From NCBI RefSeq assembly GCF_016888005.1, contig NZ_JAFDVE010000011.1, positions 62,001 through 126,000 of the forward strand: a stretch of DNA of 64,000 nucleotides, read 5' to 3'. Numbering within the stretch: the first letter of the stretch is position 1; each line of letters opens with the position of its first letter. A model generated the notes under the pieces. It was given only the letters and a program-made list of their open reading frames with translations. It had not been told where the DNA came from and ran no database searches. The position numbers were made by a program, and so were the translations under genes. Below are positions 1-64,000 of the stretch, piece by piece. The DNA comes from Phycicoccus sp. CSK15P-2 (GTDB lineage: Bacteria; Actinomycetota; Actinomycetes; Actinomycetales; Dermatophilaceae).

Positions 1-1
1 G

Positions 2-838
2 CTCCTCGCGGCCGCGACCGCCTGGTTCTTCTTCCTCGGGCCTGGCGCCACCGCCACGGTGCCGTCGGTCCTGGACCGCCCGCAGGACCAGGCCGTCGCC
101 GCCGTCCGGGAGGCGCACCTCTCCCCCACGGTCCAGGAGGCGTTCTCCGAGGAGATCGCGGCCGGCACCGTCATGGGCGTCGAGCCCGGTGTCGGCTCGA
201 ACGTGGGGCGCAACAGCGACGTCGTCCTCACCGTCTCCAAGGGCAAGGAGCGCTACGAGGTCCCCGACCTCACCGGCATGACGCGGGCGGAGGCCGAGCG
301 CCGGCTCGCGGAGGCCAACCTCGCGCTCGGCAAGGTGACGTCGACGTTCGACGACGAGGTCCCCGAGGGCCAGGTCGTCTCCCTCGAGCCCGAGGCCGGA
401 ACGCAGGCCAAGCGTGACGCGAAGGTCGCGCTGGTCCTCAGCAAGGGCCGCGAGCCGATCGAGGTCCCGGACTTCACGGGCAAGAACGCCGAGGAGGCGG
501 GGCGCGCACTGGGCGACCTCGGCCTGAACGTCGACTCCGGCGAGCAGCAGAACGACGACACGGTGCCGGCGGGGGACGTCATCAGCCAGTCCCCCCGGGA
601 CGGCACGCTCTTCAAGGGCGACACGGTGAAGCTCGTCGTCTCCAAGGGCCCGGTCATGGTCGACGTGCCGAACGTCGTCGGGAAGCAGCTGCCGGAGGCC
701 CGGCGCATCCTCGAGGAGGCCGGCTTCCAGGTGCAGGTCGAGCGGGCCTTCGGAGGTGTCTTCGGCACCGTGCGCTTCCAGGACCCGACCGACGGGCAGC
801 GCCCCAAGGGCAGCACCGTCAAGGTCACGATCGTCTGA
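2..838 (+). CDS. pknL: PASTA-domain Ser/Thr protein kinase, C-terminal part (5' cut by window)
   Basis: This is the C-terminal end of a membrane-bound eukaryotic-like Ser/Thr kinase. The frame is open from base 2 and begins inside a hydrophobic segment (LLAATAWFFFLG) that is probably the single membrane helix. Four PASTA repeats of about 65-70 residues follow, each marked by a xVPxxxG-type start and an L(V/T)VSKG-type end; the last ends in TVKVTIV. PASTA repeats of this family face outward and bind peptidoglycan fragments or lipid II. The cytoplasmic kinase domain lies left of the window. The next gene but one is class II DAHP synthase, as beside M. tuberculosis pknL (recalled synteny), hence the symbol. 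The PASTA assignment is firm, while pknL orthology is an inference from position. Confidence 0.85.
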   Translation, partial: LLAAATAWFFFLGPGATATVPSVLDRPQDQAVAAVREAHLSPTVQEAFSEEIAAGTVMGVEPGVGSNVGRNSDVVLTVSKGKERYEVPDLTGMTRAEAERRLAEANLALGKVTSTFDDEVPEGQVVSLEPEAGTQAKRDAKVALVLSKGREPIEVPDFTGKNAEEAGRALGDLGLNVDSGEQQNDDTVPAGDVISQSPRDGTLFKGDTVKLVVSKGPVMVDVPNVVGKQLPEARRILEEAGFQVQVERAFGGVFGTVRFQDPTDGQRPKGSTVKVTIV

Positions 839-840
839 CG

Positions 841-860
841 CCGCACCCGGGCCGGTGCGG
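841..860. terminator. Hairpin between convergent kinase and threonine aldolase genes
   Basis: A 7-bp perfect stem (CCGCACC 841-847, GGTGCGG 854-860) with a 6-base loop starts 2 bases after the kinase stop codon. It sits in the 95-base gap between convergent genes. No T-run follows, which is common for actinobacterial terminators. Confidence 0.45.
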
Positions 861-933
861 TCCGGGTCCCTCGGGGTCCAGGAGTCGGCGGTCCCGCACG
901 ATGCCTCTGCGGCGCCCCTGCCGTGCCGCGGCG

Positions 934-1977
934 TCAGCCGCTCAGCACCGCGGTGGCGGCAGTGACGGCGGCGTCGGTGCCGGCGTCGTCGACGTCGAGG
1001 TGCCAGACCAGACGCACCGCCCCCGGGCCGATCGCGTAGGCGCGCACGCCCCGGTCGAGGAGCGCGGCGACGAAGTCCCGGGCGCTCACCCCGGCCGCCG
1101 CGACGTCGAGGACGATGATGTTGGTCTCGACCGCCGTGGGATCCACGACCGCGGGCGCGACGTCCGCACAGGCCTGCGCGAAGCGGCGGGCGCGAGCGTG
1201 GTCGTCGGCGAGGCGCTCCACGTGGTGGTCCAGGGCGTGCAGACCGGCCGCAGCGAGGACGCCCACCTGACGCATCCCGCCGCCGTAGCGCTTGCGCCAC
1301 ACCCGCGCCTCGGCCATCGCCTCGGCCGAGCCGACGAGCACCGACCCGACCGGCGCGCCGAGCCCCTTGGACAGGCACACCGACACGGTGTCGAACTCCG
1401 CACCGTACTCGGCGAGCGGGACGCCCGTGGCGACGTGGGCGTTCCACAGCCGCGCGCCGTCGAGGTGCATCGCGACCCCGAGCGCCCGCGTGCCGGCACG
1501 GACCTCCCGGATCGCCCCGAGCGGCTGCACCGTGCCCCCGCCGAAGTTGTGCGTGTTCTCGACGACGACGAGAGCGGTCTCCACCTGGTACGGCCCCACT
1601 CCCGTCGTGACGAGCGAGAGCGGGCCCGACGCCACGAGCCGGCCCTGCTCGCTCGGCCAGGTGCGGCTCGTGATGCCCGAGAACGCCGCCGCGGCACCGA
1701 GCTCGGCCCGCACCACGTGCGCGAGCTGGTCGGCGAGCATCTCGCGGCCGGGCACGACATGCAGCCGCAGGCCGAGCTGGTTGGCCATCGAGCCGGTCGG
1801 GGTGAACAGCCCGGCCTCGTGGCCGAGCATCCCCGCGACGCGCTCCTCGAGGGCCCGGACGGTCGGGTCCTCGCCGAAGACGTCGTCACCGACCTCGGCG
1901 CGGGCCATCGCCTCGCGCATGGCGGCGGTCGGACGGGTCAGGGTGTCGGACAGCAGGTCCGCGACGATCTCCGGCAC
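934..1977 (-). CDS. ltaE: Low-specificity L-threonine aldolase (PLP-dependent beta-eliminating lyase family)
   Basis: The 347-residue product matches the aldolase branch of fold-type I PLP enzymes, which cleave L-threonine or L-allo-threonine to glycine and acetaldehyde in the cytosol. The N-terminus (LLSDTLTRPTAAM) is the usual LRSDTxTxP opening. VVENTHNFGGG and HLDGARLWNA precede the PLP-lysine segment SVCLSKGLGAPVGS. The GTG at 1977 was chosen because it puts the family opening near residue 7; longer starts would run into the aroG reading frame. It begins 5 bases beyond the aroG stop on the same strand, so the two are probably co-transcribed. Size and motifs are typical. The exact substrate stereochemistry cannot be read from sequence. 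Confidence 0.9.
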   Translation of the reverse strand: MPEIVADLLSDTLTRPTAAMREAMARAEVGDDVFGEDPTVRALEERVAGMLGHEAGLFTPTGSMANQLGLRLHVVPGREMLADQLAHVVRAELGAAAAFSGITSRTWPSEQGRLVASGPLSLVTTGVGPYQVETALVVVENTHNFGGGTVQPLGAIREVRAGTRALGVAMHLDGARLWNAHVATGVPLAEYGAEFDTVSVCLSKGLGAPVGSVLVGSAEAMAEARVWRKRYGGGMRQVGVLAAAGLHALDHHVERLADDHARARRFAQACADVAPAVVDPTAVETNIIVLDVAAAGVSARDFVAALLDRGVRAYAIGPGAVRLVWHLDVDDAGTDAAVTAATAVLSG

Positions 1978-1982
1978 GCGGG

Positions 1983-3335
1983 TCAGTCCTGCGCCAGCAT
2001 CTCGGCGACGAGGAACGCGAGCTCGAGGCTCTGCTGGTGGTTCAGCCGCGGGTCGCACACCGACTCGTAGCGCGTCCCGAGGTCGGCGTCGAGGATCTTC
2101 TCGGACCCACCGATGCACTCGGTGACGTCGTTGCCGGTGAGCTCGACGTGGATGCCGCCGGGGTGCGTCCCGAGCGCCTGGTGGACCTCGAAGAAGCCGC
2201 GGACCTCGTCGACGACGTCGTCGAAGTCGCGGGTCTTGAAGCCCGACGCCGACGAGAAGGTGTTCCCGTGCATCGGGTCACAGACCCAGGAGACGGGTGC
2301 ACCCGCCGCGGTCACCTTCTCGACGATCCCCGGCAGCGCCTCGCGGATGCGACCCGCCCCCATCCGGGTGATGAAGGTGAGGCGGCCGGGCGTGCGGTCG
2401 GGGTCGACGAGGTCGATGATCCGCAGCAGGTCGTCGACGTCGGCGTTCGCGGAGACCTTGACGCCCACCGGGTTGCGCACTTTCGAGACGAAGTCGAGGT
2501 GGGCGCCACCGAGGTCGCGGGTGCGCTCGCCGACCCACACGAAGTGTCCGGAGGTGTCGTAGAGGTGCCCGGTCCGCGAGTCGACGCGGGTGAGCGGCCG
2601 CTCGTAGTCCAGGAGCAGGGCCTCGTGGGCCGAGAAGAACTCGGTGGACTTCATGGCCTCGAAGTCCGCGCCGCAGGCCTGCATGAAGCGCATCGCCTTG
2701 TCGATGTCCTTCGCCAGCCGCTCGTAGCGCGCGAAGGCCGCGTTGCCGACGAAGCCCCTGTTCCAGTCGTGGACGTGGCGCAGGTCGGCGAAGCCGCCGG
2801 TCGTGAAGGCCCGCACGAGGTTCAGCGTCGCGCTGGACGCGTGGTAGGCACGCACGAGCCGCGACGGGTCCGGCGTGCGGGCCTCGGCCGTGAACTCGTA
2901 GGCGTTGACCATGTCGCCGCGGTAGGCCGGCAGCGTCACGCCCTCGCGCGTCTCGTCGTCGCTGGAGCGCGGCTTGGCGTACTGGCCGGCCATCCGGCCG
3001 ACCTTGACCACCGGCATCGACGCGCCGTAGGTGAGGACCGCGGCCATCTGGAGGATCGTCTTGACCCGGTCGCGGATGTTGTCGGCCGTCGCGGAGTCGA
3101 AGGTCTCGGCGCAGTCGCCGCCCTGGAGGACGAACGCCGCACCACGCGAGACCGCCGCCATCCGGTCGCGCAGGACGTCGCACTCCCCCGCGAACACGAG
3201 CGGCGGATAGCTGGCGAGCGTCCCCACGGCCGACTCGAGCGCGGCCGGGTCGGGCCAGACCGGCTGCTGGGCGGCAGGGAGGTCGGCACCGGCGGCGAGC
3301 GCCTGGAGAGGGTCGGAGGCGGTGGTCGTGCTCAC
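1983..3335 (-). CDS. aroG: Class II 3-deoxy-7-phosphoheptulonate (DAHP) synthase
   Basis: This enzyme catalyses the first step of the shikimate pathway, condensing PEP and erythrose 4-phosphate to DAHP. The 450-residue length and the motifs GGDCAETF, VGRMAGQYAKPRS, GERTRDLGGAHLDF and CDPMHGNT are those of the plant-like type II family used by actinobacteria. The GTG at 3335 is preferred over a GTG nine codons upstream. An actinobacterial -10 element TATCCT at 3344-3349 (minus strand) lies 8 bases before it with no Shine-Dalgarno, which fits a leaderless mRNA. Threonine aldolase follows at 5 bases. The C-terminus (LAFLVAEMLAQD) is complete. From memory, the family is often feedback regulated and interacts with chorismate mutase; no chorismate mutase gene is in the window. 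Confidence 0.95.
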   Translation of the reverse strand: MSTTTASDPLQALAAGADLPAAQQPVWPDPAALESAVGTLASYPPLVFAGECDVLRDRMAAVSRGAAFVLQGGDCAETFDSATADNIRDRVKTILQMAAVLTYGASMPVVKVGRMAGQYAKPRSSDDETREGVTLPAYRGDMVNAYEFTAEARTPDPSRLVRAYHASSATLNLVRAFTTGGFADLRHVHDWNRGFVGNAAFARYERLAKDIDKAMRFMQACGADFEAMKSTEFFSAHEALLLDYERPLTRVDSRTGHLYDTSGHFVWVGERTRDLGGAHLDFVSKVRNPVGVKVSANADVDDLLRIIDLVDPDRTPGRLTFITRMGAGRIREALPGIVEKVTAAGAPVSWVCDPMHGNTFSSASGFKTRDFDDVVDEVRGFFEVHQALGTHPGGIHVELTGNDVTECIGGSEKILDADLGTRYESVCDPRLNHQQSLELAFLVAEMLAQD

Positions 3336-3419
3336 GAGCGTCAAGGATAGGTGCGGGCCCACCGGGCGAGACCGCGGGGCCGCATCCCGGACCGGGTCGG
3401 AGCCGCTCCCGCCCGGCGC

Positions 3420-4118
3420 TCAGGACGTGACCGGGTCGTCGTCCTCGAGGCCGTGGGCCAGCGCGAACCGGACGAGCTCGACGCGGTTGTGCAGGTGCAG
3501 CTTGCCGAGGGTGTTCTGCACGTGGTTCTGCACCGTGCGGTGGGAGAGCACGAGCTGGGCGGCGATCTCCTTGCTCGACATCCCGGTGGCGACGAGGCGG
3601 AGCACCTCGGTCTCGCGCGCGGTGAGCTGCGGGATGGGCCGTTCGGGGTCCTCCCGCTCGGCCGGTGTCTCGGCCCCGAGCCGGCGGTACTCACCGAGGA
3701 CGAGCCCCGCGAGGCCGGGGGTGAAGACCGCCTCGCCGCGGGCCGTCGCCCGCACCGCGTCGACGATCTCGGCGGACGACGCGGACTTCACGAGGTAGCC
3801 GGTGGCGCCGGCCTTGACGGCCTCGAGGACGTCCTGCTGCTCGCCGCTCGCCGACAGGATGAGCACGCGCGTCTCGAGGTCGCCGAGCGCCCGGCAGACC
3901 TCGTCCCCGCGCATCCCGGGCAGGTTGAGGTCGAGGACGAGGACGTCGGGGGCCGTCGCGCGGGTGCGCCGGACGGCGGACGGGCCGTCGGCGGCGGTCC
4001 CGACGACGTCGAGCCCGTGGGCCCCGAGGTCACGTTCGAGGGCGGAGAGCCACAGCGGGTGGTCGTCGGCGACGAGGACCCGGGGGGACGGCTCGGGCGC
4101 CGTGGGGTCCGCACTCAT
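3420..4118 (-). CDS. NarL/LuxR-family response regulator (MacR-like)
   Basis: The 232-residue product has a receiver domain (VLVADDHPLW with the DD acidic pair, phosphoacceptor Asp in LVLDLNLPG, Lys in YLVKSAS) and a C-terminal LuxR-type helix-turn-helix (LTARETEVLRLVATGMSSKEIAAQL, with SHRTVQNHVQNTL as the recognition region). The ATG at 4118 follows GAGGAG and overlaps the sensor kinase stop as ATGA, so the two genes are translationally coupled. It should be phosphorylated by the adjacent kinase. The kinase type and the neighbourhood (aroG, acyltransferase, glucokinase) resemble the MacRS system of Streptomyces, from memory. The recognition sequence and target genes cannot be told here. Confidence 0.9.
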   Translation of the reverse strand: MSADPTAPEPSPRVLVADDHPLWLSALERDLGAHGLDVVGTAADGPSAVRRTRATAPDVLVLDLNLPGMRGDEVCRALGDLETRVLILSASGEQQDVLEAVKAGATGYLVKSASSAEIVDAVRATARGEAVFTPGLAGLVLGEYRRLGAETPAEREDPERPIPQLTARETEVLRLVATGMSSKEIAAQLVLSHRTVQNHVQNTLGKLHLHNRVELVRFALAHGLEDDDPVTS

Positions 4119-5296
4119 GGCTGCTCCTCGGGACGACGGGGGACGACGATGCGCACGGTGCATCCTGCCCCCGGCCGCGTCGTCCACGTGGCCGAACCGC
4201 CGAGGTCCTCGACCCGACCGCGGACCGAGCCGCTCACCCCCATCCGGCCACGGGCGCTCGCGCCGTGCAGCTCGGCGAGCTCGGCACCCACCCCGTCGTC
4301 GCGGACCGTGAGCTCGACGCCGGTGGCGTCGCCCTCGAGGAGGACCCAGGCCCGCGCGCCCTCCCCTGCGTGCCGGGCCACGTTGTCGAGGACCGCGGCG
4401 AGCGCCGCGTCGAGCTCCCGGGCCACCTGCGGGTCGACGAGCAGCGGCTCGGCCGGCACCGAGACCGTGACGTCGGGCCGCTCCTGCGCCGTGACGCGCA
4501 GGCGGAGGTCGACCTCGGCACCGGCGGCACCGTGCAGGTCAGGTGTGGTGCCGTCCGGCGCGCCGGCCCCCGAGACGAACCGGCGCAGCGCGCGCTCCTG
4601 GTCGGCGGCGAGCGTGCCGAGCTCGGCCGCCTCCCCGCCGAGGTCGGTGCCCCGACGGTGGATGAACGACAGCGACTGCAGCACGCCGTCGTGGACGACC
4701 CGGGCGATCCGCTCGCGCTCGCGCAGCCGCTCCCGCTCGAGCAGCACCTGCTCCTCGCGGACCAGACCCGATCGGGCGAGGTCGACGGCCAGCCCGATGA
4801 GACCGCCCAGGAGCACGAGGATGACGATGTTGTGCAGCGTGCTCTGGGTCGGCCGCCCGGCGATCTCGACGAGGTCGGCGACGGCGACGACGGCCGCGGA
4901 CACCAGCCCGCCGCGGGCCCCGGAGACGACCGCCGCCGTGGCGACCGACCCCGCCGCCCAGACCGTGGGGATCGTGTACTGGCCGGAGGACACCGCGGCC
5001 ATGCCGTCGGCGAACGGCGTCGCGAGGATGCCGAGGACGGCGATGACGACCTCGGCGACGACCGTGCGACGGCTCCGGCGGCGGTGGCGGAGCATGGCCA
5101 GGGACCACCCCGCCATGACGAGGAGGACCGCGCCGGCGACCCAGGGGCGCACCATGTCGTCGTGGCGCAGCCAGGTGAGGAGCACCGCGTAGGCGGTCGC
5201 GAGCGGGCGGAACACGTCGAGTCCGCGGTGGAAGGCCTCGACGACGACCGGCTCGCGCCGGCCGGTGCGGGCCGACCGGGGACCCAGGACCGCCAC
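4115..5296 (-). CDS. Membrane sensor histidine kinase, HisKA_3 type (MacS-like)
   Basis: The 393-residue sensor kinase has several membrane segments in its first half (for example WVAGAVLLVMAGWSLAML, VVAEVVIAVLGILA, IVILVLLGGLIGLAVDL). A dimerisation/phosphoacceptor helix ERERIARVVHDGVLQSL (the His in VVHDG) follows, then an ATPase domain with N-box DNVARHA and G-box DDGVGAEL. The HDGVLQ form of the H-box is the one known from MacS-type kinases. There is no large extracellular domain, so a membrane or envelope stimulus is likely. The GTG start at 5296 lies 14 bases after the acyltransferase stop, and the gene ends in the ATGA overlap with the regulator. The three genes probably form one transcript. 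Confidence 0.87.
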   Translation of the reverse strand: MAVLGPRSARTGRREPVVVEAFHRGLDVFRPLATAYAVLLTWLRHDDMVRPWVAGAVLLVMAGWSLAMLRHRRRSRRTVVAEVVIAVLGILATPFADGMAAVSSGQYTIPTVWAAGSVATAAVVSGARGGLVSAAVVAVADLVEIAGRPTQSTLHNIVILVLLGGLIGLAVDLARSGLVREEQVLLERERLRERERIARVVHDGVLQSLSFIHRRGTDLGGEAAELGTLAADQERALRRFVSGAGAPDGTTPDLHGAAGAEVDLRLRVTAQERPDVTVSVPAEPLLVDPQVARELDAALAAVLDNVARHAGEGARAWVLLEGDATGVELTVRDDGVGAELAELHGASARGRMGVSGSVRGRVEDLGGSATWTTRPGAGCTVRIVVPRRPEEQP

Positions 5297-5310
5297 GGTC
5301 GCGGCGCCGG

Positions 5311-6150
5311 TCAGCTCGCGCGGCGGTGCGGAGGTGCGTCCTCGCCCGCGGGACCGGGGTGCTGCTCGTCCAGGCCCTGGGCGTCCAGGACGTCCTCGAG
5401 CTCGCCCACGGCGCGGCCCGGGGTCGCGGCGTCCGCGACCTCCTTGGCCTTGGCCTTCTTCTGCCGGGCGATGCGGTCCTTCATCGCCGTGGCGTACATG
5501 TCGACGTACTCCTGACCGCTCAGCTCCATGAGGGCGTACATGATCTCGTCGGTGATCGAGCGCAGGACGAAGCGGTCGCCCTCCATGCCCTCGTAGCGCG
5601 AGAAGTCGAGCGGCTGGCCGACCCGCACCCCGACCCGGACGAGCTTGGGGACACGCGCGCCCGTGGGCTGGGCCTTGTCGGTGTCGATCATGGCCACCGG
5701 GATGACCGGCACGCCCGCCTCGAGTGCCATCCGTGCGACGCCGGTACGACCCTTGTACAGCCGGCCGTCGGGGCTGCGGGTGCCCTCCGGGTACAGGCCG
5801 AGCAGCTCGCCCCGACCGAGCACCTTGAGACCGGAGCTCAGCGCGGCCTCGCTGGCCCGGCCCCCGGAGCGGTCGATGGGCAGCTGGCCGACGCCCTTGA
5901 AGAACCAGGCGGTGAGGCGGCCCTTGAGCCCGGCCCCGGTGAAGTAGTCCGACTTCGCGAGGAACGTCACCCGACGGGGCGCGACGAGAGGAAGGAAGAT
6001 CGAGTCGGAGAACGACAGGTGGTTGCTCGCGAAGATCGCGGGCCCGGTCTCCGGGATGTGCTCCTCACCCTCGACCCAGGGCCGGAAGAGGAGGCGGAGG
6101 ACCGGCCCGAGGACGACCGTCTTCAGCATCCAGTAGAACAACCGGACCAC
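5311..6150 (-). CDS. 1-acyl-sn-glycerol-3-phosphate acyltransferase (PlsC/LPLAT family)
   Basis: The product has the LPLAT acyltransferase signature in order: ASNHLSFSDSIFLP (the HX4D motif in variant form), then the glycerol-phosphate-binding block YPEGTRSPDG, and VPVIPVAMI. It is expected to acylate lysophosphatidate, or another glycolipid acceptor, at the inner membrane. The start is uncertain. The GTG at 6150 directly abuts AGAAGG, a TTG at 6141 would give the better 9-base spacing, and an ATG lies at 6129. A TAGGCT -10 element at 6172-6177 (minus strand) excludes starts much further upstream. The C-terminal 50 residues (KKAKAKEVADA onward) are charged and probably disordered. It heads the transcript with the MacRS-like pair. 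Confidence 0.9.
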   Translation of the reverse strand: MVRLFYWMLKTVVLGPVLRLLFRPWVEGEEHIPETGPAIFASNHLSFSDSIFLPLVAPRRVTFLAKSDYFTGAGLKGRLTAWFFKGVGQLPIDRSGGRASEAALSSGLKVLGRGELLGLYPEGTRSPDGRLYKGRTGVARMALEAGVPVIPVAMIDTDKAQPTGARVPKLVRVGVRVGQPLDFSRYEGMEGDRFVLRSITDEIMYALMELSGQEYVDMYATAMKDRIARQKKAKAKEVADAATPGRAVGELEDVLDAQGLDEQHPGPAGEDAPPHRRAS

Positions 6151-6288
6151 CCTTCTGCGCGTGCTCTTCGGAAGCCTAGTGCACGTCCCCCGGACCGCGG
6201 GGGCCGTCACGGTACGGACGGCCGCTGTATCCCGGGGCCTCCGGCGTGCGAAGATCGGGCTGTCACCGATGCAGCAGGAGTGCCTCCC

Positions 6289-6840
6289 GTGAACGACCGG
6301 CCGGGCGAGATGGACGAGCGCGACGTCGACGAGCGCTTCGCGTCCATCGTCGCGGCCTGGGACGACCCCGCGGCGCTGCCGCAGCGCGGTGAGACCGGCC
6401 GCCGCGCCGTGGGCCCGACCGACGCCGGCCCCACGGCTCCGGAGCAGGACCGCGAGGCCGACGAGCCGGAGGCCGGCCCGGATGCCCCCGCGCCGCCCCC
6501 GTCCGGGGTCAACCCCTCGCCACTCGAGGGCACGACGGGCGCCTCGTCGTGGCGGGTGCCGGAACCCGCCGAGCCCGGCGCGACGCCACCGGCGCTCGAG
6601 GACGAGCACTACGACCCGCCGCCGGTCCACCTGCCGCCGCAGGAGGACCTCCACTTCTGGGGTGCCGTCATCGGTCTGGTCGGCGGCCCCCTCCTCCTCG
6701 TCTACGTCGCGATGGCCCGGCCGTTCCACAGCACCCGCTGGTTCCTCGCCGGTCTCGTGCTCTCCCTCCTCGGGTTCGCGCTCCTCGTCCTGCGCCAGCC
6801 ACGCGACCGCGACGAGGACGACGACGGCGCCCGCGTCTGA
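6289..6840 (+). CDS. Conserved actinobacterial membrane protein, function unknown
   Basis: The 183-residue product has a long acidic and proline-rich N-terminal half (DERDVDERFASIVAAWDD near the start). Two membrane helices lie close to the C-terminus (FWGAVIGLVGGPLLLVYVAMA and FLAGLVLSLLGFALLVL), with a short charged tail. The GTG at 6289 follows CAGGAG by 8 bases. The short W-D-D motif segment followed by a disordered linker and a C-terminal hairpin of helices is a layout I associate with conserved actinobacterial proteins of unknown function. It is divergent from the acyltransferase operon. No catalytic motif is visible. Confidence 0.75.
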   Translation: MNDRPGEMDERDVDERFASIVAAWDDPAALPQRGETGRRAVGPTDAGPTAPEQDREADEPEAGPDAPAPPPSGVNPSPLEGTTGASSWRVPEPAEPGATPPALEDEHYDPPPVHLPPQEDLHFWGAVIGLVGGPLLLVYVAMARPFHSTRWFLAGLVLSLLGFALLVLRQPRDRDEDDDGARV

Positions 6841-6924
6841 CGACGGCCGGCCGACCACTGCGCGACGGGACGGACGGCCGGCGTCCTGCCCCCCGGCGGA
6901 CACCGGCCGACCGCGGCCGGGTGG

Positions 6925-7649
6925 CTACCGGGCCGCCTGCCGCTCGAGCCAGCCGAGGATCACGTGCGTGGTCTCCTCCGGCCGTTCCTGCTGGATCCAG
7001 TGACCGCAGTCGAGGCTGACCTCCTGGTCGGGGCCTCCGTCTCGGCGAGGGCGATCATCGCCATCCCGGGCGGCAGCGCCTCCACGGGCTGGTTCGTGCG
7101 GAAGATGTTGCCGAGGAACCTGCGGGCGTTCCGGTCGAGGACCGCGTCGGCGACACCCGGCTGCCGGTTGAAGTGGACGAAGTAGAAGTCCTCGCCGAGC
7201 ACCTCCTCCATGAGCTCGACCCAGGGTCGGTCCCCACGTGGCTGGTACGGCAGGCTCAGGTTGACCAGGCGACGCACACGTCCTGGGTGCAGGAGGGCCG
7301 ACCCCCGGACGACGTTGGCGCCCCAGTCATGACCGACGAACGTGGCGTCGTCGTACCCGTAGTGGTCGAGGAGGGCGACGAGGTCGCCGGACAGGTGCTC
7401 GATGTCGTAGTCGGTCACCTCGGGCGGGCACGAGGAGCCGCCGTAGCCACGCTGGTTGGGGGCGATGACGTGGAAGCCGGCCGCGACAAGAGCAGGCATC
7501 TGATGACGCCACGAGTAGGCGTGCTCGGGGAACCCGTGGCAGAGCACGATCGGGTTGCCCCTGTTCTGCTGTCCCGACTCGAAGACCTCGAGCTCCACTC
7601 CGTTGACCGGGATCGTCGTGGCCTCGGGAAATCCGGTCACTGTCGGCAT
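6925..7649 (-). pseudogene. Decayed epoxide hydrolase (alpha/beta hydrolase), internal deletion with frameshift
   Basis: The first 207 codons from ATG 7649 (good AAGGA site) encode a typical epoxide hydrolase: the oxyanion motif HGFPE at residue 39, PNQRGYGGSS, and the nucleophile Asp in VGHDWGAN at residue 108. Just after MIALAETEAP the family sequence stops and the open frame continues as nonsense to a stop at 6960. A different frame, from about 7020 down to a TAG at 6925, encodes the true family C-terminus, EVSLDCGHWIQQERPEETTH, with the catalytic His. About 85 residues expected between them are missing, including the second lid tyrosine and the acidic member of the triad. It is therefore a deletion-plus-frameshift relic unless the assembly is wrong. 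It lies divergent to another decayed gene. Confidence 0.85.
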
Positions 7650-7746
7650 CGTCCGGTCCTTCTCTCTGTGGGGTGACTCGTACGACGCCGACGGTAGGAA
7701 CACTTCAGGACACTCGTTGTCCGCGGACGGCGATACGTTCCGGGAC

Positions 7747-8198
7747 GTGTACAAGGACCCCACCGCGCGGGCGCTGCAGCTGCTCTCCCTGCTCCGGACA
7801 TCCGCGCCGCCGCCGGAGCCGCGATCAGCGACATCGAGGACACGTCCCGGCAGGCACTCGCCAAGATCGAGCAGTCCCTCCCCCACCGGCTGAGGCGGCG
7901 CGTCTCGGCCTTCCACGACAGCGTCGTGGCGCTGCGCCGGCTCCCCTCCGCCGACGAGACCGTCGACTCCGACGCACTCTGCGTACTGGTCTCGGCGTGC
8001 CGGGACCACGAGGCGGTCCGCTTCGAGTACCTGGACCGCAGCGGCGAGCACAGCCATCGCCTCGTCGAGCCGCACCAGCTCGACGCACTGGTCATGACGA
8101 TCGTCGGGCTCGCCCTCCGTGCCTCCGTCCACGTCGTCGAACCGAGCGCGGTCGCCGGCGAGGTGGCCGCGGTGCACGACCGCCTGGGCCGGCGGTGA
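7747..8198 (+). pseudogene. Decayed WYL-domain (YafY/DeoR-like) transcription regulator
   Basis: The GTG at 7747 sits 7 bases behind a TACGTT -10 box and opens with YKDPTARALQLLSLL, the usual first helix of YafY-type HTH-WYL regulators. The frame is lost near 7797. A second frame resumes with IRAAAGAAISDIEDTSRQAL and LPHRLRRRVSAFHD, then ALCVLVSACRDHEAVRFEY and HRLVEPHQL, which match the middle of the family. The WYL core (usually a WYLVAYD-like block) is then missing before a C-terminal remnant ending at 8198. The helix-turn-helix and much of the ligand domain are deleted, leaving roughly 150 of about 320 residues. It was probably the divergent regulator of the decayed hydrolase next door. 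Confidence 0.75.
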
Positions 8199-8221
8199 CC
8201 CTTCCCGGACGCCCGACCTGC

Positions 8222-8959
8222 TCACCCGGCCGGAGGGTCGGAGGTCCTCCCCTCCGGGCCGGCCGTCTCGCAGCCCTCCACCACCACATCCACCCACGCG
8301 GCACGGTGGTCGCTCGCCCGGTACCAAGCCCCCTCTGGCACGGCGACCGGCCCCGGCGGCAGCACGCGTACCTCGGGCGAGGCGAAGAGGACGTCCAGCC
8401 GCCGGTGCGGGCGGCGGGCCGGGTACGTGGGGTGCTCGGGCCCGGCTGCGGCCAGCCCGCCCGGGGTGTCGACGAGCCGGTAGGCGTCACCGTCCGGCCC
8501 CTCGTTGAGGTCCCCGCCGACGACGAGGGGGGCGACACCGGCCAGCGCGTCGAGGACCGCCCGCACGTGCCGCACCCGTTCGGCCGGCCTCAGCGAGAGG
8601 TGCACCGAGGCGACCGTGAGCTCGGGACCCTCCGGCAGCCGGACCCGGGCCCGGGCCCATCCCCGGGTGCGGTCGGGCCACCGCACGGGCAGCCGGTGGT
8701 GCGAGGCCTCGAGCAGCTCGACCCGCGGGGCGGTGAGGACCGTGGTCCCGCCGCTCCCGGTCTGCCGCCCGCTCCACCGCATCCCGCACGCCACGGCGAA
8801 CCTGCGCAGCCGCCACGGGGCGAAGAGCCGGCGCGGCACCTCCTGGAGGAGCAGGACGTCGGGGTCGACCGCCCGCACGAGCCGCGCGGCCAGGCGGTGG
8901 TCGTCGAGGAAGTCGCGGGTGTTGTACGTCGCGACCCGCGCGCGACCGGGGGCCGCCAC
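8222..8959 (-). CDS. Endonuclease/exonuclease/phosphatase (EEP) family protein
   Basis: The 245-residue product belongs to the DNase I-like EEP fold: VATYNTRDF (metal-site Asn), LLLQEVP (metal-ligand Glu), SVHLSL, GGDLNEGP (Asp/Asn pair) and RASDHRAAW (the C-terminal Asp-His pair) all occur in the right order. Members hydrolyse phosphodiester bonds in nucleic acids, lipids or small molecules; the substrate cannot be told here. The GTG at 8959 starts 5 bases after the glucokinase stop, so it is the last gene of the operon SRPBCC / Cys-motif protein / glucokinase / EEP. No signal peptide is visible, so a cytosolic protein is expected. Confidence 0.85.
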   Translation of the reverse strand: MAAPGRARVATYNTRDFLDDHRLAARLVRAVDPDVLLLQEVPRRLFAPWRLRRFAVACGMRWSGRQTGSGGTTVLTAPRVELLEASHHRLPVRWPDRTRGWARARVRLPEGPELTVASVHLSLRPAERVRHVRAVLDALAGVAPLVVGGDLNEGPDGDAYRLVDTPGGLAAAGPEHPTYPARRPHRRLDVLFASPEVRVLPPGPVAVPEGAWYRASDHRAAWVDVVVEGCETAGPEGRTSDPPAG

Positions 8960-8964
8960 GCCGG

Positions 8965-10002
8965 TCAGTCCCGGCCGGAGGAGCCGTCCGGCCCGACCCG
9001 GTCGGTGGGGTCCGCGGCGTCCGCCCAGGCGAGGTCGGCCGCCGCCACGCGCGCGAGGTCGGCAGCGCCGACGAGACCCGCCTCGTTGCCGAGCTCGGCG
9101 GCGACGATCCGCGCCTCCGGCCGGTAGCCCCGGCCCGTGAGCTGGCCGCGCATGGCCTGGCGCGCCGGGTCGAGGAGGAGGTCGCCGGCCGCGCTCACGC
9201 CGCCGCCGACGACGAACGTGCCGGGGTCGAGGGCTGCCGCGAGGTCGGCGATGCCGATCCCGAGCCAGCGCCCGATCTCGCCGAGGAGCTCGCGGGCGAG
9301 GGCGTCCCCGTCCCGGGCGGCCTCGGTGACGAGCGGGCCGGTGAGGTCGTCGGGGTCGCCGCCGACCCGCTCGAAGAGGTCGGAGACGACCGGGCTGCCG
9401 GCGGACATCAGGGTCCGGGCCTCGCGGACGAGCGCGTTGCCGGAGGCGTACTGCTCCCAGCATCCCCGGTTCCCGCACTCACAGCGGATGCCGTCCGGGA
9501 CGACCCGCATGTGGCCGAACTCCCCGGCGATGCCGAAGCGGCCGCGCAGCACCCGGCCGTCGAGGACGATGCCGCCGCCGATGCCGGTGCCGAGGTTGAC
9601 CATGACGAGATGGCTCTCGCCGCGGCCGGCGCCGAAGCGGTGCTCGGCCCATGCCGCCGCGTTGGCGTCGTTGTCGACGAAGATCGGCAGGTCGAGGCGC
9701 GCCCGCAGGGCCTCCTGCAGCGGCTCCTGGCGCCATGACAGGTGCGGGGCGAAGACCACGGTGGCGCGGTCGGCGGCGACGAAGCCGGCCGCCCCGATGC
9801 CGACGGCCACGACACCCGGCTCGGCCTCGAGCATCTCCTCGACGGCGGACACGATGGTGTCCTCGACGACCCGGGGGCTCGTCGATCGGTGCGGGGTGTC
9901 GCGGCGGGTCCGGCGCAGGACGGTGCCCGTGCCGTCGACGACCCCGGCGGCGACCTTGGTGCCCCCGATGTCGACGCCGACGGCGAGCGGGGCGTCAGCC
10001 AC
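8965..10002 (-). CDS. glk: ROK-family glucokinase
   Basis: The 345-residue ROK kinase should phosphorylate glucose with ATP, feeding glycolysis and acting as a sugar-sensing kinase. Motifs: phosphate-binding VGVDIGGTKVAAGVVD near the N-terminus, catalytic Asp in VDNDANAAAWAEHRFG, GTGIGGGIV, the ROK zinc/signature segment CECGNRGCWEQYAS, and VVGGGVSAAGDLL. The GTG at 10002 overlaps the upstream gene by 8 bases, so the two are translationally coupled. It lacks an N-terminal helix-turn-helix, so it is an enzyme rather than a ROK repressor. From memory, Streptomyces glkA sits in the same position. Glucose released by the GH1 enzyme at 59-60 kb would need this activity. Confidence 0.93.
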   Translation of the reverse strand: MADAPLAVGVDIGGTKVAAGVVDGTGTVLRRTRRDTPHRSTSPRVVEDTIVSAVEEMLEAEPGVVAVGIGAAGFVAADRATVVFAPHLSWRQEPLQEALRARLDLPIFVDNDANAAAWAEHRFGAGRGESHLVMVNLGTGIGGGIVLDGRVLRGRFGIAGEFGHMRVVPDGIRCECGNRGCWEQYASGNALVREARTLMSAGSPVVSDLFERVGGDPDDLTGPLVTEAARDGDALARELLGEIGRWLGIGIADLAAALDPGTFVVGGGVSAAGDLLLDPARQAMRGQLTGRGYRPEARIVAAELGNEAGLVGAADLARVAAADLAWADAADPTDRVGPDGSSGRD

Positions 10003-10354
10003 GGGGCGCGCCCTCGTCAGGGCCCTCGGGACGCTCCTCGCGGGCCCGCGCCGATGCGAGGTCCCCGAGGACCGCCGCGGCGAACCCCGCGAGCTCGGCG
10101 AGACTGCCGAGGGTCTCCGGACTGAGCCCGCGGACGAGGGCCGAGGCCCGGCACACCGGGCACCACTGGCAGACCGGGTCGTCGCACGTGAAGCCGTCCT
10201 CCCGCGCACGGGGTGCGGACCCTGGGTCGTCCTCGTGCGGCCGGTCGGCCGCGGAGGACGCGGCGTCGGCACCGGCCCGGCGCAGGCTCTCGAGCAGCCG
10301 CCCGGCCTCCTCGGCGACGCTCCCGACGTCCTCGGGCCACCGCTGCGCGGTCAT
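9995..10354 (-). CDS. Small conserved actinobacterial protein with a four-cysteine motif
   Basis: The 119-residue product starts with ATG 10354, 7 bases after the SRPBCC stop. A helical N-terminus (MTAQRWPEDVGSVAEEAGRLL) and an acidic disordered stretch are followed by FTCDDPVCQWCPVCR, four cysteines spaced C-x4-C-x2-C-x2-C. The second half (LSPETLGSLAELAGFAAAVLGDL) is helical. The cysteines could bind zinc or be redox active. I know similar proteins beside actinobacterial glucokinases but no function. Its 8-base overlap with the glucokinase start suggests a coupled role or coordinated dosage. Confidence 0.78.
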   Translation of the reverse strand: MTAQRWPEDVGSVAEEAGRLLESLRRAGADAASSAADRPHEDDPGSAPRAREDGFTCDDPVCQWCPVCRASALVRGLSPETLGSLAELAGFAAAVLGDLASARAREERPEGPDEGAPRG

Positions 10355-10361
10355 CAGGTGC

Positions 10362-10805
10362 TCAGCCCTCGACGCGCTTCTTCAGCTCGCTCAGCGCGGC
10401 GTCGATGATGAGCTTCTCGGCCTTGCGCTTGAGCATCCCGATCATCGGGATCGTGAGGTCGACCTCGAGGTCGTAGGTGACCCGGGTCCCGGCACCGACC
10501 TCGGCGAGGGTGTAGCTGCCGGTCAGCCCCTTGAGGAGGTCGGCCTCGACGAGGTGCCAGGAGATGACCCCCGTGCCGTCCTCGTCGACGTCCCACTCGT
10601 ACTCGAGGGTGTAGCGGTCCTTGATGGCCCCCGCGTCGAGGACGAACTCGACGCGGTCCGCCCATCCGTCACCGTCCTCGGTGACGACCCGGCACTCCTT
10701 GACCTGCTCGGCCCACTCCGGGTAGGACCCGAAGTCGGCGATGACGTCGAGGACCTCGCCCGGCGCGGCGGCGATCTCGGTCGAGGACTGGGTGCGGTCG
10801 GCCAT
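10362..10805 (-). CDS. SRPBCC-family (polyketide cyclase/dehydrase-like) protein
   Basis: The 147-residue START-like fold protein opens with STEIAAAPGEVLDVIADFGSYPEWAEQVK, the usual first strand and helices of the SRPBCC lipid or ligand carrier family, and ends in an amphipathic helix (IDAALSELKKRVEG). Such proteins bind hydrophobic ligands in a deep pocket; no catalytic residue is diagnostic. The ATG at 10805 is probably leaderless, because the -10 element TAGCCT at 10813-10818 (minus strand) ends 7 bases before it. It is the first gene of a four-gene operon with glucokinase and is divergent from the acyl-CoA synthetase. M. tuberculosis has a like protein beside fadD15 (recalled). Confidence 0.88.
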   Translation of the reverse strand: MADRTQSSTEIAAAPGEVLDVIADFGSYPEWAEQVKECRVVTEDGDGWADRVEFVLDAGAIKDRYTLEYEWDVDEDGTGVISWHLVEADLLKGLTGSYTLAEVGAGTRVTYDLEVDLTIPMIGMLKRKAEKLIIDAALSELKKRVEG

Positions 10806-10880
10806 GATCGGCAGGCTACCCGGCCTGCGGGGCCTACAGTTGAGGGGCCGCTCGACCCCGCGTCCGAAGGAGCACCGACG
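10806..10880. promoter_or_regulatory. Divergent promoters: SRPBCC operon (minus) and acyl-CoA synthetase (plus)
   Basis: The minus-strand -10 box TAGCCT (10813-10818) lies 7 bases before the SRPBCC ATG. The plus-strand -10 box TACAGT (10833-10838) has no start codon next to it. A short leader with GAAGGAG then precedes the GTG at 10881. One gene is therefore probably leaderless and the other leadered. Confidence 0.55.
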
Positions 10881-12671
10881 GTGCACGAGATGTCCACCCC
10901 ACTCGTCCTGGCCGAGACCACGGAGGGCACCCTCGGTGACCTGCCGGCCCGGCTCGCGGCCGACGACCCCGCCCGGGTCGCGTTCTCGGTGCGGACGGAG
11001 GCGGGCTGGACGGACGTCACCTCCGCGACGTTCGCCGCGGAGGTCGACGCCCTCGCCAAGGGGTTCGTCGCCGCCGGGGTGGCCACGGGGGACGTCGTCG
11101 CGATCATGAGCCGCACGCGCTACGAGTGGACCCTCGCGGACTTCGCGCTCTGGGCGGCGGGCGCCGTGCCGGTACCCGTCTACGAGACGTCCTCCCCGGA
11201 CCAGGTCGAGTGGATCCTCTCCGACTCCGGCGCCGTCGGGGTCCTCGTCGAGACCGAGGCCCACCTCGGCGCGGTCGAGAAGGTCCGTGAGCGGCTCTCC
11301 GGGCTCGACCACGTGTGGGTCGTCGACCACGGCGACATCGACACCCTGAGCCGCGACGGGGCCGACGTCGCCGACGACGAGCTCACCGCACAGCGGGCCG
11401 ACCTCGACCGCGGCTCCCTCGCCACCGTTATCTACACGTCCGGGACGACCGGCCGCCCCAAGGGCGTCGAGCTCACCCACGGCAACTTCCTCACCCTGGC
11501 CGAGAACGCGGGCGAGCAGATCCACCAGGTCGTCCGCGCCGACGGCGCCTCGACCCTGCTCTTCCTCCCGCTGGCGCACGTCTTCGCGCGCTTCATCGAG
11601 GTTCTCGCCGTGACCGCCGGGGTACGGATGGGTCACAGCTCGGACCTCAAGACGCTGATGGACGACTTCGCGGCGTTCCGCCCGACGTTCATCCTCGCCG
11701 TGCCACGGGTCTTCGAGAAGGTGTACAACTCGGCGGAGGCCAAGGCCGAGGCCGGCGGCAAGGGCCGGATCTTCGCCGGCGCCGCCGCGGCCGCCGTCGC
11801 GTGGTCGGAGGCCCTCGACACCGGCACCGTCCCCTTCGGCCTGAAGGTCAGGCACGCCCTCTTCGACCGCCTCGTGTACGCCAGGCTCCGTGAGGCGATG
11901 GGCGGCCGGGTGCAGTACGCGGTGTCCGGCGGTGCCCCGCTCGGGACCCGCCTCGGGCACTTCTTCCGCGGCATCGGGGTCAACATCCTCGAGGGGTACG
12001 GGCTCACCGAGACGACCGCACCCGCGACGGTCAACCTCCCGGACGCGATGCGGATCGGGACGGTCGGGCCACCACTGCCGGGGGTCGACGTGCGGATCGG
12101 CGACGACGGCGAGATCTGCATCCGGGGCATCAACGTCTTCCGGGCCTACCGGGGGAACCAGGACGCCACCGACGAGGCGGTACGCGACGGCTGGTTCCAC
12201 ACCGGTGACGTCGGCGAGCTCGACGACGCCGGGTACCTGCGGATCACCGGCCGGAAGAAGGAGATCCTCGTGACGGCGGGCGGCAAGAACGTCGCGCCGG
12301 CGGTGCTCGAGGACCGGCTGCGCTCGCACCCGATCGTCAGCCAGTGCATCGTCGTCGGCGACGGCCAGCCGTTCATCGCCTCGCTCGTCACCCTGGACGA
12401 GGAGATGTACCCCGCCTGGGCGGCCAACCACGGTCTGGAGGACGTCCCGCTGAGCAAGGCCCGCGACGACGAGCGAGTGCGGGCAGCGGTGCAGGAGGCG
12501 GTGGACGACGCCAACACCGCGGTGTCGAAGGCGGAGTCGATCCGCAAGTTCGTCATCCTCGACGGGGACTTCACCGAGGAGTCCGGGCACCTCACCCCCT
12601 CCCTCAAGCTCAAGCGCAACGTCGTCATGCGGGACTTCTCCGACGAGGTCGACGCCCTCTACGGTGGCTGA
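10881..12671 (+). CDS. Long-chain fatty acid-CoA ligase (AMP-forming), FadD15-like
   Basis: The 596-residue adenylate-forming enzyme activates long-chain fatty acids to acyl-CoA in two ATP-dependent steps. It shows the P-loop VIYTSGTTGRPKGVELTHGN, the A5 motif EGYGLTETTAP, A7/A8 GWFHTGDVGELDDAGYLRITGRKKE and the C-terminal lysine region LKLKRNVVM. Its length and the segment between A3 and A5 are those of the bacterial long-chain FACS (FadD15) group. The GTG at 10881 follows GAAGGAG by 8 bases; an ATG at 10890 would be too far from it. The next gene overlaps by 8 bases. Confidence 0.93.
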   Translation: MHEMSTPLVLAETTEGTLGDLPARLAADDPARVAFSVRTEAGWTDVTSATFAAEVDALAKGFVAAGVATGDVVAIMSRTRYEWTLADFALWAAGAVPVPVYETSSPDQVEWILSDSGAVGVLVETEAHLGAVEKVRERLSGLDHVWVVDHGDIDTLSRDGADVADDELTAQRADLDRGSLATVIYTSGTTGRPKGVELTHGNFLTLAENAGEQIHQVVRADGASTLLFLPLAHVFARFIEVLAVTAGVRMGHSSDLKTLMDDFAAFRPTFILAVPRVFEKVYNSAEAKAEAGGKGRIFAGAAAAAVAWSEALDTGTVPFGLKVRHALFDRLVYARLREAMGGRVQYAVSGGAPLGTRLGHFFRGIGVNILEGYGLTETTAPATVNLPDAMRIGTVGPPLPGVDVRIGDDGEICIRGINVFRAYRGNQDATDEAVRDGWFHTGDVGELDDAGYLRITGRKKEILVTAGGKNVAPAVLEDRLRSHPIVSQCIVVGDGQPFIASLVTLDEEMYPAWAANHGLEDVPLSKARDDERVRAAVQEAVDDANTAVSKAESIRKFVILDGDFTEESGHLTPSLKLKRNVVMRDFSDEVDALYGG

Positions 12672-14004
12672 CCCGGCGCCGCCCGCGCGCCCCCGCCGCC
12701 CCCCGCCCGGCGTGGTGCCGGCGGTCCTGCTCGCCGCTGGCTGGCTGGGGTGGTTCGGGGTCCTCCAGTGGAGCGTCGTCCGTTTCCGGCTGCCGATCGT
12801 CCTGACGCTCACGGCGTGCACCGCCCTGCTGGCGGTCTGGCTCGTGCGCCGGGTCGAGGTGCCACTGCCCCGCTGGCTGGCGCCCGGGGTCGTCGTGGTC
12901 TCGGTGGCCGTCACGGTGCTCGTCCCGCTCTTCTCCTACCTGCGCGGTGGATGGCGCACCGCGGCGCTCGGGGTGCTCGTCGTCGGGGGCCTCGCGGTCG
13001 CCGGGCTGCTCGCCGGTGGCCGCCGGCTCGCCCCGGCAGCCTTCGCGGCGGCCCTCGTGACGCACGCGACGCTCGCGGTCGTCACCGTCCTCGGTGACCG
13101 CGCGCCGAGGATCGACGTCTGGGTGGTGCTGCAGCAGGCCGCCGACGCCACCGCACGAGGCGAGAACATGTACACCCAGCAGTGGCGCGACTCTCCCGGC
13201 GTCCAGGACTTCTTCCCCTACCTGCCCTGGATGTCGATGCTCACCGCACCTGGCCGCTGGCTGGCCGGCGACGTGCGCTGGATGCTCGCGGTCTGGTCGC
13301 TCGTGCTGCTCGCCGGCCTGTGGGCCCTGGCCGGGGGACGGCGTGGGGACGCGGCACGAGGCGCTGCCGTCGCGGGAATGCTCGTCCTCGCGCCCGGGAC
13401 CCTCACCCAGGTCGACCAGGCATGGACCGAGCCGGTGCTCGCGGCGCTCCTCGTGTGGTGGGCCGTGCTGGTACGGCGCGACCACGCCTGGTGGGCGGTC
13501 GTCCCGCTCGCGCTCGCCTGCGCGAGCAAGCAGCACCTCGCGCTGCTCGCCCCGGTGCTCCTCGTCTGGCGACCCTTCGGGTGGCGGCGCACCCTCGCGG
13601 CGGGCGGGTTGGCCGGGGTGCTCATGACGCCCTGGGTCCTGGCAGACCCCGCGGCGTTCCTCGAGGACACCGTGACGACCCTGCTCGCCTTCCACCCGAT
13701 CCGCTTCGCGAACACCTGGTACCTGTACTTCCTCAACGAGCACGGGGTCACGCTGCCCTTCGCGGTCACCGGCCTCGTCATGCTCGGCGCGGTGGCCGGG
13801 GCCTGCTGGGCGGTGTGGCGGCGGCAGCCAGGGCTCGCGGAGGTCCTGCGGTGGCTCGCCCTCGTCCTCGCGGTGGCGAACCTCGTCAACAAGCAGGCCT
13901 TCTACAACCAGTACTGGCTCGTCGCCGCGCTCGTGGCGGCCTCGCTGGCGGTCGGGCCGCTCAGCCGGAGAGAGCCTGCAACCGCAGCTGCCACCGCCGG
14001 ATGA
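12664..14004 (+). CDS. Polytopic membrane protein, GT-C (GT87/DUF2029-like) glycosyltransferase candidate
   Basis: The 446-residue protein has about eleven hydrophobic segments. After the first four helices comes DVWVVLQQAADATARGENMY, the pattern of an acidic first-loop residue followed by GxNxY that is typical of membrane GT-C mannosyl/arabinosyltransferases using polyprenyl-phosphate sugars. Other family-like blocks are DFFPYLPWMSMLTAP, a Q-x-W-x-E loop (QVDQAWTEPVLA), and SKQHLAL. The GTG at 12664 overlaps the ligase by 8 bases, so it is coupled to it. Its 3' end overlaps the convergent lipoprotein gene by 44 bases. Substrate and transferase function are inferences from topology. Confidence 0.7.
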   Translation: MADPAPPARPRRPPPGVVPAVLLAAGWLGWFGVLQWSVVRFRLPIVLTLTACTALLAVWLVRRVEVPLPRWLAPGVVVVSVAVTVLVPLFSYLRGGWRTAALGVLVVGGLAVAGLLAGGRRLAPAAFAAALVTHATLAVVTVLGDRAPRIDVWVVLQQAADATARGENMYTQQWRDSPGVQDFFPYLPWMSMLTAPGRWLAGDVRWMLAVWSLVLLAGLWALAGGRRGDAARGAAVAGMLVLAPGTLTQVDQAWTEPVLAALLVWWAVLVRRDHAWWAVVPLALACASKQHLALLAPVLLVWRPFGWRRTLAAGGLAGVLMTPWVLADPAAFLEDTVTTLLAFHPIRFANTWYLYFLNEHGVTLPFAVTGLVMLGAVAGACWAVWRRQPGLAEVLRWLALVLAVANLVNKQAFYNQYWLVAALVAASLAVGPLSRREPATAAATAG

Positions 14005-15214
14005 GCCCGGCCCGGTCGGTGCCGAGGATGCCCGGCATCGCGGCGTCGCAGACCCGCTCGGCGTCCCGCGGACCGTCCGGGCTGCGGCAGGCCCGTACGA
14101 GGCGCCGCAGCCCGTCCTCACCCGCGAGCTCGGCGACGGTCTCGGCGGCCTGCCACGCGGCGAGGTAGCCGACCTCGACGCCACCGGCGGCAGGGTCGAA
14201 GGCGGAGGGTGCGGGGAGGTCTCCCGGGACGCCGTCGGACCCGACCGCGGCGACGAGCGCCGCGGCGAGGCGGCGCTCCGGCAGCCCCGCCCGGGCGTAC
14301 CCGACGTGGTCGGCGTAGCCCTCGTCGAGCCAGGTGGGTGCCTCCCCGGGGGCCGACGCCCGGACCGCGACGTGGACGAGCTCGTGGGTGAGCACGACGT
14401 CCCGGCCGGTGTCCGTGAGCCGGCGTCGGGCCTGCGGGTCGAGGACGACGCGGTCGCCCGTGGCCAGCCCGTCCGGACCGACCGGACCGTCGGTCGTCGC
14501 CGCCAGCCCACCACCGGAGGACCCCAGCAGCGAGCCGGCCTCGTCCTCGGTGCTCGGCACGAGGACGAGCGTGCGCTCCGGGGTGCCGGACCAGTGCTCG
14601 GCGAGGGCGGGAAGGGCACGGTCCACCGTGCGGGCGGCGGAGTCGAGGGCGGCGGGCTCCGCGCTTCCCGCGACGACGGCGTGGGTGGTGCGGAGCGTGG
14701 TCAGGCCGGGCATGGCGAGCCAGGGCGGCGCTGCGGACCCCGCCGTCGCGGACTCGGAGGCCACCAGCCATCCGTCGCCCCGGGGGACGACGGAGTAGCG
14801 CACGGTGGCGGTGCGGTCGGCGCGGTCGACCCCGGCGACGCGGTAGCGCTGGACGACGTCGACGGCCTCGGCGTCGTCGACCGGGGGGACGACGTCGTGG
14901 CTCACCGTGGCCCGCAGCGCGCGGGCGGCCCGGAACGCGGCGAGCTGGGCGCGTCCGGCCTCCCCGTCGACATGGGCGACGGTGGCCGTGAAGGCCTTCT
15001 CGTCGCCGGCCGCGAGCGCCGCGTCGCGCGCCGCGAGGACGGCGCCGACGGCCGAGGCCACATCGGAGGGCGAGCCGCCGGTAGGGGCTCCGGGCGTCCT
15101 CGTGGCGGTGCCCGAGCCGGTCGACGGCGCGTCCGCCGGGCCACTGCACGCCGGGAGCGCGATCAGGGCGAGCACCACCGCACACCGGACGGCGCGGAGG
15201 GCAGGGACGGGCAC
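13961..15214 (-). CDS. Lipoprotein with gluzincin-type HExxH metallopeptidase domain
   Basis: The N-terminus is a lipoprotein signal peptide (VVLALIALPAC, lipid-modified Cys 23), followed by a Ser/Thr/Pro-rich linker. A middle domain resembles the NTF2-like or pre-protease regions of actinobacterial lipoproteins. Near residue 277 comes LTHELVHVAV (HELVH) and 17 residues on WLDEGYADHVG, giving the third zinc ligand Glu 298 as in gluzincins (peptidase MA/M1-like). It should act outside the membrane on unknown substrates. The GTG at 15214 is leaderless-like, with TACGAT at 15221-15226 (minus strand) and a 6-base gap. The last 44 bases overlap the GT-C-like gene on the other strand. Confidence 0.82.
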   Translation of the reverse strand: MPVPALRAVRCAVVLALIALPACSGPADAPSTGSGTATRTPGAPTGGSPSDVASAVGAVLAARDAALAAGDEKAFTATVAHVDGEAGRAQLAAFRAARALRATVSHDVVPPVDDAEAVDVVQRYRVAGVDRADRTATVRYSVVPRGDGWLVASESATAGSAAPPWLAMPGLTTLRTTHAVVAGSAEPAALDSAARTVDRALPALAEHWSGTPERTLVLVPSTEDEAGSLLGSSGGGLAATTDGPVGPDGLATGDRVVLDPQARRRLTDTGRDVVLTHELVHVAVRASAPGEAPTWLDEGYADHVGYARAGLPERRLAAALVAAVGSDGVPGDLPAPSAFDPAAGGVEVGYLAAWQAAETVAELAGEDGLRRLVRACRSPDGPRDAERVCDAAMPGILGTDRAGLIRRWQLRLQALSG

Positions 15215-15243
15215 CGGGTCATCGTAGGGAGCCCGCGGGTCGC

Positions 15244-15492
15244 TCAGCCGACGGCGCGGCCCGGCAGCTCCTCGCCCGGCTCGAGCCTGGCCCGCGCGCG
15301 ACCGGCGGCCTCGGCGTCGACCAGCCCGGCCCGCACCAGGCGCGTGACGGCCGCGCGCTCCTCGGCGTCGAGGGAGGACTCACCGCGAGGGCCGCCGATC
15401 GAGAGGAGCACGGGCACCATGCAGTCGTCACAGTGCAGCTCGCGTACCGGGCAGGTCCGGCACTCGACGGTCAGCACGTCGTCCCGGGTCAT
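15244..15492 (-). CDS. Small Cys-rich conserved actinobacterial protein
   Basis: The 82-residue product carries VECRTCPVRELHCDDCMVP near its N-terminus, four cysteines as C-x2-C-x7-C-x2-C, a spacing able to hold a zinc or iron-sulfur site. A helical acidic C-terminus follows (LDAEERAAVTRLVRAGLVD). The ATG at 15492 follows GAGGTG by 7 bases. It reads away from the DEDDh/GIY-YIG gene and stands 29 bases upstream of the lipoprotein start. I do not recognise a characterised family member. The codon use is like the neighbours. Confidence 0.75.
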   Translation of the reverse strand: MTRDDVLTVECRTCPVRELHCDDCMVPVLLSIGGPRGESSLDAEERAAVTRLVRAGLVDAEAAGRARARLEPGEELPGRAVG

Positions 15493-15648
15493 GGGTCTCA
15501 CCTCTTCCGCTGGGGTCGTGGCCGACACTACGGACGACCACCGACACCCCCTCGTGGGCACGGGCCCCCCGGCCTGCCACCGCGTCGTCCGCGGCCCGTC
15601 CCGCGCGCCTCGGACGTGCTGTCGGCGCCCCGGCCTACCGTCTGCGGC

Positions 15649-17367
15649 ATGGCGATGGTCCAGGGCACGTTCGACGACCTGGGCACCCCCCTGTCGTCCG
15701 TGACCTTCGTCGTCGTCGACCTCGAGACCACCGGCGGCAGCCCGGCCGAGTGCGCCATCACCGAGATCGGCGCCGTCAAGGTCCGCGGCGGCGAGGTCGT
15801 CGGCGAGCTCCAGACGCTCGTGAACCCCGGCGAGCCCATCCCGGCCTTCATCTCGGTCCTCACCGGCATCACCGACGCGATGGTGGCCGACGCGCCGCGC
15901 ATCGAGGCGGCCCTGCCCGCGTTCCTCGAGTTCGCGGCCGGGTCGGTGCTCGTCGCGCACAACGCGCGCTTCGACGTCTCCTTCCTCACCGCGGCCGCCG
16001 AGCGCACCGGTCACTCCTGGCCCGGGTTCCCCGTCCTCGACACCGTCCACCTCGCCCGCCAGGTCGTCCGCCGCGACGAGGTGCCCAACCACCGGCTCGG
16101 CTCCCTGGCCCGGCTCTTCCGGTCCACCACGACGCCCGACCACCGGGCCCTGCACGACGCCCGGGCCACCGTCGACGTCCTGCACGGCCTCATCGGGCGC
16201 GTGGGCAACCTCGGGGTGCACTCCCTCGAGGAGCTGCTCGACTACACCGGCCGGGTCTCCCCCGCCCGCCGCCGCAAGCGCCACCTCGCCGACTCCCTCC
16301 CCGACGCCCCCGGGGTCTACCTCTTCAAGGACGGCCACGGCCGGGTCCTCTACGTCGGCACCTCGGTGTCCATCCGCACCCGCGTCCGCTCGTACTTCAC
16401 CGCCTCCGAGCACCGGCGCCGGATGGGCGAGATGGTGCGCCTCGCCGAGTCGGTCAGCCCGGTCGTCTGCGCGACGACCCTCGAGGCCGAGGTCCGCGAG
16501 CTGCGGCTCATCGCCGAGCACAAGCCGCGGTACAACCGCCGCTCGCGCCACCCCGAGAAGGCACTGTGGGTCAAGCTCACCGTCGAGCCCTTCCCCCGGC
16601 TGTCCGTCGTCCGCGCGGTCGCCGCCGACGGCGCCCGCTACGTCGGGCCGTTCGGGTCGCGCCGGGCCGCCGAGGCCGCCGTCGCCGCGGTCCACGAGGT
16701 CCTGCCGCTGCGGCAGTGCGTCCAGCGGCTCTCGCCCCGCACGCCACGCAGCGCCTGCGCGCTCGCCGAGATGGGCCGCTGCGGCGCACCGTGCACCGGG
16801 GCGCAGAGCGTCGAGGAGTACGCCGAGGTCGTCGACCGCGCCGCGGCGCTCCTCGGCGGAGGCACCCGTGAGCTCCTCGTCGCCCTCCAGGAACGGATGA
16901 CCGAGCTCTCCGGCCAGCAGCGGTTCGAGGACGCCAGGACGGTCCGCGACCGGCTCGTCGCCCTCGTCCGGGGCGCCTCCCGCAGCCAGCGGCTGGCCCC
17001 CCTCGCCGCCATTCCCGAGCTCGTCGCCGCACGCCGCGCGGTCACCGGGGGCTGGGAGGTCGTCTGCGTCCGGTACGGACGCCTCGCCGGGAGCACCACG
17101 TCCGCGCGGGGCGCCGACCCGATGCCGGTCATCGCCGCGCTCCGGGCCAGTGCCGAGGTCGTCGCGGCCCCCGTCGCGCCGTCCACCGCCGCGACGCCCG
17201 AGGAGAGCGAGAAGATCCTCCACTGGCTGGAGTCCCCCGGGGTCCGCATCGTCGACGTCGACGGCCCGTGGACGTGCCCGGTCGCGGGCGCCGCCGCCGT
17301 CCGCGAGGAGCTCGAGCCGCTGGAGGCCTCCCGCCGGACGACCGCCGGCTTCGCAGGCGTGCGGTGA
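15649..17367 (+). CDS. DEDDh exonuclease fused to UvrC-type GIY-YIG nuclease domain
   Basis: The 572-residue two-domain protein starts with a DnaQ-like 3'-5' exonuclease: VVVDLETTGG (DxE), AHNARFDVSFL, and HRALHDARATVDVL (the H and D of DEDDh). From about residue 205 comes a UvrC N-terminal-like nuclease with DAPGVYLFKDGHGRVLYVGTS (GIY-YIG form), TxxEAEVRELRLIAEHKPRYN, the CALAEMGRCGAPC cysteine cluster and a UvrB-binding-like helix (FEDARTVRDRLVALV). The C-terminal RNase H-like and HhH parts of true UvrC are absent. The ATG at 15649 lies 7 bases after TACCGT (15636-15641), so it is probably leaderless. A like fusion (Rv2191) is recalled from mycobacteria, probably in DNA repair. Confidence 0.92.
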   Translation: MAMVQGTFDDLGTPLSSVTFVVVDLETTGGSPAECAITEIGAVKVRGGEVVGELQTLVNPGEPIPAFISVLTGITDAMVADAPRIEAALPAFLEFAAGSVLVAHNARFDVSFLTAAAERTGHSWPGFPVLDTVHLARQVVRRDEVPNHRLGSLARLFRSTTTPDHRALHDARATVDVLHGLIGRVGNLGVHSLEELLDYTGRVSPARRRKRHLADSLPDAPGVYLFKDGHGRVLYVGTSVSIRTRVRSYFTASEHRRRMGEMVRLAESVSPVVCATTLEAEVRELRLIAEHKPRYNRRSRHPEKALWVKLTVEPFPRLSVVRAVAADGARYVGPFGSRRAAEAAVAAVHEVLPLRQCVQRLSPRTPRSACALAEMGRCGAPCTGAQSVEEYAEVVDRAAALLGGGTRELLVALQERMTELSGQQRFEDARTVRDRLVALVRGASRSQRLAPLAAIPELVAARRAVTGGWEVVCVRYGRLAGSTTSARGADPMPVIAALRASAEVVAAPVAPSTAATPEESEKILHWLESPGVRIVDVDGPWTCPVAGAAAVREELEPLEASRRTTAGFAGVR

Positions 17368-17422
17368 ACCGGCCGCCGGATGCGGACGCGCGTCGTCCGC
17401 ATCCGCGCCTAGTGTCACCGCC

Positions 17423-17824
17423 ATGACCACCAAGCCGCTGCTCGACCTCGTCGTCCTCGACTGCCCCGACCCCATGGCCCTCGCCCGCTTCTACGCCGAG
17501 GTGCTCGGCTGGGAGGTCGAGGAGGACGCCGACGAGGACTTCGTGAACCTCGTGCCACCGGGGGGTGGCATCACCCCGACGAACCCGGACGGCCGCACCA
17601 CCCTGTCCTTCCAACGGATCCCCGACTGGCAGCCACCCACCTGGCCCGGCGGCGCGCACCCGCAGCAGTTCCACCTCGACCTCTCGGTGCCGGACATCGC
17701 CGCGGCCGAGCCCGCCGTCCTCGCCGCGGGCGCCACGGTCCACGAGCACCAGCCGTCCCCGGACGGCGGCTTCCGCGTCTACCTCGACCCCGCCGGACAC
17801 CCCTTCTGTCTCGTCCGAGGCTGA
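17423..17824 (+). CDS. VOC-superfamily (glyoxalase-like) protein
   Basis: The 133-residue protein is made of two beta-alpha-beta-beta-beta units: LDLVVLDCPDPMALARFYAEVLGWEV and the second half HLDLSVPDIAAAEPAVLAAGA ending in YLDPAGHPFCLV. This is the actinobacterial VOC group often annotated as glyoxalase-like or fosfomycin-resistance-like. Substrate and metal use cannot be assigned. The ATG at 17423 lies 7 bases behind TAGTGT (17410-17415) with no ribosome site, so a leaderless mRNA is likely. A dienelactone hydrolase gene follows with its own promoter. Confidence 0.87.
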   Translation: MTTKPLLDLVVLDCPDPMALARFYAEVLGWEVEEDADEDFVNLVPPGGGITPTNPDGRTTLSFQRIPDWQPPTWPGGAHPQQFHLDLSVPDIAAAEPAVLAAGATVHEHQPSPDGGFRVYLDPAGHPFCLVRG

Positions 17825-17870
17825 CCGGCGCCCGAGGTCGCCCCCACCCCCGACCGGTAGCGTTCACCCG

Positions 17871-18620
17871 GTGAGCGACCTCCGTCTCGTCGACGTCCCG
17901 GTCCCCGACGGGACCACCCAGGCCCATCTCTCGCTGCCCCCGGGCGGCCAGGGCCCGGGAGTCCTCCTCTTCATGGACGCCATCGGGCTCCGCCCGCAGA
18001 TCGCGGCGATGTGCGACCGGATCGCCTCCTGGGGGTACGTCGTCCTCGCCCCCAACGTCTTCCACCGCGACGGGGACGTCGAGGCCCTCGTGCCGCGGGT
18101 CGACCTCACGACGGCCGAGGGCCGCGAGTCCTTCATGGGCGACGCCATGGCCCGCGTCCGGTCGCTGACGAGCGACCTCGCCGTCCCGGACGTCGCGGCC
18201 TACGTGCTCGCCCTGCGGGACCGGGCCGAGGTCACCGCCGGACCGATGGCCACGACCGGCTACTGCATGGGTGCCCGCCTGGCCGTGCGGGCCGCGAGCG
18301 AGCATCCCGGCGACATCGCCGCCTGCGGCGGGTTCCACGGGGGCGGCCTCGTGACCGACGAGCCGGACAGCCCTCATCTCGGGCTCGTCGACGCCCGCGC
18401 CGAGTTCGTGTTCGGGCACGCCGACGCCGACCGCTCGATGCCCGCCGAGGCGGTCGCCGCCCTGGGTTCGGCCCTGGAGGCCCAGGGCCTCGTCGCCCGC
18501 AACGAGGTCTACCCCGACGCGCCGCACGGCTACACGATGGCCGACACCGCGTCCTACCAGGAGGCCGGCGCCGAGCGGCACTTCCGCGAGCTCGAGGCGC
18601 TCCTCGCCCGGACGCTCTGA
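17871..18620 (+). CDS. Dienelactone hydrolase family protein
   Basis: The 249-residue alpha/beta hydrolase has the dienelactone hydrolase triad: nucleophile Cys in TTGYCMGAR, Asp in VFGHADADRSM and His in YPDAPHGYTM. It also has the family segment VLFMDAIGLRPQIAAMCDRIASWGY. Members open lactone rings or act on ester substrates in the cytosol. The actual substrate is unknown, and nothing nearby suggests aromatic catabolism. The GTG at 17871 is 7 bases after TAGCGT (17858-17863), with no ribosome site. Confidence 0.9.
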   Translation: MSDLRLVDVPVPDGTTQAHLSLPPGGQGPGVLLFMDAIGLRPQIAAMCDRIASWGYVVLAPNVFHRDGDVEALVPRVDLTTAEGRESFMGDAMARVRSLTSDLAVPDVAAYVLALRDRAEVTAGPMATTGYCMGARLAVRAASEHPGDIAACGGFHGGGLVTDEPDSPHLGLVDARAEFVFGHADADRSMPAEAVAALGSALEAQGLVARNEVYPDAPHGYTMADTASYQEAGAERHFRELEALLARTL

Positions 18621-18647
18621 CCGCGAGCCGGTGGCTAGGCTGACGAC

Positions 18648-18929
18648 GTGATCACCGCCATCGTCCTCATCAGCGCCGACGTCGACCGCATCCCCGAGGT
18701 CGCCCAGGAGATCGCCGACCTCGACGGCGTGACCGAGGTCTACTCGGTGGCCGGGGACGCCGACCTCGTCGCCATGGTCCGGGTCCGCGAGCACGAGGCA
18801 CTGGCCGACGTCATCGCCGACCGACTCAACAAGGTCTCCGGGGTCACCGGCACCAACACCCACATCGCGTTCCGCACCTACTCCGTGCACGACCTCGAGT
18901 CGGCGTTCAGCCTCGGCATCGAGGGCTGA
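18648..18929 (+). CDS. Stand-alone Lrp/AsnC-type ligand-binding (RAM) domain protein
   Basis: The 93-residue product consists only of the RAM (AsnC C-terminal) alpha/beta sandwich: AIVLISADVDRIPEVAQEIADLDGVTEVYSVAGDADLVAMVRV, then FRTYSVHDLESAF. There is no helix-turn-helix. Stand-alone RAM proteins bind amino acids and may form oligomers with full-length Lrp regulators. It lies directly 3' of the dienelactone hydrolase and 8 bases from the convergent trpD end. The GTG at 18648 is 6 bases behind TAGGCT (18636-18641). A ligand such as tryptophan is conceivable from its place beside trpD, but that is only positional. Confidence 0.9.
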   Translation: MITAIVLISADVDRIPEVAQEIADLDGVTEVYSVAGDADLVAMVRVREHEALADVIADRLNKVSGVTGTNTHIAFRTYSVHDLESAFSLGIEG

Positions 18930-18937
18930 GACCGCGG

Positions 18938-20005
18938 TCAGGGGGCGGCGAGCGCGCGGGTCGTCGCGACCCACCCGTCGAGCAGCCGCGCCGCGGCACC
19001 GGAGTCCAGAGCCTCCCGGGCCCGGTCCACCCCGGCCGCCAGGGCGTCGACGAGGCCGGCCCGTGACACCTGCGGCAGTCCGGCCGCGACGGCGAGGGCC
19101 ATCCCGGCGTTGAGGACGACGGCGTCGCGCGCGGCGCCCGGCTCACCCGCGAACACCCGCCGGGCGACCTCGGCGTTGAACGCGGCGTCCCCGCCGCGCA
19201 GCGCCTCGACCGGGGACTCGTCGAGCCCGACGTCCCCCGGCGCCACCGCGAGCTCGTGGACCGCACCGTCGGCGACCCACCACACCGTCGAGGTCGTCGC
19301 CAGGGTGAGCTCGTCGAGGCCGTCGTCACCGCGGAACACCGCCGCCGGGCGGCCCCGTCCGGCGAAGACCCCCGCGATGAGCGGCGCGAGCCGGGCGTCG
19401 GCCACGCCCACGGCCGCGTACGTGGGCTGCCCCGGGTTGGTCAGCGGGCCGAGCGCGTTGAAGGCCGTGCCGATCCCGAGGTCCCGCCGGGTGACCGCGG
19501 CGTGCCGCATGGACGGGTGGAAGGCCGCCGCGAAGCAGAACGTGATGCCGGCGCGCTCGGCGACCTCGGCGACCCGTTCGGGCGGCAGCGAGAGGTCGAC
19601 CCCGAGCTCCTCGAGGACGTCGGCCGACCCGGTGGACGACGACGCCGCGCGGTTGCCGTGCTTGACGACGCGCAGGCCGGTGGCCGCGATGACGACCGAG
19701 GCCATCGTCGAGATGTTGACCGAGTGCATCCGGTCCCCGCCGGTGCCGACGATGTCGACGCTCGGGCCGGGGACCTCGATGCGGTGCGCGTGCGCGAGCA
19801 TGACGTCGGCGAGACCGCGGAGCTCCTCGACGGTCTCGCCCTTGGCCCGGAGCGCCACGAGGAAGCCGGCGAGCTGCACGGGCGTCGCCTCGCCGCGCAT
19901 GACCTGGTCCATGGCCCAGCCCGACTGCTCGGTGCCCAGGTGCTCGCCGCGCAGCAGCGCCGAGGTGAGGTCGGGCCAGGTGGGCCCGCCGGTGCCGGAG
20001 GGCAC
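18938..20005 (-). CDS. trpD: Anthranilate phosphoribosyltransferase
   Basis: The 355-residue enzyme transfers phosphoribose from PRPP to anthranilate, the second committed step of tryptophan synthesis. Signature blocks: VDIVGTGGD (PRPP loop), [59 protein letters not shown] and [10 protein letters not shown]. The GTG start at 20005 lies 4 bases after the stop of the receiver-like gene, so both are on one transcript. The remaining trp genes are elsewhere, as is usual for actinobacteria. Confidence 0.96.
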
Positions 20006-20009
20006 GGCG

Positions 20010-20459
20010 TCAGCCGACGGAGACCCGGCCCCGGGCGAGGCCGGCGACGGCCTCGGACACGGCGATCGGGTCGAGCGGGTGCGGCACGGCGTCGTCGGCG
20101 AGCGACCAGCCCGCGAGCCAGGCGTCCTGCGGGCGCCCCGTGAGGACGAGCACCGGCGGGCAGCGGAAGATCTCGTTCTTCAGCTGCCGGCACAGCCCCA
20201 GCCCGCCGACCGGCGTGGCCTCGCCGTCGAGGACGAGGACGTCGTGGCCGCCGGCGTCGGCCGCCTCGATGACCGCCTCTGCGGTCGCGCACTCGTGCCA
20301 GGCCGCGACCTCGACGTCCCGGGCCGGCCGGCGGCCCACGGCGGCCCGCACGGCGTCCCGCGTCGTGATGTCGTCGCTGTAGAGCAGCACCCGCACCCGG
20401 TGCACGCCGTCGGTGTCCGGGCCGGTCGGGGTACCTGCGTGGCCGTGGGAGTCGCTCAT
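20010..20459 (-). CDS. Receiver-domain-like protein without output domain, Lys site changed
   Basis: The 149-residue product has the layout of a response-regulator receiver: an acidic pair in [12 protein letters not shown], the phosphoacceptor Asp in VLVLDGEAT, and Thr in LVLTGRPQ. The usual K-P at the end is VPHPLDP here, so the conserved lysine is His. No DNA-binding domain follows. The ATG at 20459 is 7 bases behind TACGAT (20467-20472, minus strand). It is divergent from ctaE and precedes trpD by 4 bases. Loss of the Lys suggests altered or phosphorylation-independent signalling. Confidence 0.78.
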
Positions 20460-20598
20460 GCACGGCATCGTAGCGAGCCGACACGCCCGGACGGCCAGGC
20501 GCCCGCCCGCCGCAGGGGACCGACCACTGCGCCGGCGTTGTCGAGCCTTGCGGGGGGTCCCCTCGTGTCGACCCCTCGGTTGTCGGCATAATGCCCGC

Positions 20599-21267
20599 GT
20601 GGCGTCTTCTGCAGCAGCTTCGCTCCAGCACACGGGACCGGTGCCCTCCATCCCCGGTCAGGGGCCGGCGACCCGGCCGAACATGGTCGCCGTCGGCACC
20701 ATGGTGTGGCTGTCGAGCGAGCTCATGTTCTTCGCCGCGCTGTTCGCCTTCTACTTCACGCTCCGCGGGCACCTCCCGGAGCTCTGGGACGAGCGCACCG
20801 AGATGCTCAACGTGCCGTTCGCGGCCGCGAACACGCTGATCCTCGTCGTCTCCTCGGTGTGGTGCCAGCTCGGCGTCTGGCAGGCCGAGCGCGGTGTCCC
20901 GGCCCGCCCGGCGGGCACCCGTCTGACCTCGGTCAAGGCCTGGGGCATGCGCGAGTGGTACGTCCTCACGTACATCTTCGGCGCAGTCTTCATCGCCGGC
21001 CAGGTGCTCGAGTACGCCACGCTCGTCGAGGAGGGCGTCACACTGTCCTCGGACTCCTACGGGTCGATCTTCTACCTCGCCACCGGCTTCCACGGCATGC
21101 ACGTGACCGGCGGCCTCATCGCCTTCCTCCTCATCCTGGGCCGCACCTTCACCACCCGCCGGTACAGCCACGCCCAGGCCACGGGCGCGGTCGTCACGTC
21201 GTACTACTGGCACTTCGTCGACGTCGTGTGGATCGCCCTGTTCCTCATGATCTACGTGCTGAAGTGA
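20599..21267 (+). CDS. ctaE: aa3-type cytochrome c oxidase subunit III
   Basis: The 222-residue membrane subunit has five predicted helices, as in the short actinobacterial form. Characteristic segments are [60 protein letters not shown] and [15 protein letters not shown]. It helps keep subunit I and its proton uptake stable. The GTG at 20599 lies 6 bases after CATAAT (20587-20592), a near-consensus -10 box, so a leaderless start is likely. qcrC begins 46 bases downstream, so the promoter drives ctaE-qcrC-qcrA-qcrB. Confidence 0.95.
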
Positions 21268-21313
21268 CCGCCGACCGCCGACCCGAGACCGCAGCAGACG
21301 ACAGGAACCCCTC

Positions 21314-22126
21314 GTGAACGCACTGGCCGCCCGCCGCCGCCACCCCGCGGCGATCGCCGTCCTCCTCATGATCGGGCTGTTCCTCACCGGTGCCGCCTAC
21401 GCCGCGGTCGCCCCCGAGCCGGCGGACGCGACGACCCAGGCGCTCCCCGCCCAGTCCGTCGAGGAGGGCAAGGCCCTCTTCCGGGCCAACTGCGCCTCCT
21501 GCCACGGCCTCAACGCCGAGGGCCGGGCCACGGGTGACGGCGACGAGATCGCCGGCCCCTCCCTCGCCGGCGTCGGTGCTGCCGCCGTCGACTTCCAGGT
21601 CGGTACCGGCCGGATGCCGATGACCGCACCTGCCGTCCAGGCCGCGCGGTCCGAGGAGGTCGTGTTCGAGCAGGAGCAGATCGACGCCCTGGGCGCCTAC
21701 ATCGCCTCGCTCGCCCCAGGCCCCTCGGTCCCGAGCGAGGAGGCCGTCGACCCCACCAAGGGTGACCCCGCCAAGGGTGGCGAGCTGTTCCGGGTCAACT
21801 GCGCGATGTGCCACAACTTCGCCGGCTCCGGCGGCGCCCTGACCCGCGGCAAGTACGCCCCGGCACTGCGCGGGGTCGAGGGCAAGCACATCTACGAGGC
21901 CATGCAGACCGGCCCGCAGAGCATGCCCGTGTTCAACGACGACAACATCACCCCCGAGGACAAGCGCGACGTCATCGCCTTCCTCGACACCATCTCGGAG
22001 CAGGAGAACCCCGGCGGGATGACCCTCGGGTCGCTCGGCCCGGTGACCGAGGGCATGTTCGCCTGGGTCTTCGGGCTCGGCATCCTCGTGGGCTGCGCCG
22101 TCTGGCTCGGCTCGAAGTCCGCCTAG
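21314..22126 (+). CDS. qcrC: Menaquinol-cytochrome c reductase, diheme cytochrome c subunit
   Basis: The 270-residue cytochrome cc subunit of the actinobacterial bc1 complex has an N-terminal anchor helix (AIAVLLMIGLFLTGAAYA) and a C-terminal helix (FAWVFGLGILVGCAVWL). Between them are two cytochrome c domains with CASCH and CAMCH heme-binding sites. Methionine ligands are expected in GRMPM and QSMPVF. The diheme subunit passes electrons directly to subunit II of the oxidase and so replaces a soluble cytochrome c. The GTG at 21314 follows AGGAA. It is the second gene of the ctaE-qcrCAB operon. Confidence 0.96.
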   Translation: MNALAARRRHPAAIAVLLMIGLFLTGAAYAAVAPEPADATTQALPAQSVEEGKALFRANCASCHGLNAEGRATGDGDEIAGPSLAGVGAAAVDFQVGTGRMPMTAPAVQAARSEEVVFEQEQIDALGAYIASLAPGPSVPSEEAVDPTKGDPAKGGELFRVNCAMCHNFAGSGGALTRGKYAPALRGVEGKHIYEAMQTGPQSMPVFNDDNITPEDKRDVIAFLDTISEQENPGGMTLGSLGPVTEGMFAWVFGLGILVGCAVWLGSKSA

Positions 22127-22171
22127 CCCCGCCCACCGCCCCCTGACCGTGCAGAGAGAGTCGGCACCCCG

Positions 22172-23314
22172 ATGAACGACCAGGACACCCCCACCACCGG
22201 CACCGAGGTCGCCCGCGGCGACCACGGGGACGCCGTGCGCCTCGACGACGGGCACGTCGTCGGCACGGGCGGGCTGCCCGACCGCTTCACCAACCCCGGG
22301 CTCCCGGCCCACCACCACCGGATGGCGGACGTCGACGAGGCGGCCGCGAGGCGTGCCGAGAAGCAGGTCGCCACGCTCTTCGGCATCTCGATCGTCGGGA
22401 CCCTCGCGTTCATCGTCCTGTACTTCCTCCTCGACGTCGAGCAGACGGTCTTCATCCCCGGTGTCGGCTACACGAGCGCCACGAACGCCGGCCTCGGGGT
22501 CTGCCTCGCGCTCTCCATGCTCGGCATCGGCCTCGGGGCCGTGCACTGGGCCAAGACGCTCATGCCCGACCACGAGGTCGTCGAGGAGCGCCACCCGATG
22601 CGGGCCAGCGACGCCGAGCGCGCGGAGGTCGTCCGGGTCATCACCGAGGAGGGCGGCTCGTCCCAGGTGATGCGCCGGCCGCTCATCAAGTACACCCTCG
22701 GCGGCGCCCTCGGCCTGTTCGCCGTCCCGCTCGTCCTGCAGGTCGGAGGCTCCCTCGGCGAGATGCCGAAGAAGAGCCTCTCCCTGACATGGTGGAACGG
22801 CGGGCCCTCCGGGCCCGGCGAGGAGCCCACCTTCTCACCCATGCGCCTGATGAAGGACCCCGAGAACGTCCCGATCAAGGCCGCCGACGTGACGATCGGC
22901 TCCGTGTACCACGTCATGCCCGAGGGGCTGCTGCCCGACGAGGAGACCGGCGAGGGCGGCGCCGAGCACCTGCTCGAGGAGAAGGCGAAGGCCGCCGTGC
23001 TCCTCATGCGGCTGGACCCGGCCCAGATCAAGAGCCAGAAGGAGCTGGACTGGGGCTACGAGGGCATCGTCGCGTACTCGAAGATCTGCACCCACGTGGG
23101 CTGCCCGGTCGGGCTCTACGAGCAGCAGACGCACCACCTGCTCTGCCCGTGCCACCAGTCGACCTTCGACGTGACCCAGGACTGCAAGGTCATCTTCGGC
23201 CCTGCCAAGCGTCCCCTGCCACAATTGAAGATCACCGTCGACGACGAGGGCTACCTCGTCTCCGCCCAGCCGTTCCGCGAGGCGGTCGGCCCGAGCTTCT
23301 GGGAGCGTGGCTGA
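22172..23314 (+). CDS. qcrA: Menaquinol-cytochrome c reductase, Rieske iron-sulfur subunit
   Basis: The 380-residue Rieske protein has a long cytosolic N-terminus, three membrane helices (LFGISIVGTLAFIVLYFLL, GVCLALSMLGIGLGAVHWA, LGGALGLFAVPLVLQVG) and a 2Fe-2S domain with CTHVGC and CPCHQS cluster motifs. It takes electrons from menaquinol and delivers them to the diheme cytochrome. The extra helices and length are the actinobacterial form. The stop codon is one base before the qcrB ATG. Confidence 0.96.
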   Translation: MNDQDTPTTGTEVARGDHGDAVRLDDGHVVGTGGLPDRFTNPGLPAHHHRMADVDEAAARRAEKQVATLFGISIVGTLAFIVLYFLLDVEQTVFIPGVGYTSATNAGLGVCLALSMLGIGLGAVHWAKTLMPDHEVVEERHPMRASDAERAEVVRVITEEGGSSQVMRRPLIKYTLGGALGLFAVPLVLQVGGSLGEMPKKSLSLTWWNGGPSGPGEEPTFSPMRLMKDPENVPIKAADVTIGSVYHVMPEGLLPDEETGEGGAEHLLEEKAKAAVLLMRLDPAQIKSQKELDWGYEGIVAYSKICTHVGCPVGLYEQQTHHLLCPCHQSTFDVTQDCKVIFGPAKRPLPQLKITVDDEGYLVSAQPFREAVGPSFWERG

Positions 23315-23315
23315 G

Positions 23316-25058
23316 ATGTCCACGACAGCGCCGGACCCCCGTCCCGCCGACGCCCTCCGTGAGGGCGACTCCGCACCGGCCACCCCGCCCTCCGCCGGCG
23401 CCCGCTCGATCGGCGGGTTCGCCGGCTGGGTCGACGACCGCACGGGCGCCGCCAAGCCGGTCGGCTACCTCATGAAGAAGGTCTTCCCCGACCACTGGTC
23501 CTTCATGCTCGGTGAGATCGCGATGTACTCGATGATCATCTGCCTCGTCACCGGGGCCTTCCTCACCTTCTGGTACGTCCCGAGCGCCGGGCACACCGTC
23601 TACGACGGCTCGTACGTGCCGCTGCGAGGCGTCGAGATGTCCGAGGCGTACGCCTCGACGCTGCACATCTCGTTCGACATCAAGGGCGGGCTCATCATCC
23701 GCCAGATCCACCACTGGGCCGCGCTCATGTTCACCGTGGCTGTCGTGGTCCACATGTTCCGGGTGTTCTTCACCGGCGCCTTCCGCAAGCCGCGCGAGCT
23801 CAACTGGGTCATCGGCTCGGTGCTGGCCCTCCTCGCCATCATCGAGGGCTTCGCGGGCTACTCCCTCCCGGACGACCTCCTGTCCGGCACCGGGATCCGG
23901 GCCATGGCCGGCTTCGTCCAGACGGCCCCGGTCATCGGGTCCTACCTCGTGTACGGCATCTTCGGCGGTCCGTTCCCGGGTGAGATGATCATCCCGCGCC
24001 TGTACAGCGCGCACGTCCTCCTCATCCCCGCCGTCCTCGTCGGGCTCTTCACCGCGCACATCGGGCTCGTCGCCCTGCAGAAGCACACCCAGTTCCCCGG
24101 CCCGGGCCGGACCAACGACAACGTCGTCGGCTACCCGGTGATGCCGGTGTACGCGGCCAAGGCCGGCGGGTTCTTCTTCATCGTCTTCGGCGTCATCGCG
24201 CTCATCTCGGCGCTGGTCCAGATCAACCCGATCTGGGGTTACGGCCCCTACGACCCCTCCCCCGTGACCGCCGGGTCGCAGCCCGACTGGTACATGGGCT
24301 TCGCCGACGGCGCCCTGCGGCTGCTGCCGGGGTGGCTGGAGTTCACCTTCTTCGGGTTCACGCTGTCGCTCAACATCGCCCTGGGCGCCCTGGTCCTGCT
24401 TCCGCTCGTCTACATGGTGCTCGGCGTCTACCCGTTCGTCGAGCGGTTCGTCACCGGTGACGACCGTGAGCACCACCTGCTCGACCGCCCGCGCAACGCC
24501 CCGGTGCGCACCGGCATCGGGATGGCCGGCATCACGGCGTACACGGTGTTCATGTTCGCGGCCGGCAACGACATCATGGCCATCAAGCTCGGGATGTCGA
24601 TCAACGACATCACGTGGTTCTTCCGGATCGGCCTGTTCGTCCTGCCGCCCATCGTGTTCTGGGTCACCAAGCGCACCTGCCTGGCCCTCCAGCGCCGGGA
24701 CCGCGACCAGGTGCTCCACGGTCGCGAGTCCGGGACGATCATCCGCACGCCGGACGGCCGCTTCTTCGAGCGCCACGACACCGAGCTGCCCGAGGACCAG
24801 TGGATCCTCGTCCAGCACGAGGCCGTGCACCCGCTCGAGCTCGAGGCCGAGACCGACGAGCACGGGGTCGCCCGCCCGGCGGCCCGCAAGGACCGGTTCC
24901 GGGCCGCGCTCTCGAGGTTCTACTTCGCCGACGCCGTCAACCCGGTCACCCCGGCCGAGCTCGCGGCGGCGCACCACCACGGTCACGAGACCGAGGCCAT
25001 CGAAGCACCCGCTGGTGCCGCCGAGATCGAGTCCGCGGAGACCGCCGGCCGGCACTGA
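23316..25058 (+). CDS. qcrB: Menaquinol-cytochrome c reductase, cytochrome b subunit
   Basis: The 580-residue cytochrome b is longer than the classical protein because of an actinobacterial C-terminal extension (about residue 440 onward, ending AGRH). Heme ligands appear in RQIHHWAALMF..VVVHMFR and YSAHVLLIPAV..FTAHIGL. The quinol-site motif is QPDWYMG in place of PEWY. Quinol oxidation here pumps charge and reduces QcrC through the Rieske protein. The ATG at 23316 is preferred because GGGAG lies 10 bases upstream; a GTG at 23307 would overlap qcrA. A strong hairpin ends the operon 11 bases past the stop codon. From memory, QcrB is the target of imidazopyridine-type inhibitors in mycobacteria. 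Confidence 0.95.
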   Translation: MSTTAPDPRPADALREGDSAPATPPSAGARSIGGFAGWVDDRTGAAKPVGYLMKKVFPDHWSFMLGEIAMYSMIICLVTGAFLTFWYVPSAGHTVYDGSYVPLRGVEMSEAYASTLHISFDIKGGLIIRQIHHWAALMFTVAVVVHMFRVFFTGAFRKPRELNWVIGSVLALLAIIEGFAGYSLPDDLLSGTGIRAMAGFVQTAPVIGSYLVYGIFGGPFPGEMIIPRLYSAHVLLIPAVLVGLFTAHIGLVALQKHTQFPGPGRTNDNVVGYPVMPVYAAKAGGFFFIVFGVIALISALVQINPIWGYGPYDPSPVTAGSQPDWYMGFADGALRLLPGWLEFTFFGFTLSLNIALGALVLLPLVYMVLGVYPFVERFVTGDDREHHLLDRPRNAPVRTGIGMAGITAYTVFMFAAGNDIMAIKLGMSINDITWFFRIGLFVLPPIVFWVTKRTCLALQRRDRDQVLHGRESGTIIRTPDGRFFERHDTELPEDQWILVQHEAVHPLELEAETDEHGVARPAARKDRFRAALSRFYFADAVNPVTPAELAAAHHHGHETEAIEAPAGAAEIESAETAGRH

Positions 25059-25068
25059 CTGCCCACCT

Positions 25069-25108
25069 CCGACGAGGGCCGCACCCACACAGGTGCGGCC
25101 CTCGTCGG
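25069..25108 (+). terminator. Strong hairpin terminator after ctaE-qcrCAB
   Basis: A perfect 17-bp stem (25069-25085 with 25092-25108, sequence GACGAGGGCCGCACC in the left arm) encloses the 6-base loop CACACA, 11 bases after qcrB. No T-tract follows. It ends the operon and separates it from the BKACE-type gene, whose -10 box is at 25119. Confidence 0.85.
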
Positions 25109-25131
25109 TGCTCGGACCTAGGGTTCACCAC

Positions 25132-25872
25132 ATGCTCCAGGTGACTCCCAACGGCCCCTTCGGCCGCGAGCGCCACCCTGCCCTCCCCGTTCTGCTCCAC
25201 GAGGTCCTCCACGACCTCGGCGAGTGCGTCCGTGCCGGAGCCGACGGCGTGCATCTGCACGCTCGCGACGCCGCGGGGGCTGAGTCCCTCGACCCCACGG
25301 TCGTCGCGCAGACCTGCGCCGCGGTCCGCGAGGTGGGTCGTGAGTGCGGCGTCGACCTCGAGGTCGGCCTCACCACCGGCGCGTGGATCGTCCCCGACGT
25401 CACCCAGCGGGTCGCGATGGTCCGCGAGTGGGAGGGCGTCGACTGCGCGACCGTCAACGTCGGCGAACCCGGCTTCGAGACCGTCATGGCCACGCTGGTC
25501 GACGCCGGCATCGGGGTCGACGCCGGGGTCTGGGCACCGGCGGAGGTCGATGCCCTCGTCGCGTCCGGCCTGCTCCCCCACCTGACCCGGGTCAGCGTCG
25601 AGCTCTCCCCCGGCGAGCCGTACCGGCTCACGGGTGACCCTCGGCAGGTCGCCGCCGACGTGTGGCAACGCCTGGACGCCGCGGGTGTCGCCTGCGCACG
25701 GCTGACCCACGGCGACGGCACGTTCACCTGGCCCCTCGTGCGGGAGGCCTTCGCTCTCGGCCACCACACCCGCGTGGGGTTCGAGGACTCGGTGCAGCTG
25801 CCCGACGGTCGTATCGCCACCGGCAACGCCGACCTCGTCCGGGCGGCCGTCGACCTCCGTGCCGCTGCCTAG
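25132..25872 (+). CDS. BKACE-family (3-keto-5-aminohexanoate cleavage enzyme-like, DUF849) protein
   Basis: The 246-residue TIM-barrel protein shows the pattern of the beta-keto acid cleavage enzyme family: a metal-site segment DGVHLHARDA, GLTTGA, VNVGEPGFETV with its conserved Glu, and RVGFEDSVQLPDG near the end. Family members use acetyl-CoA to cleave beta-keto acids; the substrate varies widely and cannot be predicted here. It is about 30 residues shorter than typical members because of a compact N-terminus. The ATG at 25132 is 7 bases after TAGGGT (25119-25124), a leaderless pattern. The next gene starts 10 bases after the stop but also has its own -10 box. Confidence 0.85.
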   Translation: MLQVTPNGPFGRERHPALPVLLHEVLHDLGECVRAGADGVHLHARDAAGAESLDPTVVAQTCAAVREVGRECGVDLEVGLTTGAWIVPDVTQRVAMVREWEGVDCATVNVGEPGFETVMATLVDAGIGVDAGVWAPAEVDALVASGLLPHLTRVSVELSPGEPYRLTGDPRQVAADVWQRLDAAGVACARLTHGDGTFTWPLVREAFALGHHTRVGFEDSVQLPDGRIATGNADLVRAAVDLRAAA

Positions 25873-25881
25873 GCTGGGGTC

Positions 25882-27285
25882 GTGACGACCCCCACCGCCG
25901 CTCCCCTGCCCCGCAGCGCGCCCGCGGAGCACGGTGTGCCACCGCAGGCGCTCGAGCACCTCGTCCAGCGCTGGCTCGGCAGCGGCGTCGAGCCGCACGG
26001 CCTGGTGGTGGTACGGCACGGTCACGTCGTCGCGGAGCGCTCCTGGACGCCCTACGACCACCGTCGGCCGGGACTCGTGTACTCGGTGTCCAAGACGTTC
26101 ACGGCCTGCGCCGTCGGGTTCGCCGAGGCCGAGGGGCGCCTCTCGCTCGACGAACGGGTCGTCGACCTCTTCCCCGAGGCCGCGGACGTCGCCGGGCCAC
26201 GTGCCGCCCGGCTGACCCTCCACGACGTGCTGTCGATGTCCACGGGGCACCGGGCCGACACACTGGTCTCGCGGGACGGCTCCCTGGAGGACTTCCCCCG
26301 TACCTTCCTCGGCGCAGAACCCGAGGAGGAGCCCGGCACCTGGTTCGTCTACCACAACGGAGCCAGCCTCGTCACGGCCCTCGCGGTGCAGCGCCGGGTC
26401 GGCGAACGCCTCGTCGACTACCTGGGGCCCCGGCTCTTCGACCCGCTCGGCATCGTCGGCCCCAGCTGGCAGCACCTCGGCCGCACCGACATCGGCTACA
26501 GCGGCCTCCACGTGAGCACCGAGGCCCTCGCCCACCTCGGCGAGCTCGTCCTGCGCGACGGCGTCTGGCACGGTCGCCGGGTCCTCCCCGAGGGCTGGAC
26601 GGCACGGATGACGGCTCGGCACACCGACACGTCCATGCACCCCGGCACCACGGACTGGCAGCAGGGGTACGGCTACCAGATGTGGCAGTGCCGCCACGGC
26701 GCCGTCCGCGCCGACGGCGCCTGGGGCCAGTTCTCGGTGGTCGTTCCGGAGGCGGACCTCGTCGTCGCCGTCACGTCGTGCTCCCAGGACACCCAGGCCC
26801 TCCTCGACGCCGTCTGGGAGGAGCTGCTCCCGGTGCTGGACGACGACGCGCTCACAGCTCTCCCCCCGCCGCCCGAGCAGCGACCCGACGGGCCGTCCAC
26901 CCTGCCCGCGCTCGCGTCGCAGGTCGCCCCGGACGGCATCGGCCCGTGGCACTTCGCACACACCCCCACCGAGGAGCATCCGAGCCTGAGGTCGGTCGTC
27001 GTCGACCGGGCCGGGGACGGCTGGACGCTGCACGTCGACGACCACCGGACGGTCACCGTCCCCTGCGCCGACGGCGGCTGGCCGGCCGTCACCGACGCCC
27101 GCAGCACCCCGTGGGTCGCCTCGGGTGGCTGGACGGCGCCGGGGGTCTTCGAGACCACCGTGGCCGCCGTCGTGACCCCACACACCCTTCGGCTGCGATG
27201 CGCGGACGGTCGCGTGAGCGCACGCTGGAACGGCCTGCCCCTCGGCCGGGCCTCACTGCGCGCGCTGACCCTTCCGAGCGACTGA
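25882..27285 (+). CDS. Serine hydrolase, beta-lactamase/penicillin-binding-protein-like
   Basis: The 467-residue protein has the class C beta-lactamase fold: SVSK (Ser-x-x-Lys) in YSVSKTFTACAVG, YxN as YHN in FVYHNGAS, and a late HHG/KTG-equivalent region near GAWGQFSVVVPEADLVVAV. About 110 extra residues after the catalytic domain (from LPPPPEQRPDG) form a beta-rich C-terminal domain. No signal peptide is visible, so an intracellular esterase or peptidase activity is more likely than cell wall work. The GTG at 25882 is 6 bases after TAGGCT (25870-25875). Confidence 0.88.
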   Translation: MTTPTAAPLPRSAPAEHGVPPQALEHLVQRWLGSGVEPHGLVVVRHGHVVAERSWTPYDHRRPGLVYSVSKTFTACAVGFAEAEGRLSLDERVVDLFPEAADVAGPRAARLTLHDVLSMSTGHRADTLVSRDGSLEDFPRTFLGAEPEEEPGTWFVYHNGASLVTALAVQRRVGERLVDYLGPRLFDPLGIVGPSWQHLGRTDIGYSGLHVSTEALAHLGELVLRDGVWHGRRVLPEGWTARMTARHTDTSMHPGTTDWQQGYGYQMWQCRHGAVRADGAWGQFSVVVPEADLVVAVTSCSQDTQALLDAVWEELLPVLDDDALTALPPPPEQRPDGPSTLPALASQVAPDGIGPWHFAHTPTEEHPSLRSVVVDRAGDGWTLHVDDHRTVTVPCADGGWPAVTDARSTPWVASGGWTAPGVFETTVAAVVTPHTLRLRCADGRVSARWNGLPLGRASLRALTLPSD

Positions 27286-27299
27286 CCGGGGTCTCCGTC

Positions 27300-27653
27300 G
27301 TGCAGCCCCCGAGCCGCGAGGACTTCGACACCCTCGTCGAGAACGCCCTCGACGAGGTCCCGGCCGAGCTCATGGCCATGCTCGACAACGTCGTGTTCCT
27401 CGTCGAGGACGAGCCACCGGCCGACGACCCCGAGCTGCTCGGGGTCTACGAGGGCGTGCCGCTCACCGAGCGAGGAGACGTGTGGGCCGCCGGGGCGCTG
27501 CCGGACCGCATCCTCCTCTTCCGTGGCCCGTTGTCCCGGATGTGCGTCGACCACGACGAGCTCGTCGAGGAGATCGCCGTGACCGTCGTCCACGAGATAG
27601 CCCACCACTTCGGCATCGACGACGACGCCCTGCACGAGCTGGGCTGGGGCTGA
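27300..27653 (+). CDS. Small zincin-like metallopeptidase family protein
   Basis: The 117-residue protein opens with SREDFDTLVENALDEVPAEL and carries TVVHEIAHHFGIDDDAL, with HEIAH at residues 98-102, the signature of the short bacterial zincin family formerly called DUF1025. These proteins are conserved in actinobacteria, but their substrate is unknown. The GTG at 27300 starts 14 bases after the serine hydrolase stop, with a weak ribosome site. A strong hairpin follows 44 bases after its stop codon. Confidence 0.87.
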   Translation: MQPPSREDFDTLVENALDEVPAELMAMLDNVVFLVEDEPPADDPELLGVYEGVPLTERGDVWAAGALPDRILLFRGPLSRMCVDHDELVEEIAVTVVHEIAHHFGIDDDALHELGWG

Positions 27654-27697
27654 CACCTTCTCCGACTCCAGCGGTCCCACTCTCCCCGCGGCATACG

Positions 27698-27730
27698 ACA
27701 GGGCCTCCCGGAACGTCCGGGAGGCCCTGT
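27698..27730. terminator. Bidirectional hairpin terminator between zincin gene and ctaF
   Basis: A perfect 15-bp stem (27698-27712 and 27716-27730, arms built on AGGGCCTCCCGGA) encloses the 3-base loop ACG. It lies between the convergent zincin gene (plus) and ctaCDF (minus), 17 bases from the ctaF stop, so it can serve both. Confidence 0.85.
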
Positions 27731-27747
27731 GGGGATGCGTCAGCGGC

Positions 27748-28161
27748 TCAGAGGGCGTGCGGACCGCGCCAGTACTCGAAGGTCCAGCCGATGAGGGCCG
27801 GCACGGCGAAGAAGGCACCGATGATGACGAGCCACCAGCCGACGGCCAGGCCCAGGAATATCACGGCCGCCCCTGCAGCGAGGAAGAGCGGCTGCCAGCT
27901 GTACGGGCTGAAGAACCCGTAGTCGCCCTGGATCTCGTCGATCTCGCCGACCGGGTCGTCCGACGGGTCGCGGTCGAGCCGGCGGCGGGTCATCCACAGG
28001 TACCAGGCGATCATGAAACCGAGCAGCCCGGCGAGGATGAGGCCGACGACGCCGACCCACTCCGTGCCGAGCTCCGTCGACGAGGTCCACGGCCAGTAGA
28101 TGGCGGCGACGGCGAAGGCGAAGACCCCGATCAGGAGGCCGATCCTCTCCATGGCGCGCAT
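27748..28161 (-). CDS. ctaF: Cytochrome c oxidase subunit IV, actinobacterial type
   Basis: The 137-residue protein has four hydrophobic helices (MERIGLLIGVFAFAVAAIYW, GVVGLILAGLLGFMIAWYLW, PLFLAAGAAVIFLGLAV, WLVIIGAFFAVPALIGW) and the conserved middle GDYGFFSPYSWQPLF. This subunit is found only in actinobacterial aa3 oxidases. The ATG at 28161 is 2 bases after the ctaD stop. It is the last gene of ctaC-ctaD-ctaF. Confidence 0.94.
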   Translation of the reverse strand: MRAMERIGLLIGVFAFAVAAIYWPWTSSTELGTEWVGVVGLILAGLLGFMIAWYLWMTRRRLDRDPSDDPVGEIDEIQGDYGFFSPYSWQPLFLAAGAAVIFLGLAVGWWLVIIGAFFAVPALIGWTFEYWRGPHAL

Positions 28162-28163
28162 GG

Positions 28164-29936
28164 TCAGTCCTCCTGGGTGCTGTCGACCATCGAGGCATCC
28201 CCGATGTCGGCCGGGCCGAGTGCCGAGACGAGGGCGTGCTCCTTCTGGGCCCGGGCGTCCGGGTGGTGCGTCCCGGGAGGCGCGGCCTCCGGGTGGTGCA
28301 GGTCGAAGGCCGGGCGCTCGGAGCGGATCCGCGGCATCCGGTCGAAGTTGTGCCGCGGCGGCGGGCAGGACGTGGCCCACTCCAGCGATCCGCCGTAGCC
28401 CCACGGGTCGTCGGACTGCACGAGGGGCGCGGTGCGGGACGTCTTCCAGACGTTGTAGAAGAACGGCAGCATCGACGCCCCGAGCAGGAACGCCCCGATC
28501 GTGGAGATCTGGTTGCCGACCGTGAAGCCGTCCTCGGGCAGGTAGTCGGCGTATCGCCGTGGCATGCCCTGCGCGCCCAGGACGTGCTGGACGAAGAACG
28601 TCGTGTGGAAGCCGAGGAAGAGCATCCAGAAGTGGATCTTGCCGAGCTTCTCGTCGAGCATCCGCCCGGTCAGCTTGGGCCACCAGAAGTAGAAACCGGC
28701 GAACATCGCGAAGACGACGGTGCCGAACACGACGTAGTGGAAGTGGGCGACGACGAAGTAGCTGTCGGAGAGCTGGAAGTCCAGGGCCGGGCTGGCCAGG
28801 ATGATGCCGGTCAGTCCCCCGAAGAGGAACGTCACGAGGAAGCCGATCGCCCAGACGAGCGGTGTGGAGAACTCGAGCTTCCCGCCCCACATCGTGCCGA
28901 TCCAGTTGAAGAACTTCACCCCGGTGGGCACCGCGATGAGCATCGTCATGATCGCGAAGAAGGGCAGAAGGACCTGTCCGGTCGCGTACATGTGGTGCGC
29001 CCAGACCGAGACCGACAGCGCCGCGATCGCGATCGTCGCGTAGACGAGGGTCTTGTAGCCGAAGATCGGCTTGCGGGAGAACACCGGCAGGATCTCGGAG
29101 ATGATGCCGAAGAACGGCAGCGCGATGATGTAGACCTCCGGGTGCCCGAAGAACCAGAAGATGTGCTGCCACAGCAGGGCGCCGCCGCTCTCGGGCGCGA
29201 AGATCTGGGCCCCGAAGCGGCGGTCCGCACCGAGCGCGAACAGCGCCGCGGCGAGCGCAGGGAACGCGATGAGCACGAGGATCGAGGTCACGAGGACCGT
29301 CCACGTGAAGATCGGCATCCGGAACATCGTCATGCCGGGCGCCCGCATGACGAGGATGGTCGTGATGAAGTTGACGGCACCGAGGATCGTGCCGAAACCA
29401 CCGAGGGCGAGACCGAAGACCCAGAGGTCACCGCCGACGCCCGGGCTGTACGTGGCGTCGGACAGCGGCGCGTAGGCGAACCAGCCGAAAGCGGCCGCAC
29501 CCGTCGGTGTGAGGAAGCCGGCCCCCGCGATGAGCCCGCCGAAGAGGTACAGCCAGTAGGCGAACATGTTCAGCCGCGGGAACGCGACGTCCGGCGATCC
29601 GATCTGCAACGGCATGAGCGCGTTCGCGAAGCCCGCGAACAGCGGCGTCGCGAAGAGCAGCAGCATGATCGTGCCGTGCATCGTGAAGAGCTGGTTGTAC
29701 TGGTCCGGGTTGTCGACGAACTGCAGGCCGGGCTCGGCGAGCTCGGCGCGGATGACCAGGGCCATGAGCCCGCCGACGAGGAACCAGACGAACGAGGTGA
29801 TGAAGTAGAGGTTGCCGATGACCTTGTGGTCGGTGGTCGTCATCCACTTGACGACGAGGCTGCCCTTGCTCGTCGACCGGGTGCGCCCGGCCGTCGTCGA
29901 CTCGCGGAGCATCTGTGCGTCGGAGGCGGCGCTCAT
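28164..29936 (-). CDS. ctaD: aa3-type cytochrome c oxidase subunit I
   Basis: The 590-residue heme-copper oxidase subunit I has twelve helices. The heme a ligand is in MHGTIML, the CuB His and its cross-linked Tyr are in [13 protein letters not shown], the CuB His pair is in VWAHHMYA, and the heme a3/a ligands are in [11 protein letters not shown]. The K-channel Lys is present (PTGVKFFNW) and so is the D-channel entrance region (NALMPLQIG). It is therefore a proton-pumping A1-type enzyme. The hydrophilic tail after about residue 530 is His/Pro-rich. The ATG at 29936 lies 1 base after the ctaC stop. Confidence 0.97.
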
Positions 29937-29937
29937 G

Positions 29938-30831
29938 TCAGTTCCCTCCCTCGGCAGTGACGTCCTGGCCGTCCATCAGCTGCTCGCGGTTGAGTGTGTT
30001 GTTGAGCAGGCCGGTCTGGTCCGCGGCGCGCAGGTCGGCCATGTGGGCGTCGTACTCCGCACGGGAGACGACCTTGACGTTGAAGAGCATCTGCGAGTGG
30101 TAGGCGCCGCAGAGCTCGGCGCACTTGCCCTTGAACTGCCCCTCCTGGGTGGGGACGACCTGGAAGCGGTTGACCCGGCCGGGGACCATGTCCATCTTCT
30201 GCAGGAACGCGGGGATCCAGAAGGAGTGGATGACGTCGCGCGACGTGAGCACGAACTCGGTGCGCTCGTTCACCGGCAGGTAGAGCGTCGGGATGGTCTC
30301 CTCGGCACCGGGCTCGCCGGTGAGGATGGCCTGGGTGCCGACCTCGTGCACGTCGTCCTCGAGGTAGTTGAAGTCCCAGCTCCACTGCTTGCCGACGACG
30401 TTGACCGTGACGTCGGGCTGCTTCGAGGTGTCGATGAGCGCGGCCTCGTCCCGGGCCGTGTAGTAGAAGAGCACGATGACCATGAGCATCGGCACGGCCG
30501 TGTACAGGATCTCGATCGGGATGTTGTAACGGAGCTGGACGGGCAGCTCGGTGTCGTCCTGCTTGCGGCGGTAGGCCACCATGCACCAGACGATGAGGCC
30601 GATGACGAGCAGGCCGACCCCGATCGCCGCGATCCAGGCGCCGATCCACAGGGAGGTGACCCGCTCGCCGCCTTCGGTCACCGCGTGCGGGAGCCATCCG
30701 GTGGAGACGTCACCGCGCAGGTCGGCGCTGGCACATCCCGAGAGGGAGGCGACGGCCAGGCCTCCGGCGAGGGCCAGGACGCCGGAGCGGCGCCCGTCGC
30801 GACGGGGCGAGGTGAGGTCGTGCTGGCGCAC
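29938..30831 (-). CDS. ctaC: Cytochrome c oxidase subunit II (CuA protein)
   Basis: The 297-residue lipoprotein subunit has the signal LAVASLSGC, two membrane helices ([20 protein letters not shown] and [19 protein letters not shown]) and a cupredoxin domain. The CuA ligands are the His in DVIHSFW and the motif [12 protein letters not shown] (Cys, Glu, Cys, His, Met all present). It receives electrons directly from QcrC in the supercomplex. The GTG at 30831 follows GAAGGG by 7 bases. A TAGGGT -10 box at 30871-30876 (minus strand) gives a leader of about 35 bases. Confidence 0.96.
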
Positions 30832-30921
30832 CGCTGCACCCTTCGGGTCGGGAGTGGACGATCGGTGAAAACCCTACTGCACCCCACCTGGGTCGGACAC
30901 GCAGGGGGCTACCGTTCAGGC
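30832..30921. promoter_or_regulatory. Divergent promoters of ctaCDF and the NifS-like/TusA pair
   Basis: The minus-strand -10 TAGGGT (30871-30876) serves ctaC with a short leader and a GAAGGG ribosome site. The plus-strand -10 TACCGT (30910-30915) ends 6 bases before the GTG of the NifS-like gene, indicating a leaderless mRNA. Confidence 0.55.
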
Positions 30922-32097
30922 GTGGCGCACGGCACCTTCGACAGCCCTCGCGGCGACCCCTCGACGGATACCCCCCGGGGCGTTCTGGACGCGGCTCCCG
31001 GCCCGCTGCACCCGGCCGCCGGGCAGACCCTCGCCGCGGCCTCCCGGGTCTCGTGGGCCGACCCCGTGCGGCTCCACGCCCCGGGACGGCGCTCCCGGGC
31101 GCTCCTCGACACCGCCCGCGCGGTCCTCGCCGAGGCCCTGGAGGTCCGGCCCGAGGACCTCTCCGTGCACCCGACCGCGGAGGACGCCCTCGCCGTCGGG
31201 CTGGACGGTCTGCGGCACGCACGCCGGAGGGTCGGCCAGCGCGTCGTCGCGTCCGCCGTGGAGCGCTCGGTCGTCCTGCTGCGCGGCGACGTCGAGGACC
31301 CCGTGCCGGTCGGGCCCACCGGACGGGTCGACGTCGCCTCGTTCACGGCGCAGGTCGCCGAGCCCGGCGTGGCCGCCGCCGTCTCCCAGACGGCGAACGG
31401 CGAGGTCGGGACCCACCAGCCCGTCCTCGATCTCGCCCGGGCTGCCGCGGACGCCGGCGTGCCGCTGCTCGTCGACGCCACCGCCTCCCTCGGCCGAGAC
31501 CCCCTCCCCGGCGTGGGTGACGTCGTCGTGGCCGACGCCGCGGCCTTCGGAGGTCCGCCGCTCGGACTGCTCGCGGTGCGGCCCGGGACCCGCTGGGGGC
31601 TGCCCGGGCCCCGCCGCGAGGCCGAGCACGGTCGTGCCCTCGCCACACCGTGGGTGCCGAGCGTGCTCGCCGCAGCGGAGGCCTGGCGACAGGGCACGGC
31701 ATCCCACCGCACCGACGCCGAGCGGGCCCGGGTGCTCGTCTCGCGGGTGCGCACCGCCGCCGCGGCGGTCCGCGACGTCGAGGTCGTGGGCGACCCCGAC
31801 GCCCGCCTCCCCCACGTCGTGACCTTCAGCGTCCTGCTCGCCGACGGCGAGGTGCTCGTCGAGGAGCTGGCCCGGCGAGGGCTCGCGGTCGGGTCCGGCT
31901 CGGCCTGCACGTCGAGCGCGCTGCGGCCGAGCCACGTCCTCGCCGCCATGGGGGTGCTGACCCACGGCAACGTCCGGGTGACGCTGCCGCTGGAGTCGGT
32001 GTGCCCGGACCGCGAGGAGGACGTCGACCGGCTCTGCGCCGTCCTCGCCGAGGTCGTAGCCGCGGTCCGCGAGCGGCTCGGGACCGCGGACCTGTGA
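30922..32097 (+). CDS. NifS/cysteine-desulfurase-like protein lacking the PLP lysine (no lysine at all)
   Basis: The 391-residue fold-type I aminotransferase class V relative aligns with IscS/NifS along its length: HPTAEDAL, QTANGEVGTHQPV, VDATASLG, FGGPPLGLLAVR and the active-site loop GSGSACTSSALRPSHVLAAMG (Cys 329). At the PLP site the expected H-K-F-G-G-P reads A-A-F-G-G-P, so Lys is Ala 208, and the PLP-stacking His reads Arg in SAVERSVV. I find no lysine anywhere in the translation. It therefore cannot form the usual internal aldimine but keeps the persulfide cysteine. The GTG at 30922 is 6 bases after TACCGT. It overlaps the tusA-like gene as GTGA, so it may be a persulfide carrier rather than a desulfurase. 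Confidence 0.85.
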   Translation: MAHGTFDSPRGDPSTDTPRGVLDAAPGPLHPAAGQTLAAASRVSWADPVRLHAPGRRSRALLDTARAVLAEALEVRPEDLSVHPTAEDALAVGLDGLRHARRRVGQRVVASAVERSVVLLRGDVEDPVPVGPTGRVDVASFTAQVAEPGVAAAVSQTANGEVGTHQPVLDLARAAADAGVPLLVDATASLGRDPLPGVGDVVVADAAAFGGPPLGLLAVRPGTRWGLPGPRREAEHGRALATPWVPSVLAAAEAWRQGTASHRTDAERARVLVSRVRTAAAAVRDVEVVGDPDARLPHVVTFSVLLADGEVLVEELARRGLAVGSGSACTSSALRPSHVLAAMGVLTHGNVRVTLPLESVCPDREEDVDRLCAVLAEVVAAVRERLGTADL

Positions 32098-32357
32098 GCA
32101 ACCCGGAGGTCGTCGACGCCCGCGGCACGCGCTGCCCCGTCCCGGTGGTCCGGGTCGCCCGCGCGGCCCGCTCCCTCGCACCGGGCGAGGTCGTCGTGCT
32201 GCTCGCCGACGACGAGGCCGCCCGCTCCGACGTCCCGGCCTGGGCCCGGATGCGGGGGCACGGGCTCACCGTCGAGGACGACGGCACGTGGACCCGTTAC
32301 ACCGTCCGGGTCGCGGGGACGACCTCCGACGGCTCCGGCGAGGCGAGGTCGACCTGA
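32094..32357 (+). CDS. TusA-family sulfurtransferase
   Basis: The 87-residue protein has the TusA/SirA signature VVDARGTRCPVPVVRVARA with the sulfur-carrying Cys 14 in a CPxP motif, followed by the usual second half (LAPGEVVVLLADDEAA, ARMRGHGLTVEDDG). TusA proteins receive persulfide sulfur from desulfurases and pass it on, for example to tRNA thiolation or cofactor synthesis. The GTG at 32094 overlaps the NifS-like stop by four bases (GTGA), so the two are translationally coupled. I recall actinobacterial fusions of the same two domains. This protein also contains no lysine. Its 3' end overlaps aat on the other strand by 61 bases. Confidence 0.88.
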   Translation: MSNPEVVDARGTRCPVPVVRVARAARSLAPGEVVVLLADDEAARSDVPAWARMRGHGLTVEDDGTWTRYTVRVAGTTSDGSGEARST

Positions 32358-33019
32358 GGGGCGCCGAGCGCCTCGCGCAGCCGGTCGAGGTAGACCTCGC
32401 GCGGCCACTCCTCGGCCCCGAGCCGACGCAGGTGGTCGGTGGCCCACTGGACGTCGACGATCCGGCGCGGGTCGCCGTCGGCATGGAAGCGGTGGACGAG
32501 CCCGACGAGCGCGACCTTCGACGCGTCGCGGACCCGGTGGAACATCGACTCCCCCGCGAACAGCCCGCCGACGGACACGCCGTACAGCCCGCCGACGAGC
32601 TCGTCGTCCTGCCAGACCTCGACGCTGTGCGCCCAGCCGAGCTCGTGCAGGCGTCCGTACGCCGCCTCGATCTCGGGCGTGATCCAGCGTCCCGAACGGG
32701 AGGGGTCGGCGCAGGCCGAGACGACCTCACCGAACGCGCGGTCGACGCTCAGCCGGAACCGGCCGAGCACCTTGCGCAGCGACGGGCGGACCCGCAGCCC
32801 GCCGGCCGGGATGACACCGCGCGGGTCGGGCGACCACCAGCCGACCGTGCCGTGCCCGTCCGGGCCGAGCCCCATGGGGAACAGCCCGAGCCGGTAGGCC
32901 TCGAGCAGGGTCCCGGGGGCGAGGTCGGCCCCGGCCGCGACGAGGTCCTCGTCCGGCGCCCCGCGGGCTGCGTCGAACATCCACGGGCTGGGCGGGGGCT
33001 CGGACGGTGGGTACACCAC
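32297..33019 (-). CDS. aat: Leucyl/phenylalanyl-tRNA-protein transferase
   Basis: The 240-residue enzyme transfers Leu or Phe from aminoacyl-tRNA to N-terminal Arg or Lys of proteins, marking them for ClpS/ClpAP (N-degron pathway). Family blocks: LVAAGADLAPGTLLEAYRLGLFPM, WWSPDPRGVIP, SGRWITPEIEAAY, AHSVEVWQDDELVGGLYGV, GGLFAGESMFHR, and VDVQWATDHLRRLGA. The GTG at 33019 or the next GTG at 33016 may start translation. It lies 14 bases after the kinase gene on the same strand. The last 61 bases run through the convergent tusA-like 3' end. Confidence 0.93.
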   Translation of the reverse strand: MVYPPSEPPPSPWMFDAARGAPDEDLVAAGADLAPGTLLEAYRLGLFPMGLGPDGHGTVGWWSPDPRGVIPAGGLRVRPSLRKVLGRFRLSVDRAFGEVVSACADPSRSGRWITPEIEAAYGRLHELGWAHSVEVWQDDELVGGLYGVSVGGLFAGESMFHRVRDASKVALVGLVHRFHADGDPRRIVDVQWATDHLRRLGAEEWPREVYLDRLREALGAPQVDLASPEPSEVVPATRTV

Positions 33020-33033
33020 GGTGCGCCCCGGCG

Positions 33034-34017
33034 TCAGGGCTGGGTGCACCGCACGAGCGGGGCGATCTCCGCCGCCGCCTCGGCGCCGTAGGCCGCGGTC
33101 AGCCGGTCCACGAAGGACGCCTGGGTCACCGTGTACTCCTGGGTGCCGACGGTCTCGAGGACGTGGGCGGCGAGGACCGAGCCGATCTGCGCGCACCTCT
33201 CGTGGCCGAGACCACCGGCGAGCCCGACGAGGAACCCCGCCCGGAAGGCGTCGCCGACGCCCGTGGGGTCGACACGCTCCACCTCGCCGGCCACCGGGAC
33301 GTGGATCTCGTCCTCCCCGCGGGTGCGGATGACCGCGCCCTCCTTGCCCAGGGTGATGACGCGCGTCGTGACCCGCTCGTCGATCTCGTCCTGGGTCCAG
33401 CCGGTCTTCGTCTCCGTGATGTGCGACTCGTACTCGTTCGTGAAGAGGTAGTCGGCGCCGTCGACGAGCTGGCGGATGAACGGGCCGTCGGCGAAGGCGA
33501 GCTGCTGCGAGGGGTCCGCGACGAACGGGATCCCCCGGCCACGGCACTCGTCGGTGTGCCGGAGCATCGCCTCCGGGTCGTCCGGGGCGACGAGGACGAG
33601 GTCCAGACCCCAGCGCTCGTGGATCGGGCCGAGCTCGATCATCCGCGCCTCGCTCATCGCCCCCGCGTAGAACGTGGCGATCTGGGCCATGTCGTCGTCG
33701 GTCGTGCACACGAAGCGGGCGGTGTGCTGGGTGTCGGAGATCCGGACGTGGTCCGTGACGACCCCGTGCCGGGAGAGCCAGCTGCGGTACTCGGCGAAGT
33801 CCTCGCCCGCCGCGCCGACCAGGACCGGCCGGTTGCCGAGCACGGCCATCCCGAAGCAGATGTTCCCGGCGACGCCGCCGCGGCGGATCTCCAGCCGGTC
33901 GGCGAGGAAGCTGACCGAGATCTTGTCGAGCTGCTCGACGACGAGGGAGTCGGCGAACCTCCCACGGAAGGTCATGAGGTGGTCGGTGGCGATGGACCCG
34001 GTGACGGCGATCTGCAC
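33034..34017 (-). CDS. adoK: PfkB-family carbohydrate/nucleoside kinase, adenosine kinase-like
   Basis: The 327-residue ribokinase-fold enzyme opens with VQIAVTGSIATDHLMTF. RRGGVAGNICFGMAVLG is the substrate-site GG segment, and DPTGVGDAFRAGFLVGLAGG holds the catalytic GAGD-type Asp in the form GVGD. Position beside ctaC, the HesB gene and glycerate kinase is like the M. tuberculosis adoK gene (recalled), whose product phosphorylates adenosine. Sugar kinase activity remains possible. The GTG at 34017 is 7 bases after TAGGTT (34025-34030, minus strand), a leaderless pattern. The hairpin at 34050-34084 separates it from the HesB gene. Confidence 0.87.
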   Translation of the reverse strand: MQIAVTGSIATDHLMTFRGRFADSLVVEQLDKISVSFLADRLEIRRGGVAGNICFGMAVLGNRPVLVGAAGEDFAEYRSWLSRHGVVTDHVRISDTQHTARFVCTTDDDMAQIATFYAGAMSEARMIELGPIHERWGLDLVLVAPDDPEAMLRHTDECRGRGIPFVADPSQQLAFADGPFIRQLVDGADYLFTNEYESHITETKTGWTQDEIDERVTTRVITLGKEGAVIRTRGEDEIHVPVAGEVERVDPTGVGDAFRAGFLVGLAGGLGHERCAQIGSVLAAHVLETVGTQEYTVTQASFVDRLTAAYGAEAAAEIAPLVRCTQP

Positions 34018-34049
34018 GGGACGCAACCTACCCGCACCGCGGACAGCGA

Positions 34050-34084
34050 CGGGCCCGGGCCACCGCTGGGGTGGCCCGGGCCCG
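34050..34084 (-). terminator. Hairpin terminator after the HesB/IscA gene
   Basis: A perfect 14-bp stem (34050-34063 and 34071-34084, arm GGGCCCGGGCCAC) with a 7-base loop lies 11 bases after the stop of the minus-strand HesB gene and just upstream of the adoK-like promoter. Confidence 0.82.
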
Positions 34085-34095
34085 TGTCGCGCGGC

Positions 34096-34467
34096 TCAGC
34101 TGAAGCTGTCGCCGCAGGCGCAGGAGCTGCCGGCGTTGGGGTTGTCGATCGTGAACCCCTGCTTCTCGATGGTGTCGGAGAAGTCGATGGTCGCGCCGTC
34201 GAGGTAGGGGCTACTCATCCGGTCGACGACGACCTCGACACCGTCGAAGTCGCGGACGAGGTCGCCGTCGAGGGTGCGCTCGTCGAAGTAGAGCTGGTAG
34301 ATGAGACCCGAGCAGCCGCCGGGCTGGACGCCGACGCGCAGGCGCAGGTCGTCGCGTCCTTCCTGCGCGAGCAGGGACGCGACCTTGGACGCGGCGATGT
34401 CGGTGAGGACGACGCCGTGCGTGCCGACCTCGGGGGTGGCCTCGGTGGTCTGGAGCTGGTCGCTCAT
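34096..34467 (-). CDS. HesB/IscA-family iron-sulfur cluster assembly (A-type carrier) protein
   Basis: The 123-residue A-type carrier has the three conserved cysteines in GVQPGGCSGLIYQLYF and SSCACGD, able to hold a 2Fe-2S or 4Fe-4S cluster for delivery to apoproteins. NadA, encoded 1.4 kb away, is a 4Fe-4S enzyme and a possible client, as are the Rieske protein and others. The ATG at 34467 follows GAGGAG by 6 bases. A -10 box TACAGT at 34560-34565 (minus strand) implies a leader of roughly 85 bases. The protein ends DSFS, and a strong hairpin follows. Confidence 0.93.
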   Translation of the reverse strand: MSDQLQTTEATPEVGTHGVVLTDIAASKVASLLAQEGRDDLRLRVGVQPGGCSGLIYQLYFDERTLDGDLVRDFDGVEVVVDRMSSPYLDGATIDFSDTIEKQGFTIDNPNAGSSCACGDSFS

Positions 34468-34640
34468 GGAGGTCTCCTCGAACGTTCGTGGGCGGTACAC
34501 CGGCGGGCGTGCCGCGGGGTTCAACCGACGGCCGGCCTCCGGTGTTCCCGGACGTCTCCACTGTACGTCGGGCTCGGGACGCGCAGGGTCCTGGCCCCGC
34601 GGCACGGCGGGGCGCGGCCACGCGGGCTCCCGTCCTGGGG

Positions 34641-35807
34641 TCAGCGTGCGGGTGACCAGGTCCGGGCCACCCGGGCGGTCCGCGAGCTCAGCGTCGCGAC
34701 CGGGTCGGCGACCAGGGCGTCGAGCTCGCGGGAGTGGTCGGCGACCGCGTAGCAGCCGGCCAGCCCCAGCGACATCGTCTCGCGCCGGCCGACGAGGCAC
34801 TCCCCCGCGACGGCGACGACCGGCCGCGCCGTGGCCATCGTCGCCTCCGCGACCCCCGAGACGACCGAGCCGCGCAGGGTCTGCCAGTCGATCCGGCCGG
34901 TGGCCGTGACGACGAGGTCGCTGCCCGCGGCCGCGACCTCGAAGCCCGTGACGCGCAGCACCTCCGAGACCGCCCCGGTCACCCGTGCCCCGAGGAGGAG
35001 CAGGGCGTAGCCGAGCCCTCCCGCGGCGCCGGCCCCCGGCTCGCGGTCGAGCCGGCGGGGTCGCCCGGTGAGGAGGTCCGTGGGTGCCGGGAGCAGGGTG
35101 CGGCCCACGACGTCGGTGAGGTGGCCGAGGGCTCCCTCCAGCTCCTGGGCCTGCTCCGGGGTGGCCCCTTTGCGAGGGGCGTCGGCGGCGCTCGTCCCGG
35201 AGAGCCCGAGCAGCGGGGTGTCGTCGTCCGTCGCGAGGACGAGGTCGACCCCGGAGAGCCGGTCCATGACTCCCGCGAGGCCGAGGAGCGCGTCGTCCGG
35301 CGCACCCCGCAGGGCCAGCCCGCCGCGGGCGAGGACGGAGGCGGGCCCGGCCCCGAGCGCGGCCAGCATCCCGGCTCCGCCGTCGTTCGTCGCGCCGCCC
35401 CCGACCCCGACGACGACCCGGGTCGCCCTCTCGCCGATGGCGGCGTCGAGGAGCTGGCCGACACCCCACGTGCTCGTCACCGTGGGGTCGCGCTCGTCCG
35501 CGCCCAGCAGGTGCAGGCCGCTCGCCTGGGACGCCTCGACCCACGCCGTGCGGCGACCGGGCTCGTCGACGAGGAGCACCGCGGCGGGCACCTCCCGGCC
35601 GAGCGGGTCGCTGACGGTCACCGCGACCGTCGTCCCGCCGAGGGACTGCTGTACGACGTCGAGGAAGCCCGGCCCACCGTCCGAGAGCGGCAGGGTACGG
35701 ACATCGTCGTGCGGCGCGCCCTCGGCCCAGCCGCCCGCCATGGCCTCGGCCACCTGTGTCGCGCCGAGGGTCGAGCCGAAGGCGTCCGGAGCGATGAGGA
35801 CCCGCAC
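34641..35807 (-). CDS. Glycerate kinase
   Basis: The 388-residue glycerate kinase of the GarK/GlxK fold phosphorylates glycerate with ATP. Blocks: VLIAPDAFGSTLGATQVAEAMAGGW (the family APDSFKG-like start, with Lys changed to Thr), LPLSDGGPGFLDV, VGVGGGATNDGGAGMLAALG and GAAGGLGYALLLLGA. The product could enter glycolysis as 2- or 3-phosphoglycerate. The GTG at 35807 lies 6 bases from TACGCT (35814-35819, minus strand), so it is probably leaderless. It is divergent from nadA, and both promoters share a 62-base gap. Confidence 0.92.
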   Translation of the reverse strand: MRVLIAPDAFGSTLGATQVAEAMAGGWAEGAPHDDVRTLPLSDGGPGFLDVVQQSLGGTTVAVTVSDPLGREVPAAVLLVDEPGRRTAWVEASQASGLHLLGADERDPTVTSTWGVGQLLDAAIGERATRVVVGVGGGATNDGGAGMLAALGAGPASVLARGGLALRGAPDDALLGLAGVMDRLSGVDLVLATDDDTPLLGLSGTSAADAPRKGATPEQAQELEGALGHLTDVVGRTLLPAPTDLLTGRPRRLDREPGAGAAGGLGYALLLLGARVTGAVSEVLRVTGFEVAAAGSDLVVTATGRIDWQTLRGSVVSGVAEATMATARPVVAVAGECLVGRRETMSLGLAGCYAVADHSRELDALVADPVATLSSRTARVARTWSPAR

Positions 35808-35869
35808 GCAGCGAGCGTATCGGGCGAGGTCGGACCCGGGCCGCTGGACCGGCGGCATACGATCGGGGC
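35808..35869. promoter_or_regulatory. Compact divergent leaderless promoters, glycerate kinase and nadA
   Basis: Minus strand: TACGCT (35814-35819), 6 bases before the glycerate kinase GTG. Plus strand: TACGAT (35858-35863), 6 bases before the nadA GTG. Both -35 regions must overlap in the middle of 62 bases. No further operator is visible. Confidence 0.6.
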
Positions 35870-37066
35870 GTGACGACCACAGCCGACACGCCCCGGCACA
35901 CGCCGCTGCCCCTCCTCGTCCTCGGTCACGGCCGGGACCTCGAGAGCGAACGGGGCGTCGAGTGTCCCGGGGACCTGCCGGCACCGTCGGACCCCTCGCT
36001 CGTCGCACGGGCACGGGCCGCCAAGGAGGCGCTCGGCGAGCGGGTGTTCGTCCTCGGCCACCACTACCAGCGCGACGAGGTCATCGAGTTCGCCGACGTC
36101 ACGGGCGACTCCTTCAAGCTCGCGAAGGAGGCCGCGGCCCGGCCCGAGGCCGAGTACGTCGTGTTCTGCGGCGTGCACTTCATGGCGGAGTCGGCGGACA
36201 TCCTCACGGCCGACACCCAGACCGTCGTCCTGCCCGACCTCGCGGCGGGCTGCTCGATGGCCGACATGGCCGCCGTCGACCAGGTGCAGGAGTGCTGGGA
36301 GCAGCTCGTCGAGGCGGGCGTCGCCGACCGCACGGTCCCGGTGACGTACATGAACTCCTCGGCGGCCATCAAGTCGTTCACCGGCCGGCACGGCGGGACG
36401 ATCTGCACGTCGTCGAACGCGAAGACGGCGCTGTCCTGGGCCCTCGAGCAGGCCGGGGACGGGGGCAAGGTGCTGTTCCTCCCCGACCAGCACCTCGGCC
36501 GCAACACCTACGCGCGCGACCTCGGGCGACCGCTCGAGGACTGCGTCGTCTGGGACCCGCACAAGCCGATGGGCGGGCTCACCGTGGAGCAGCTACGGGA
36601 CGCGACGATGATCCTGTGGCGCGGACACTGCTCGGTGCACGGGCGGTTCACCGTCGACGCCGTCGAGGCGGCGCGGCGCGAGATCCCGGACGTCAAGGTG
36701 ATCGTCCACCCCGAGTGCCGGCACGAGGTCGTCGAGCTCGCCGACGAGGTCGGCTCCACCGAGAAGATCATCAAGACCGTCGCGGCGGCCCCGGCCGGCA
36801 CGTCGTGGGCCGTCGGGACCGAGCTCAACCTCGTGCGTCGGCTCGCCGCACAGTTCCCGGAGCAGCGGGTCGTGTTCCTCGAGAAGAACGTCTGCTACTG
36901 CTCGACGATGAACCGGATCGACCTGCCGCACCTCGTGTGGGCGCTGGAGTCGCTCGTCGAGGGCCGGGTCGTGAACGCCATCCGGGTGGACGAGGACACC
37001 GCGCACTGGGCGCGGGTCGCGCTCGACCAGATGCTGGCCCTGCCCGGCGAGACCGCCAAGGACTGA
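35870..37066 (+). CDS. nadA: Quinolinate synthase
   Basis: The 398-residue enzyme condenses iminoaspartate with dihydroxyacetone phosphate to quinolinate in NAD synthesis. It needs a 4Fe-4S cluster, held by three cysteines; candidates are in AAGCSMADM, VHPECRHEV and NVCYCSTMNR. Other family blocks: LGHHYQRDEVIEFADVTGDS, TYMNSSAAIKSF, CTSSNA and FLPDQHLGRNTY. The GTG at 35870 is probably leaderless. nadB and nadC are not nearby, unlike the common nadABC arrangement. Confidence 0.96.
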   Translation: MTTTADTPRHTPLPLLVLGHGRDLESERGVECPGDLPAPSDPSLVARARAAKEALGERVFVLGHHYQRDEVIEFADVTGDSFKLAKEAAARPEAEYVVFCGVHFMAESADILTADTQTVVLPDLAAGCSMADMAAVDQVQECWEQLVEAGVADRTVPVTYMNSSAAIKSFTGRHGGTICTSSNAKTALSWALEQAGDGGKVLFLPDQHLGRNTYARDLGRPLEDCVVWDPHKPMGGLTVEQLRDATMILWRGHCSVHGRFTVDAVEAARREIPDVKVIVHPECRHEVVELADEVGSTEKIIKTVAAAPAGTSWAVGTELNLVRRLAAQFPEQRVVFLEKNVCYCSTMNRIDLPHLVWALESLVEGRVVNAIRVDEDTAHWARVALDQMLALPGETAKD

Positions 37067-37098
37067 CCTCCACCTCTTCTCGCCCGGCGCCCGCACCA

Positions 37099-37181
37099 TT
37101 TTCGCCTGATGCCGGAACCTGGGGTCGGGCACCCCGAAGTTCGGGGTGCTCGACCGAACCTTCCGGCACCAGGCGGGAGAG
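37099..37181 (+). repeat. 83-bp nested palindromic repeat, copy 1
   Basis: An outer inverted pair (TCGCCTGATGCCGGAA near the left end, TTCCGGCACCAGGCGGGA near the right end) surrounds a perfect inner hairpin GCACCCCGAA/TTCGGGGTGC (37129-37138 and 37140-37149). It lies between the convergent nadA and sulP genes, 7 bases beyond the sulP stop. It shares about 67 of 83 bases in the same orientation with the copy at 38913-38995 on the other side of sulP. Confidence 0.85.
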
Positions 37182-37187
37182 CCGGGG

Positions 37188-38720
37188 TCAGTGGGCGCCG
37201 GTGAGGTGCCCGGCGAGCCGCTCGTGGCGGTCGAGGCTGTGGCCGTCGAGCCCCATGACCTCCGCGGTCTTGCCCTTCTGGGCGTACCGGTGGACGACCG
37301 CGTCGAGGGCCGCCACGCTGGAGGCGTCCCACACCCGCGCCGCCGTCAGGTCGATGACGACGCGCGCCGGGTCGCCGACGTAGTCGAACTGGGTGACGAG
37401 GTCGTTGCTCGACGCGAAGAACAGCTCGCCCTGCACCGCGTAGACCTTGGTGTCCGCGACGTCGGTCGGCACCTCGACGACGTTCGTCAGGTGCGCGACC
37501 CGGCGGGCGAAGAGGACCATCGCCGCGAGCACGCCGACCCCGACGCCGATCGCGAGGTTGTGGGTGAGCACGACGACGGCGACGGTCGTCACCATGACGG
37601 TCGTCTCGCTGCGCGGCATCCGCCGCAGCGTCGACGGCCGAACGCTGTGCCAGTCGAAGGTGGCGACCGACACCATGACCATGACGGCGACGAGGGCCGC
37701 CATCGGGATGAGGCCGACGAGGTCACCGAGGACGACGACGAGCACGAGCAAGAAGACGCCGGCGAGGAAGGTCGAGATCCGCGTCCGGGCGCCGGACGCC
37801 TTGACGTTGATCATCGTCTGGCCGATCATCGCGCAGCCGCCCATCCCGCCGAAGAAGCCGGTGACGAGGTTGGCGACGCCCTGACCCCACGACTCGCGGG
37901 TCTTGTTCGAGTGGGTGTCGGTGATCTCGTCGACGAGCTTGGCCGTCATGAGCGACTCCATGAGGCCGACGAGCGCCATCGCGAGCGCGTACGGCGCGAT
38001 GACCCGCAGCGTCTCGAGGGTGAACGGGACGTCAGGGAGCACGAGACCGGGCAGGCTGTCCGGCAGCGCCCCCTCGTCGCCGACCGTCGGCACGGCGACG
38101 GCGGCCGCGACCGTGACGACCGTGAGGCCCACGATCGCGACGAGCGGGGCCGGCACGGCGGTCGTGACCCGCGGGAGCAGGACGATCACGGCGAGTGCGA
38201 CGGCGACGAGCGGGTAGACGAGCCATGGGACGTCGATGAGGTGCGGCAGCTGTGCCATGAAGATGAGGATGGCCAGCGAGTTGACGAACCCGACCATGAC
38301 CGAGCGCGGGACGAAGCGCATGAGACGGGCCACGCCGAGCAGCGCGAGAACGACCTGGATGAGGCCACCGAGGACGACCGTCGCGAGGAGGTAGTCCAGG
38401 CCGTGGTCACGCACGACCGGCGCGATGACGAGGGCGATCGCCCCGGTCGCGGCGGAGATCATCGCCGGACGGCCGCCGAGGAAGGCGATGGAGACGGCCA
38501 TCGTGAACGAGGCGAAGAGGCCGACCCGAGGGTCGACCCCGGCGATGATCGAGAACGAGATCGCCTCGGGGATGAGCGCGAGCGCGACGACGAGACCGGC
38601 GAGGACCTCGGTGCGCAGCTTCGCGGGCGAGCGCAGGGCGGCCAGGACCGAGGTGGTCTCCTCCTCGTGGGAGAAGCGGGCCGGCTCGGTGGTTGCGGCG
38701 GCAGGGGCAGGACGGGACAC
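37188..38720 (-). CDS. SulP-family anion transporter with C-terminal STAS domain
   Basis: The 510-residue inner-membrane transporter for sulfate, bicarbonate or another anion has the SulP opening LAGLVVALALIPEAISFSIIAGVDPRVGLF. Further blocks are GGRPAMISAATGAIALV and GLMESLMTAKLVDEITDTHSNKTRE, with GFFGGMGGCAMIGQT, all characteristic of the family. The last 100 residues form a STAS domain (VYAVQGELFFASSNDLV, VVIDLTAARVWDASSVAALD). The GTG at 38720 has GGAG 5 bases upstream; an alternative GTG at 38780 would add 20 residues without a ribosome site. There are no sulfate-assimilation genes nearby. The gene is flanked by both copies of the 83-bp repeat. Confidence 0.92.
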   Translation of the reverse strand: MSRPAPAAATTEPARFSHEEETTSVLAALRSPAKLRTEVLAGLVVALALIPEAISFSIIAGVDPRVGLFASFTMAVSIAFLGGRPAMISAATGAIALVIAPVVRDHGLDYLLATVVLGGLIQVVLALLGVARLMRFVPRSVMVGFVNSLAILIFMAQLPHLIDVPWLVYPLVAVALAVIVLLPRVTTAVPAPLVAIVGLTVVTVAAAVAVPTVGDEGALPDSLPGLVLPDVPFTLETLRVIAPYALAMALVGLMESLMTAKLVDEITDTHSNKTRESWGQGVANLVTGFFGGMGGCAMIGQTMINVKASGARTRISTFLAGVFLLVLVVVLGDLVGLIPMAALVAVMVMVSVATFDWHSVRPSTLRRMPRSETTVMVTTVAVVVLTHNLAIGVGVGVLAAMVLFARRVAHLTNVVEVPTDVADTKVYAVQGELFFASSNDLVTQFDYVGDPARVVIDLTAARVWDASSVAALDAVVHRYAQKGKTAEVMGLDGHSLDRHERLAGHLTGAH

Positions 38721-38912
38721 GAGTGCTCCGGGGTCGGGGGTGGTCGCCTCGGGCACGCCGAGGCAGGCCCCGCACGACACCGGGCAGGACGAGAGGTCTC
38801 AGGGAACGCGTCGGCGCGGAGCGCGCGCGTGTCGTTCATCGTACCGGCGGCGCCGCAGCGCACGCCAACCCGCCGCGCCGGCTCGGCCCGGACGGACGAC
38901 CCCCGTGGAGCT

Positions 38913-38995
38913 TTCTCGCCTGATGCCGGAAGCTCCGGTCACGCACCCCGAACGTCGGGGTGCCCGACCCGACGTTCGGGCATCAGGCGAGAAAG
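38913..38995 (+). repeat. 83-bp nested palindromic repeat, copy 2
   Basis: The outer arms (CTTTCTCGCCTGATGCC at left; GGCATCAGGCGAGAAAG at right) are near-perfect inverted repeats. The inner hairpin is GCACCCCGA/TCGGGGTGC (38943-38951 and 38955-38963). It lies 18 bases beyond the stop of the minus-strand hydroquinone reductase-like gene and upstream of sulP. It has the same length and orientation as copy 1, with about 81% identity. Confidence 0.85.
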
Positions 38996-39013
38996 TCGGG
39001 GTCCGGGGAGGGG

Positions 39014-40057
39014 TCAGGACGGGTGGACGAGGCCGTCCACGCCGACGAGGAGGTTGTGCGCCGGGTCGACCCGCTCGCCCTCGGGCGGCGGGCCGGGGGG
39101 CGTGCCGTCACCGAACGGCCGGCCCCCGAGGGCCTCCCGCCCGTGCGGGGTGCCCCAGCCGGTGGGGTCCGGGCCGAGCGGTACGACGCCGGTCGGGTTG
39201 ATGTCCCGGTGCACCTCGTAGTAGTGGCTCTTGATGTGGGCGAAGTCCAGCGTGTCGCCGAACCCCGGGGTCTGGAACAGGTCACGCGCGTACGCCCACA
39301 ACACCGGCATCTCCGAGAGCTTCTGCCGGTTGCACTTGAAGTGGCCGTGGTAGACGGCGTCGAAACGGGCGAGCGTCGTGAAGAGCCGGACGTCGGCCTC
39401 GGTGACCGTCTCCCCCATGAGGTAGCGCCGGTCGGACAGCCGCTCTCCCAGCCAGTCCAGGGCGTCGAACAGCCGGGCGTAGGCGTCCTCGTACGCCTTC
39501 TGCGTCCCGGCGAACCCGCACCGGTACACGCCGTTGTTGACCTCGGTGTAGACGCGCTGCATGACGTCGTCCATCTCGTCGCGCAGCGCCTCGGGGTAGA
39601 GGTCCGGCGCGCCGTCCCGGTGGTGCTCCGCCCACTCCCCCGACAGGTCGAGTGTCATCTGGGCGAAGTCGTTCGTCACGACCTTCCCGGACTCCACCTC
39701 GACCAGCGCGGGCACCGTGATCCCGCGTTCGTAGTCCGGGAACCGCTCGAGGTAGGCGTCCTTGAGCCGCGGGACGCCGAGCACCGGGTCGACCCCGCCC
39801 TGGTCGAGGTCGAAGGTCCACGAGTCCTCGTCGTGGGTGGGCCCGCAGACACCCATCGACAGGGCGTCCTCGAGACCGAGAAGACGCCGCACGATGATCG
39901 CCCGGTTGGCCCACGGGCACGCCCGGGCCACGACGAGGCGGTACCGGCCCGGCTCGACCGGCCACTCGCGCTCCCCGGCGCCACCGGCGGTGACGCGGTC
40001 CTCGATGTACGTCGTGTCACGCTGGAAGTCGTCCTCGACGTAGCTTCCCTGGGCCAT
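39014..40057 (-). CDS. Glutathionyl-hydroquinone reductase-like (ECM4/YqjG family) protein
   Basis: The 347-residue omega/xi-class GST-fold protein has the catalytic Cys in VVARACPWANRAIIVRRLLGLE. Further blocks are DFAQMTLDLS in place of the usual SE motif, NNGVYRCGFAGTQKAYE, and LFTTLARFDAVYHGHFKCN. Family members reduce glutathionyl-(hydro)quinones. An actinobacterium of this type probably uses mycothiol, so the natural thiol may be different. The ATG at 40057 follows GAAGGAG by 6 bases and is 13 bases after the M20 peptidase stop, so both belong to one transcript. The 3' end is followed by palindromic repeat copy 2. Confidence 0.9.
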   Translation of the reverse strand: MAQGSYVEDDFQRDTTYIEDRVTAGGAGEREWPVEPGRYRLVVARACPWANRAIIVRRLLGLEDALSMGVCGPTHDEDSWTFDLDQGGVDPVLGVPRLKDAYLERFPDYERGITVPALVEVESGKVVTNDFAQMTLDLSGEWAEHHRDGAPDLYPEALRDEMDDVMQRVYTEVNNGVYRCGFAGTQKAYEDAYARLFDALDWLGERLSDRRYLMGETVTEADVRLFTTLARFDAVYHGHFKCNRQKLSEMPVLWAYARDLFQTPGFGDTLDFAHIKSHYYEVHRDINPTGVVPLGPDPTGWGTPHGREALGGRPFGDGTPPGPPPEGERVDPAHNLLVGVDGLVHPS

Positions 40058-40070
40058 GGTGTCTCCTTCG

Positions 40071-41432
40071 TCAGTGACGCATCGCGCCGAGGCGTGCCAG
40101 CAGCACGGCCTCCGCGACACAGACCTTCTCGAACTCCTCGAGGTGCAGCGACTCGTTGGCGCCGTGCGCGCGGGTGTCGGGGTCCTCGACCCCGGTGACG
40201 AGGATCGCCGCCTCGGGGAACCGCTCGGCGAACGCGGCGACGAACGGGATCGACCCACCGACGCCGATGTCGACCGGCTCGGTGCCCCACGCGTCGGTGA
40301 ACGCCGTCCGGGCCTGGTCGTAGACCGGACCATCTGCGTCGGCCGCGAAGCCGAGCCCTTTCTCGTCGAGCTCGACGTCGACCCGGGCCCCCCACGGCGC
40401 GTGGGCCAGCAGGTGCTCGCGGAGCAGCTCGTACGCCGCGAGGTCGTCCTGGTCGGGCGCGAGCCGCATCGAGATCTTGGCCCGGACGGAGGGGACCAGG
40501 GTGTTGGAGGAGCGCTCGATGCTCGGGGCGTCGATCCCGATGGTCGTGACGGCCGGACGGGTCCACAGCCGGGACAGCAGCGAGCCGCTGCCGATGACCT
40601 CGACCCCGTCGAGCAGGCCGGACTCGGCGCGCAGCCGCTCCTCCGGGTAGTCGAGGTCGGCGGCCTCTCCGGCGGACAGCCCGGCGACGGCGACGTCGCC
40701 GGCGTCGTCGTGCATCGTCGCGAGGAGCCGGACCAGGGCCATGACGGCGTCCGGCACCGCGCCCCCGAACATCCCGGAGTGCACGCCGTGGTCGAGCGTC
40801 GTGACGGTGACGACGACGCGGATCATGCCGCGCAGGGTCGTCGTGAGGGCCGGGACGCCGAGGTCCCAGTTCATGCTGTCGGCGAGGACGATGGCGTCCG
40901 CGCGCAGCCGCTCACCGTGCCGCTCGAGGATGGTCGGGAGCGAGTCGCTGCCGATCTCCTCCTCGCCCTCGACGAAGACGGTCACGCCGACCGGGAGGTC
41001 GTCGCCGTGCGCCCGCAGCGCGGCGACGTGCGCCATCACCCCGGCCTTGTCGTCGGCGGCGCCGCGCCCGTAGAGGCGGCCGTCGCGCTCGGTGGGCTCG
41101 AACGGCGGGCTGTCCCACAGCGCGTCGTCGCCGGGCGGCTGGACGTCGTGGTGGGCGTAGAGCATGACGGTGGGCGCACCGGCAGGAGCCGCCCGGTGTC
41201 CGATGACGGCCGGACGCCCGCCCTCGCGGACGATCTCGACGTCGAGGCCCTCGGCGCGCAGGAGCGCGGCGGTGGCCTCGGCACTGGCCTCGACGTGGGC
41301 CTGGTCGAAGGCGTCGAGGGACACCGACGGGATGCGGGTCAGGGCCTCGAGGTCGGCGCGCACCTGCGGCATGAACTCGTGGACCCGTGCGCGCACGGCC
41401 TCCACCCGGTCGGTCGTCAGCTCGTCGGTCAC
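40071..41432 (-). CDS. M20-family dipeptidase / zinc metallopeptidase
   Basis: The 453-residue M20 peptidase has the metal-site His-Asp in VMLYAHHDVQPPGD and catalytic GRGAADDKAGVMAHVAAL with its bridging Asp. The Glu pair is in VEGEEEIGS, LDHGVHSGMFGG marks the lid domain, and the C-terminal ligand is in RAHGANESLHLEEF. It should hydrolyse dipeptides or a related small substrate. The GTG at 41432 is 8 bases after TAGGGT (41441-41446, minus strand). It is operonic with the hydroquinone reductase-like gene. The link between a peptidase and a thiol-dependent enzyme is suggestive, but function is not shown. Confidence 0.92.
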   Translation of the reverse strand: MTDELTTDRVEAVRARVHEFMPQVRADLEALTRIPSVSLDAFDQAHVEASAEATAALLRAEGLDVEIVREGGRPAVIGHRAAPAGAPTVMLYAHHDVQPPGDDALWDSPPFEPTERDGRLYGRGAADDKAGVMAHVAALRAHGDDLPVGVTVFVEGEEEIGSDSLPTILERHGERLRADAIVLADSMNWDLGVPALTTTLRGMIRVVVTVTTLDHGVHSGMFGGAVPDAVMALVRLLATMHDDAGDVAVAGLSAGEAADLDYPEERLRAESGLLDGVEVIGSGSLLSRLWTRPAVTTIGIDAPSIERSSNTLVPSVRAKISMRLAPDQDDLAAYELLREHLLAHAPWGARVDVELDEKGLGFAADADGPVYDQARTAFTDAWGTEPVDIGVGGSIPFVAAFAERFPEAAILVTGVEDPDTRAHGANESLHLEEFEKVCVAEAVLLARLGAMRH

Positions 41433-41525
41433 GTCAGCCGACCCTACCCATCGCCGGGGAGCGTCGGGCACGGCCGGGTCCGAGCCTGGACAGGCCCTCG
41501 CCGCCGAGCACCTAGACTCGTGGCC
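41433..41525. promoter_or_regulatory. Divergent promoters of the M20 peptidase operon and DUF3043-like gene
   Basis: Minus-strand TAGGGT (41441-41446) lies 8 bases before the peptidase GTG. Plus-strand TAGACT (41513-41518) lies 7 bases before the GTG at 41526. Nothing else is apparent in the 93 bases. Confidence 0.5.
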
Positions 41526-42104
41526 GTGTTCGGACGTGGCAGGACCGGTGACGAGGCTCCCGAGGTCGAGGAACGGCAGGAGCGCGACGGCGCGAAGAAC
41601 CGCCCGACCCCCAAGCGGCGCGACCAAGAGGCCGCGCGCAAGCGCCCCCTCGTCGTCACCGATCGCAAGGAGGCCAAGCGCCAGGACCGCCTCAAGCGGC
41701 GTGAGCAGCTCGCCCGCACCCGGCGCGCCCTGGAGACCGGCGACGAGGCGCACCTGCCGCCCCGCGACAAGGGGCCGGTCCGCCGCTTCATCCGCGACTA
41801 CGTCGACGCCCGACGCAACATCGCCGAGCTCCTCCTGCCGGTCATGCTCGTCGTCCTCGCCCTCAGCCTGGTCCGCAACCAGCTCGTGTTCTCGATCAGC
41901 GTGCTGCTCACCTGGACCTCGGTGTTCGTCGTCGCCGTCGACACCTTCCTCATGTGGCGCGGCCTCAAGCGGAAGGCGGTCGAGAAGTTCGGCGCCGACG
42001 CCCTGGGCCGGGGCAGCGGCTACTACGCCGTGCTCCGGGCCTTCCAGATGCGCCGGCAGCGGATGCCCCGGGCGCAGGTCGAGCGGGGCCAGTACCCGAC
42101 CTGA
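41526..42104 (+). CDS. DUF3043-like conserved actinobacterial membrane protein
   Basis: The 192-residue product has a highly basic N-terminal region (KRRDQEAARKRPLVVTDRKEAKRQDRLKRR in part). It then has RRFIRDYVDARRNIAELLLP and two or three membrane helices (VMLVVLALSLV and SISVLLTWTSVFVVAVDTFLMW), and a conserved tail GSGYYAVLRAFQMRRQRMP. The GTG at 41526 was chosen over the GTG two codons upstream because it lies exactly 7 bases after TAGACT. Its function is unknown. It is widely conserved beside M20 peptidase and PdxS-like genes in actinobacteria (recalled, uncertain). Confidence 0.85.
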   Translation: MFGRGRTGDEAPEVEERQERDGAKNRPTPKRRDQEAARKRPLVVTDRKEAKRQDRLKRREQLARTRRALETGDEAHLPPRDKGPVRRFIRDYVDARRNIAELLLPVMLVVLALSLVRNQLVFSISVLLTWTSVFVVAVDTFLMWRGLKRKAVEKFGADALGRGSGYYAVLRAFQMRRQRMPRAQVERGQYPT

Positions 42105-42111
42105 CCGTCGG

Positions 42112-45100
42112 TCATCCGCCGGTGCGCGCCTCCCGCGCGAGGCACAGGGCGGACAGCATGGTCCCGTATCCCCGGACGGCCAGGGGTGAGGCGTCGCGCC
42201 GGCTCCGGTCCCCGCACCCGCTGCTCCCCCCGTCCCGTGGCAGGACGTCGGGCGAGGTGTCGACCACGGGCTCGGCGCCGCACTCCACCTCCGAGACCGG
42301 CGGGACACCGGACCGGGCCACCTGGTCGTCGCGGGCACAGGTGAGGCCGTCGAGGGACTGCTGCGAGAGGACCCAGCCGAGGGGGGCGGCGATCGAGGGG
42401 CGGGTCGGTTGGAAGAAGACCTTGGCCACCGGACCGCGCCAGGTGTCGAGCGCCGCGCAGACCTCGGGCGGCTCGCTCTCCGGCCCCGTCCCGCATCCGG
42501 GGACGACCTGGTCGGTCCCCAGCGTCGCGGCGACACGGTGCAGCTGGGCGTCGGTGGACGACAGCGCGGCCCGGGCCGCTCCCTGGGTGACGAGCGGGAC
42601 GAGGGCCTCGTTCCTGGCGCCCGGGGCCTCGACCCGGAGGTCGCTGCCGGAGCCGTTGTCGAGGTAGAGGACGACCGGCAGGACGAGGGCATCCCCCGAC
42701 CCGGCGAGCACGGCCGCGTTGTGCGCCCGCACGACGGGCAGCCACCGTGACGCGAGGTCGACGACGGTCCCGATGCCGTCGTTGTCGGCGTAGCCGCCGT
42801 CGACGATCTGCTGAGCGTCGGGGTCCGGCTCCCCGGGCGCGCACCCGCTCGTCACGACGCCGGACGGCGTGACGTACGGGAACCGCGAGGCGAGCAGCGC
42901 CACGGTGCTGGCCCGCAGCGTGGGTGGCGGGCCCGTGCACCCCGACCGCAGGGTGGGCAGGAGGTCGACGCTGCCGGGTGGCGAGGTGGGCGTGCGGCAG
43001 TCGCGCGGGACGGCGTCGGGGTCGAGCGCCGCCTGGCTGAGGAGCGTGCGGCATCGCGTGGCCACCGATGTCGAGTTGAGGACCAGTGCCCCCGTCACGC
43101 GGCCGGTACCGACGTCGAGGAACGGCCGGTCCAGACCGGTGACCGCGCGCTCCCACTCGCGCTCGACGAGGCCGGCGCGGTCGACCCAGCCGGGCTCGTC
43201 GGCCGGGAACGGGACGCCGGCGACGGACCGGACCGGGTCGCGGACGAGCAGGCCGGCCATGGCGACGCCCAGGGCGTCCGGACCGGCCATCCGGCGCACC
43301 GCCTCGAAGGCCGCGCCGTCGTCGGTCGCGGCGGTGACGGTGAGCCCGACCGCGCCCCCGCTGGCCCCCGACGACATGAGGGCCTCCCCGCAGGGCCCAC
43401 CCGCCTCGTGCAGCGCGTCGGTGCCGAGGGCCGTCCACGCGGCGGCCCTGATGCCACCGCCCTCGGCCGCGAGCAGGAAGAGCGGGCGGACACGGTGGGG
43501 TGTGCCGGGCAGGGGCGCACCACACGTGGGGTCGGCCAGGAGACCACGGGCACGGTCGTCGAGGCCTGGCCGGTCCGCCACGGTGCGCGAGCCCGGCGGG
43601 GCCTCGGCCAGAGTCCGTAGTCCGTGCACCCGCGCGTCGCTGCCGGTGAGACCGATGCCGGCGGCGGTGGCGACGACGAGGGTCATCACCGGTGCAGTAC
43701 GCAGCACAGGGGTCCCCGGGCGGGACAGGAGGTCGGGTGCTCCGCCGCCCTGCAGCAGCAGCACCGTGGCACCGAGCGGGACGGCGACCGCGGTGACCGC
43801 GAGGAGCACGACCTCGATGACCCCGAGGTGCGTGACGAACGACCGCGGCCGCAGGCCCAGGGCGACGAAGAGGGAGACCCCGCCCACGAGGAGCGCCCAG
43901 CCGACGGCACGGGCCCGGCCTCGGGCGGCCGGGTCGAGCTCCGCGCCCGGGGTGAGCGCGACGAGGAGCGCAGGATGGGCGAAGCGGGCGAGGGCCTGCC
44001 CGACGAGCAGCGCGGCGGGCCAGACCACGAGAGCCCCGAGCAGACCGACGAGGAGGCACGCCAGCGACCAGCCGCGCTCGCCGAGCGCGACGGGCGCGGC
44101 GAAGGAGCGGACCAGCCCGAGCGCCGGGATAGCGAGGACGAGCACCGCGACGACGTCGCCGACGACCCGCACGGTGCGCGCCGACTCCCGGGTGGCCGGA
44201 CGCAGGTACCTGCTCCACAGGACCCCGCCGCCGGCCCACCGCAGCAGCACCGAGCCGAGCCACAGCACCCAGGGGACGAGCACGGAGACCGCGAGGCGCG
44301 CGAGGATGACGTCCGCGTCCTCGACGACCAGCACGGACACCCCGGCGCCGACGAGGAGCGCCGCGCCGGTGACGAACCACGGGAGGAGCGCCGGGCGGCG
44401 GTAGGGCGCCGCGTCCGGCAGGACCTGCATCGCGACGTAGTGGCTGCGCAGCCGGCCGACGACCGCGACGACCATCATCACCACCGCGGTGAGCGTGCCC
44501 GCCATGGTGAGGCGCGCGCCGGCGGCGCCGTCCGCCCAGCGCCGGTGGACGTCGGGCATCTGGTCGAGAATGTCCGCCCCCGAGGCGAGCCCCAGCGCGG
44601 CGAACGGCACGACGACGAGCAGCGAGAACCGATGGGTGTACAGGCCGGACAACACCTGGCGCCCCACCCCGGGCGGGGTGGCGGGCTCGCCGGGCTCGTA
44701 GGGCGTCGGATGGTCCGGGCCGCGTAGGAGGTCACGGGCCTGGCGCCGCCCGACGACCGCGGCGAGGGCCGCGAGGGCGAGGCAGAGCCAGGTGGCCCGC
44801 GAGGCGGTGACGAGCAGGTCCGGGTCACCGCCCGCCAGGCCCAGCAGGAGACCCGACCCGGCGAGGTCCGCGCCCGCACCGAGGGCCACGAGGACCACCG
44901 CAGCGACGGTCCAGCCCCTCCCGTCCGCGACGGCGAGCGCCCGGCGGCCGAGGAGCAGGACGGCGGCCAGGCCGTACAGCAGGGCGAACACGACGTCGAC
45001 GACCGCGTACGCGGTGACCCATCCGTCGAGCGCCGGCCTGGTGGAGGCGGCTCCGGCCAGCGCGGTCCACGTGGCGACGAGCTCGCCGCGCGGGGTGGTC

Positions 45101-45327
45101 AGCGCCCCCGGGCCGGTGAGGGTCGTCAGGGAGGCGGACTCACCGTCGAGGACCACCTGCGCGACGAGCCCGGCCAGCTGGGCCAGCCCGATGAGAGCGG
45201 CCGTCAGGGCGCAGGCCCATGCCCCCGCGGCGGCCACCGTCCACGACGGGAGGGAGGCACGGAAGTCCTCTCGACGCTCCTCCTCCGTGCGGGACTGCAG
45301 CAGCGTCGTCGCTCCGAGCGATGTCAT
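42112..45327 (-). CDS. Large membrane protein with C-terminal patatin-like phospholipase domain
   Basis: In this 1071-residue protein, roughly the first 550 residues hold about ten to twelve hydrophobic segments. The C-terminal half has a patatin-type Ser-Asp hydrolase: oxyanion-hole motif AAEGGGIRAAAW, nucleophile elbow SSGASGGAVG (GxSxG, Ser 656) and the catalytic Asp motif DGGYADNDG (Asp 843). It would be a membrane-tethered acyl hydrolase. A cysteine-rich tail near residues 980-1050 (CALD, CARD, ECGAE, SGCGD) suggests disulfides, favouring an extracytoplasmic catalytic domain. The ATG at 45327 has a weak AGGA. The gene ends 7 bases from the convergent DUF3043-like stop. I know no characterised equivalent. 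Confidence 0.85.
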   Translation of the reverse strand: MTSLGATTLLQSRTEEERREDFRASLPSWTVAAAGAWACALTAALIGLAQLAGLVAQVVLDGESASLTTLTGPGALTTPRGELVATWTALAGAASTRPALDGWVTAYAVVDVVFALLYGLAAVLLLGRRALAVADGRGWTVAAVVLVALGAGADLAGSGLLLGLAGGDPDLLVTASRATWLCLALAALAAVVGRRQARDLLRGPDHPTPYEPGEPATPPGVGRQVLSGLYTHRFSLLVVVPFAALGLASGADILDQMPDVHRRWADGAAGARLTMAGTLTAVVMMVVAVVGRLRSHYVAMQVLPDAAPYRRPALLPWFVTGAALLVGAGVSVLVVEDADVILARLAVSVLVPWVLWLGSVLLRWAGGGVLWSRYLRPATRESARTVRVVGDVVAVLVLAIPALGLVRSFAAPVALGERGWSLACLLVGLLGALVVWPAALLVGQALARFAHPALLVALTPGAELDPAARGRARAVGWALLVGGVSLFVALGLRPRSFVTHLGVIEVVLLAVTAVAVPLGATVLLLQGGGAPDLLSRPGTPVLRTAPVMTLVVATAAGIGLTGSDARVHGLRTLAEAPPGSRTVADRPGLDDRARGLLADPTCGAPLPGTPHRVRPLFLLAAEGGGIRAAAWTALGTDALHEAGGPCGEALMSSGASGGAVGLTVTAATDDGAAFEAVRRMAGPDALGVAMAGLLVRDPVRSVAGVPFPADEPGWVDRAGLVEREWERAVTGLDRPFLDVGTGRVTGALVLNSTSVATRCRTLLSQAALDPDAVPRDCRTPTSPPGSVDLLPTLRSGCTGPPPTLRASTVALLASRFPYVTPSGVVTSGCAPGEPDPDAQQIVDGGYADNDGIGTVVDLASRWLPVVRAHNAAVLAGSGDALVLPVVLYLDNGSGSDLRVEAPGARNEALVPLVTQGAARAALSSTDAQLHRVAATLGTDQVVPGCGTGPESEPPEVCAALDTWRGPVAKVFFQPTRPSIAAPLGWVLSQQSLDGLTCARDDQVARSGVPPVSEVECGAEPVVDTSPDVLPRDGGSSGCGDRSRRDASPLAVRGYGTMLSALCLAREARTGG

Positions 45328-45602
45328 GTCGTTCCTACTCTGCCGGTCTCAGCGATGCCGGCACGTTGGAGCGTCGCTGCGACAGGGCGTCAGCACCTAC
45401 GGCTCCACGGTGGGGTCACCCCGACGCTCCTGATCCTGCAGAACATCGCCCGTCATCATCGGCAATTCCCCGCACGGAGGTCTTGGGGAAATACTGAGGA
45501 TGCCTTCCACACACATTCCTCAGAACTGTGGCCGGTTCCAGACCATGGGCGAGCGGGGTGGGCGCTCGCGCGGTGCGGTGGGTGGCGCCGGTGCGACACC
45601 CC

Positions 45603-45824
45603 TCAGGGAGGATCGGCTGGTTCGAGGCCCATCGGGCCGTAGACGACCTCACCGTCGCGGAGGAGGGTCACCGTGGCCACGCCGGCGCCGGCGAGCTCGC
45701 GCCACACCTCGCCCAGCCAGCTCTCGGCGTCGGACTGGGTGGGGAACGCCGTCGCCGTCGCCGGCTCCGCGGTGACCTCGGCGCCGTCGGGTCCGGCGTA
45801 GGACCACGTCCACTGCTCGCTCAC
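45603..45824 (-). CDS. Small conserved actinobacterial hypothetical protein after gcvT
   Basis: The 73-residue protein starts [16 protein letters not shown] and contains [32 protein letters not shown] and a YGPMGLEP ending. I recall similar small proteins next to actinobacterial gcvT genes with no known role. The GTG at 45824 overlaps the gcvT stop as GTGA, so translation is coupled. No cysteines or membrane helix. Confidence 0.8.
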
Positions 45825-46924
45825 GACGACCGCACCCCCGTCTCGACGAAGGGCGGTTTGGTGACGGTGGCGGCGACCTCCCGGCCCCGCACGTCGATGA
45901 CGACCTCGTCGCCGAGGGCGACCGAGCGGTCGAGCAGCGCCAACGCGACGCCCTGCTTCCGGGTGGGCGAGAACGTCCCCGACGTGACCTCCCCGACCAC
46001 CCCGCCCGAGGCGTCCGTGACGGCACAGTGCGCACGGGGGATGCCCCGCCCGGTGACGACGAGCCCCCGAAGGAGCCGGGTCTCCTTGGCCGCACGCTCG
46101 GCGGTCAGCGCCTCCCTGCCCCAGAACGACTCCTTGTCCCAGCCGACGGCCCACGCCGCACCGGCCATCACCGGCGTGATGTCGAGCGAGAGGTCGTTGC
46201 CGTGCAGCGGGTAGCCCATCTCGGTGCGCAGCGTGTCCCGCGCGCCGAGCCCGGCCGGCAGACCGCCCTCGGCGGCCACGGCCTCGGCGAGGGCGTCCCA
46301 CAGCGCCGCGGAGTCGTCCCACGCGGGGACGAGCTCGTAGCCGCGCTCCCCCGTGTAGCCGGTGCGGCAGACGATGACCGGTCGGCCCTCCCACTCGGTC
46401 TCGACGAAGCTCATGTAGTCGTGGTCGACGGGCAGCCCCAAGCGGGTGAGGACCTCGTCCGAGCTCGGCCCCTGCACGGCGAGCACGCCGTACCCCTCGT
46501 GCAGGTCCTCGACGCCCACGCCCTCCGGCGCGGCCGCGGCAAGCATCCGGACGACCTCGGCGGTGTTCGCGGCGTTCGGGACGAGGAAGACGTCGTCGTC
46601 GCTGCGCAGGTACTGGATGAGGTCGTCGACGACGCCGCCGGTCTCGGTGCAGCACATGGTGTACTGCGCCTGGCCGGGACCGATCCGACGCAGGTCGTTG
46701 GTGAGGCACGCGTTGACGAGGTCCGCGGCCCCCGGACCGGAGACCCGCGCCTTGCCGAGGTGCGAGACGTCGAAGAGGCCGACCTTCGTGCGCACCGCCG
46801 TGTGCTCCGCGACGACGCCGCCGCCGGGGTACTCCAGGGGCATCGACCAGCCCCCGAAGTCGGCCGTCCTCGCGCCGAGGGCGACGTGCCGGTCGTGCAG
46901 CGGCGAGAGCTTGGGGTCGGTCAT
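45821..46924 (-). CDS. gcvT: Glycine cleavage system T protein (aminomethyltransferase)
   Basis: The 367-residue T protein transfers the methylene group of the aminomethyl-lipoyl H protein to tetrahydrofolate, releasing ammonia. Blocks: [94 protein letters not shown] and [21 protein letters not shown]. The ATG at 46924 is 7 bases after TACGGT (46932-46937, minus strand), excluding a longer start. gcvH and gcvP are not present in the window. It is divergent from pepA. Confidence 0.95.
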
Positions 46925-46980
46925 GCCAGGCACCGTACCGCGGGTCGTGGACACCCACCGGCCCGGATAGTCTGCCGAGC
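46925..46980. promoter_or_regulatory. Divergent leaderless promoters of gcvT and pepA
   Basis: Minus-strand TACGGT (46932-46937) and plus-strand TAGTCT (46968-46973) each end 7 bases before an ATG. The entire control region is only 56 bases, so the two -35 zones lie across each other. No glycine-riboswitch sequence can fit. Confidence 0.6.
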
Positions 46981-48507
46981 ATGACTGCGCTGTCCGTCTC
47001 GACCAAGACCGCCTCAGACCTCCCCGTGGACACCCTCGTCGTGGGGTCGGTACGGACCGACGACGGAGCCGCCCTCGCGGCGGGGCACGGCCTGCCCCGC
47101 AAGGCGGTCGTACACCTCCAGGCCGTCCTCGCCGACCTCGAGGCCACCGGGGCGCCGGGCGAGGCGCACCGGGTCGTCGCGGTCCCGGGGGTCAAGGCCA
47201 CCTCGGTCGTCGTCGCCGGCCTCGGGGACGGCACGGCGCGCACGACCTCGTTCGGCGCCGACGCGCTCCGGGACGCCGCTGGGCACGCGCTGCGCTCGGT
47301 CCGCGGCAAGAAGACCGTGGCGGTCGCGCTGCCCACGCCGGACGCCGAGAGCGTCGCGGCCGTCGCGGACGGCGCGTTCGCCGGCTGCTACCTCTACGAC
47401 AAGGCGGCGCCGCTCGCCGGACGCAGGGCCCGCAAGGGCGGCACCGCCCCGGGTGCCGGTCCCAAGGTGACGGTCGTGTCCGGTGCCGGCCAGGGCAAGG
47501 CGGTCCGGGAGGCCGTGAGCCGTGCGGGCGTCGTCGGCGCGGCCCGCGACTGGGCCCGGGACCTCGTCAACACCCCACCGAACCTGCTCTACCCGCAGTC
47601 CTTCGCGGACGCCGTCAAGAAACGTGCCTCGGCGTCGAGCGCAAAGATCTCGGTGTCCGTCCTCGACGAGAAGGCGCTCGCGAAGGGTGGCTTCGGCGGC
47701 ATCGTCGGCGTGGGGCAGGGCTCGGCCAACCCGCCGCGCATCGTCACGATGTCGTGGTCCCCGTCCGGTGCCAAGGGGTCGGTGGCCCTCGTCGGCAAGG
47801 GCATCACCTTCGACTCCGGCGGCCTGAACATCAAGCCGTCCACCGGGATGGTGACGATGAAGAGCGACATGGCCGGCTCCGCCGCCGTCGCGGCCACCGT
47901 CCTCGCCGCGGCCGAGCTCGGGCTACCGGTCGCCGTCACCGGCTACCTCTGCCTCGCCGAGAACATGCCCGGAGGCGGCGCCCAGCGGCCGAGCGACGTC
48001 GTCGTCATGCGCGACGGCACGAGCGTCGAGATCCTCGACACCGACGCCGAGGGCCGGATGGTCCTCGGCGACGGCATCTGCCTCGCCAGCGAGAAGAAGC
48101 CCGACTGGATCGTCGACATCGCGACGCTCACCGGCGCCCAGGTCGTGGCCCTCGGCGAGGAGGTCGCCGGGGTCATGGGCAACGACGAGGACTTCCGCGC
48201 GCGGGTCGTCGCGGCCGGGGCCGCCTCGGGCGAGGACTCCTGGGCCATGCCGCTCCCGGCTGCCCTGCGGGCCAAGCTGGACACCCCGACCGCGGACATC
48301 GCCCACAAGGGGGACCGCGACGGCGGGATGCTCACCGCGGCGATCTTCCTCGGCGAGTTCGTCGGCGAGGGCATCCCGTGGGCGCACATCGACATCGCCG
48401 GACCGTCGTTCAACACCAAGGCCGCCCGCGGGCGGGTGCCCAAGGGTGGGACGGGCTACGGCGTCGGGACCCTCGTCGGGCTCGTCGAGCAGCACGCCGG
48501 GCGCTGA
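46981..48507 (+). CDS. pepA: Leucyl aminopeptidase (M17 family)
   Basis: The 508-residue cytosolic aminopeptidase removes N-terminal residues. It has the N-terminal macro-like domain ([19 protein letters not shown]) and the M17 catalytic domain: [20 protein letters not shown] (metal ligands), [27 protein letters not shown] and the signature [14 protein letters not shown] in the form [13 protein letters not shown]. The ATG at 46981 is 7 bases behind TAGTCT. M. tuberculosis pepB lies beside gcvT in the same way (recalled). Confidence 0.95.
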
Positions 48508-48538
48508 GCCCCGCGGCGCCGCCCGGGCGCGGATGCCG

Positions 48539-48865
48539 TCAGCGGCCGTCCTGCTCGCGCTGCCGGGCCGTCCAGGCACGCATCCGGGCCGGGTACCCGG
48601 TGAGGTTGACGTCGTAGACCGGCACGTCGAGGTCGCGCGCGACGTCGAACGCCACCGGCCGCGACGGCAGGGCCCGCCGCGTCCACTCGCCGTCGTGGGC
48701 GATGAGCACGACGGTCGTCGCCGTGACGTGGGTGGCGGGCTCGACGTACGCCTCGACCCCCCTGCGGCTCCGCGCGAAGTCGGTGAGGTGCGACCGCGCG
48801 CTCGCGAGGTCGCTGCCGTCGTGGGGGTTCGCCGAGCGGCGGCGGCCCCGGGTCCAGAACGCCAT
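48539..48865 (-). CDS. Conserved actinobacterial hypothetical protein beside lpd
   Basis: The 108-residue protein opens MAFWTRGRRRSANPHDGSDL and contains SHLTDFARSRRGVEAYVEP, TTVVLIAHDGEWTRRAL and PVYDVNLTGYPARMRAWTARQRE. I recall this as a conserved actinobacterial family of unknown function near dihydrolipoamide dehydrogenase genes. The beta-strand-rich middle (TATTVVLIAHDGEWTR) looks like a small alpha/beta fold. The ATG at 48865 is 6 bases after TATCGT (48872-48877, minus strand). It converges on pepA with 31 bases between stops. Confidence 0.8.
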   Translation of the reverse strand: MAFWTRGRRRSANPHDGSDLASARSHLTDFARSRRGVEAYVEPATHVTATTVVLIAHDGEWTRRALPSRPVAFDVARDLDVPVYDVNLTGYPARMRAWTARQREQDGR

Positions 48866-49024
48866 GCCCACACGATAGGCGCTGCCGCTGACCGCGGGCT
48901 GACCACTCCGAGGATCCGCCTCGTGCCCGGATGCCGGGAGTGACAGGATGCGGGACGACGCCGGCGACGCCACCCCCGTCCGACGGCGCGGACCACGCCC
49001 TGCAGCGAGAGGAACCCGAACGCG

Positions 49025-50407
49025 ATGTCGGCCACCGCCGAGACCAGCCATGACCTCGTCGTCCTCGGGGGAGGCAGCGGCGGCTACGCGTGCGCGCTGC
49101 GGGCCGCCGAGCTCGGCATGCGGGTCGCCCTCGTCGAGAAGGACCTCCTCGGCGGCACCTGCCTGCACCGTGGGTGCATCCCCACCAAGGCGTTGCTCCA
49201 CGCGGCGGAGGTCGCCGAGGCCGCCCGCGAGGGCGACCGGTTCGGCGTCCGGTCGAGCTTCGAGGGCGTCGACCTCCCCGCTCTCACGACGTACCGCGAG
49301 CACGTCGTCGACCGGCTGTACCGAGGGCTGCAGGGGCTCGTGAGGTCTCGCGAGGTCGAGCTCGTCGAGGGTGAGGGCCGGCTCGACGGACCGTCCACGG
49401 TGGTCGTCGGTGACCGTCGCCTCGTCGGGCGGCACGTCGTGCTCGCCACCGGGTCGCGGGCCAGCACCCTCCCCGGGCTCGAGCTCGGCGGCCGGGTCGT
49501 GACGAGCGACGGCGTGCTCGGCCTCACCGAGATGCCGTGGCGCGTGGTCGTCCTCGGGGGCGGGGTCATCGGCGTCGAGCTCGCCTCCGTCATGCGCTCT
49601 CTCGGGTGCGAGGTAACGGTCGTCGAGGCCCTGCCGCGTCTCGTCTCCGCCGAGGACCCGGCGTCGTCGAAGGCCCTCGAGCGGGCCTTCCGCGGGCGCG
49701 GGATCGCAGTGCGCACCGACACCCGGTTCGAGTCCGCCACGCAGGACGACGACGGCGTCACGGTGCGGCTCGAGGGCGGGGAGGAGCTGCGCGGTGACCT
49801 GCTGCTCGTCGCGGTCGGACGCGGACCGGTGACCGAGGGGCTCGGCTACGAGGAGGCGGGGGTGACCCTCGAGCGGGGGTACGTCGTCACCGACGAGCGT
49901 TGCCGGACCGGGGTGGACGGCCTGTGGGCGGTCGGCGACATCGTCCCCGGCCTCCAGCTCGCGCACCGTGGCTTCGCCCAGGGCGTGTTCGTCGCCGAGG
50001 AGATCGCGGGCCTCTCCCCCGTCCCGGTCGTCGACAGCCAGGTCCCCAGGGTCACCTACTGCGACCCCGAGGTCGCGTCCGTCGGGCTCACCGAGGAGCA
50101 GGCGCGCGCCGAGCACGGTGACGCCGTCGAGGCCTACGAGTACAACCTCGCGGGCAACGGCCGGTCCCAGATCCTCGGCACCAAGGGCTTCGTCAAGGTC
50201 GTCCGGGTCACCGACGGGCCGGTCGTCGGCCTGCACATGGTCGGCTCGAGGATGGGCGAGCAGGTCGGAGAGGCCCAGCTCATCGTCGGCTGGGAGGCCT
50301 ACCCCGAGGACGTCGCTCCCTTCGTGCACGCGCACCCGACGCAGAACGAGGCACTCGGCGAAGCCCACATGGCGCTCGCCGGCAAACCGCTGCACGCACA
50401 CAACTAG
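49025..50407 (+). CDS. lpd: Dihydrolipoyl dehydrogenase (E3)
   Basis: The 460-residue flavoenzyme reoxidises dihydrolipoamide of 2-oxo acid dehydrogenase complexes. It has the FAD site LVVLGGGSGGYACALRAAELG, the redox disulfide GGTCLHRGCIPTKAL and the NAD site VVVLGGGVIGVELASVMRSLG. The second FAD block is GLWAVGDIVPGLQLAHRGFAQG, and HAHPTQNEALGEA holds the His-Glu dyad of the dimer interface. The ATG at 49025 follows GAGAGGAA with a long spacing. sucB starts 39 bases downstream, so E3 and E2 are co-transcribed. Confidence 0.96.
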   Translation: MSATAETSHDLVVLGGGSGGYACALRAAELGMRVALVEKDLLGGTCLHRGCIPTKALLHAAEVAEAAREGDRFGVRSSFEGVDLPALTTYREHVVDRLYRGLQGLVRSREVELVEGEGRLDGPSTVVVGDRRLVGRHVVLATGSRASTLPGLELGGRVVTSDGVLGLTEMPWRVVVLGGGVIGVELASVMRSLGCEVTVVEALPRLVSAEDPASSKALERAFRGRGIAVRTDTRFESATQDDDGVTVRLEGGEELRGDLLLVAVGRGPVTEGLGYEEAGVTLERGYVVTDERCRTGVDGLWAVGDIVPGLQLAHRGFAQGVFVAEEIAGLSPVPVVDSQVPRVTYCDPEVASVGLTEEQARAEHGDAVEAYEYNLAGNGRSQILGTKGFVKVVRVTDGPVVGLHMVGSRMGEQVGEAQLIVGWEAYPEDVAPFVHAHPTQNEALGEAHMALAGKPLHAHN

Positions 50408-50446
50408 AGTGATGACCGCCACCGCCCACGAAGGAGAGCAGCACTG

Positions 50447-52396
50447 ATGTCGGAACGTGTACAGATGCCCGCACTCGGCGAGTCCGTCACCGAGGGGACC
50501 GTGACGCGGTGGCTGAAGAGTGTGGGCGACGAGGTGGCGGTCGACGAGCCGCTCCTCGAGGTCTCCACCGACAAGGTCGACACCGAGATCCCCTCGCCGG
50601 TGGCGGGCACGCTGCAGGAGATCCTCGTCGAGGAGGACGACACCGTGCCGGTGGGCGCCGATCTCGCGGTCATCGGTGACGGTGCCGAGTCCGGCGGCGG
50701 TGACTCCGGCTCGGCGGAGACCGGGGCGGAGGAGTCCGGATCCGAGGAGGCCGACTCGGACGCGGACGACTCCGGGGACGACGGCTCGGACGGGCCGGCG
50801 GACGAGGTCGAGGACCCGGCCGACACCGACGACGTCGCCGACGCGGGTGACGAGGGCGGGCAGGAGCCGGCCGAGCCCCAGGGCGGCGGTGGCTCCGGCG
50901 ACAGCGGTGGCTCCGGCGACAGCGGTGGCTCCGGTGGCGGCGAGGGTACGACCGTGCAGATGCCGGCGCTCGGTGAGTCCGTGAGCGAGGGCACGATCAC
51001 GCGGTGGCTCAAGTCCGAGGGCGACGAGGTCGCCGTCGACGAGCCGCTCCTCGAGGTCTCCACCGACAAGGTCGACACCGAGATCCCCTCGCCCGCGGCA
51101 GGCACGCTGACAAGCATCCTCGTCCAGGAGGACGAGACCGTCCCGGTCGGCGCGGACCTCGCGGTCGTCGGCGGGAGTGGGGGCGGCGGTCCGGCCGACG
51201 ACGGGCAGCAGAGCGAGCCCGAGCCGGAGCCGGCCGAGGAGCCCTCCGCCGAGGACACCACCGAGGACTCCGGTGACGACGCGTCCGAGGACGAGGCGGA
51301 GGACTCGGCGGAGGGTGCCGAGGACGAGGACGGCGACGACGACACGTCCGACGAGGAGCCGACCGAGCGGGAGCCGAAGAGCGAGGCCCCGGCGTCGTCA
51401 GGCTCCACCGCGCCCCCGCGCCACGAGGACTCCGGCTCCGGCGGCGACGCCTCGGCCTACGTCACGCCGCTCGTGCGCAAGCTCGCCGCGGACCACGACA
51501 TCGACCTCTCGAGCATCGAGGGCAGCGGCATCGGCGGACGCATCCGCAAGCAGGACGTCCTGGCCGCCGCCGAGGCCCGCAAGGCCCCGGAGCCGCAGCA
51601 GGAGAAGGCCCCGGCCGCCGCCCCTGCGTCGGGCGGGTCCACCTCACCGGCCGCGAGCAAGCCCTCCGTCGACACGAGCCGCCGCGGCTCCACGCAGCCG
51701 ATGTCCCGGCTGCGCAAGACGATCGCGCGCCGGATGGTCGAGTCGCTCCAGGTCTCGGCCCAGCTGACGACGGTCGTCGAGGTCGACGTCACGCGCATCT
51801 CGCGGCTGCGGGACCGCTCGAAGAACGAGTTCGCCAGGCGCGAGGGCACCAAGCTCAGCTTCCTGCCGTTCTTCGCGCTCGCCGCGGTCGAGGCCCTCAA
51901 GGCCCACCCGATGGTCAACGCGAGCATCGAGAACGAGGCGGTCACGTACCACGCCGTCGAGAACGTCGGGTTCGCCGTCGACACCGAGAAGGGTCTCATC
52001 GTCCCGGTCGTCAAGAACGCGGGTGACCTCAACCTCGCCGGGCTGGCCCGGGGCATCGCCGATGTCGCGGAGCGGACCCGCAGCAACAAGATCACCCCGG
52101 ACGACCTGGCGGGTGGCACGTTCACGATCACGAACACCGGGTCGCGCGGTGCGTTGTTCGACACCCCGATCATCAACCAGCCGCAGGTCGGCATCCTCGG
52201 CACGGGTGCGGTCGTCAAGCGCCCGGTCGTCGTCACCGACGAGGACGGCGGCGAGACGATCGCGGTGCGCTCGATGGTCTACCTCGCCCTGTCGTACGAC
52301 CACCGGATCGTCGACGGCGCCGACGCGGCGCGCTTCCTGACGACGATGAAGCAGCGCCTCGAGGAGGGGGCGTTCGAGGCCGACCTCGGTCTCTGA
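50447..52396 (+). CDS. sucB: 2-oxo acid dehydrogenase E2, dihydrolipoyllysine succinyl/acyltransferase with two lipoyl domains
   Basis: The 649-residue E2 has two lipoyl domains (lipoyl Lys 43 and Lys 208, both in [12 protein letters not shown]). A peripheral-subunit-binding domain is around residues 340-380 ([34 protein letters not shown]), and the catalytic CoA-dependent acyltransferase core ends in [16 protein letters not shown] (His 619, Asp 623). The linkers are unusual, being Gly/Ser-rich and strongly acidic rather than Ala/Pro-rich. The ATG at 50447 follows AAGGAG by about 11 bases. From memory, the orthologous M. tuberculosis protein (DlaT) serves both pyruvate and peroxide-defence complexes, so the substrate may be pyruvate or 2-oxoglutarate. 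Confidence 0.94.
50540..50598 (+). repeat. 59-bp exact direct repeat, first lipoyl domain
   Basis: The bases encoding [19 protein letters not shown] and the following Pro are identical, base for base, to 51035-51093 in the second lipoyl domain of the same gene, including every third codon position. Confidence 0.9.
51035..51093 (+). repeat. 59-bp exact direct repeat, second lipoyl domain
   Basis: This is the second copy of the segment at 50540-50598. The copies are 495 bases apart and in the same reading frame, so recombination between them would delete exactly one lipoyl domain and one linker. Confidence 0.9.
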
Positions 52397-52408
52397 CGTC
52401 CGGCTCCC

Positions 52409-53299
52409 ATGGCCCGGGTCGCCGTCACCGGTTCGTCCGGACTGATCGGTTCCGCGCTCGTCGCCGCGCTCCGTGAGCGCGGCGACGAGGTGGTGCGGCT
52501 CGTGCGCCGTGCCCCCTCGGGAGCGGACGAGGTCCGGTGGGACCCGGCCTCCCGGTACCTCGACCCGACCGTCCTCGACGGGGTCGACGCCGTCGTCAAC
52601 CTCGCCGGGGCCGGTGTGGGCGACCGCCGGTGGACCCCGTCGTACAAGCACGAGATCCTCGCCTCGCGCACCGACAGCACGACGGCCGTGGCAGGAGCGG
52701 TCGCGGCCATGGACGGCCCGGTGCGGCTCGTGAGCGGCTCGGCCGTCGGCTACTACGGTGACCGCGGCGACGAGGAGCTCACCGAGCGCAGCGCACCCGG
52801 TGCGGGCTTCCTCGCCGACGTGACGCGCGCCTGGGAGGCCGCCACGCAGCCGGCCGTGGAGGCGGGGGCCCCTGTCGCGGTCGTCCGCACGGGCATCGTC
52901 CTGGCGCGCAAGGGCGGCGCGATGGACCGGCTGCTCACCCTCGCGCGGCTGGGGCTGGCCGGGCCGTTGGGTTCTGGCCGCCAGTTCTGGCCCTGGATCA
53001 CGCTGCCAGACACGGTGGGGGCCCTGCTGCACCTCGTCGACCATCCGGAGGTCACCGGGCCGGTGAACCTCGCGGCGCCCTCCCCCGCCCGGCAGCGCGA
53101 GGTGGTGGCGGCCCTCGGCCGTGCCCTGGACCGCCCCGCCCTGCTCCCCGCGCCGTCCCCCGCACTCCGTCTCGTACTCGGGGAGTTCGCCGGGGAGATC
53201 CTCGCGAGCCAACGCGTCGTGGGCGAGGCCCTCGCGGCCGGCGGGTTCGCGTGCACCCATACGGACATCGACTCCGCGGCCGCCTGGCTCGTCGCCTGA
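52409..53299 (+). CDS. TIGR01777-family NAD(P)-dependent epimerase-like protein
   Basis: The 296-residue extended SDR-type protein has the dinucleotide site VAVTGSSGLIGSALVAALRERG, VDAVVNLAGAGVGDRRWT, the SGSAVGYYGDRGDEELTE region (Tyr-containing) and the DUF1731-like C-terminus beginning near SPALRLVLGEFAGEILASQRV. These proteins are called cell-division inhibitor SulA-like or sugar epimerase-like, but their reaction is unknown. It begins 13 bases after sucB. M. tuberculosis Rv2216 occupies the same position (recalled), but lipB-lipA do not follow here. Confidence 0.9.
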   Translation: MARVAVTGSSGLIGSALVAALRERGDEVVRLVRRAPSGADEVRWDPASRYLDPTVLDGVDAVVNLAGAGVGDRRWTPSYKHEILASRTDSTTAVAGAVAAMDGPVRLVSGSAVGYYGDRGDEELTERSAPGAGFLADVTRAWEAATQPAVEAGAPVAVVRTGIVLARKGGAMDRLLTLARLGLAGPLGSGRQFWPWITLPDTVGALLHLVDHPEVTGPVNLAAPSPARQREVVAALGRALDRPALLPAPSPALRLVLGEFAGEILASQRVVGEALAAGGFACTHTDIDSAAAWLVA

Positions 53300-53352
53300 A
53301 CGGCCCGCGCCTCGTCGCCCCAGCGGCCGCCGGGCCACCGAGCAGCCGACGG

Positions 53353-54939
53353 TCACGCGCTCCGCAGGTCGGCCATCCGCCAGCCCCGCTCGTCACGGAC
53401 CAGCTCGACGACCACCTCCTGGGCCGCCTGGGCCTCCCGGTGCGAGACCGCCGTGCGTCCTCCGGCGACCGCGTAGCCCGTGGTCCCGAGGCGGGCGCGC
53501 ACCGTGGCGGCGGACTCGGCGGAGCGGACGACCCGGACCTCGGTGACGGTGTAGCGCAGCCCGTCGTACCGGAGCCCGGTACGTCTCAGCTCGGCCACCC
53601 CACGGGCGTCCCGCTCGAGCATCGGACCGGTCGTGAACGCCTCGCCGAGCTGCTCCGGGTCGGCCTCGGCCCAGGCCCGGGCGCGGGCGTCGGCGAGGGT
53701 GCGCAGGACGGCGTCCGGCCGGGCGTCGACGGCACGGTCGAGCCGCGGGTCGTCCCCGGGCGCAGACGCCTGCTGGGGCATGACCGTGGAAGTACCGGAG
53801 CCGGTCACCGCGGGAGCACCGGAGCTGGTCACCGGCGCCCGCACGGACACGGTCGGCTCCGCGGCGCGTGGCACCGCGAGCACGCCCACCACCGCCACGG
53901 CGGCGCCGAGCAGCGCCGCCGCGCCGACGAGCAGCGGCGACCGCCGGGTGCCGGCACCGTGCCGCGCCCTGCGGCGCGACCGCGGGCGCAGCCCGCGGAC
54001 CAGACCGCCCGCCCGCTCGACCGTCGCCGCCGCCCGTGCCACGGGCGAGCGCCCGGACGAGGACGCGTCGTCCTCCGGTCCGTCCGGCGCCCCGGCCGCC
54101 GCCCGGAGCCGGTAGGTGACGCTGCTGACGTCGTCCGTCCCGTCGACGAGATGCAGCGGCGCGGCCTGCGCCGCCTCGAAGAGCGCCCACGCGAGGTCGT
54201 CCGCGGACGGCCGCTCCCGTGCCCGTGGCGCGACGGCGGACTCCACAACGGCGAGGAGGGGCGCCGCCCCCTCCCCCGCGCGGTTCACCTCGGCCAACGT
54301 GGGGCGCAGGCCGGGCGCCCCCGGTACCTCACCCGCCAGGCACATCCAGCCGAGCGCCCCGAGGGCGTAGACGTCGGCGGCCGGTGAGGGGTCCGCCCCG
54401 AGGAGGACCTCGGGGGCGAGGTGGCCCTCGGTGCCCCAGACGGGGGTGTCCGCCTCGCCGACGACCCGGCCGAGGCCGAGGTCGGCGAGCACGGGGCGGC
54501 CGTCGAGGTCGAGGAGGACGTTGCCCGGCGAGACGTCCCCGTGCACGACACCGGCCGCGTGCAGCCGGCCGAGCGCCGACGCGACGGGCGCGAGGACCGT
54601 GACGACCTCGCCCGGCGACAGGTGGCCGCGCGCGCGGACCAGTGCCGCGAGGCTGCCACCGTCGAGCAGCGGCATGACGAGGGCGGTGCGGCCGTCGGGG
54701 AGCGGCACGCAGGCCTCGACGGCGAGGACGTGCTCGCTCGCGACCCGGGCCGACACGGCGGCCTCGCGCACCGCGGCGTCGGTGAGCTCGGGGTCCGCTC
54801 CGGTGACCTTGACCGCGACCCGGCGCCCGTCGGCCTCGCGGACGGCCGCCCAGACCTCGCTCGTCGCACCCCGGCCGAGCACCGCACCCAGCTCGAACCC
54901 CGGTACGTCCGGCACCACCACGTCGGTCACGACATCCAT
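53353..54939 (-). CDS. Membrane Ser/Thr protein kinase with HGD catalytic loop and extracellular domain
   Basis: The 528-residue protein has an N-terminal Hanks-type kinase fold: glycine loop VLGRGATSEVWAAV, ATP Lys 44 in RVAVKVTG, and catalytic loop VVHGDVSPGNVLLD (HGD in place of HRD, Ser in place of the usual Lys at position 137, Asn 140 kept). The metal loop is LADLGLGRV (DLG for DFG), and an APE-like motif HLAPEVL follows. After about residue 280 there is a charged, disordered linker, a membrane helix (LLVGAAALLGAAVAVVGVLAV) and an extracytoplasmic domain of about 150 residues with a TIM44/NTF2-like look. The ATG at 54939 has a weak -10 box (CAGGCT). The Lys-to-Ser change makes kinase activity uncertain. 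Confidence 0.82.
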   Translation of the reverse strand: MDVVTDVVVPDVPGFELGAVLGRGATSEVWAAVREADGRRVAVKVTGADPELTDAAVREAAVSARVASEHVLAVEACVPLPDGRTALVMPLLDGGSLAALVRARGHLSPGEVVTVLAPVASALGRLHAAGVVHGDVSPGNVLLDLDGRPVLADLGLGRVVGEADTPVWGTEGHLAPEVLLGADPSPAADVYALGALGWMCLAGEVPGAPGLRPTLAEVNRAGEGAAPLLAVVESAVAPRARERPSADDLAWALFEAAQAAPLHLVDGTDDVSSVTYRLRAAAGAPDGPEDDASSSGRSPVARAAATVERAGGLVRGLRPRSRRRARHGAGTRRSPLLVGAAALLGAAVAVVGVLAVPRAAEPTVSVRAPVTSSGAPAVTGSGTSTVMPQQASAPGDDPRLDRAVDARPDAVLRTLADARARAWAEADPEQLGEAFTTGPMLERDARGVAELRRTGLRYDGLRYTVTEVRVVRSAESAATVRARLGTTGYAVAGGRTAVSHREAQAAQEVVVELVRDERGWRMADLRSA

Positions 54940-55031
54940 GGAGCCAGCCTGCCGTGCTCCGCCGGACGGGCCGTGGAGTTGTCCACAGGCCCGTGGGAGC
55001 CCCGCCGCGTCCGGCTTCGTACAGTGAGCGG

Positions 55032-55769
55032 ATGCCCGCTGACCAGCCCACGATCCTCGCCACGTCCGGTGGCTACCGCCGGGGAGAGCGCGCCCCGCTC
55101 GAGCTCGACGCCCTGGTCCACCACGCGGTCGACCTGTCCGGCGTCCACGGCCGGCGCCCCCGGGTCACCGTCGTCGGCACCGCGTCGGGCGACCAGCGAG
55201 CGTTCTTGTACGACCACCTGCAGGCGGGCCGCCTCGCCGGGTTCGACCTCACGGTCCTCGAGCTCTTCCCCCTACCGAACGTCGAGGACGTCCCGGGGCA
55301 CCTCCTCGACCAGGACGTCGTCTGGGTCGGAGGTGGCTCCGTCGCCAACCTCCTCGCCGTGTGGGCCGTCCACGACCTCGGGCCCGCGCTGCGGGCCGCG
55401 TGGCAGAGCGGCGTGGTGCTGTCCGGCGTCTCCGCGGGGTCGATCTGCTGGTACGTCGGCGGCACGACCGACTCGTTCGGCCCCGAGCTCCGGGCGGTGA
55501 CGAACGGCCTGGCGCTGCTGCCCTACGGCAACGGCGTCCACTACGACTCCGAGGCACGGCGCCGCCCCCTCGTCCACCGGCTCGTCGCTGATGGCACCCT
55601 GCCCGAGACGCACTGCACGGACGACGGCGTCGGGCTCGTCTACCACGGCACCGAGCTCGTCGAGGCGGTCGCGGAGCGGGACGCCCCCGCGGCCGCCTAC
55701 CGGGTCGTCCGGGACGGCGACGCCGCCGTCGAGGAGCGCCTCGGGACGCGGCGTCTGACGCGGTCCTGA
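55032..55769 (+). CDS. Peptidase S51 (cyanophycinase/dipeptidase E-like) family protein
   Basis: The 245-residue protein of the class I glutamine amidotransferase-like superfamily has the S51 nucleophile elbow LSGVSAGSICWY (Ser in place of Cys) and the preceding VVWVGGGSVANLLAVW. LLPYGNGVHYDSEARRR holds the substrate-binding segment with the catalytic His candidate. S51 members cleave aspartyl dipeptides or cyanophycin. The ATG at 55032 is 6 bases after TACAGT (55020-55025), so it is leaderless. It stands alone and divergent from the kinase gene. Confidence 0.87.
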   Translation: MPADQPTILATSGGYRRGERAPLELDALVHHAVDLSGVHGRRPRVTVVGTASGDQRAFLYDHLQAGRLAGFDLTVLELFPLPNVEDVPGHLLDQDVVWVGGGSVANLLAVWAVHDLGPALRAAWQSGVVLSGVSAGSICWYVGGTTDSFGPELRAVTNGLALLPYGNGVHYDSEARRRPLVHRLVADGTLPETHCTDDGVGLVYHGTELVEAVAERDAPAAAYRVVRDGDAAVEERLGTRRLTRS

Positions 55770-55823
55770 GCCGCCCGGGGTCCCGCTCAGGTCTCGAATC
55801 GGTAACAGCCCCTGGGACGACCA

Positions 55824-55852
55824 TTGACGCGCTCACGACGACCCACCACTCT
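55824..55852 (+). promoter_or_regulatory. Probable promoter of the beta-glucoside operon
   Basis: TTGACG (55824-55829) and CACTCT (55847-55852) stand 17 bases apart; the -10 matches only A2 and T6 of the consensus. The expected transcription start falls in the first LacI operator, allowing direct repression. Confidence 0.5.
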
Positions 55853-55853
55853 G

Positions 55854-55881
55854 TGAGAGCGCTCTCGTGAGAGCGCTCTCA
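55854..55881 (+). promoter_or_regulatory. Two tandem LacI-type operators (GAGAGCGCTCTC)
   Basis: Two perfect 12-bp palindromes GAGAGCGCTCTC lie at 55855-55866 and 55869-55880. The second extends to the 14-bp TGAGAGCGCTCTCA. Centres are 14 bases apart. The central CG and GAGCGCTC half-sites are the classic LacI/CebR form; from memory, the Streptomyces CebR site is TGGGAGCGCTCCCA. They lie upstream of the binding-protein ATG, and the operon encodes its own LacI regulator. Confidence 0.88.
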
Positions 55882-55906
55882 ACCCGGTGGGACCGAAGGA
55901 GTTCTC

Positions 55907-57217
55907 ATGACCGCTCGACCGACCCCGACGCGCTCGCGACGCCCCCGTCACTGGCACGCCACCATCGCCACGGCCGCCGTGGCCGCTCTCGCCCTCACCG
56001 GGTGCGGCGGCGACTCCGACGGCGCAGACGACGCCGCCGGGGACGACGGCCCGGTCACCCTGACCCTCGCGACGTTCAACCAGTTCGGCTACGACGACCT
56101 CATCCCCGAGTTCGAGGCCTCCCACCCGAACATCACGGTCGAGCACAAGAAGGCGGCCACGTCGAACGAGGCCCGCGACAACTTCTTCACCCGGCTCGCC
56201 GCCGGCAGCGGGATGGCCGACGTCGAGGCCGTCGAGGTCGACTGGCTGCCCGAGATGCTCCAGTACTCCGACAAGCTGAGCGACCTCACCTCCGACGACG
56301 TCGCCGGTCGCTGGCTCGACTGGAAGACCGCCGCCGCCACCGACGGCGAGGGCCGGCTCATCGGTTACGGCACGGACATCGGCCCCGAGGCCATCTGCTA
56401 CCGCGCGGACCTCTTCGAGAAGGCCGGGCTGCCGAGCGAGCGCGAGGAGGTCGCGGCGTTCTTCGGCGACACCTGGGAGAGCTACTTCGAGGCCGGCCGG
56501 AAGTTCAAGGCCACGTCCGACGTCCCCTTCTTCGACTCCATCGGCGCCACCTACCAGGGCATGGTCAACCAGGTCCCGGCCGCGTACGAGAACCCGGACG
56601 ACGACACCGTCACCGCCACGGACAACCCCGAGGTCAAGGCGATCTACGACCAGCTCGTGAAGGCCGGCATCGAGGACGGCCTCTCCGCCAAGCTCCAGCA
56701 GTGGGGCGACGACTGGACCGCGTCCTTCCAGAAGGACGGCTTCGCGACGATGCTCTGCCCGGGCTGGATGCTCGGCGTCATCGAGGGCAACGCCGAGGGC
56801 GTCGAGGGCTGGGACGTCGCCAACACCTTCCCGGGCGGCGGCGGCAACTGGGGCGGCTCCTACCTCGTCGTGCCGGACCAGAGCGAGCACCCCGAGCAGG
56901 CGCGCGAGCTCGCCGCCTGGCTGACCGCCCCCGAGCAGCAGATCAAGGCGTTCAAGGCCGTCGGCACCTTCCCGAGCCAGACCGAGGCGCTCGACAGCCC
57001 CGACCTGCAGTCGGTGAACGTCGAGTTCTTCAACGGCGCACCGACCGGCCAGATCCTCGCCGAGCGCGCCAAGGCCGTCACCGTGTCCCCGTACAAGGGC
57101 GCGCACTACTTCGCGGTCAACGACGCGATGCAGCAGGCGCTCACCCGCATCGAGCAGGGCGAGGACCCGACGACCTCGTGGGACAAGTGGGTCGCCGAAG
57201 TGAAGTCGATGGGCTGA
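55907..57217 (+). CDS. ABC transporter sugar-binding lipoprotein (CebE/BglE-like)
   Basis: The 436-residue extracellular solute-binding protein (family 1) has a basic N-terminus, a signal (VAALALTGCGG with lipid Cys), an acidic linker, and then the binding domain. Blocks: LTLATFNQFGYDDLIPEFEASHPNI, GSGMADVEAVEVDW, RADLFEKAGLPSEREEV, GFATMLCPGWMLGVIEG and GGSYLVVPDQSEHPEQA. It likely binds beta-glucosides or cellobiose in view of the GH1 gene downstream. The ATG at 55907 follows GAAGGAG by 6 bases. It is the first gene of a five-gene operon under the tandem LacI sites. Confidence 0.92.
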   Translation: MTARPTPTRSRRPRHWHATIATAAVAALALTGCGGDSDGADDAAGDDGPVTLTLATFNQFGYDDLIPEFEASHPNITVEHKKAATSNEARDNFFTRLAAGSGMADVEAVEVDWLPEMLQYSDKLSDLTSDDVAGRWLDWKTAAATDGEGRLIGYGTDIGPEAICYRADLFEKAGLPSEREEVAAFFGDTWESYFEAGRKFKATSDVPFFDSIGATYQGMVNQVPAAYENPDDDTVTATDNPEVKAIYDQLVKAGIEDGLSAKLQQWGDDWTASFQKDGFATMLCPGWMLGVIEGNAEGVEGWDVANTFPGGGGNWGGSYLVVPDQSEHPEQARELAAWLTAPEQQIKAFKAVGTFPSQTEALDSPDLQSVNVEFFNGAPTGQILAERAKAVTVSPYKGAHYFAVNDAMQQALTRIEQGEDPTTSWDKWVAEVKSMG

Positions 57218-57266
57218 CCCTGCCCCTCCATCCGAGCCGCACCGGCCCCGCCGGTGCCCCGAGACC

Positions 57267-57306
57267 CGGGTGGCCCGGTGAGCGCGCAGGCTCGCCGGGC
57301 CACCCG
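57267..57306 (+). other. Intercistronic stem-loop between binding protein and first permease
   Basis: The stem pairs 57267-57278 (CGGGTGGCCCGG) with 57295-57306 and extends by a wobble and 4 more pairs towards a 6-base loop, giving up to 17 pairs. It lies between the binding-protein stop and the permease ATG at 57327. A partial terminator or 3' stabiliser would give excess binding protein over membrane parts. Confidence 0.65.
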
Positions 57307-57326
57307 ACCCCAGGAGCGGACTCCCG

Positions 57327-58340
57327 ATGACCGTGAGACCGACGCAGCCGGCCCCGGTGGCGGCCCCGACGCCACCGGACCCGGCCCCGCCGGAGCGAGC
57401 AGACCGGCCCGGCCCGGGCGCCCCCCGCACGCGCTGGCGCCGCAGGCTCACCCGCCTCGACGAGAAGGGCGCGCCGTACGCGTACGTCTCGCCGTTCTTC
57501 CTGCTCTTCGGTGTCGTCGGGCTCTTCCCGCTCCTGTACACGGCGTGGGTCTCGCTGCACGACTGGAACCTCATCGGCGGCCAGGGCGACTTCACCGGCC
57601 TGGAGAACTACCGCGACGTCCTCGCCCAGCCGTACTTCTGGAACGCCCTGCGCAACACCGTGAGCATCTTCCTGCTCTCGAGCGTCCCCCAGGTCGTCCT
57701 GGCCCTCCTCATCGCCGCCGCGCTCGACAGCAAGCTGCGGGCCCGGACGTTCTGGCGGATGGGGGTCCTCGTCCCCTACGTCCTCGCGCCGGTCGCGGTC
57801 GCCCTCGTGTTCAGCGACCTCTTCGGGGACCGGTTCGGGCTGTTCAACCACGTCCTCGGGACGCTCGGGGTGCCCGAGATCCGCTGGCACCAGGACACCC
57901 TGCCCAGCCATCTCGCGATCGCGACGATGGTCAACTTCCGGTGGACCGGCTACAACGCGCTGATCTTCCTCGCGGCGATGCAGGCCATCCCCCGTGACTA
58001 CTACGACGCCGCGCTGGTGGACGGCGCGTCCCGGCTGCGCACGCTGTGGTCCATCACGATCCCGCAGCTGCGCCCCACCGTGATCTTCGTCGTCGTGACC
58101 TCGACGATCGGCGGCCTGCAGATCTTCGACGAGCCACGGATGTTCGACCAGTACGGGCTCGGTGGGCCGGACAAGCAGTGGCAGACGCTGACCATCTACC
58201 TCTACCAGCTCGGCTGGACGCAGAAGAACTTCGGGCGGGCGGCCGCCGTCGCCTGGATGCTTTTCCTCATCATCGTCGTCTTCGCGCTGGTCAACTTCCT
58301 GCTCACGCAACGGATCTCGTCCAAGGAGGGGAAGCGATGA
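57327..58340 (+). CDS. ABC sugar transporter permease (MalF/CebF-like)
   Basis: The 337-residue permease has a proline-rich, basic N-terminal tail of about 45 residues and six membrane helices (first VSPFFLLFGVVGLFPLLYTAW). The EAA loop for the ATPase is YYDAALVDGASRLRTLWSITIPQLRP. The ATG at 57327 follows CAGGAG. Its stop overlaps the next permease as ATGA. No ATPase gene occurs in the operon, so a shared multi-sugar ATPase (MsiK-like) encoded elsewhere is likely, as in streptomycetes. Confidence 0.94.
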   Translation: MTVRPTQPAPVAAPTPPDPAPPERADRPGPGAPRTRWRRRLTRLDEKGAPYAYVSPFFLLFGVVGLFPLLYTAWVSLHDWNLIGGQGDFTGLENYRDVLAQPYFWNALRNTVSIFLLSSVPQVVLALLIAAALDSKLRARTFWRMGVLVPYVLAPVAVALVFSDLFGDRFGLFNHVLGTLGVPEIRWHQDTLPSHLAIATMVNFRWTGYNALIFLAAMQAIPRDYYDAALVDGASRLRTLWSITIPQLRPTVIFVVVTSTIGGLQIFDEPRMFDQYGLGGPDKQWQTLTIYLYQLGWTQKNFGRAAAVAWMLFLIIVVFALVNFLLTQRISSKEGKR

Positions 58341-59167
58341 GCCTCGCCCGCCGCGCCCACGCCGCGCCCACCGCGTACGTCTTCCTCGTCGTCGTCCTCC
58401 TCGCCTCGGCGTTCCCGTTCTGGTGGTCGATGGTCATCGGCAGCAAGGACTCGTCCGCGATCGTCCGCGACCCCTACTCGCTCGTCCCGGGCGGCCACTT
58501 CCTGCAGAACGCCGCGACGGTGGCCGACACCGTGCCGTTCTGGAAGGCCCTCGGCAACAGCGTCATCGTCTCCACGACGGCCTCGGCCGCCGTCGTCCTC
58601 ATCAGCACGCTCGCGGGGTTCGCCTTCGCCAAGCTCCGTTTCCGGGGGCGCGGCGCGCTGCTCGTCTTCGTTATCGCGACGATGGCGGTCCCGACCCAGC
58701 TCGGCGTCGTCCCCCTGTTCATCGTCATGAGCAAGCTGGGCTGGATCGGCAGCCTGTGGGCGGTCATCCTCCCGAGCATGGTCAACGCCTTCGGGGTGTT
58801 CTGGATGACCCAGTACCTGCGCGAGGCGCTGCCGGACGAGCTCGTCGAAGCCAGCCGGGTCGACGGCGCGTCGACCCTGCGGACGTTCTGGTCGGTGGCT
58901 CTGCCGGCGGTACGGCCCGGCGCGGCGATGCTCGCCCTCTTCACGTTCATCATGACGTGGACGAACTTCTTCTGGCCGTTCATCATCCTCGACCCCGGCA
59001 ACCCGACCCTGCCCGTCGCGCTCCAGCAGCTGCAGGCCGCGTACTTCGTCGACTACTCGCTCGTCCTCAACGGGGTGGTCCTCATGGCGCTGCCGCTCAT
59101 CGGCCTGTTCGTGGTCGCCGGGCGCCAGCTCGTCGCCGGCATCATGCAGGGCGCGGTCAAGGGATGA
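58337..59167 (+). CDS. ABC sugar transporter permease (MalG/CebG-like)
   Basis: The 276-residue partner permease has six helices (VFLVVVLLASAFPFWWSMVIG at the start) and the EAA loop LVEASRVDGASTLRTFWSVALPAVRP. The ATG at 58337 overlaps the upstream stop as ATGA with AAGGAGG upstream. Its own stop overlaps the glucosidase start in the same way. It has the usual short N-terminus of MalG-type proteins. Confidence 0.94.
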   Translation: MSLARRAHAAPTAYVFLVVVLLASAFPFWWSMVIGSKDSSAIVRDPYSLVPGGHFLQNAATVADTVPFWKALGNSVIVSTTASAAVVLISTLAGFAFAKLRFRGRGALLVFVIATMAVPTQLGVVPLFIVMSKLGWIGSLWAVILPSMVNAFGVFWMTQYLREALPDELVEASRVDGASTLRTFWSVALPAVRPGAAMLALFTFIMTWTNFFWPFIILDPGNPTLPVALQQLQAAYFVDYSLVLNGVVLMALPLIGLFVVAGRQLVAGIMQGAVKG

Positions 59168-60618
59168 CGGCCCCCACCCGCACGGCGCACGGGACCCGCA
59201 CCCTGCCGTCCGACTTCCTCCTCGGTGCCGCGACCGCGGCCTACCAGATCGAGGGCGGGCGGCACGAGGACGGCCGGACCGACTCGGTCTGGGACACGTT
59301 CTCGCACCGTCCCGGGACGGTCGTCGGCGGGGACACCGGCGATGTCGCATGCGACCACTACCACCGCTCCCGCGAGGACGTCGCGCTCATGGCCGACCTC
59401 GGGATCGAGTCCTACCGCTTCTCGGTCGCGTGGCCCCGGGTCCGCCCGGACGGCGGTTCGGTCAACCCGCGCGGTCTCGATTTCTACGAGCGCCTCGTCG
59501 ACGACCTCCTCGCCGCGGGCATCCACCCGTGGCTGACCCTCTACCACTGGGACCTGCCCCAGGCCCTCGAGGACCGTGGCGGATGGACCTCCCGGGAGAC
59601 CGTCGACCGGTTCGTCGAGTACTCCCTGTCGGTGCACGACCGACTCGGCGACCGGGTCGAGACCTGGACGACCCTCAACGAGCCGTTCTGCGCCGCGTTC
59701 CTCGGGTACGTCGGAGGCGTCCACGCGCCGGGCCGCACCTCGCCCGCCGACGGGCTCGCCGCCGCGCACCACCTCCTGCTCGGGCACGGGTCCGTCGTCC
59801 GGGCGCTGCGCGAGCGTGACGCCTCGCTGCGGCTCGGGCTCACTCTCAACTTGACGGTCGTCGACCCGCTCGACCCCACCGACCCCCGCGACGTCGACGC
59901 CGCGCGACGCGTCGACGGGCAGGTCAACCGGATCTTCCTCGACCCGCTGTTCCGTGGCCACTACCCTGCCGACGTGCTCGACGACGTCACGACGTTCGGC
60001 CTGGAGGACCACGTCCGCCCGGGCGACCTCGACGTGGTCTCCACGCCGATCGACGTGCTCGGCGTCAACTACTACACCGGTGACGTCGTCGGGCACCGCG
60101 CTCCCCCGTCCGCGGAACCCGGTCCGCTCGAGCCCCCCGCGGGGCGGTCCCCGCTGCCGGCGGCACCGGACGCGCACAGCCACCCGCGCGGTCTCCCGAC
60201 GACGGCCATGGGCTGGGAGGTTCAGCCGGACGGCCTGACCCGGTTGCTCACCCGGGTCCACGAGGAGTACACCGGCCCTGCCCGCACGGCTCTCTACGTC
60301 ACCGAGAACGGCGCCGCCTACGACGACGAGCCGGGTGACGACGGCGCGGTCGAGGACGACGACCGCACCGACTACGTCCGCGCCCATCTCGGCGCCGTGC
60401 TCGACGCCGTCGAGGCCGGGGTGCCGGTCTCCGGCTACTTCTACTGGTCCCTGTTCGACAACTTCGAGTGGGCCTGGGGGTACGCCAAGCGCTTCGGCAT
60501 CGTGCGCGTCGACTACGACACCCAGGAACGCACCCCGAAGGCCAGCGCGCTCGACTACGCTCGCCTGATCGCCACCCGTACCCTGCTCCCCCCGACCGCC
60601 GATGTCGAACGGCGCTGA
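59164..60618 (+). CDS. GH1 family beta-glucosidase
   Basis: The 484-residue retaining glycosidase has the N-terminal GH1 signature FLLGAATAAYQIEGGRHEDGRTDSVWDTF. The acid/base Glu 173 is in TTLNEPF and the nucleophile Glu 381 is in YVTENGAAY; substrate-binding residues are in YHWDLPQAL and FYWSLFDNFEW. With no signal peptide, it cleaves imported cellobiose or beta-glucosides in the cytosol. The glucose formed would be used by the ROK glucokinase at 9 kb. The ATG overlaps the permease stop, and the last 17 bases overlap the lacI-like gene. Confidence 0.95.
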   Translation: MTAPTRTAHGTRTLPSDFLLGAATAAYQIEGGRHEDGRTDSVWDTFSHRPGTVVGGDTGDVACDHYHRSREDVALMADLGIESYRFSVAWPRVRPDGGSVNPRGLDFYERLVDDLLAAGIHPWLTLYHWDLPQALEDRGGWTSRETVDRFVEYSLSVHDRLGDRVETWTTLNEPFCAAFLGYVGGVHAPGRTSPADGLAAAHHLLLGHGSVVRALRERDASLRLGLTLNLTVVDPLDPTDPRDVDAARRVDGQVNRIFLDPLFRGHYPADVLDDVTTFGLEDHVRPGDLDVVSTPIDVLGVNYYTGDVVGHRAPPSAEPGPLEPPAGRSPLPAAPDAHSHPRGLPTTAMGWEVQPDGLTRLLTRVHEEYTGPARTALYVTENGAAYDDEPGDDGAVEDDDRTDYVRAHLGAVLDAVEAGVPVSGYFYWSLFDNFEWAWGYAKRFGIVRVDYDTQERTPKASALDYARLIATRTLLPPTADVERR

Positions 60619-61678
60619 GACCGAGCCGGGCGGCACCCGGACCGGCAGGCCGACCCTCGAGGAGGTGGCGCACCTCGCCGGGGTGTCCCGCGCCACCGTC
60701 TCCCGCGTCGTCAACGGCTCCACCCGCGTCCGTCCGGACGTCGTCGAGCTCGTCCAGCGTGCGGTCACGCAGCTCAACTACGTCCCGAACCGGGCGGCTC
60801 GCTCGCTCGCCGCTCAGCGGACGATGTCGATCGCGCTCGTCGTCCCCGAGGACGCCCACCGCTTCTTCAGCGACCCGTACTTCGCCGACATCGTCCAGGG
60901 CATCGACGACCGGCTCGAGACGAGCGAGTACGTCCTGACGCTCCTCCTCGCCCACCCGCGCAGCCCGTCCGACAAGACCCGCCGCTACCTGCTCGGCGGC
61001 AACGTGGACGGCGCGCTCGTCGTGTCGCACCACTCGGGAGACCACTTCCTCTCCGAGCTCGCCCGGTCGCTGCCGGTGGTCTTCGGCGGGCGGCCGATGG
61101 GGCCGGTCGCGCGGGCGGACGACCACTACGTCGACGTCGACAACCACCTCGGCGCCGTGCTGGCCACCCGGCACCTCCTGGAGGCAGGCGGCCGGAACGT
61201 CGCCACGGTCGCCGGGCCCGAGGACATGCCCGCCGCCCTCGACCGCGAGCAGGGCTGGCGCGACACCCTCCGCGAGGCCGGTCTCGCCTCGGACCGGCTG
61301 ATCCGCGGAGACTTCACCGAGGTGAGCGGCGTCCGGGCCGGGCTGAGCCTCCTGGACCGCTGGCCGGACACCGACGCGGTGTTCGTCGCGAACGACCTCA
61401 TGGCGAGCGGTGTGATGCTCGCCTTCGCCGAGCGTGGCGTCGCCGTCCCCGACGACGTCGCGCTCGTGGGGTTCGACGACAGCCCGTACGCCGTGCGAGG
61501 GCCGCTCGGGCTCACGACCATCGACCAGCGGACCCGCGAGATGGGCGGGATCGCCGCGGACATGCTGCTGCGGCGTCTCGCGGGCGAGCCGGTGGAGCCG
61601 ACCCAGGTGCTGGCCCCGCGGCTCGTCGTGCGGGAGTCCTCGCTGCCGGCGCCGTCGCGGACCGGCGGCGCCGGCTGA
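60602..61678 (+). CDS. LacI-family transcriptional repressor (BglR/CebR-like)
   Basis: The 358-residue regulator has an N-terminal extension of about 15 residues, then the LacI helix-turn-helix TLEEVAHLAGVSRATVSRVVNGS with hinge NYVPNRAARSLAAQRT, and a periplasmic-binding-protein-like sensor (VDGALVVSH, FVANDLMASGVMLAFAERGVAVPDDVALVGFDDSPYA). It starts 17 bases inside the glucosidase gene. Its probable target is the pair of GAGAGCGCTCTC sites upstream of the operon, so the system represses itself and its own gene until a sugar inducer binds. Confidence 0.94.
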   Translation: MSNGAETEPGGTRTGRPTLEEVAHLAGVSRATVSRVVNGSTRVRPDVVELVQRAVTQLNYVPNRAARSLAAQRTMSIALVVPEDAHRFFSDPYFADIVQGIDDRLETSEYVLTLLLAHPRSPSDKTRRYLLGGNVDGALVVSHHSGDHFLSELARSLPVVFGGRPMGPVARADDHYVDVDNHLGAVLATRHLLEAGGRNVATVAGPEDMPAALDREQGWRDTLREAGLASDRLIRGDFTEVSGVRAGLSLLDRWPDTDAVFVANDLMASGVMLAFAERGVAVPDDVALVGFDDSPYAVRGPLGLTTIDQRTREMGGIAADMLLRRLAGEPVEPTQVLAPRLVVRESSLPAPSRTGGAG

Positions 61679-61720
61679 CCGTCGGGGCCAGGACCCTGGG
61701 CTCGCCTGGCTCCGGTCTCG

Positions 61721-64000
61721 TCAGGACTCCGGCTCGGGGTCGGCCGCCGGATGGGCCCCGGAGGCGTGGCGTCCGGGACCGGAGCCGCCACCGTCCGCGA
61801 CGAGCCGGGCCGGCCACCAGGTGCGCGCCCCGATGTCGTGGACGAGGGCCGGGACGAGCAGCGAGCGCACGACGAAGGTGTCGAGGAGCACGCCGAACCC
61901 GACGATGAACGCGATCTGGACGAGGAACTGGATCGGCAGGACCGACAGTGCCGAGAACGTCGCGGCGAGGACGATGCCGGCGCTCGTGATGACCCCACCG
62001 GTCACGGCGAGGCCGACGAGGACGCCGGGACGGGTCCCGCGCTCGATCGCCTCCTCCCGGACCCGGGTCATGAGGAAGATCGAGTAGTCGATGCCGAGGG
62101 CCACGAGGAACACGAAGCCGTAGAGCGGGATCGACGGGTCTCCCCCGCTGAAGCCGAGGACGTGGTCGAAGACGAGGGCGGCGATCCCGATCGTCGCCCC
62201 GAACGACACGACGTTGGCGACGACGAGCACGAGGGGGGCGAGCAGCGAACGCAGCAGGAGCGCCAGCACGAGGAAGATGACGACGAGGATGGCCGGGACG
62301 ATGACCCGCAGGTCCCGTGCGCTCGCGTCGAGGACGTCGAGGTTCGTCGCGGCGTTGCCCCCGACGAGGGCGTCCTCGCTCACGGCGTCGAGAGTGTCGC
62401 GCAGGCGTTCCACGGTCTCCTCGGCCCCGGCGGTGTCGGCGGCGTCCCGCGTCGTGGCCTGGATGACGGTCTCGCCGTCGACGACCGGCGGGGCGCTCGG
62501 CTCCTGACCCGGCTGCGGTGGGGTCAGGCCGAGGTAGGCGCCGTCGATCCCGGGGTCGTCCTGGACGACGGTCAGCGCCTCCTCGGCCTGCGCCTGCGGG
62601 ACGACGACCTGGAGCGGCTGGGCGGCGCCGCCCGGGAAGTGACGGCCGATGACCTCCTGCGCCGTGATGGAGTCGACGTCGGTGAGGAAGGTCTCCTCGA
62701 TGGTCGCGCCGTCGGCCTTGAAGGTCGGGACGAACGCGGCGGCCCCGAGCAGGACGACGAGGGTGATGCCCCAGGTGCGTCGCGGGTGTGTGCCGACGAG
62801 GGACGCGACCCGGCCCCACAGGCCGCGGGAGGTGCCGACGACGTCCTCGGCGTGCCGGTGGTCGATCTTCGGGGCGAACGGCCAGAAGACCTTGCGCCCG
62901 AACAGCAGGAGGACCGCCGGCAGGAAGGTGAGGGACGCCAGGAGCGCGCCGGCGATGCCGAGGGCCCCGACCGGTCCGAGCCCGGACGTGCTGCGGAGCT
63001 CGGCGAGCAGCAGGCAGAGCAGCCCGAGGATGACGGTGGCGGCGGAGGCGGCGACTGGCTCGACGCTCCCCCGCCAGGCGGCCTTGAGGGCGACCCAGGA
63101 GCTCGGCTCGTCGTGGAGCGCCTCCCGGAAGCGGCTGACGAGGAGCAGGGCGTAGTCGGTGGCCGCGCCGACGACGAGGATGAAGAGGATGCCCTGTGAC
63201 TGGCCGGAGAGCGTGATGACGTCGCTCTTCGCCAGCTGGTAGACGACGAGCGACGCGGCCGACAGCCCGAAGATGGCGCTGAGCAGCACGGCGACCGGCA
63301 GGATCGGGCTGCGGTAGACGACGAGCAGGATGACGAGCACGACCGCCAGGGCGACACCCAGCAGGATGCCGTCGATGCCGGCGAAGGCCGCCGAGAAGTC
63401 GGCGATGAGACCACCGGGGCCGCCGACGTAGGCGTCCAGGCCCGCGGGGGCGAGGGTGCGCCCGATCTCGGCCCGCAGGGCGTTCGCGCCCTCGGCGAGC
63501 GCGGTCGTCTCGCCCTGGGCCTCGGTGCCGGACTCGCCGTCCAGGGGCACGGTGACGAGGGCCGCCTCGCCGTCCTGGGACGGGATGGGGACGACGGGCG
63601 TCCCGGCCACGAGGTAGTCGCCGAGCGTGCCGCCGTCCTCGAGGACCGGCAGCGACAGCCCGGGGACGTCGGCGGCGAAGCGCTGCACGGCGGCGAGGTC
63701 GTCCTGCGTCAGCGTCCCGCCGCCGCGCTTCTCGACGACGACGAGGTAGGGCAGCTCGGTGTCGTCGCTGAAGCGCGACAGGGCCTCCGCGACGAGGGTC
63801 GACTCGGCCTTCTCCGGCAGGAACGTCGAGTTGTCGTTCGACTGGACCCCCGAGAGCTTCCCCTGGGCCTGGCCGCCGAACGCACCCACGACGAGCCAGA
63901 CGAGGACGAGCCCGACCGCGGCGAGGAGCGCCGGGCGAGGTCTGCGGGCGCGGCGCGCGGGGTCGTCGGCGTCGTCCGGCGGTGGGGTCGCGGGGTCCGC
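61721..64000 (-). CDS. MMPL/RND-family transporter (5' part beyond window edge)
   Basis: The frame runs from the stop at 61721 to the last base without an in-frame ATG or GTG upstream of 63889. The residues before that codon (ALLAAVGLVLVWLVVGAFGG) are a first membrane helix, so the start lies outside. Two similar halves each have a large loop and RND-type helices: GAATDYALLLVSRFREAL in the first half and ALGIDYSIFLMTRVREEA in the second, the hallmark of MMPL/YdfJ proteins. It is about 750 residues as seen. Such pumps export lipids or drugs using the proton gradient. The gene converges on lacI with 42 bases between them. Confidence 0.9.
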   Translation of the reverse strand, partial: ADPATPPPDDADDPARRARRPRPALLAAVGLVLVWLVVGAFGGQAQGKLSGVQSNDNSTFLPEKAESTLVAEALSRFSDDTELPYLVVVEKRGGGTLTQDDLAAVQRFAADVPGLSLPVLEDGGTLGDYLVAGTPVVPIPSQDGEAALVTVPLDGESGTEAQGETTALAEGANALRAEIGRTLAPAGLDAYVGGPGGLIADFSAAFAGIDGILLGVALAVVLVILLVVYRSPILPVAVLLSAIFGLSAASLVVYQLAKSDVITLSGQSQGILFILVVGAATDYALLLVSRFREALHDEPSSWVALKAAWRGSVEPVAASAATVILGLLCLLLAELRSTSGLGPVGALGIAGALLASLTFLPAVLLLFGRKVFWPFAPKIDHRHAEDVVGTSRGLWGRVASLVGTHPRRTWGITLVVLLGAAAFVPTFKADGATIEETFLTDVDSITAQEVIGRHFPGGAAQPLQVVVPQAQAEEALTVVQDDPGIDGAYLGLTPPQPGQEPSAPPVVDGETVIQATTRDAADTAGAEETVERLRDTLDAVSEDALVGGNAATNLDVLDASARDLRVIVPAILVVIFLVLALLLRSLLAPLVLVVANVVSFGATIGIAALVFDHVLGFSGGDPSIPLYGFVFLVALGIDYSIFLMTRVREEAIERGTRPGVLVGLAVTGGVITSAGIVLAATFSALSVLPIQFLVQIAFIVGFGVLLDTFVVRSLLVPALVHDIGARTWWPARLVADGGGSGPGRHASGAHPAADPEPES

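Follow-up and report, generated by a model that had tools for sequence, protein, structure and literature searches.

The window analysed here, by which we mean the whole stretch of 64,000 nucleotides from Phycicoccus sp. CSK15P-2 (contig NZ_JAFDVE010000011.1, positions 62,001 to 126,000), contains a two-gene cassette that lies divergently from the cytochrome c oxidase gene ctaC. The features of the locus are as follows:

29938..30831, minus strand: ctaC, cytochrome c oxidase subunit II, the divergent neighbour, with a COX2 domain
30832..30921, no strand: intergenic region shared by ctaC and the cassette, with blocks conserved in relatives
30922..32097, plus strand: cysteine-desulfurase-fold protein (IscS/NifS type) without the PLP lysine, 391 residues, no lysine, matched by Pfam Aminotran_5, NCBIfam NifS, and cysteine desulfurases in the PDB
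31264..31266, plus strand: codon of Arg115, placed by alignment at the PLP-stacking histidine site (E. coli IscS His104; the His of VEH)
31534..31536, plus strand: codon of Asp205, placed by alignment at what we take to be the PLP-phosphate serine site (E. coli IscS Ser203)
31543..31545, plus strand: codon of Ala208, placed by alignment at the PLP-lysine site (E. coli IscS Lys206)
31906..31908, plus strand: codon of Cys329, the persulfide-loop cysteine in GSGSACTSS, placed by alignment
32094..32357, plus strand: TusA-family sulfur carrier, 87 residues, no lysine, overlapping the upstream gene as GTGA (PF01206, E 1.8e-20)
32133..32135, plus strand: codon of TusA Cys14 in the CPxP motif, a cysteine in 102 of 103 lysine-less and 64 of 65 (one gap) lysine-bearing partners

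The reading frame of the larger protein starts with GTG, and the same start is found in the seven Phycicoccus/Nostocoides relatives that were aligned. Conserved blocks of the intergenic region lie around CCCTACTGCACC at 30872 and at GGGGGCTACCGT, and the motif TACCGT (30910-30915), which lies six bases ahead of the start codon, resembles the promoter of a leaderless transcript. The window also has qcrA, qcrB, and ctaD to one side and, to the other, aat, genes for a PfkB-type kinase, an ErpA-type protein (Fe-S_biosyn), and a glycerate kinase, as well as nadA, the names of these neighbours having been tested by Pfam.

Membership of the 391-residue protein in the type I cysteine desulfurase fold family follows from its match to the aminotransferase class V profile (PF00266, Aminotran_5), at 41.9 bits against a cut-off of 21.5. 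It also matched NCBIfam NifS (TIGR03402, E 3e-36) and IscS (TIGR02006), but with 125 and 68.3 bits it stayed below the respective equivalog cut-offs of 530.75 and 643.2. Its best single-sequence matches in the PDB were 4r5f and 4eb5, entered as cysteine desulfurase IscS 2, which together with 4hvk we take to be Archaeoglobus fulgidus (A. fulgidus) IscS, and the family profile matched the cysteine desulfurase 4isy at 5.5e-96. The initial annotation had described a protein with Ala208 in place of the PLP lysine, Arg115 in place of the stacking histidine, and a retained persulfide loop around Cys329, overlapped by a TusA gene; all of this was borne out when Ala208, Arg115, and Cys329 were placed by alignment with the ordinary IscS (L002) encoded in the same genome, and the GTGA overlap was found at 32094-32357. 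L002 has the lysine (VTAHKVGGP), and its gene adjoins an mnmA-type gene; SufS also scored above cut-off in this genome. The window protein has neither a PLP-binding lysine nor a lysine elsewhere in the chain, and besides Arg115 it carries Glu87, Asp205, and Ala207 at the positions which we take to be the phosphate-binding Thr, Ser, and His. The 87-residue partner scored 73 bits with PF01206 against a cut-off of 28.6, has the CPxP cysteine in RCPVP, and was the sole protein of the genome in which the Pfam TusA model found a match.

Orthologues were collected from several searches, which gave a match at 1e-30 in 94 of the 186 genomes of the window's family, at 1e-25 in 106 of 396 genomes of the order and 241 of 394 genomes of the class, and 46 loci in named genomes. 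Part of the matching order and class genomes were retrieved, and the lysine status given for these is that of a sample. The 222 loci yielded 200 distinct trimmed sequences, and 193 remained after the removal of seven rows, namely ordinary or distant IscS-like proteins (L002, L143, and L076), a frameshifted sequence (L064, of which L210 is the copy), and fragments (L209, L211, and L212). Some weak matches in the searches were ordinary IscS, the one retrieved being L143 from order family f2, and L077 gave no match. The frameshifted orthologue (L064/L210) comes from a complete Phycicoccus genome; its coding sequence runs over two frames, which makes it either a pseudogene or a sequencing slip.

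A lysine is present at the PLP site in 66 of the 193 distinct orthologues, which come from 17 family groups, from MAGs, and from named Kribbella and Streptomyces genomes, and absent in 127, among them every retained sequence labelled as belonging to the window's order. The initial annotation had asked whether the altered PLP site and the lack of lysine are conserved. The loss at the site clearly is, and 98 of the 127 lysine-less proteins contain no lysine at all, but alanine itself occupies the site in just 12 of the 127. The others have Ser (72), Asp (25), Thr (13), Gly (2), or one each of Val, Glu, and Leu. Family f1 has Ser, Thr, or Ala (plus one each of Val, Leu, and Gly), while Asp or Glu is found in f9 (18/18) and Asp in f10 (6/7) and f13 (1/1). 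The lysine is also absent from the site in the order families f5, f13, f16, and f18, and in two sequences, L154 (f40) and L161 (f57), whose families belong to the class but not to the order.

For the tree, 80 orthologues were thinned from the 193 and joined by two outgroup IscS rows; the trait columns were taken out, and L133, L139, L140, and near-copies were omitted. The 45 rows from the order grouped together (SH-aLRT 91) with L154 and L161 outside, so that three trait changes are needed. However, constraining all 47 lysine-less rows to a single clade gave a tree with a better score, which the AU test did not reject (p-AU 0.858). One loss is therefore possible, and several independent losses, to which the quick tree would point, are no better shown than a single one. 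Taken as a whole, the sequences support a loss of the PLP lysine that is old and clade-wide.

Cys329 forms the sole invariant cysteine column, being present in 127/127 lysine-less and 66/66 lysine-bearing sequences (193/193 in all), while the cysteine columns 175 and 304 drift. The stacking-histidine site (IscS His104), which is His in 66/66 lysine-bearing proteins, has His in 71 of the 127 others, Arg in 46, Gln in 8, and Ala and Ser in one each. At Thr76, Ser203, and His205 of IscS, presumably the phosphate-binding positions in the mapping used here, the lysine-less proteins retain Thr in 27/127, have Asp in place of Ser in 109/127 (Ser in 66/66 lysine-bearing proteins), and have His in 0/127, and the Gln183 site is Gln in 0/127, compared with 37/66 of the lysine-bearing proteins. 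An aspartate at the Ser203 site would place a negative charge where the PLP phosphate would sit. In IscS, the PLP ring nitrogen is bound by the aspartate equivalent to Asp185. Since Asp185 (IscS Asp180), Glu161, and Arg352 (IscS Arg354) are unchanged in 127/127 lysine-less proteins, the PLP pocket has not been fully dismantled.

We quantified the erosion over the 49 columns that are at least 99% fixed in the lysine-bearing set, five of which are PLP contacts and 44 are not. The weighted mean residue retention in the lysine-less set was 0.37 for the PLP-contact columns and 0.90 for the others, and four of the five PLP-contact columns were eroded compared with 13 of the 44 others (permutation p 0.0001). 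Excluding the lysine column, PLP-contact retention was 0.46 (p 0.0024); when limited to the fixed non-lysine contacts named in PMC9978102 (His104 and Asp180), the erosion was not significant (p 0.26). Both sets of genes have low dN/dS, with a median of 0.185 and a maximum of 0.278 over 63 lysine-less pairs, indicating purifying selection, and a median of 0.134 over 185 lysine-bearing pairs.

That neither the 391-residue protein nor its TusA has a single lysine, as initially annotated, is correct as a count. The accompanying idea, that nucleophilic lysines may be avoided in such a sulfur relay, found no support in a comparison with the surroundings. Lysine averages 1.55 per 100 residues in the window (36 genes from a rough filter that missed the 30922..32097 gene), no lysine occurs in three of the called genes with 200 residues or more, and one of 1071 residues has a single lysine. 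The last is a called reading frame at 42112-45327 on the minus strand with no Pfam match at 1e-6. In addition, lysine-bearing orthologues have a mean of 1.65 lysines besides the catalytic one, so that a protein of this family that lost its catalytic lysine would often have none. With 73% GC, the window has other lysine-free genes as well, so that the data do not support a chemical reason for avoiding lysine, and we regard the lysine-free state as ordinary and as adding little. It does mean that in the 98 orthologues concerned there is no relocated Schiff-base lysine in the same chain.

The proposed coupling to TusA has fared well, as TusA is the usual neighbour, lying directly downstream in 65 of 66 lysine-bearing loci and in 102 of the 126 lysine-less loci with enough sequence. 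It is fused in frame to five distinct lysine-less proteins from two families (L042, L043, L045, L049, and L162) and to 11 lysine-bearing ones (10/10 retrieved from family f37, and Streptomyces L068). The lysine-less fusions lie among unfused relatives on the tree and so probably arose separately, which is the best sign that the desulfurase-fold protein and TusA still act together. An obligate partnership with the adjacent TusA is nevertheless ruled out, as none was found within ~750 bases in 24 of the 126 lysine-less loci, where Cys329 stayed. Fourteen of these loci belong to one genus of family f1 (e.g., L185, L192, and L207), all with aat 8-98 bases downstream, and where TusA is missing in this genus, the protein is under similar constraint (dN/dS 0.272 against 0.248). 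Genome-wide, 11 genomes without an adjacent TusA gave a strong TusA match in three cases (E 3e-17 to 4e-18) and only a weak one in eight. The second cysteine of TusA (PAWC) is present in 65/65 lysine-bearing loci compared with 57/103 lysine-less loci. It appears to vary with the residue at position 115 of the larger protein, in that 52 of the 103 lysine-less loci with an aligned TusA have both His115 and the cysteine, 42 have neither, and nine are mixed (phi 0.82, the top of the columns scanned). The 94/103 loci that agree, however, represent only three to four independent pairs (sign test p 1), and we regard the coupling as a lead only.

The initial annotation had noted the nearby oxidase genes as a possible but purely positional link. 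In one respect the link is stronger than was then said, since ctaC lies divergently just upstream in 187/193 loci (64/66 lysine-bearing and 123/127 lysine-less). Five of the six exceptions have no ctaC match in the retrieved stretch (L146, L149, L139, L140, and L047, for which the stretch begins only 17 bases upstream), and the sixth, L128, is rearranged, in that ctaC follows the cassette in the same orientation at a distance of 529 bases and an Fe-S_biosyn-type gene lies upstream. L139 and L140 are two divergent copies in one genome of family f10; the loop of L139 is changed to GCGCTCGR, and its TusA has Asn at the CPxP cysteine. In another respect, the link is weakened, in that the cassette is dispensable. 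There was no cassette match at 1e-30 in 92 of the 186 family genomes, and all 22 of the cassette-less genomes that were checked keep ctaC, with aat 137-331 bases away. A search of ~1.5 kb beside ctaC in cassette-less genomes found no remnant of the cassette, the two matches obtained being at chance level (E 0.45 and 0.62). The oxidase can thus generally do without the cassette, and an essential oxidase role is ruled out. The association with the oxidase genes is a conserved one, but it is one of position.

What, then, might the protein do? By analogy with known variants, it is very probably not a desulfurase. Our judgment is based on the E. coli IscS K206A mutant, for which PMC9978102 reports no desulfurase activity; on A. 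fulgidus IscS, in which the PLP lysine is naturally Asp and which likewise has no desulfurase activity according to PMC7585200; and on the complete lack of lysine in 98/127 lysine-less orthologues. Although some PLP remains bound to IscS K206A, whose authors speculate that the reaction might proceed in part and very slowly (PMC9978102), we infer that the window protein holds no stable PLP.

Our preferred reading, to which we give about even weight, is that a catalytically dead desulfurase has been retained to relay persulfide or to act as a scaffold, in most cases together with TusA. Under this scheme, the PLP lysine of a cysteine desulfurase sited with TusA in many actinobacterial families would have disappeared in an ancestor of the order to which the window belongs, with the desulfurase fold and loop retained and catalysis gone. 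Cys329 would probably receive its sulfane sulfur from a partner, either the IscS or SufS of the genome or a small persulfide, and would then pass the sulfur on, usually to the TusA encoded alongside. Potential suppliers are at hand, as all eight genomes checked for SufS had one that scored above cut-off and all ten checked for an IscS-type gene had one. That Cys329 accepts sulfane sulfur from a separate donor and delivers it, mostly to TusA, seems to us about as likely as not. A more ambitious version, in which an order-wide, PLP-free sulfur-relay pseudoenzyme and TusA would serve some step connected with the adjacent bcc-aa3 respiratory supercomplex, seems to us unlikely.

The same residues can be read in other ways. 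Cys329 might be a cysteine ligand, not a sulfur carrier, that helps to keep a metal or an Fe-S cluster on a scaffold while a cofactor is being assembled, and the window has candidates for such a process in the ErpA-type Fe-S protein (Fe-S_biosyn), NadA, the Rieske protein (qcrA), and the CuA subunit. The aspartate or glutamate at the lysine site throughout f9, and the aspartate in nearly all of f10 and in f13, would suit this idea, as 4eb5, presumably A. fulgidus IscS, shows Asp at the same site in our alignment. The window's own protein carries Ala rather than Asp, however, no cluster partner was identified, and the conserved neighbour is TusA, which is even fused to the desulfurase-fold protein. 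Thus, even with the precedent of the inactive, Asp-bearing A. fulgidus IscS, whose cysteine is reported to be a ligand to the IscU cluster (PMC7585200), we think a ligand role improbable. We are more sceptical still that the protein remains a PLP enzyme, with the cofactor held without a Schiff base by Asp185 and stacking, and with slow or different chemistry. The invariant Asp185, Arg352, and Glu161, the stacking histidine of 71/127 lysine-less proteins, and the PLP retained by IscS K206A (PMC9978102) would fit this, but the window's own protein has lost the stacking histidine, the Gln183 site is never Gln in the lysine-less set, and 98/127 of that set have no lysine that could stand in. The presumed phosphate sites are likewise lost in most or all of these proteins (Thr in 27/127, Ser changed to Asp in 109/127, and His in 0/127).

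It is similarly hard to credit that the fold is a structural leftover, a dimer or TusA stabiliser in which Cys329 is kept for folding and not for sulfur. The clean absence of the cassette from many relatives, and the drift of His115 and of the second TusA cysteine in many lineages, are what such a leftover might show, yet one loop cysteine is kept in 127/127 while other cysteine columns drift, and the protein has a similar dN/dS at loci without the adjacent TusA. Lastly, the split L064/L210 gene of one relative might suggest that the window sequence is itself a sequencing or assembly error, or a pseudogene. We give this virtually no credence, and an assembly error in particular is ruled out, because the lysine is absent from 127 distinct sequences, in many genomes, with open frames and under purifying selection.

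Returning to the carrier or scaffold that we favour, the same loss in the sampled relatives from the same order suggests an enzyme turned sulfur carrier. Related bacteria carry the lysine-bearing or the lysine-less orthologue at one and the same locus, usually partnered by TusA, and the change from producer to carrier or scaffold is thus open to direct comparison. Furthermore, a desulfurase–TusA cassette adjoins ctaC across many families of the class, so that it would be worth looking for a step in the maturation of actinobacterial oxidases or Fe-S centres that uses sulfur. To our knowledge, lysine-less desulfurases are known only from archaea (A. fulgidus and Methanosarcina acetivorans), and our literature search, whose coverage took in few subscription papers, found none on a bacterial TusA-linked lysine-less form or on the actinobacterial cassette.

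In the E. coli IscS–TusA relay, the loop cysteine of a type I desulfurase hands sulfur to TusA, and we take 3lvj to be the structure of that complex. E. coli IscS makes its sulfur with PLP, whereas the window protein is without the lysine, the stacking histidine, and the phosphate-site residues. The IscS–TusA interaction is also described in a review. Nearer relatives are the lysine-bearing actinobacterial orthologues of Streptomyces (L068) and Kribbella (L052), which occupy the same site divergent from ctaC and are ~50% identical, with TusA fused in the former and adjacent in the latter. Both retain SAHKWGGP, the stacking histidine, and the second TusA cysteine, and in these the window cassette differs.

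The closest precedent is the lysine-less IscS of A. fulgidus. Like that protein and the IscS1 of M. acetivorans, the window protein has an IscS fold and a cysteine loop and has naturally lost its PLP lysine, so that the combination of a substituted lysine site and a kept loop that marks the A. fulgidus type is found here too. The archaeal proteins are tied to IscU, whereas the form described here is bacterial, linked to TusA, and adjoins cytochrome oxidase genes. Moreover, the PLP-lysine site is Asp in A. fulgidus IscS, but Ala, Ser, Thr, or Asp in the group to which the window protein belongs, which extends over many genera of one order.
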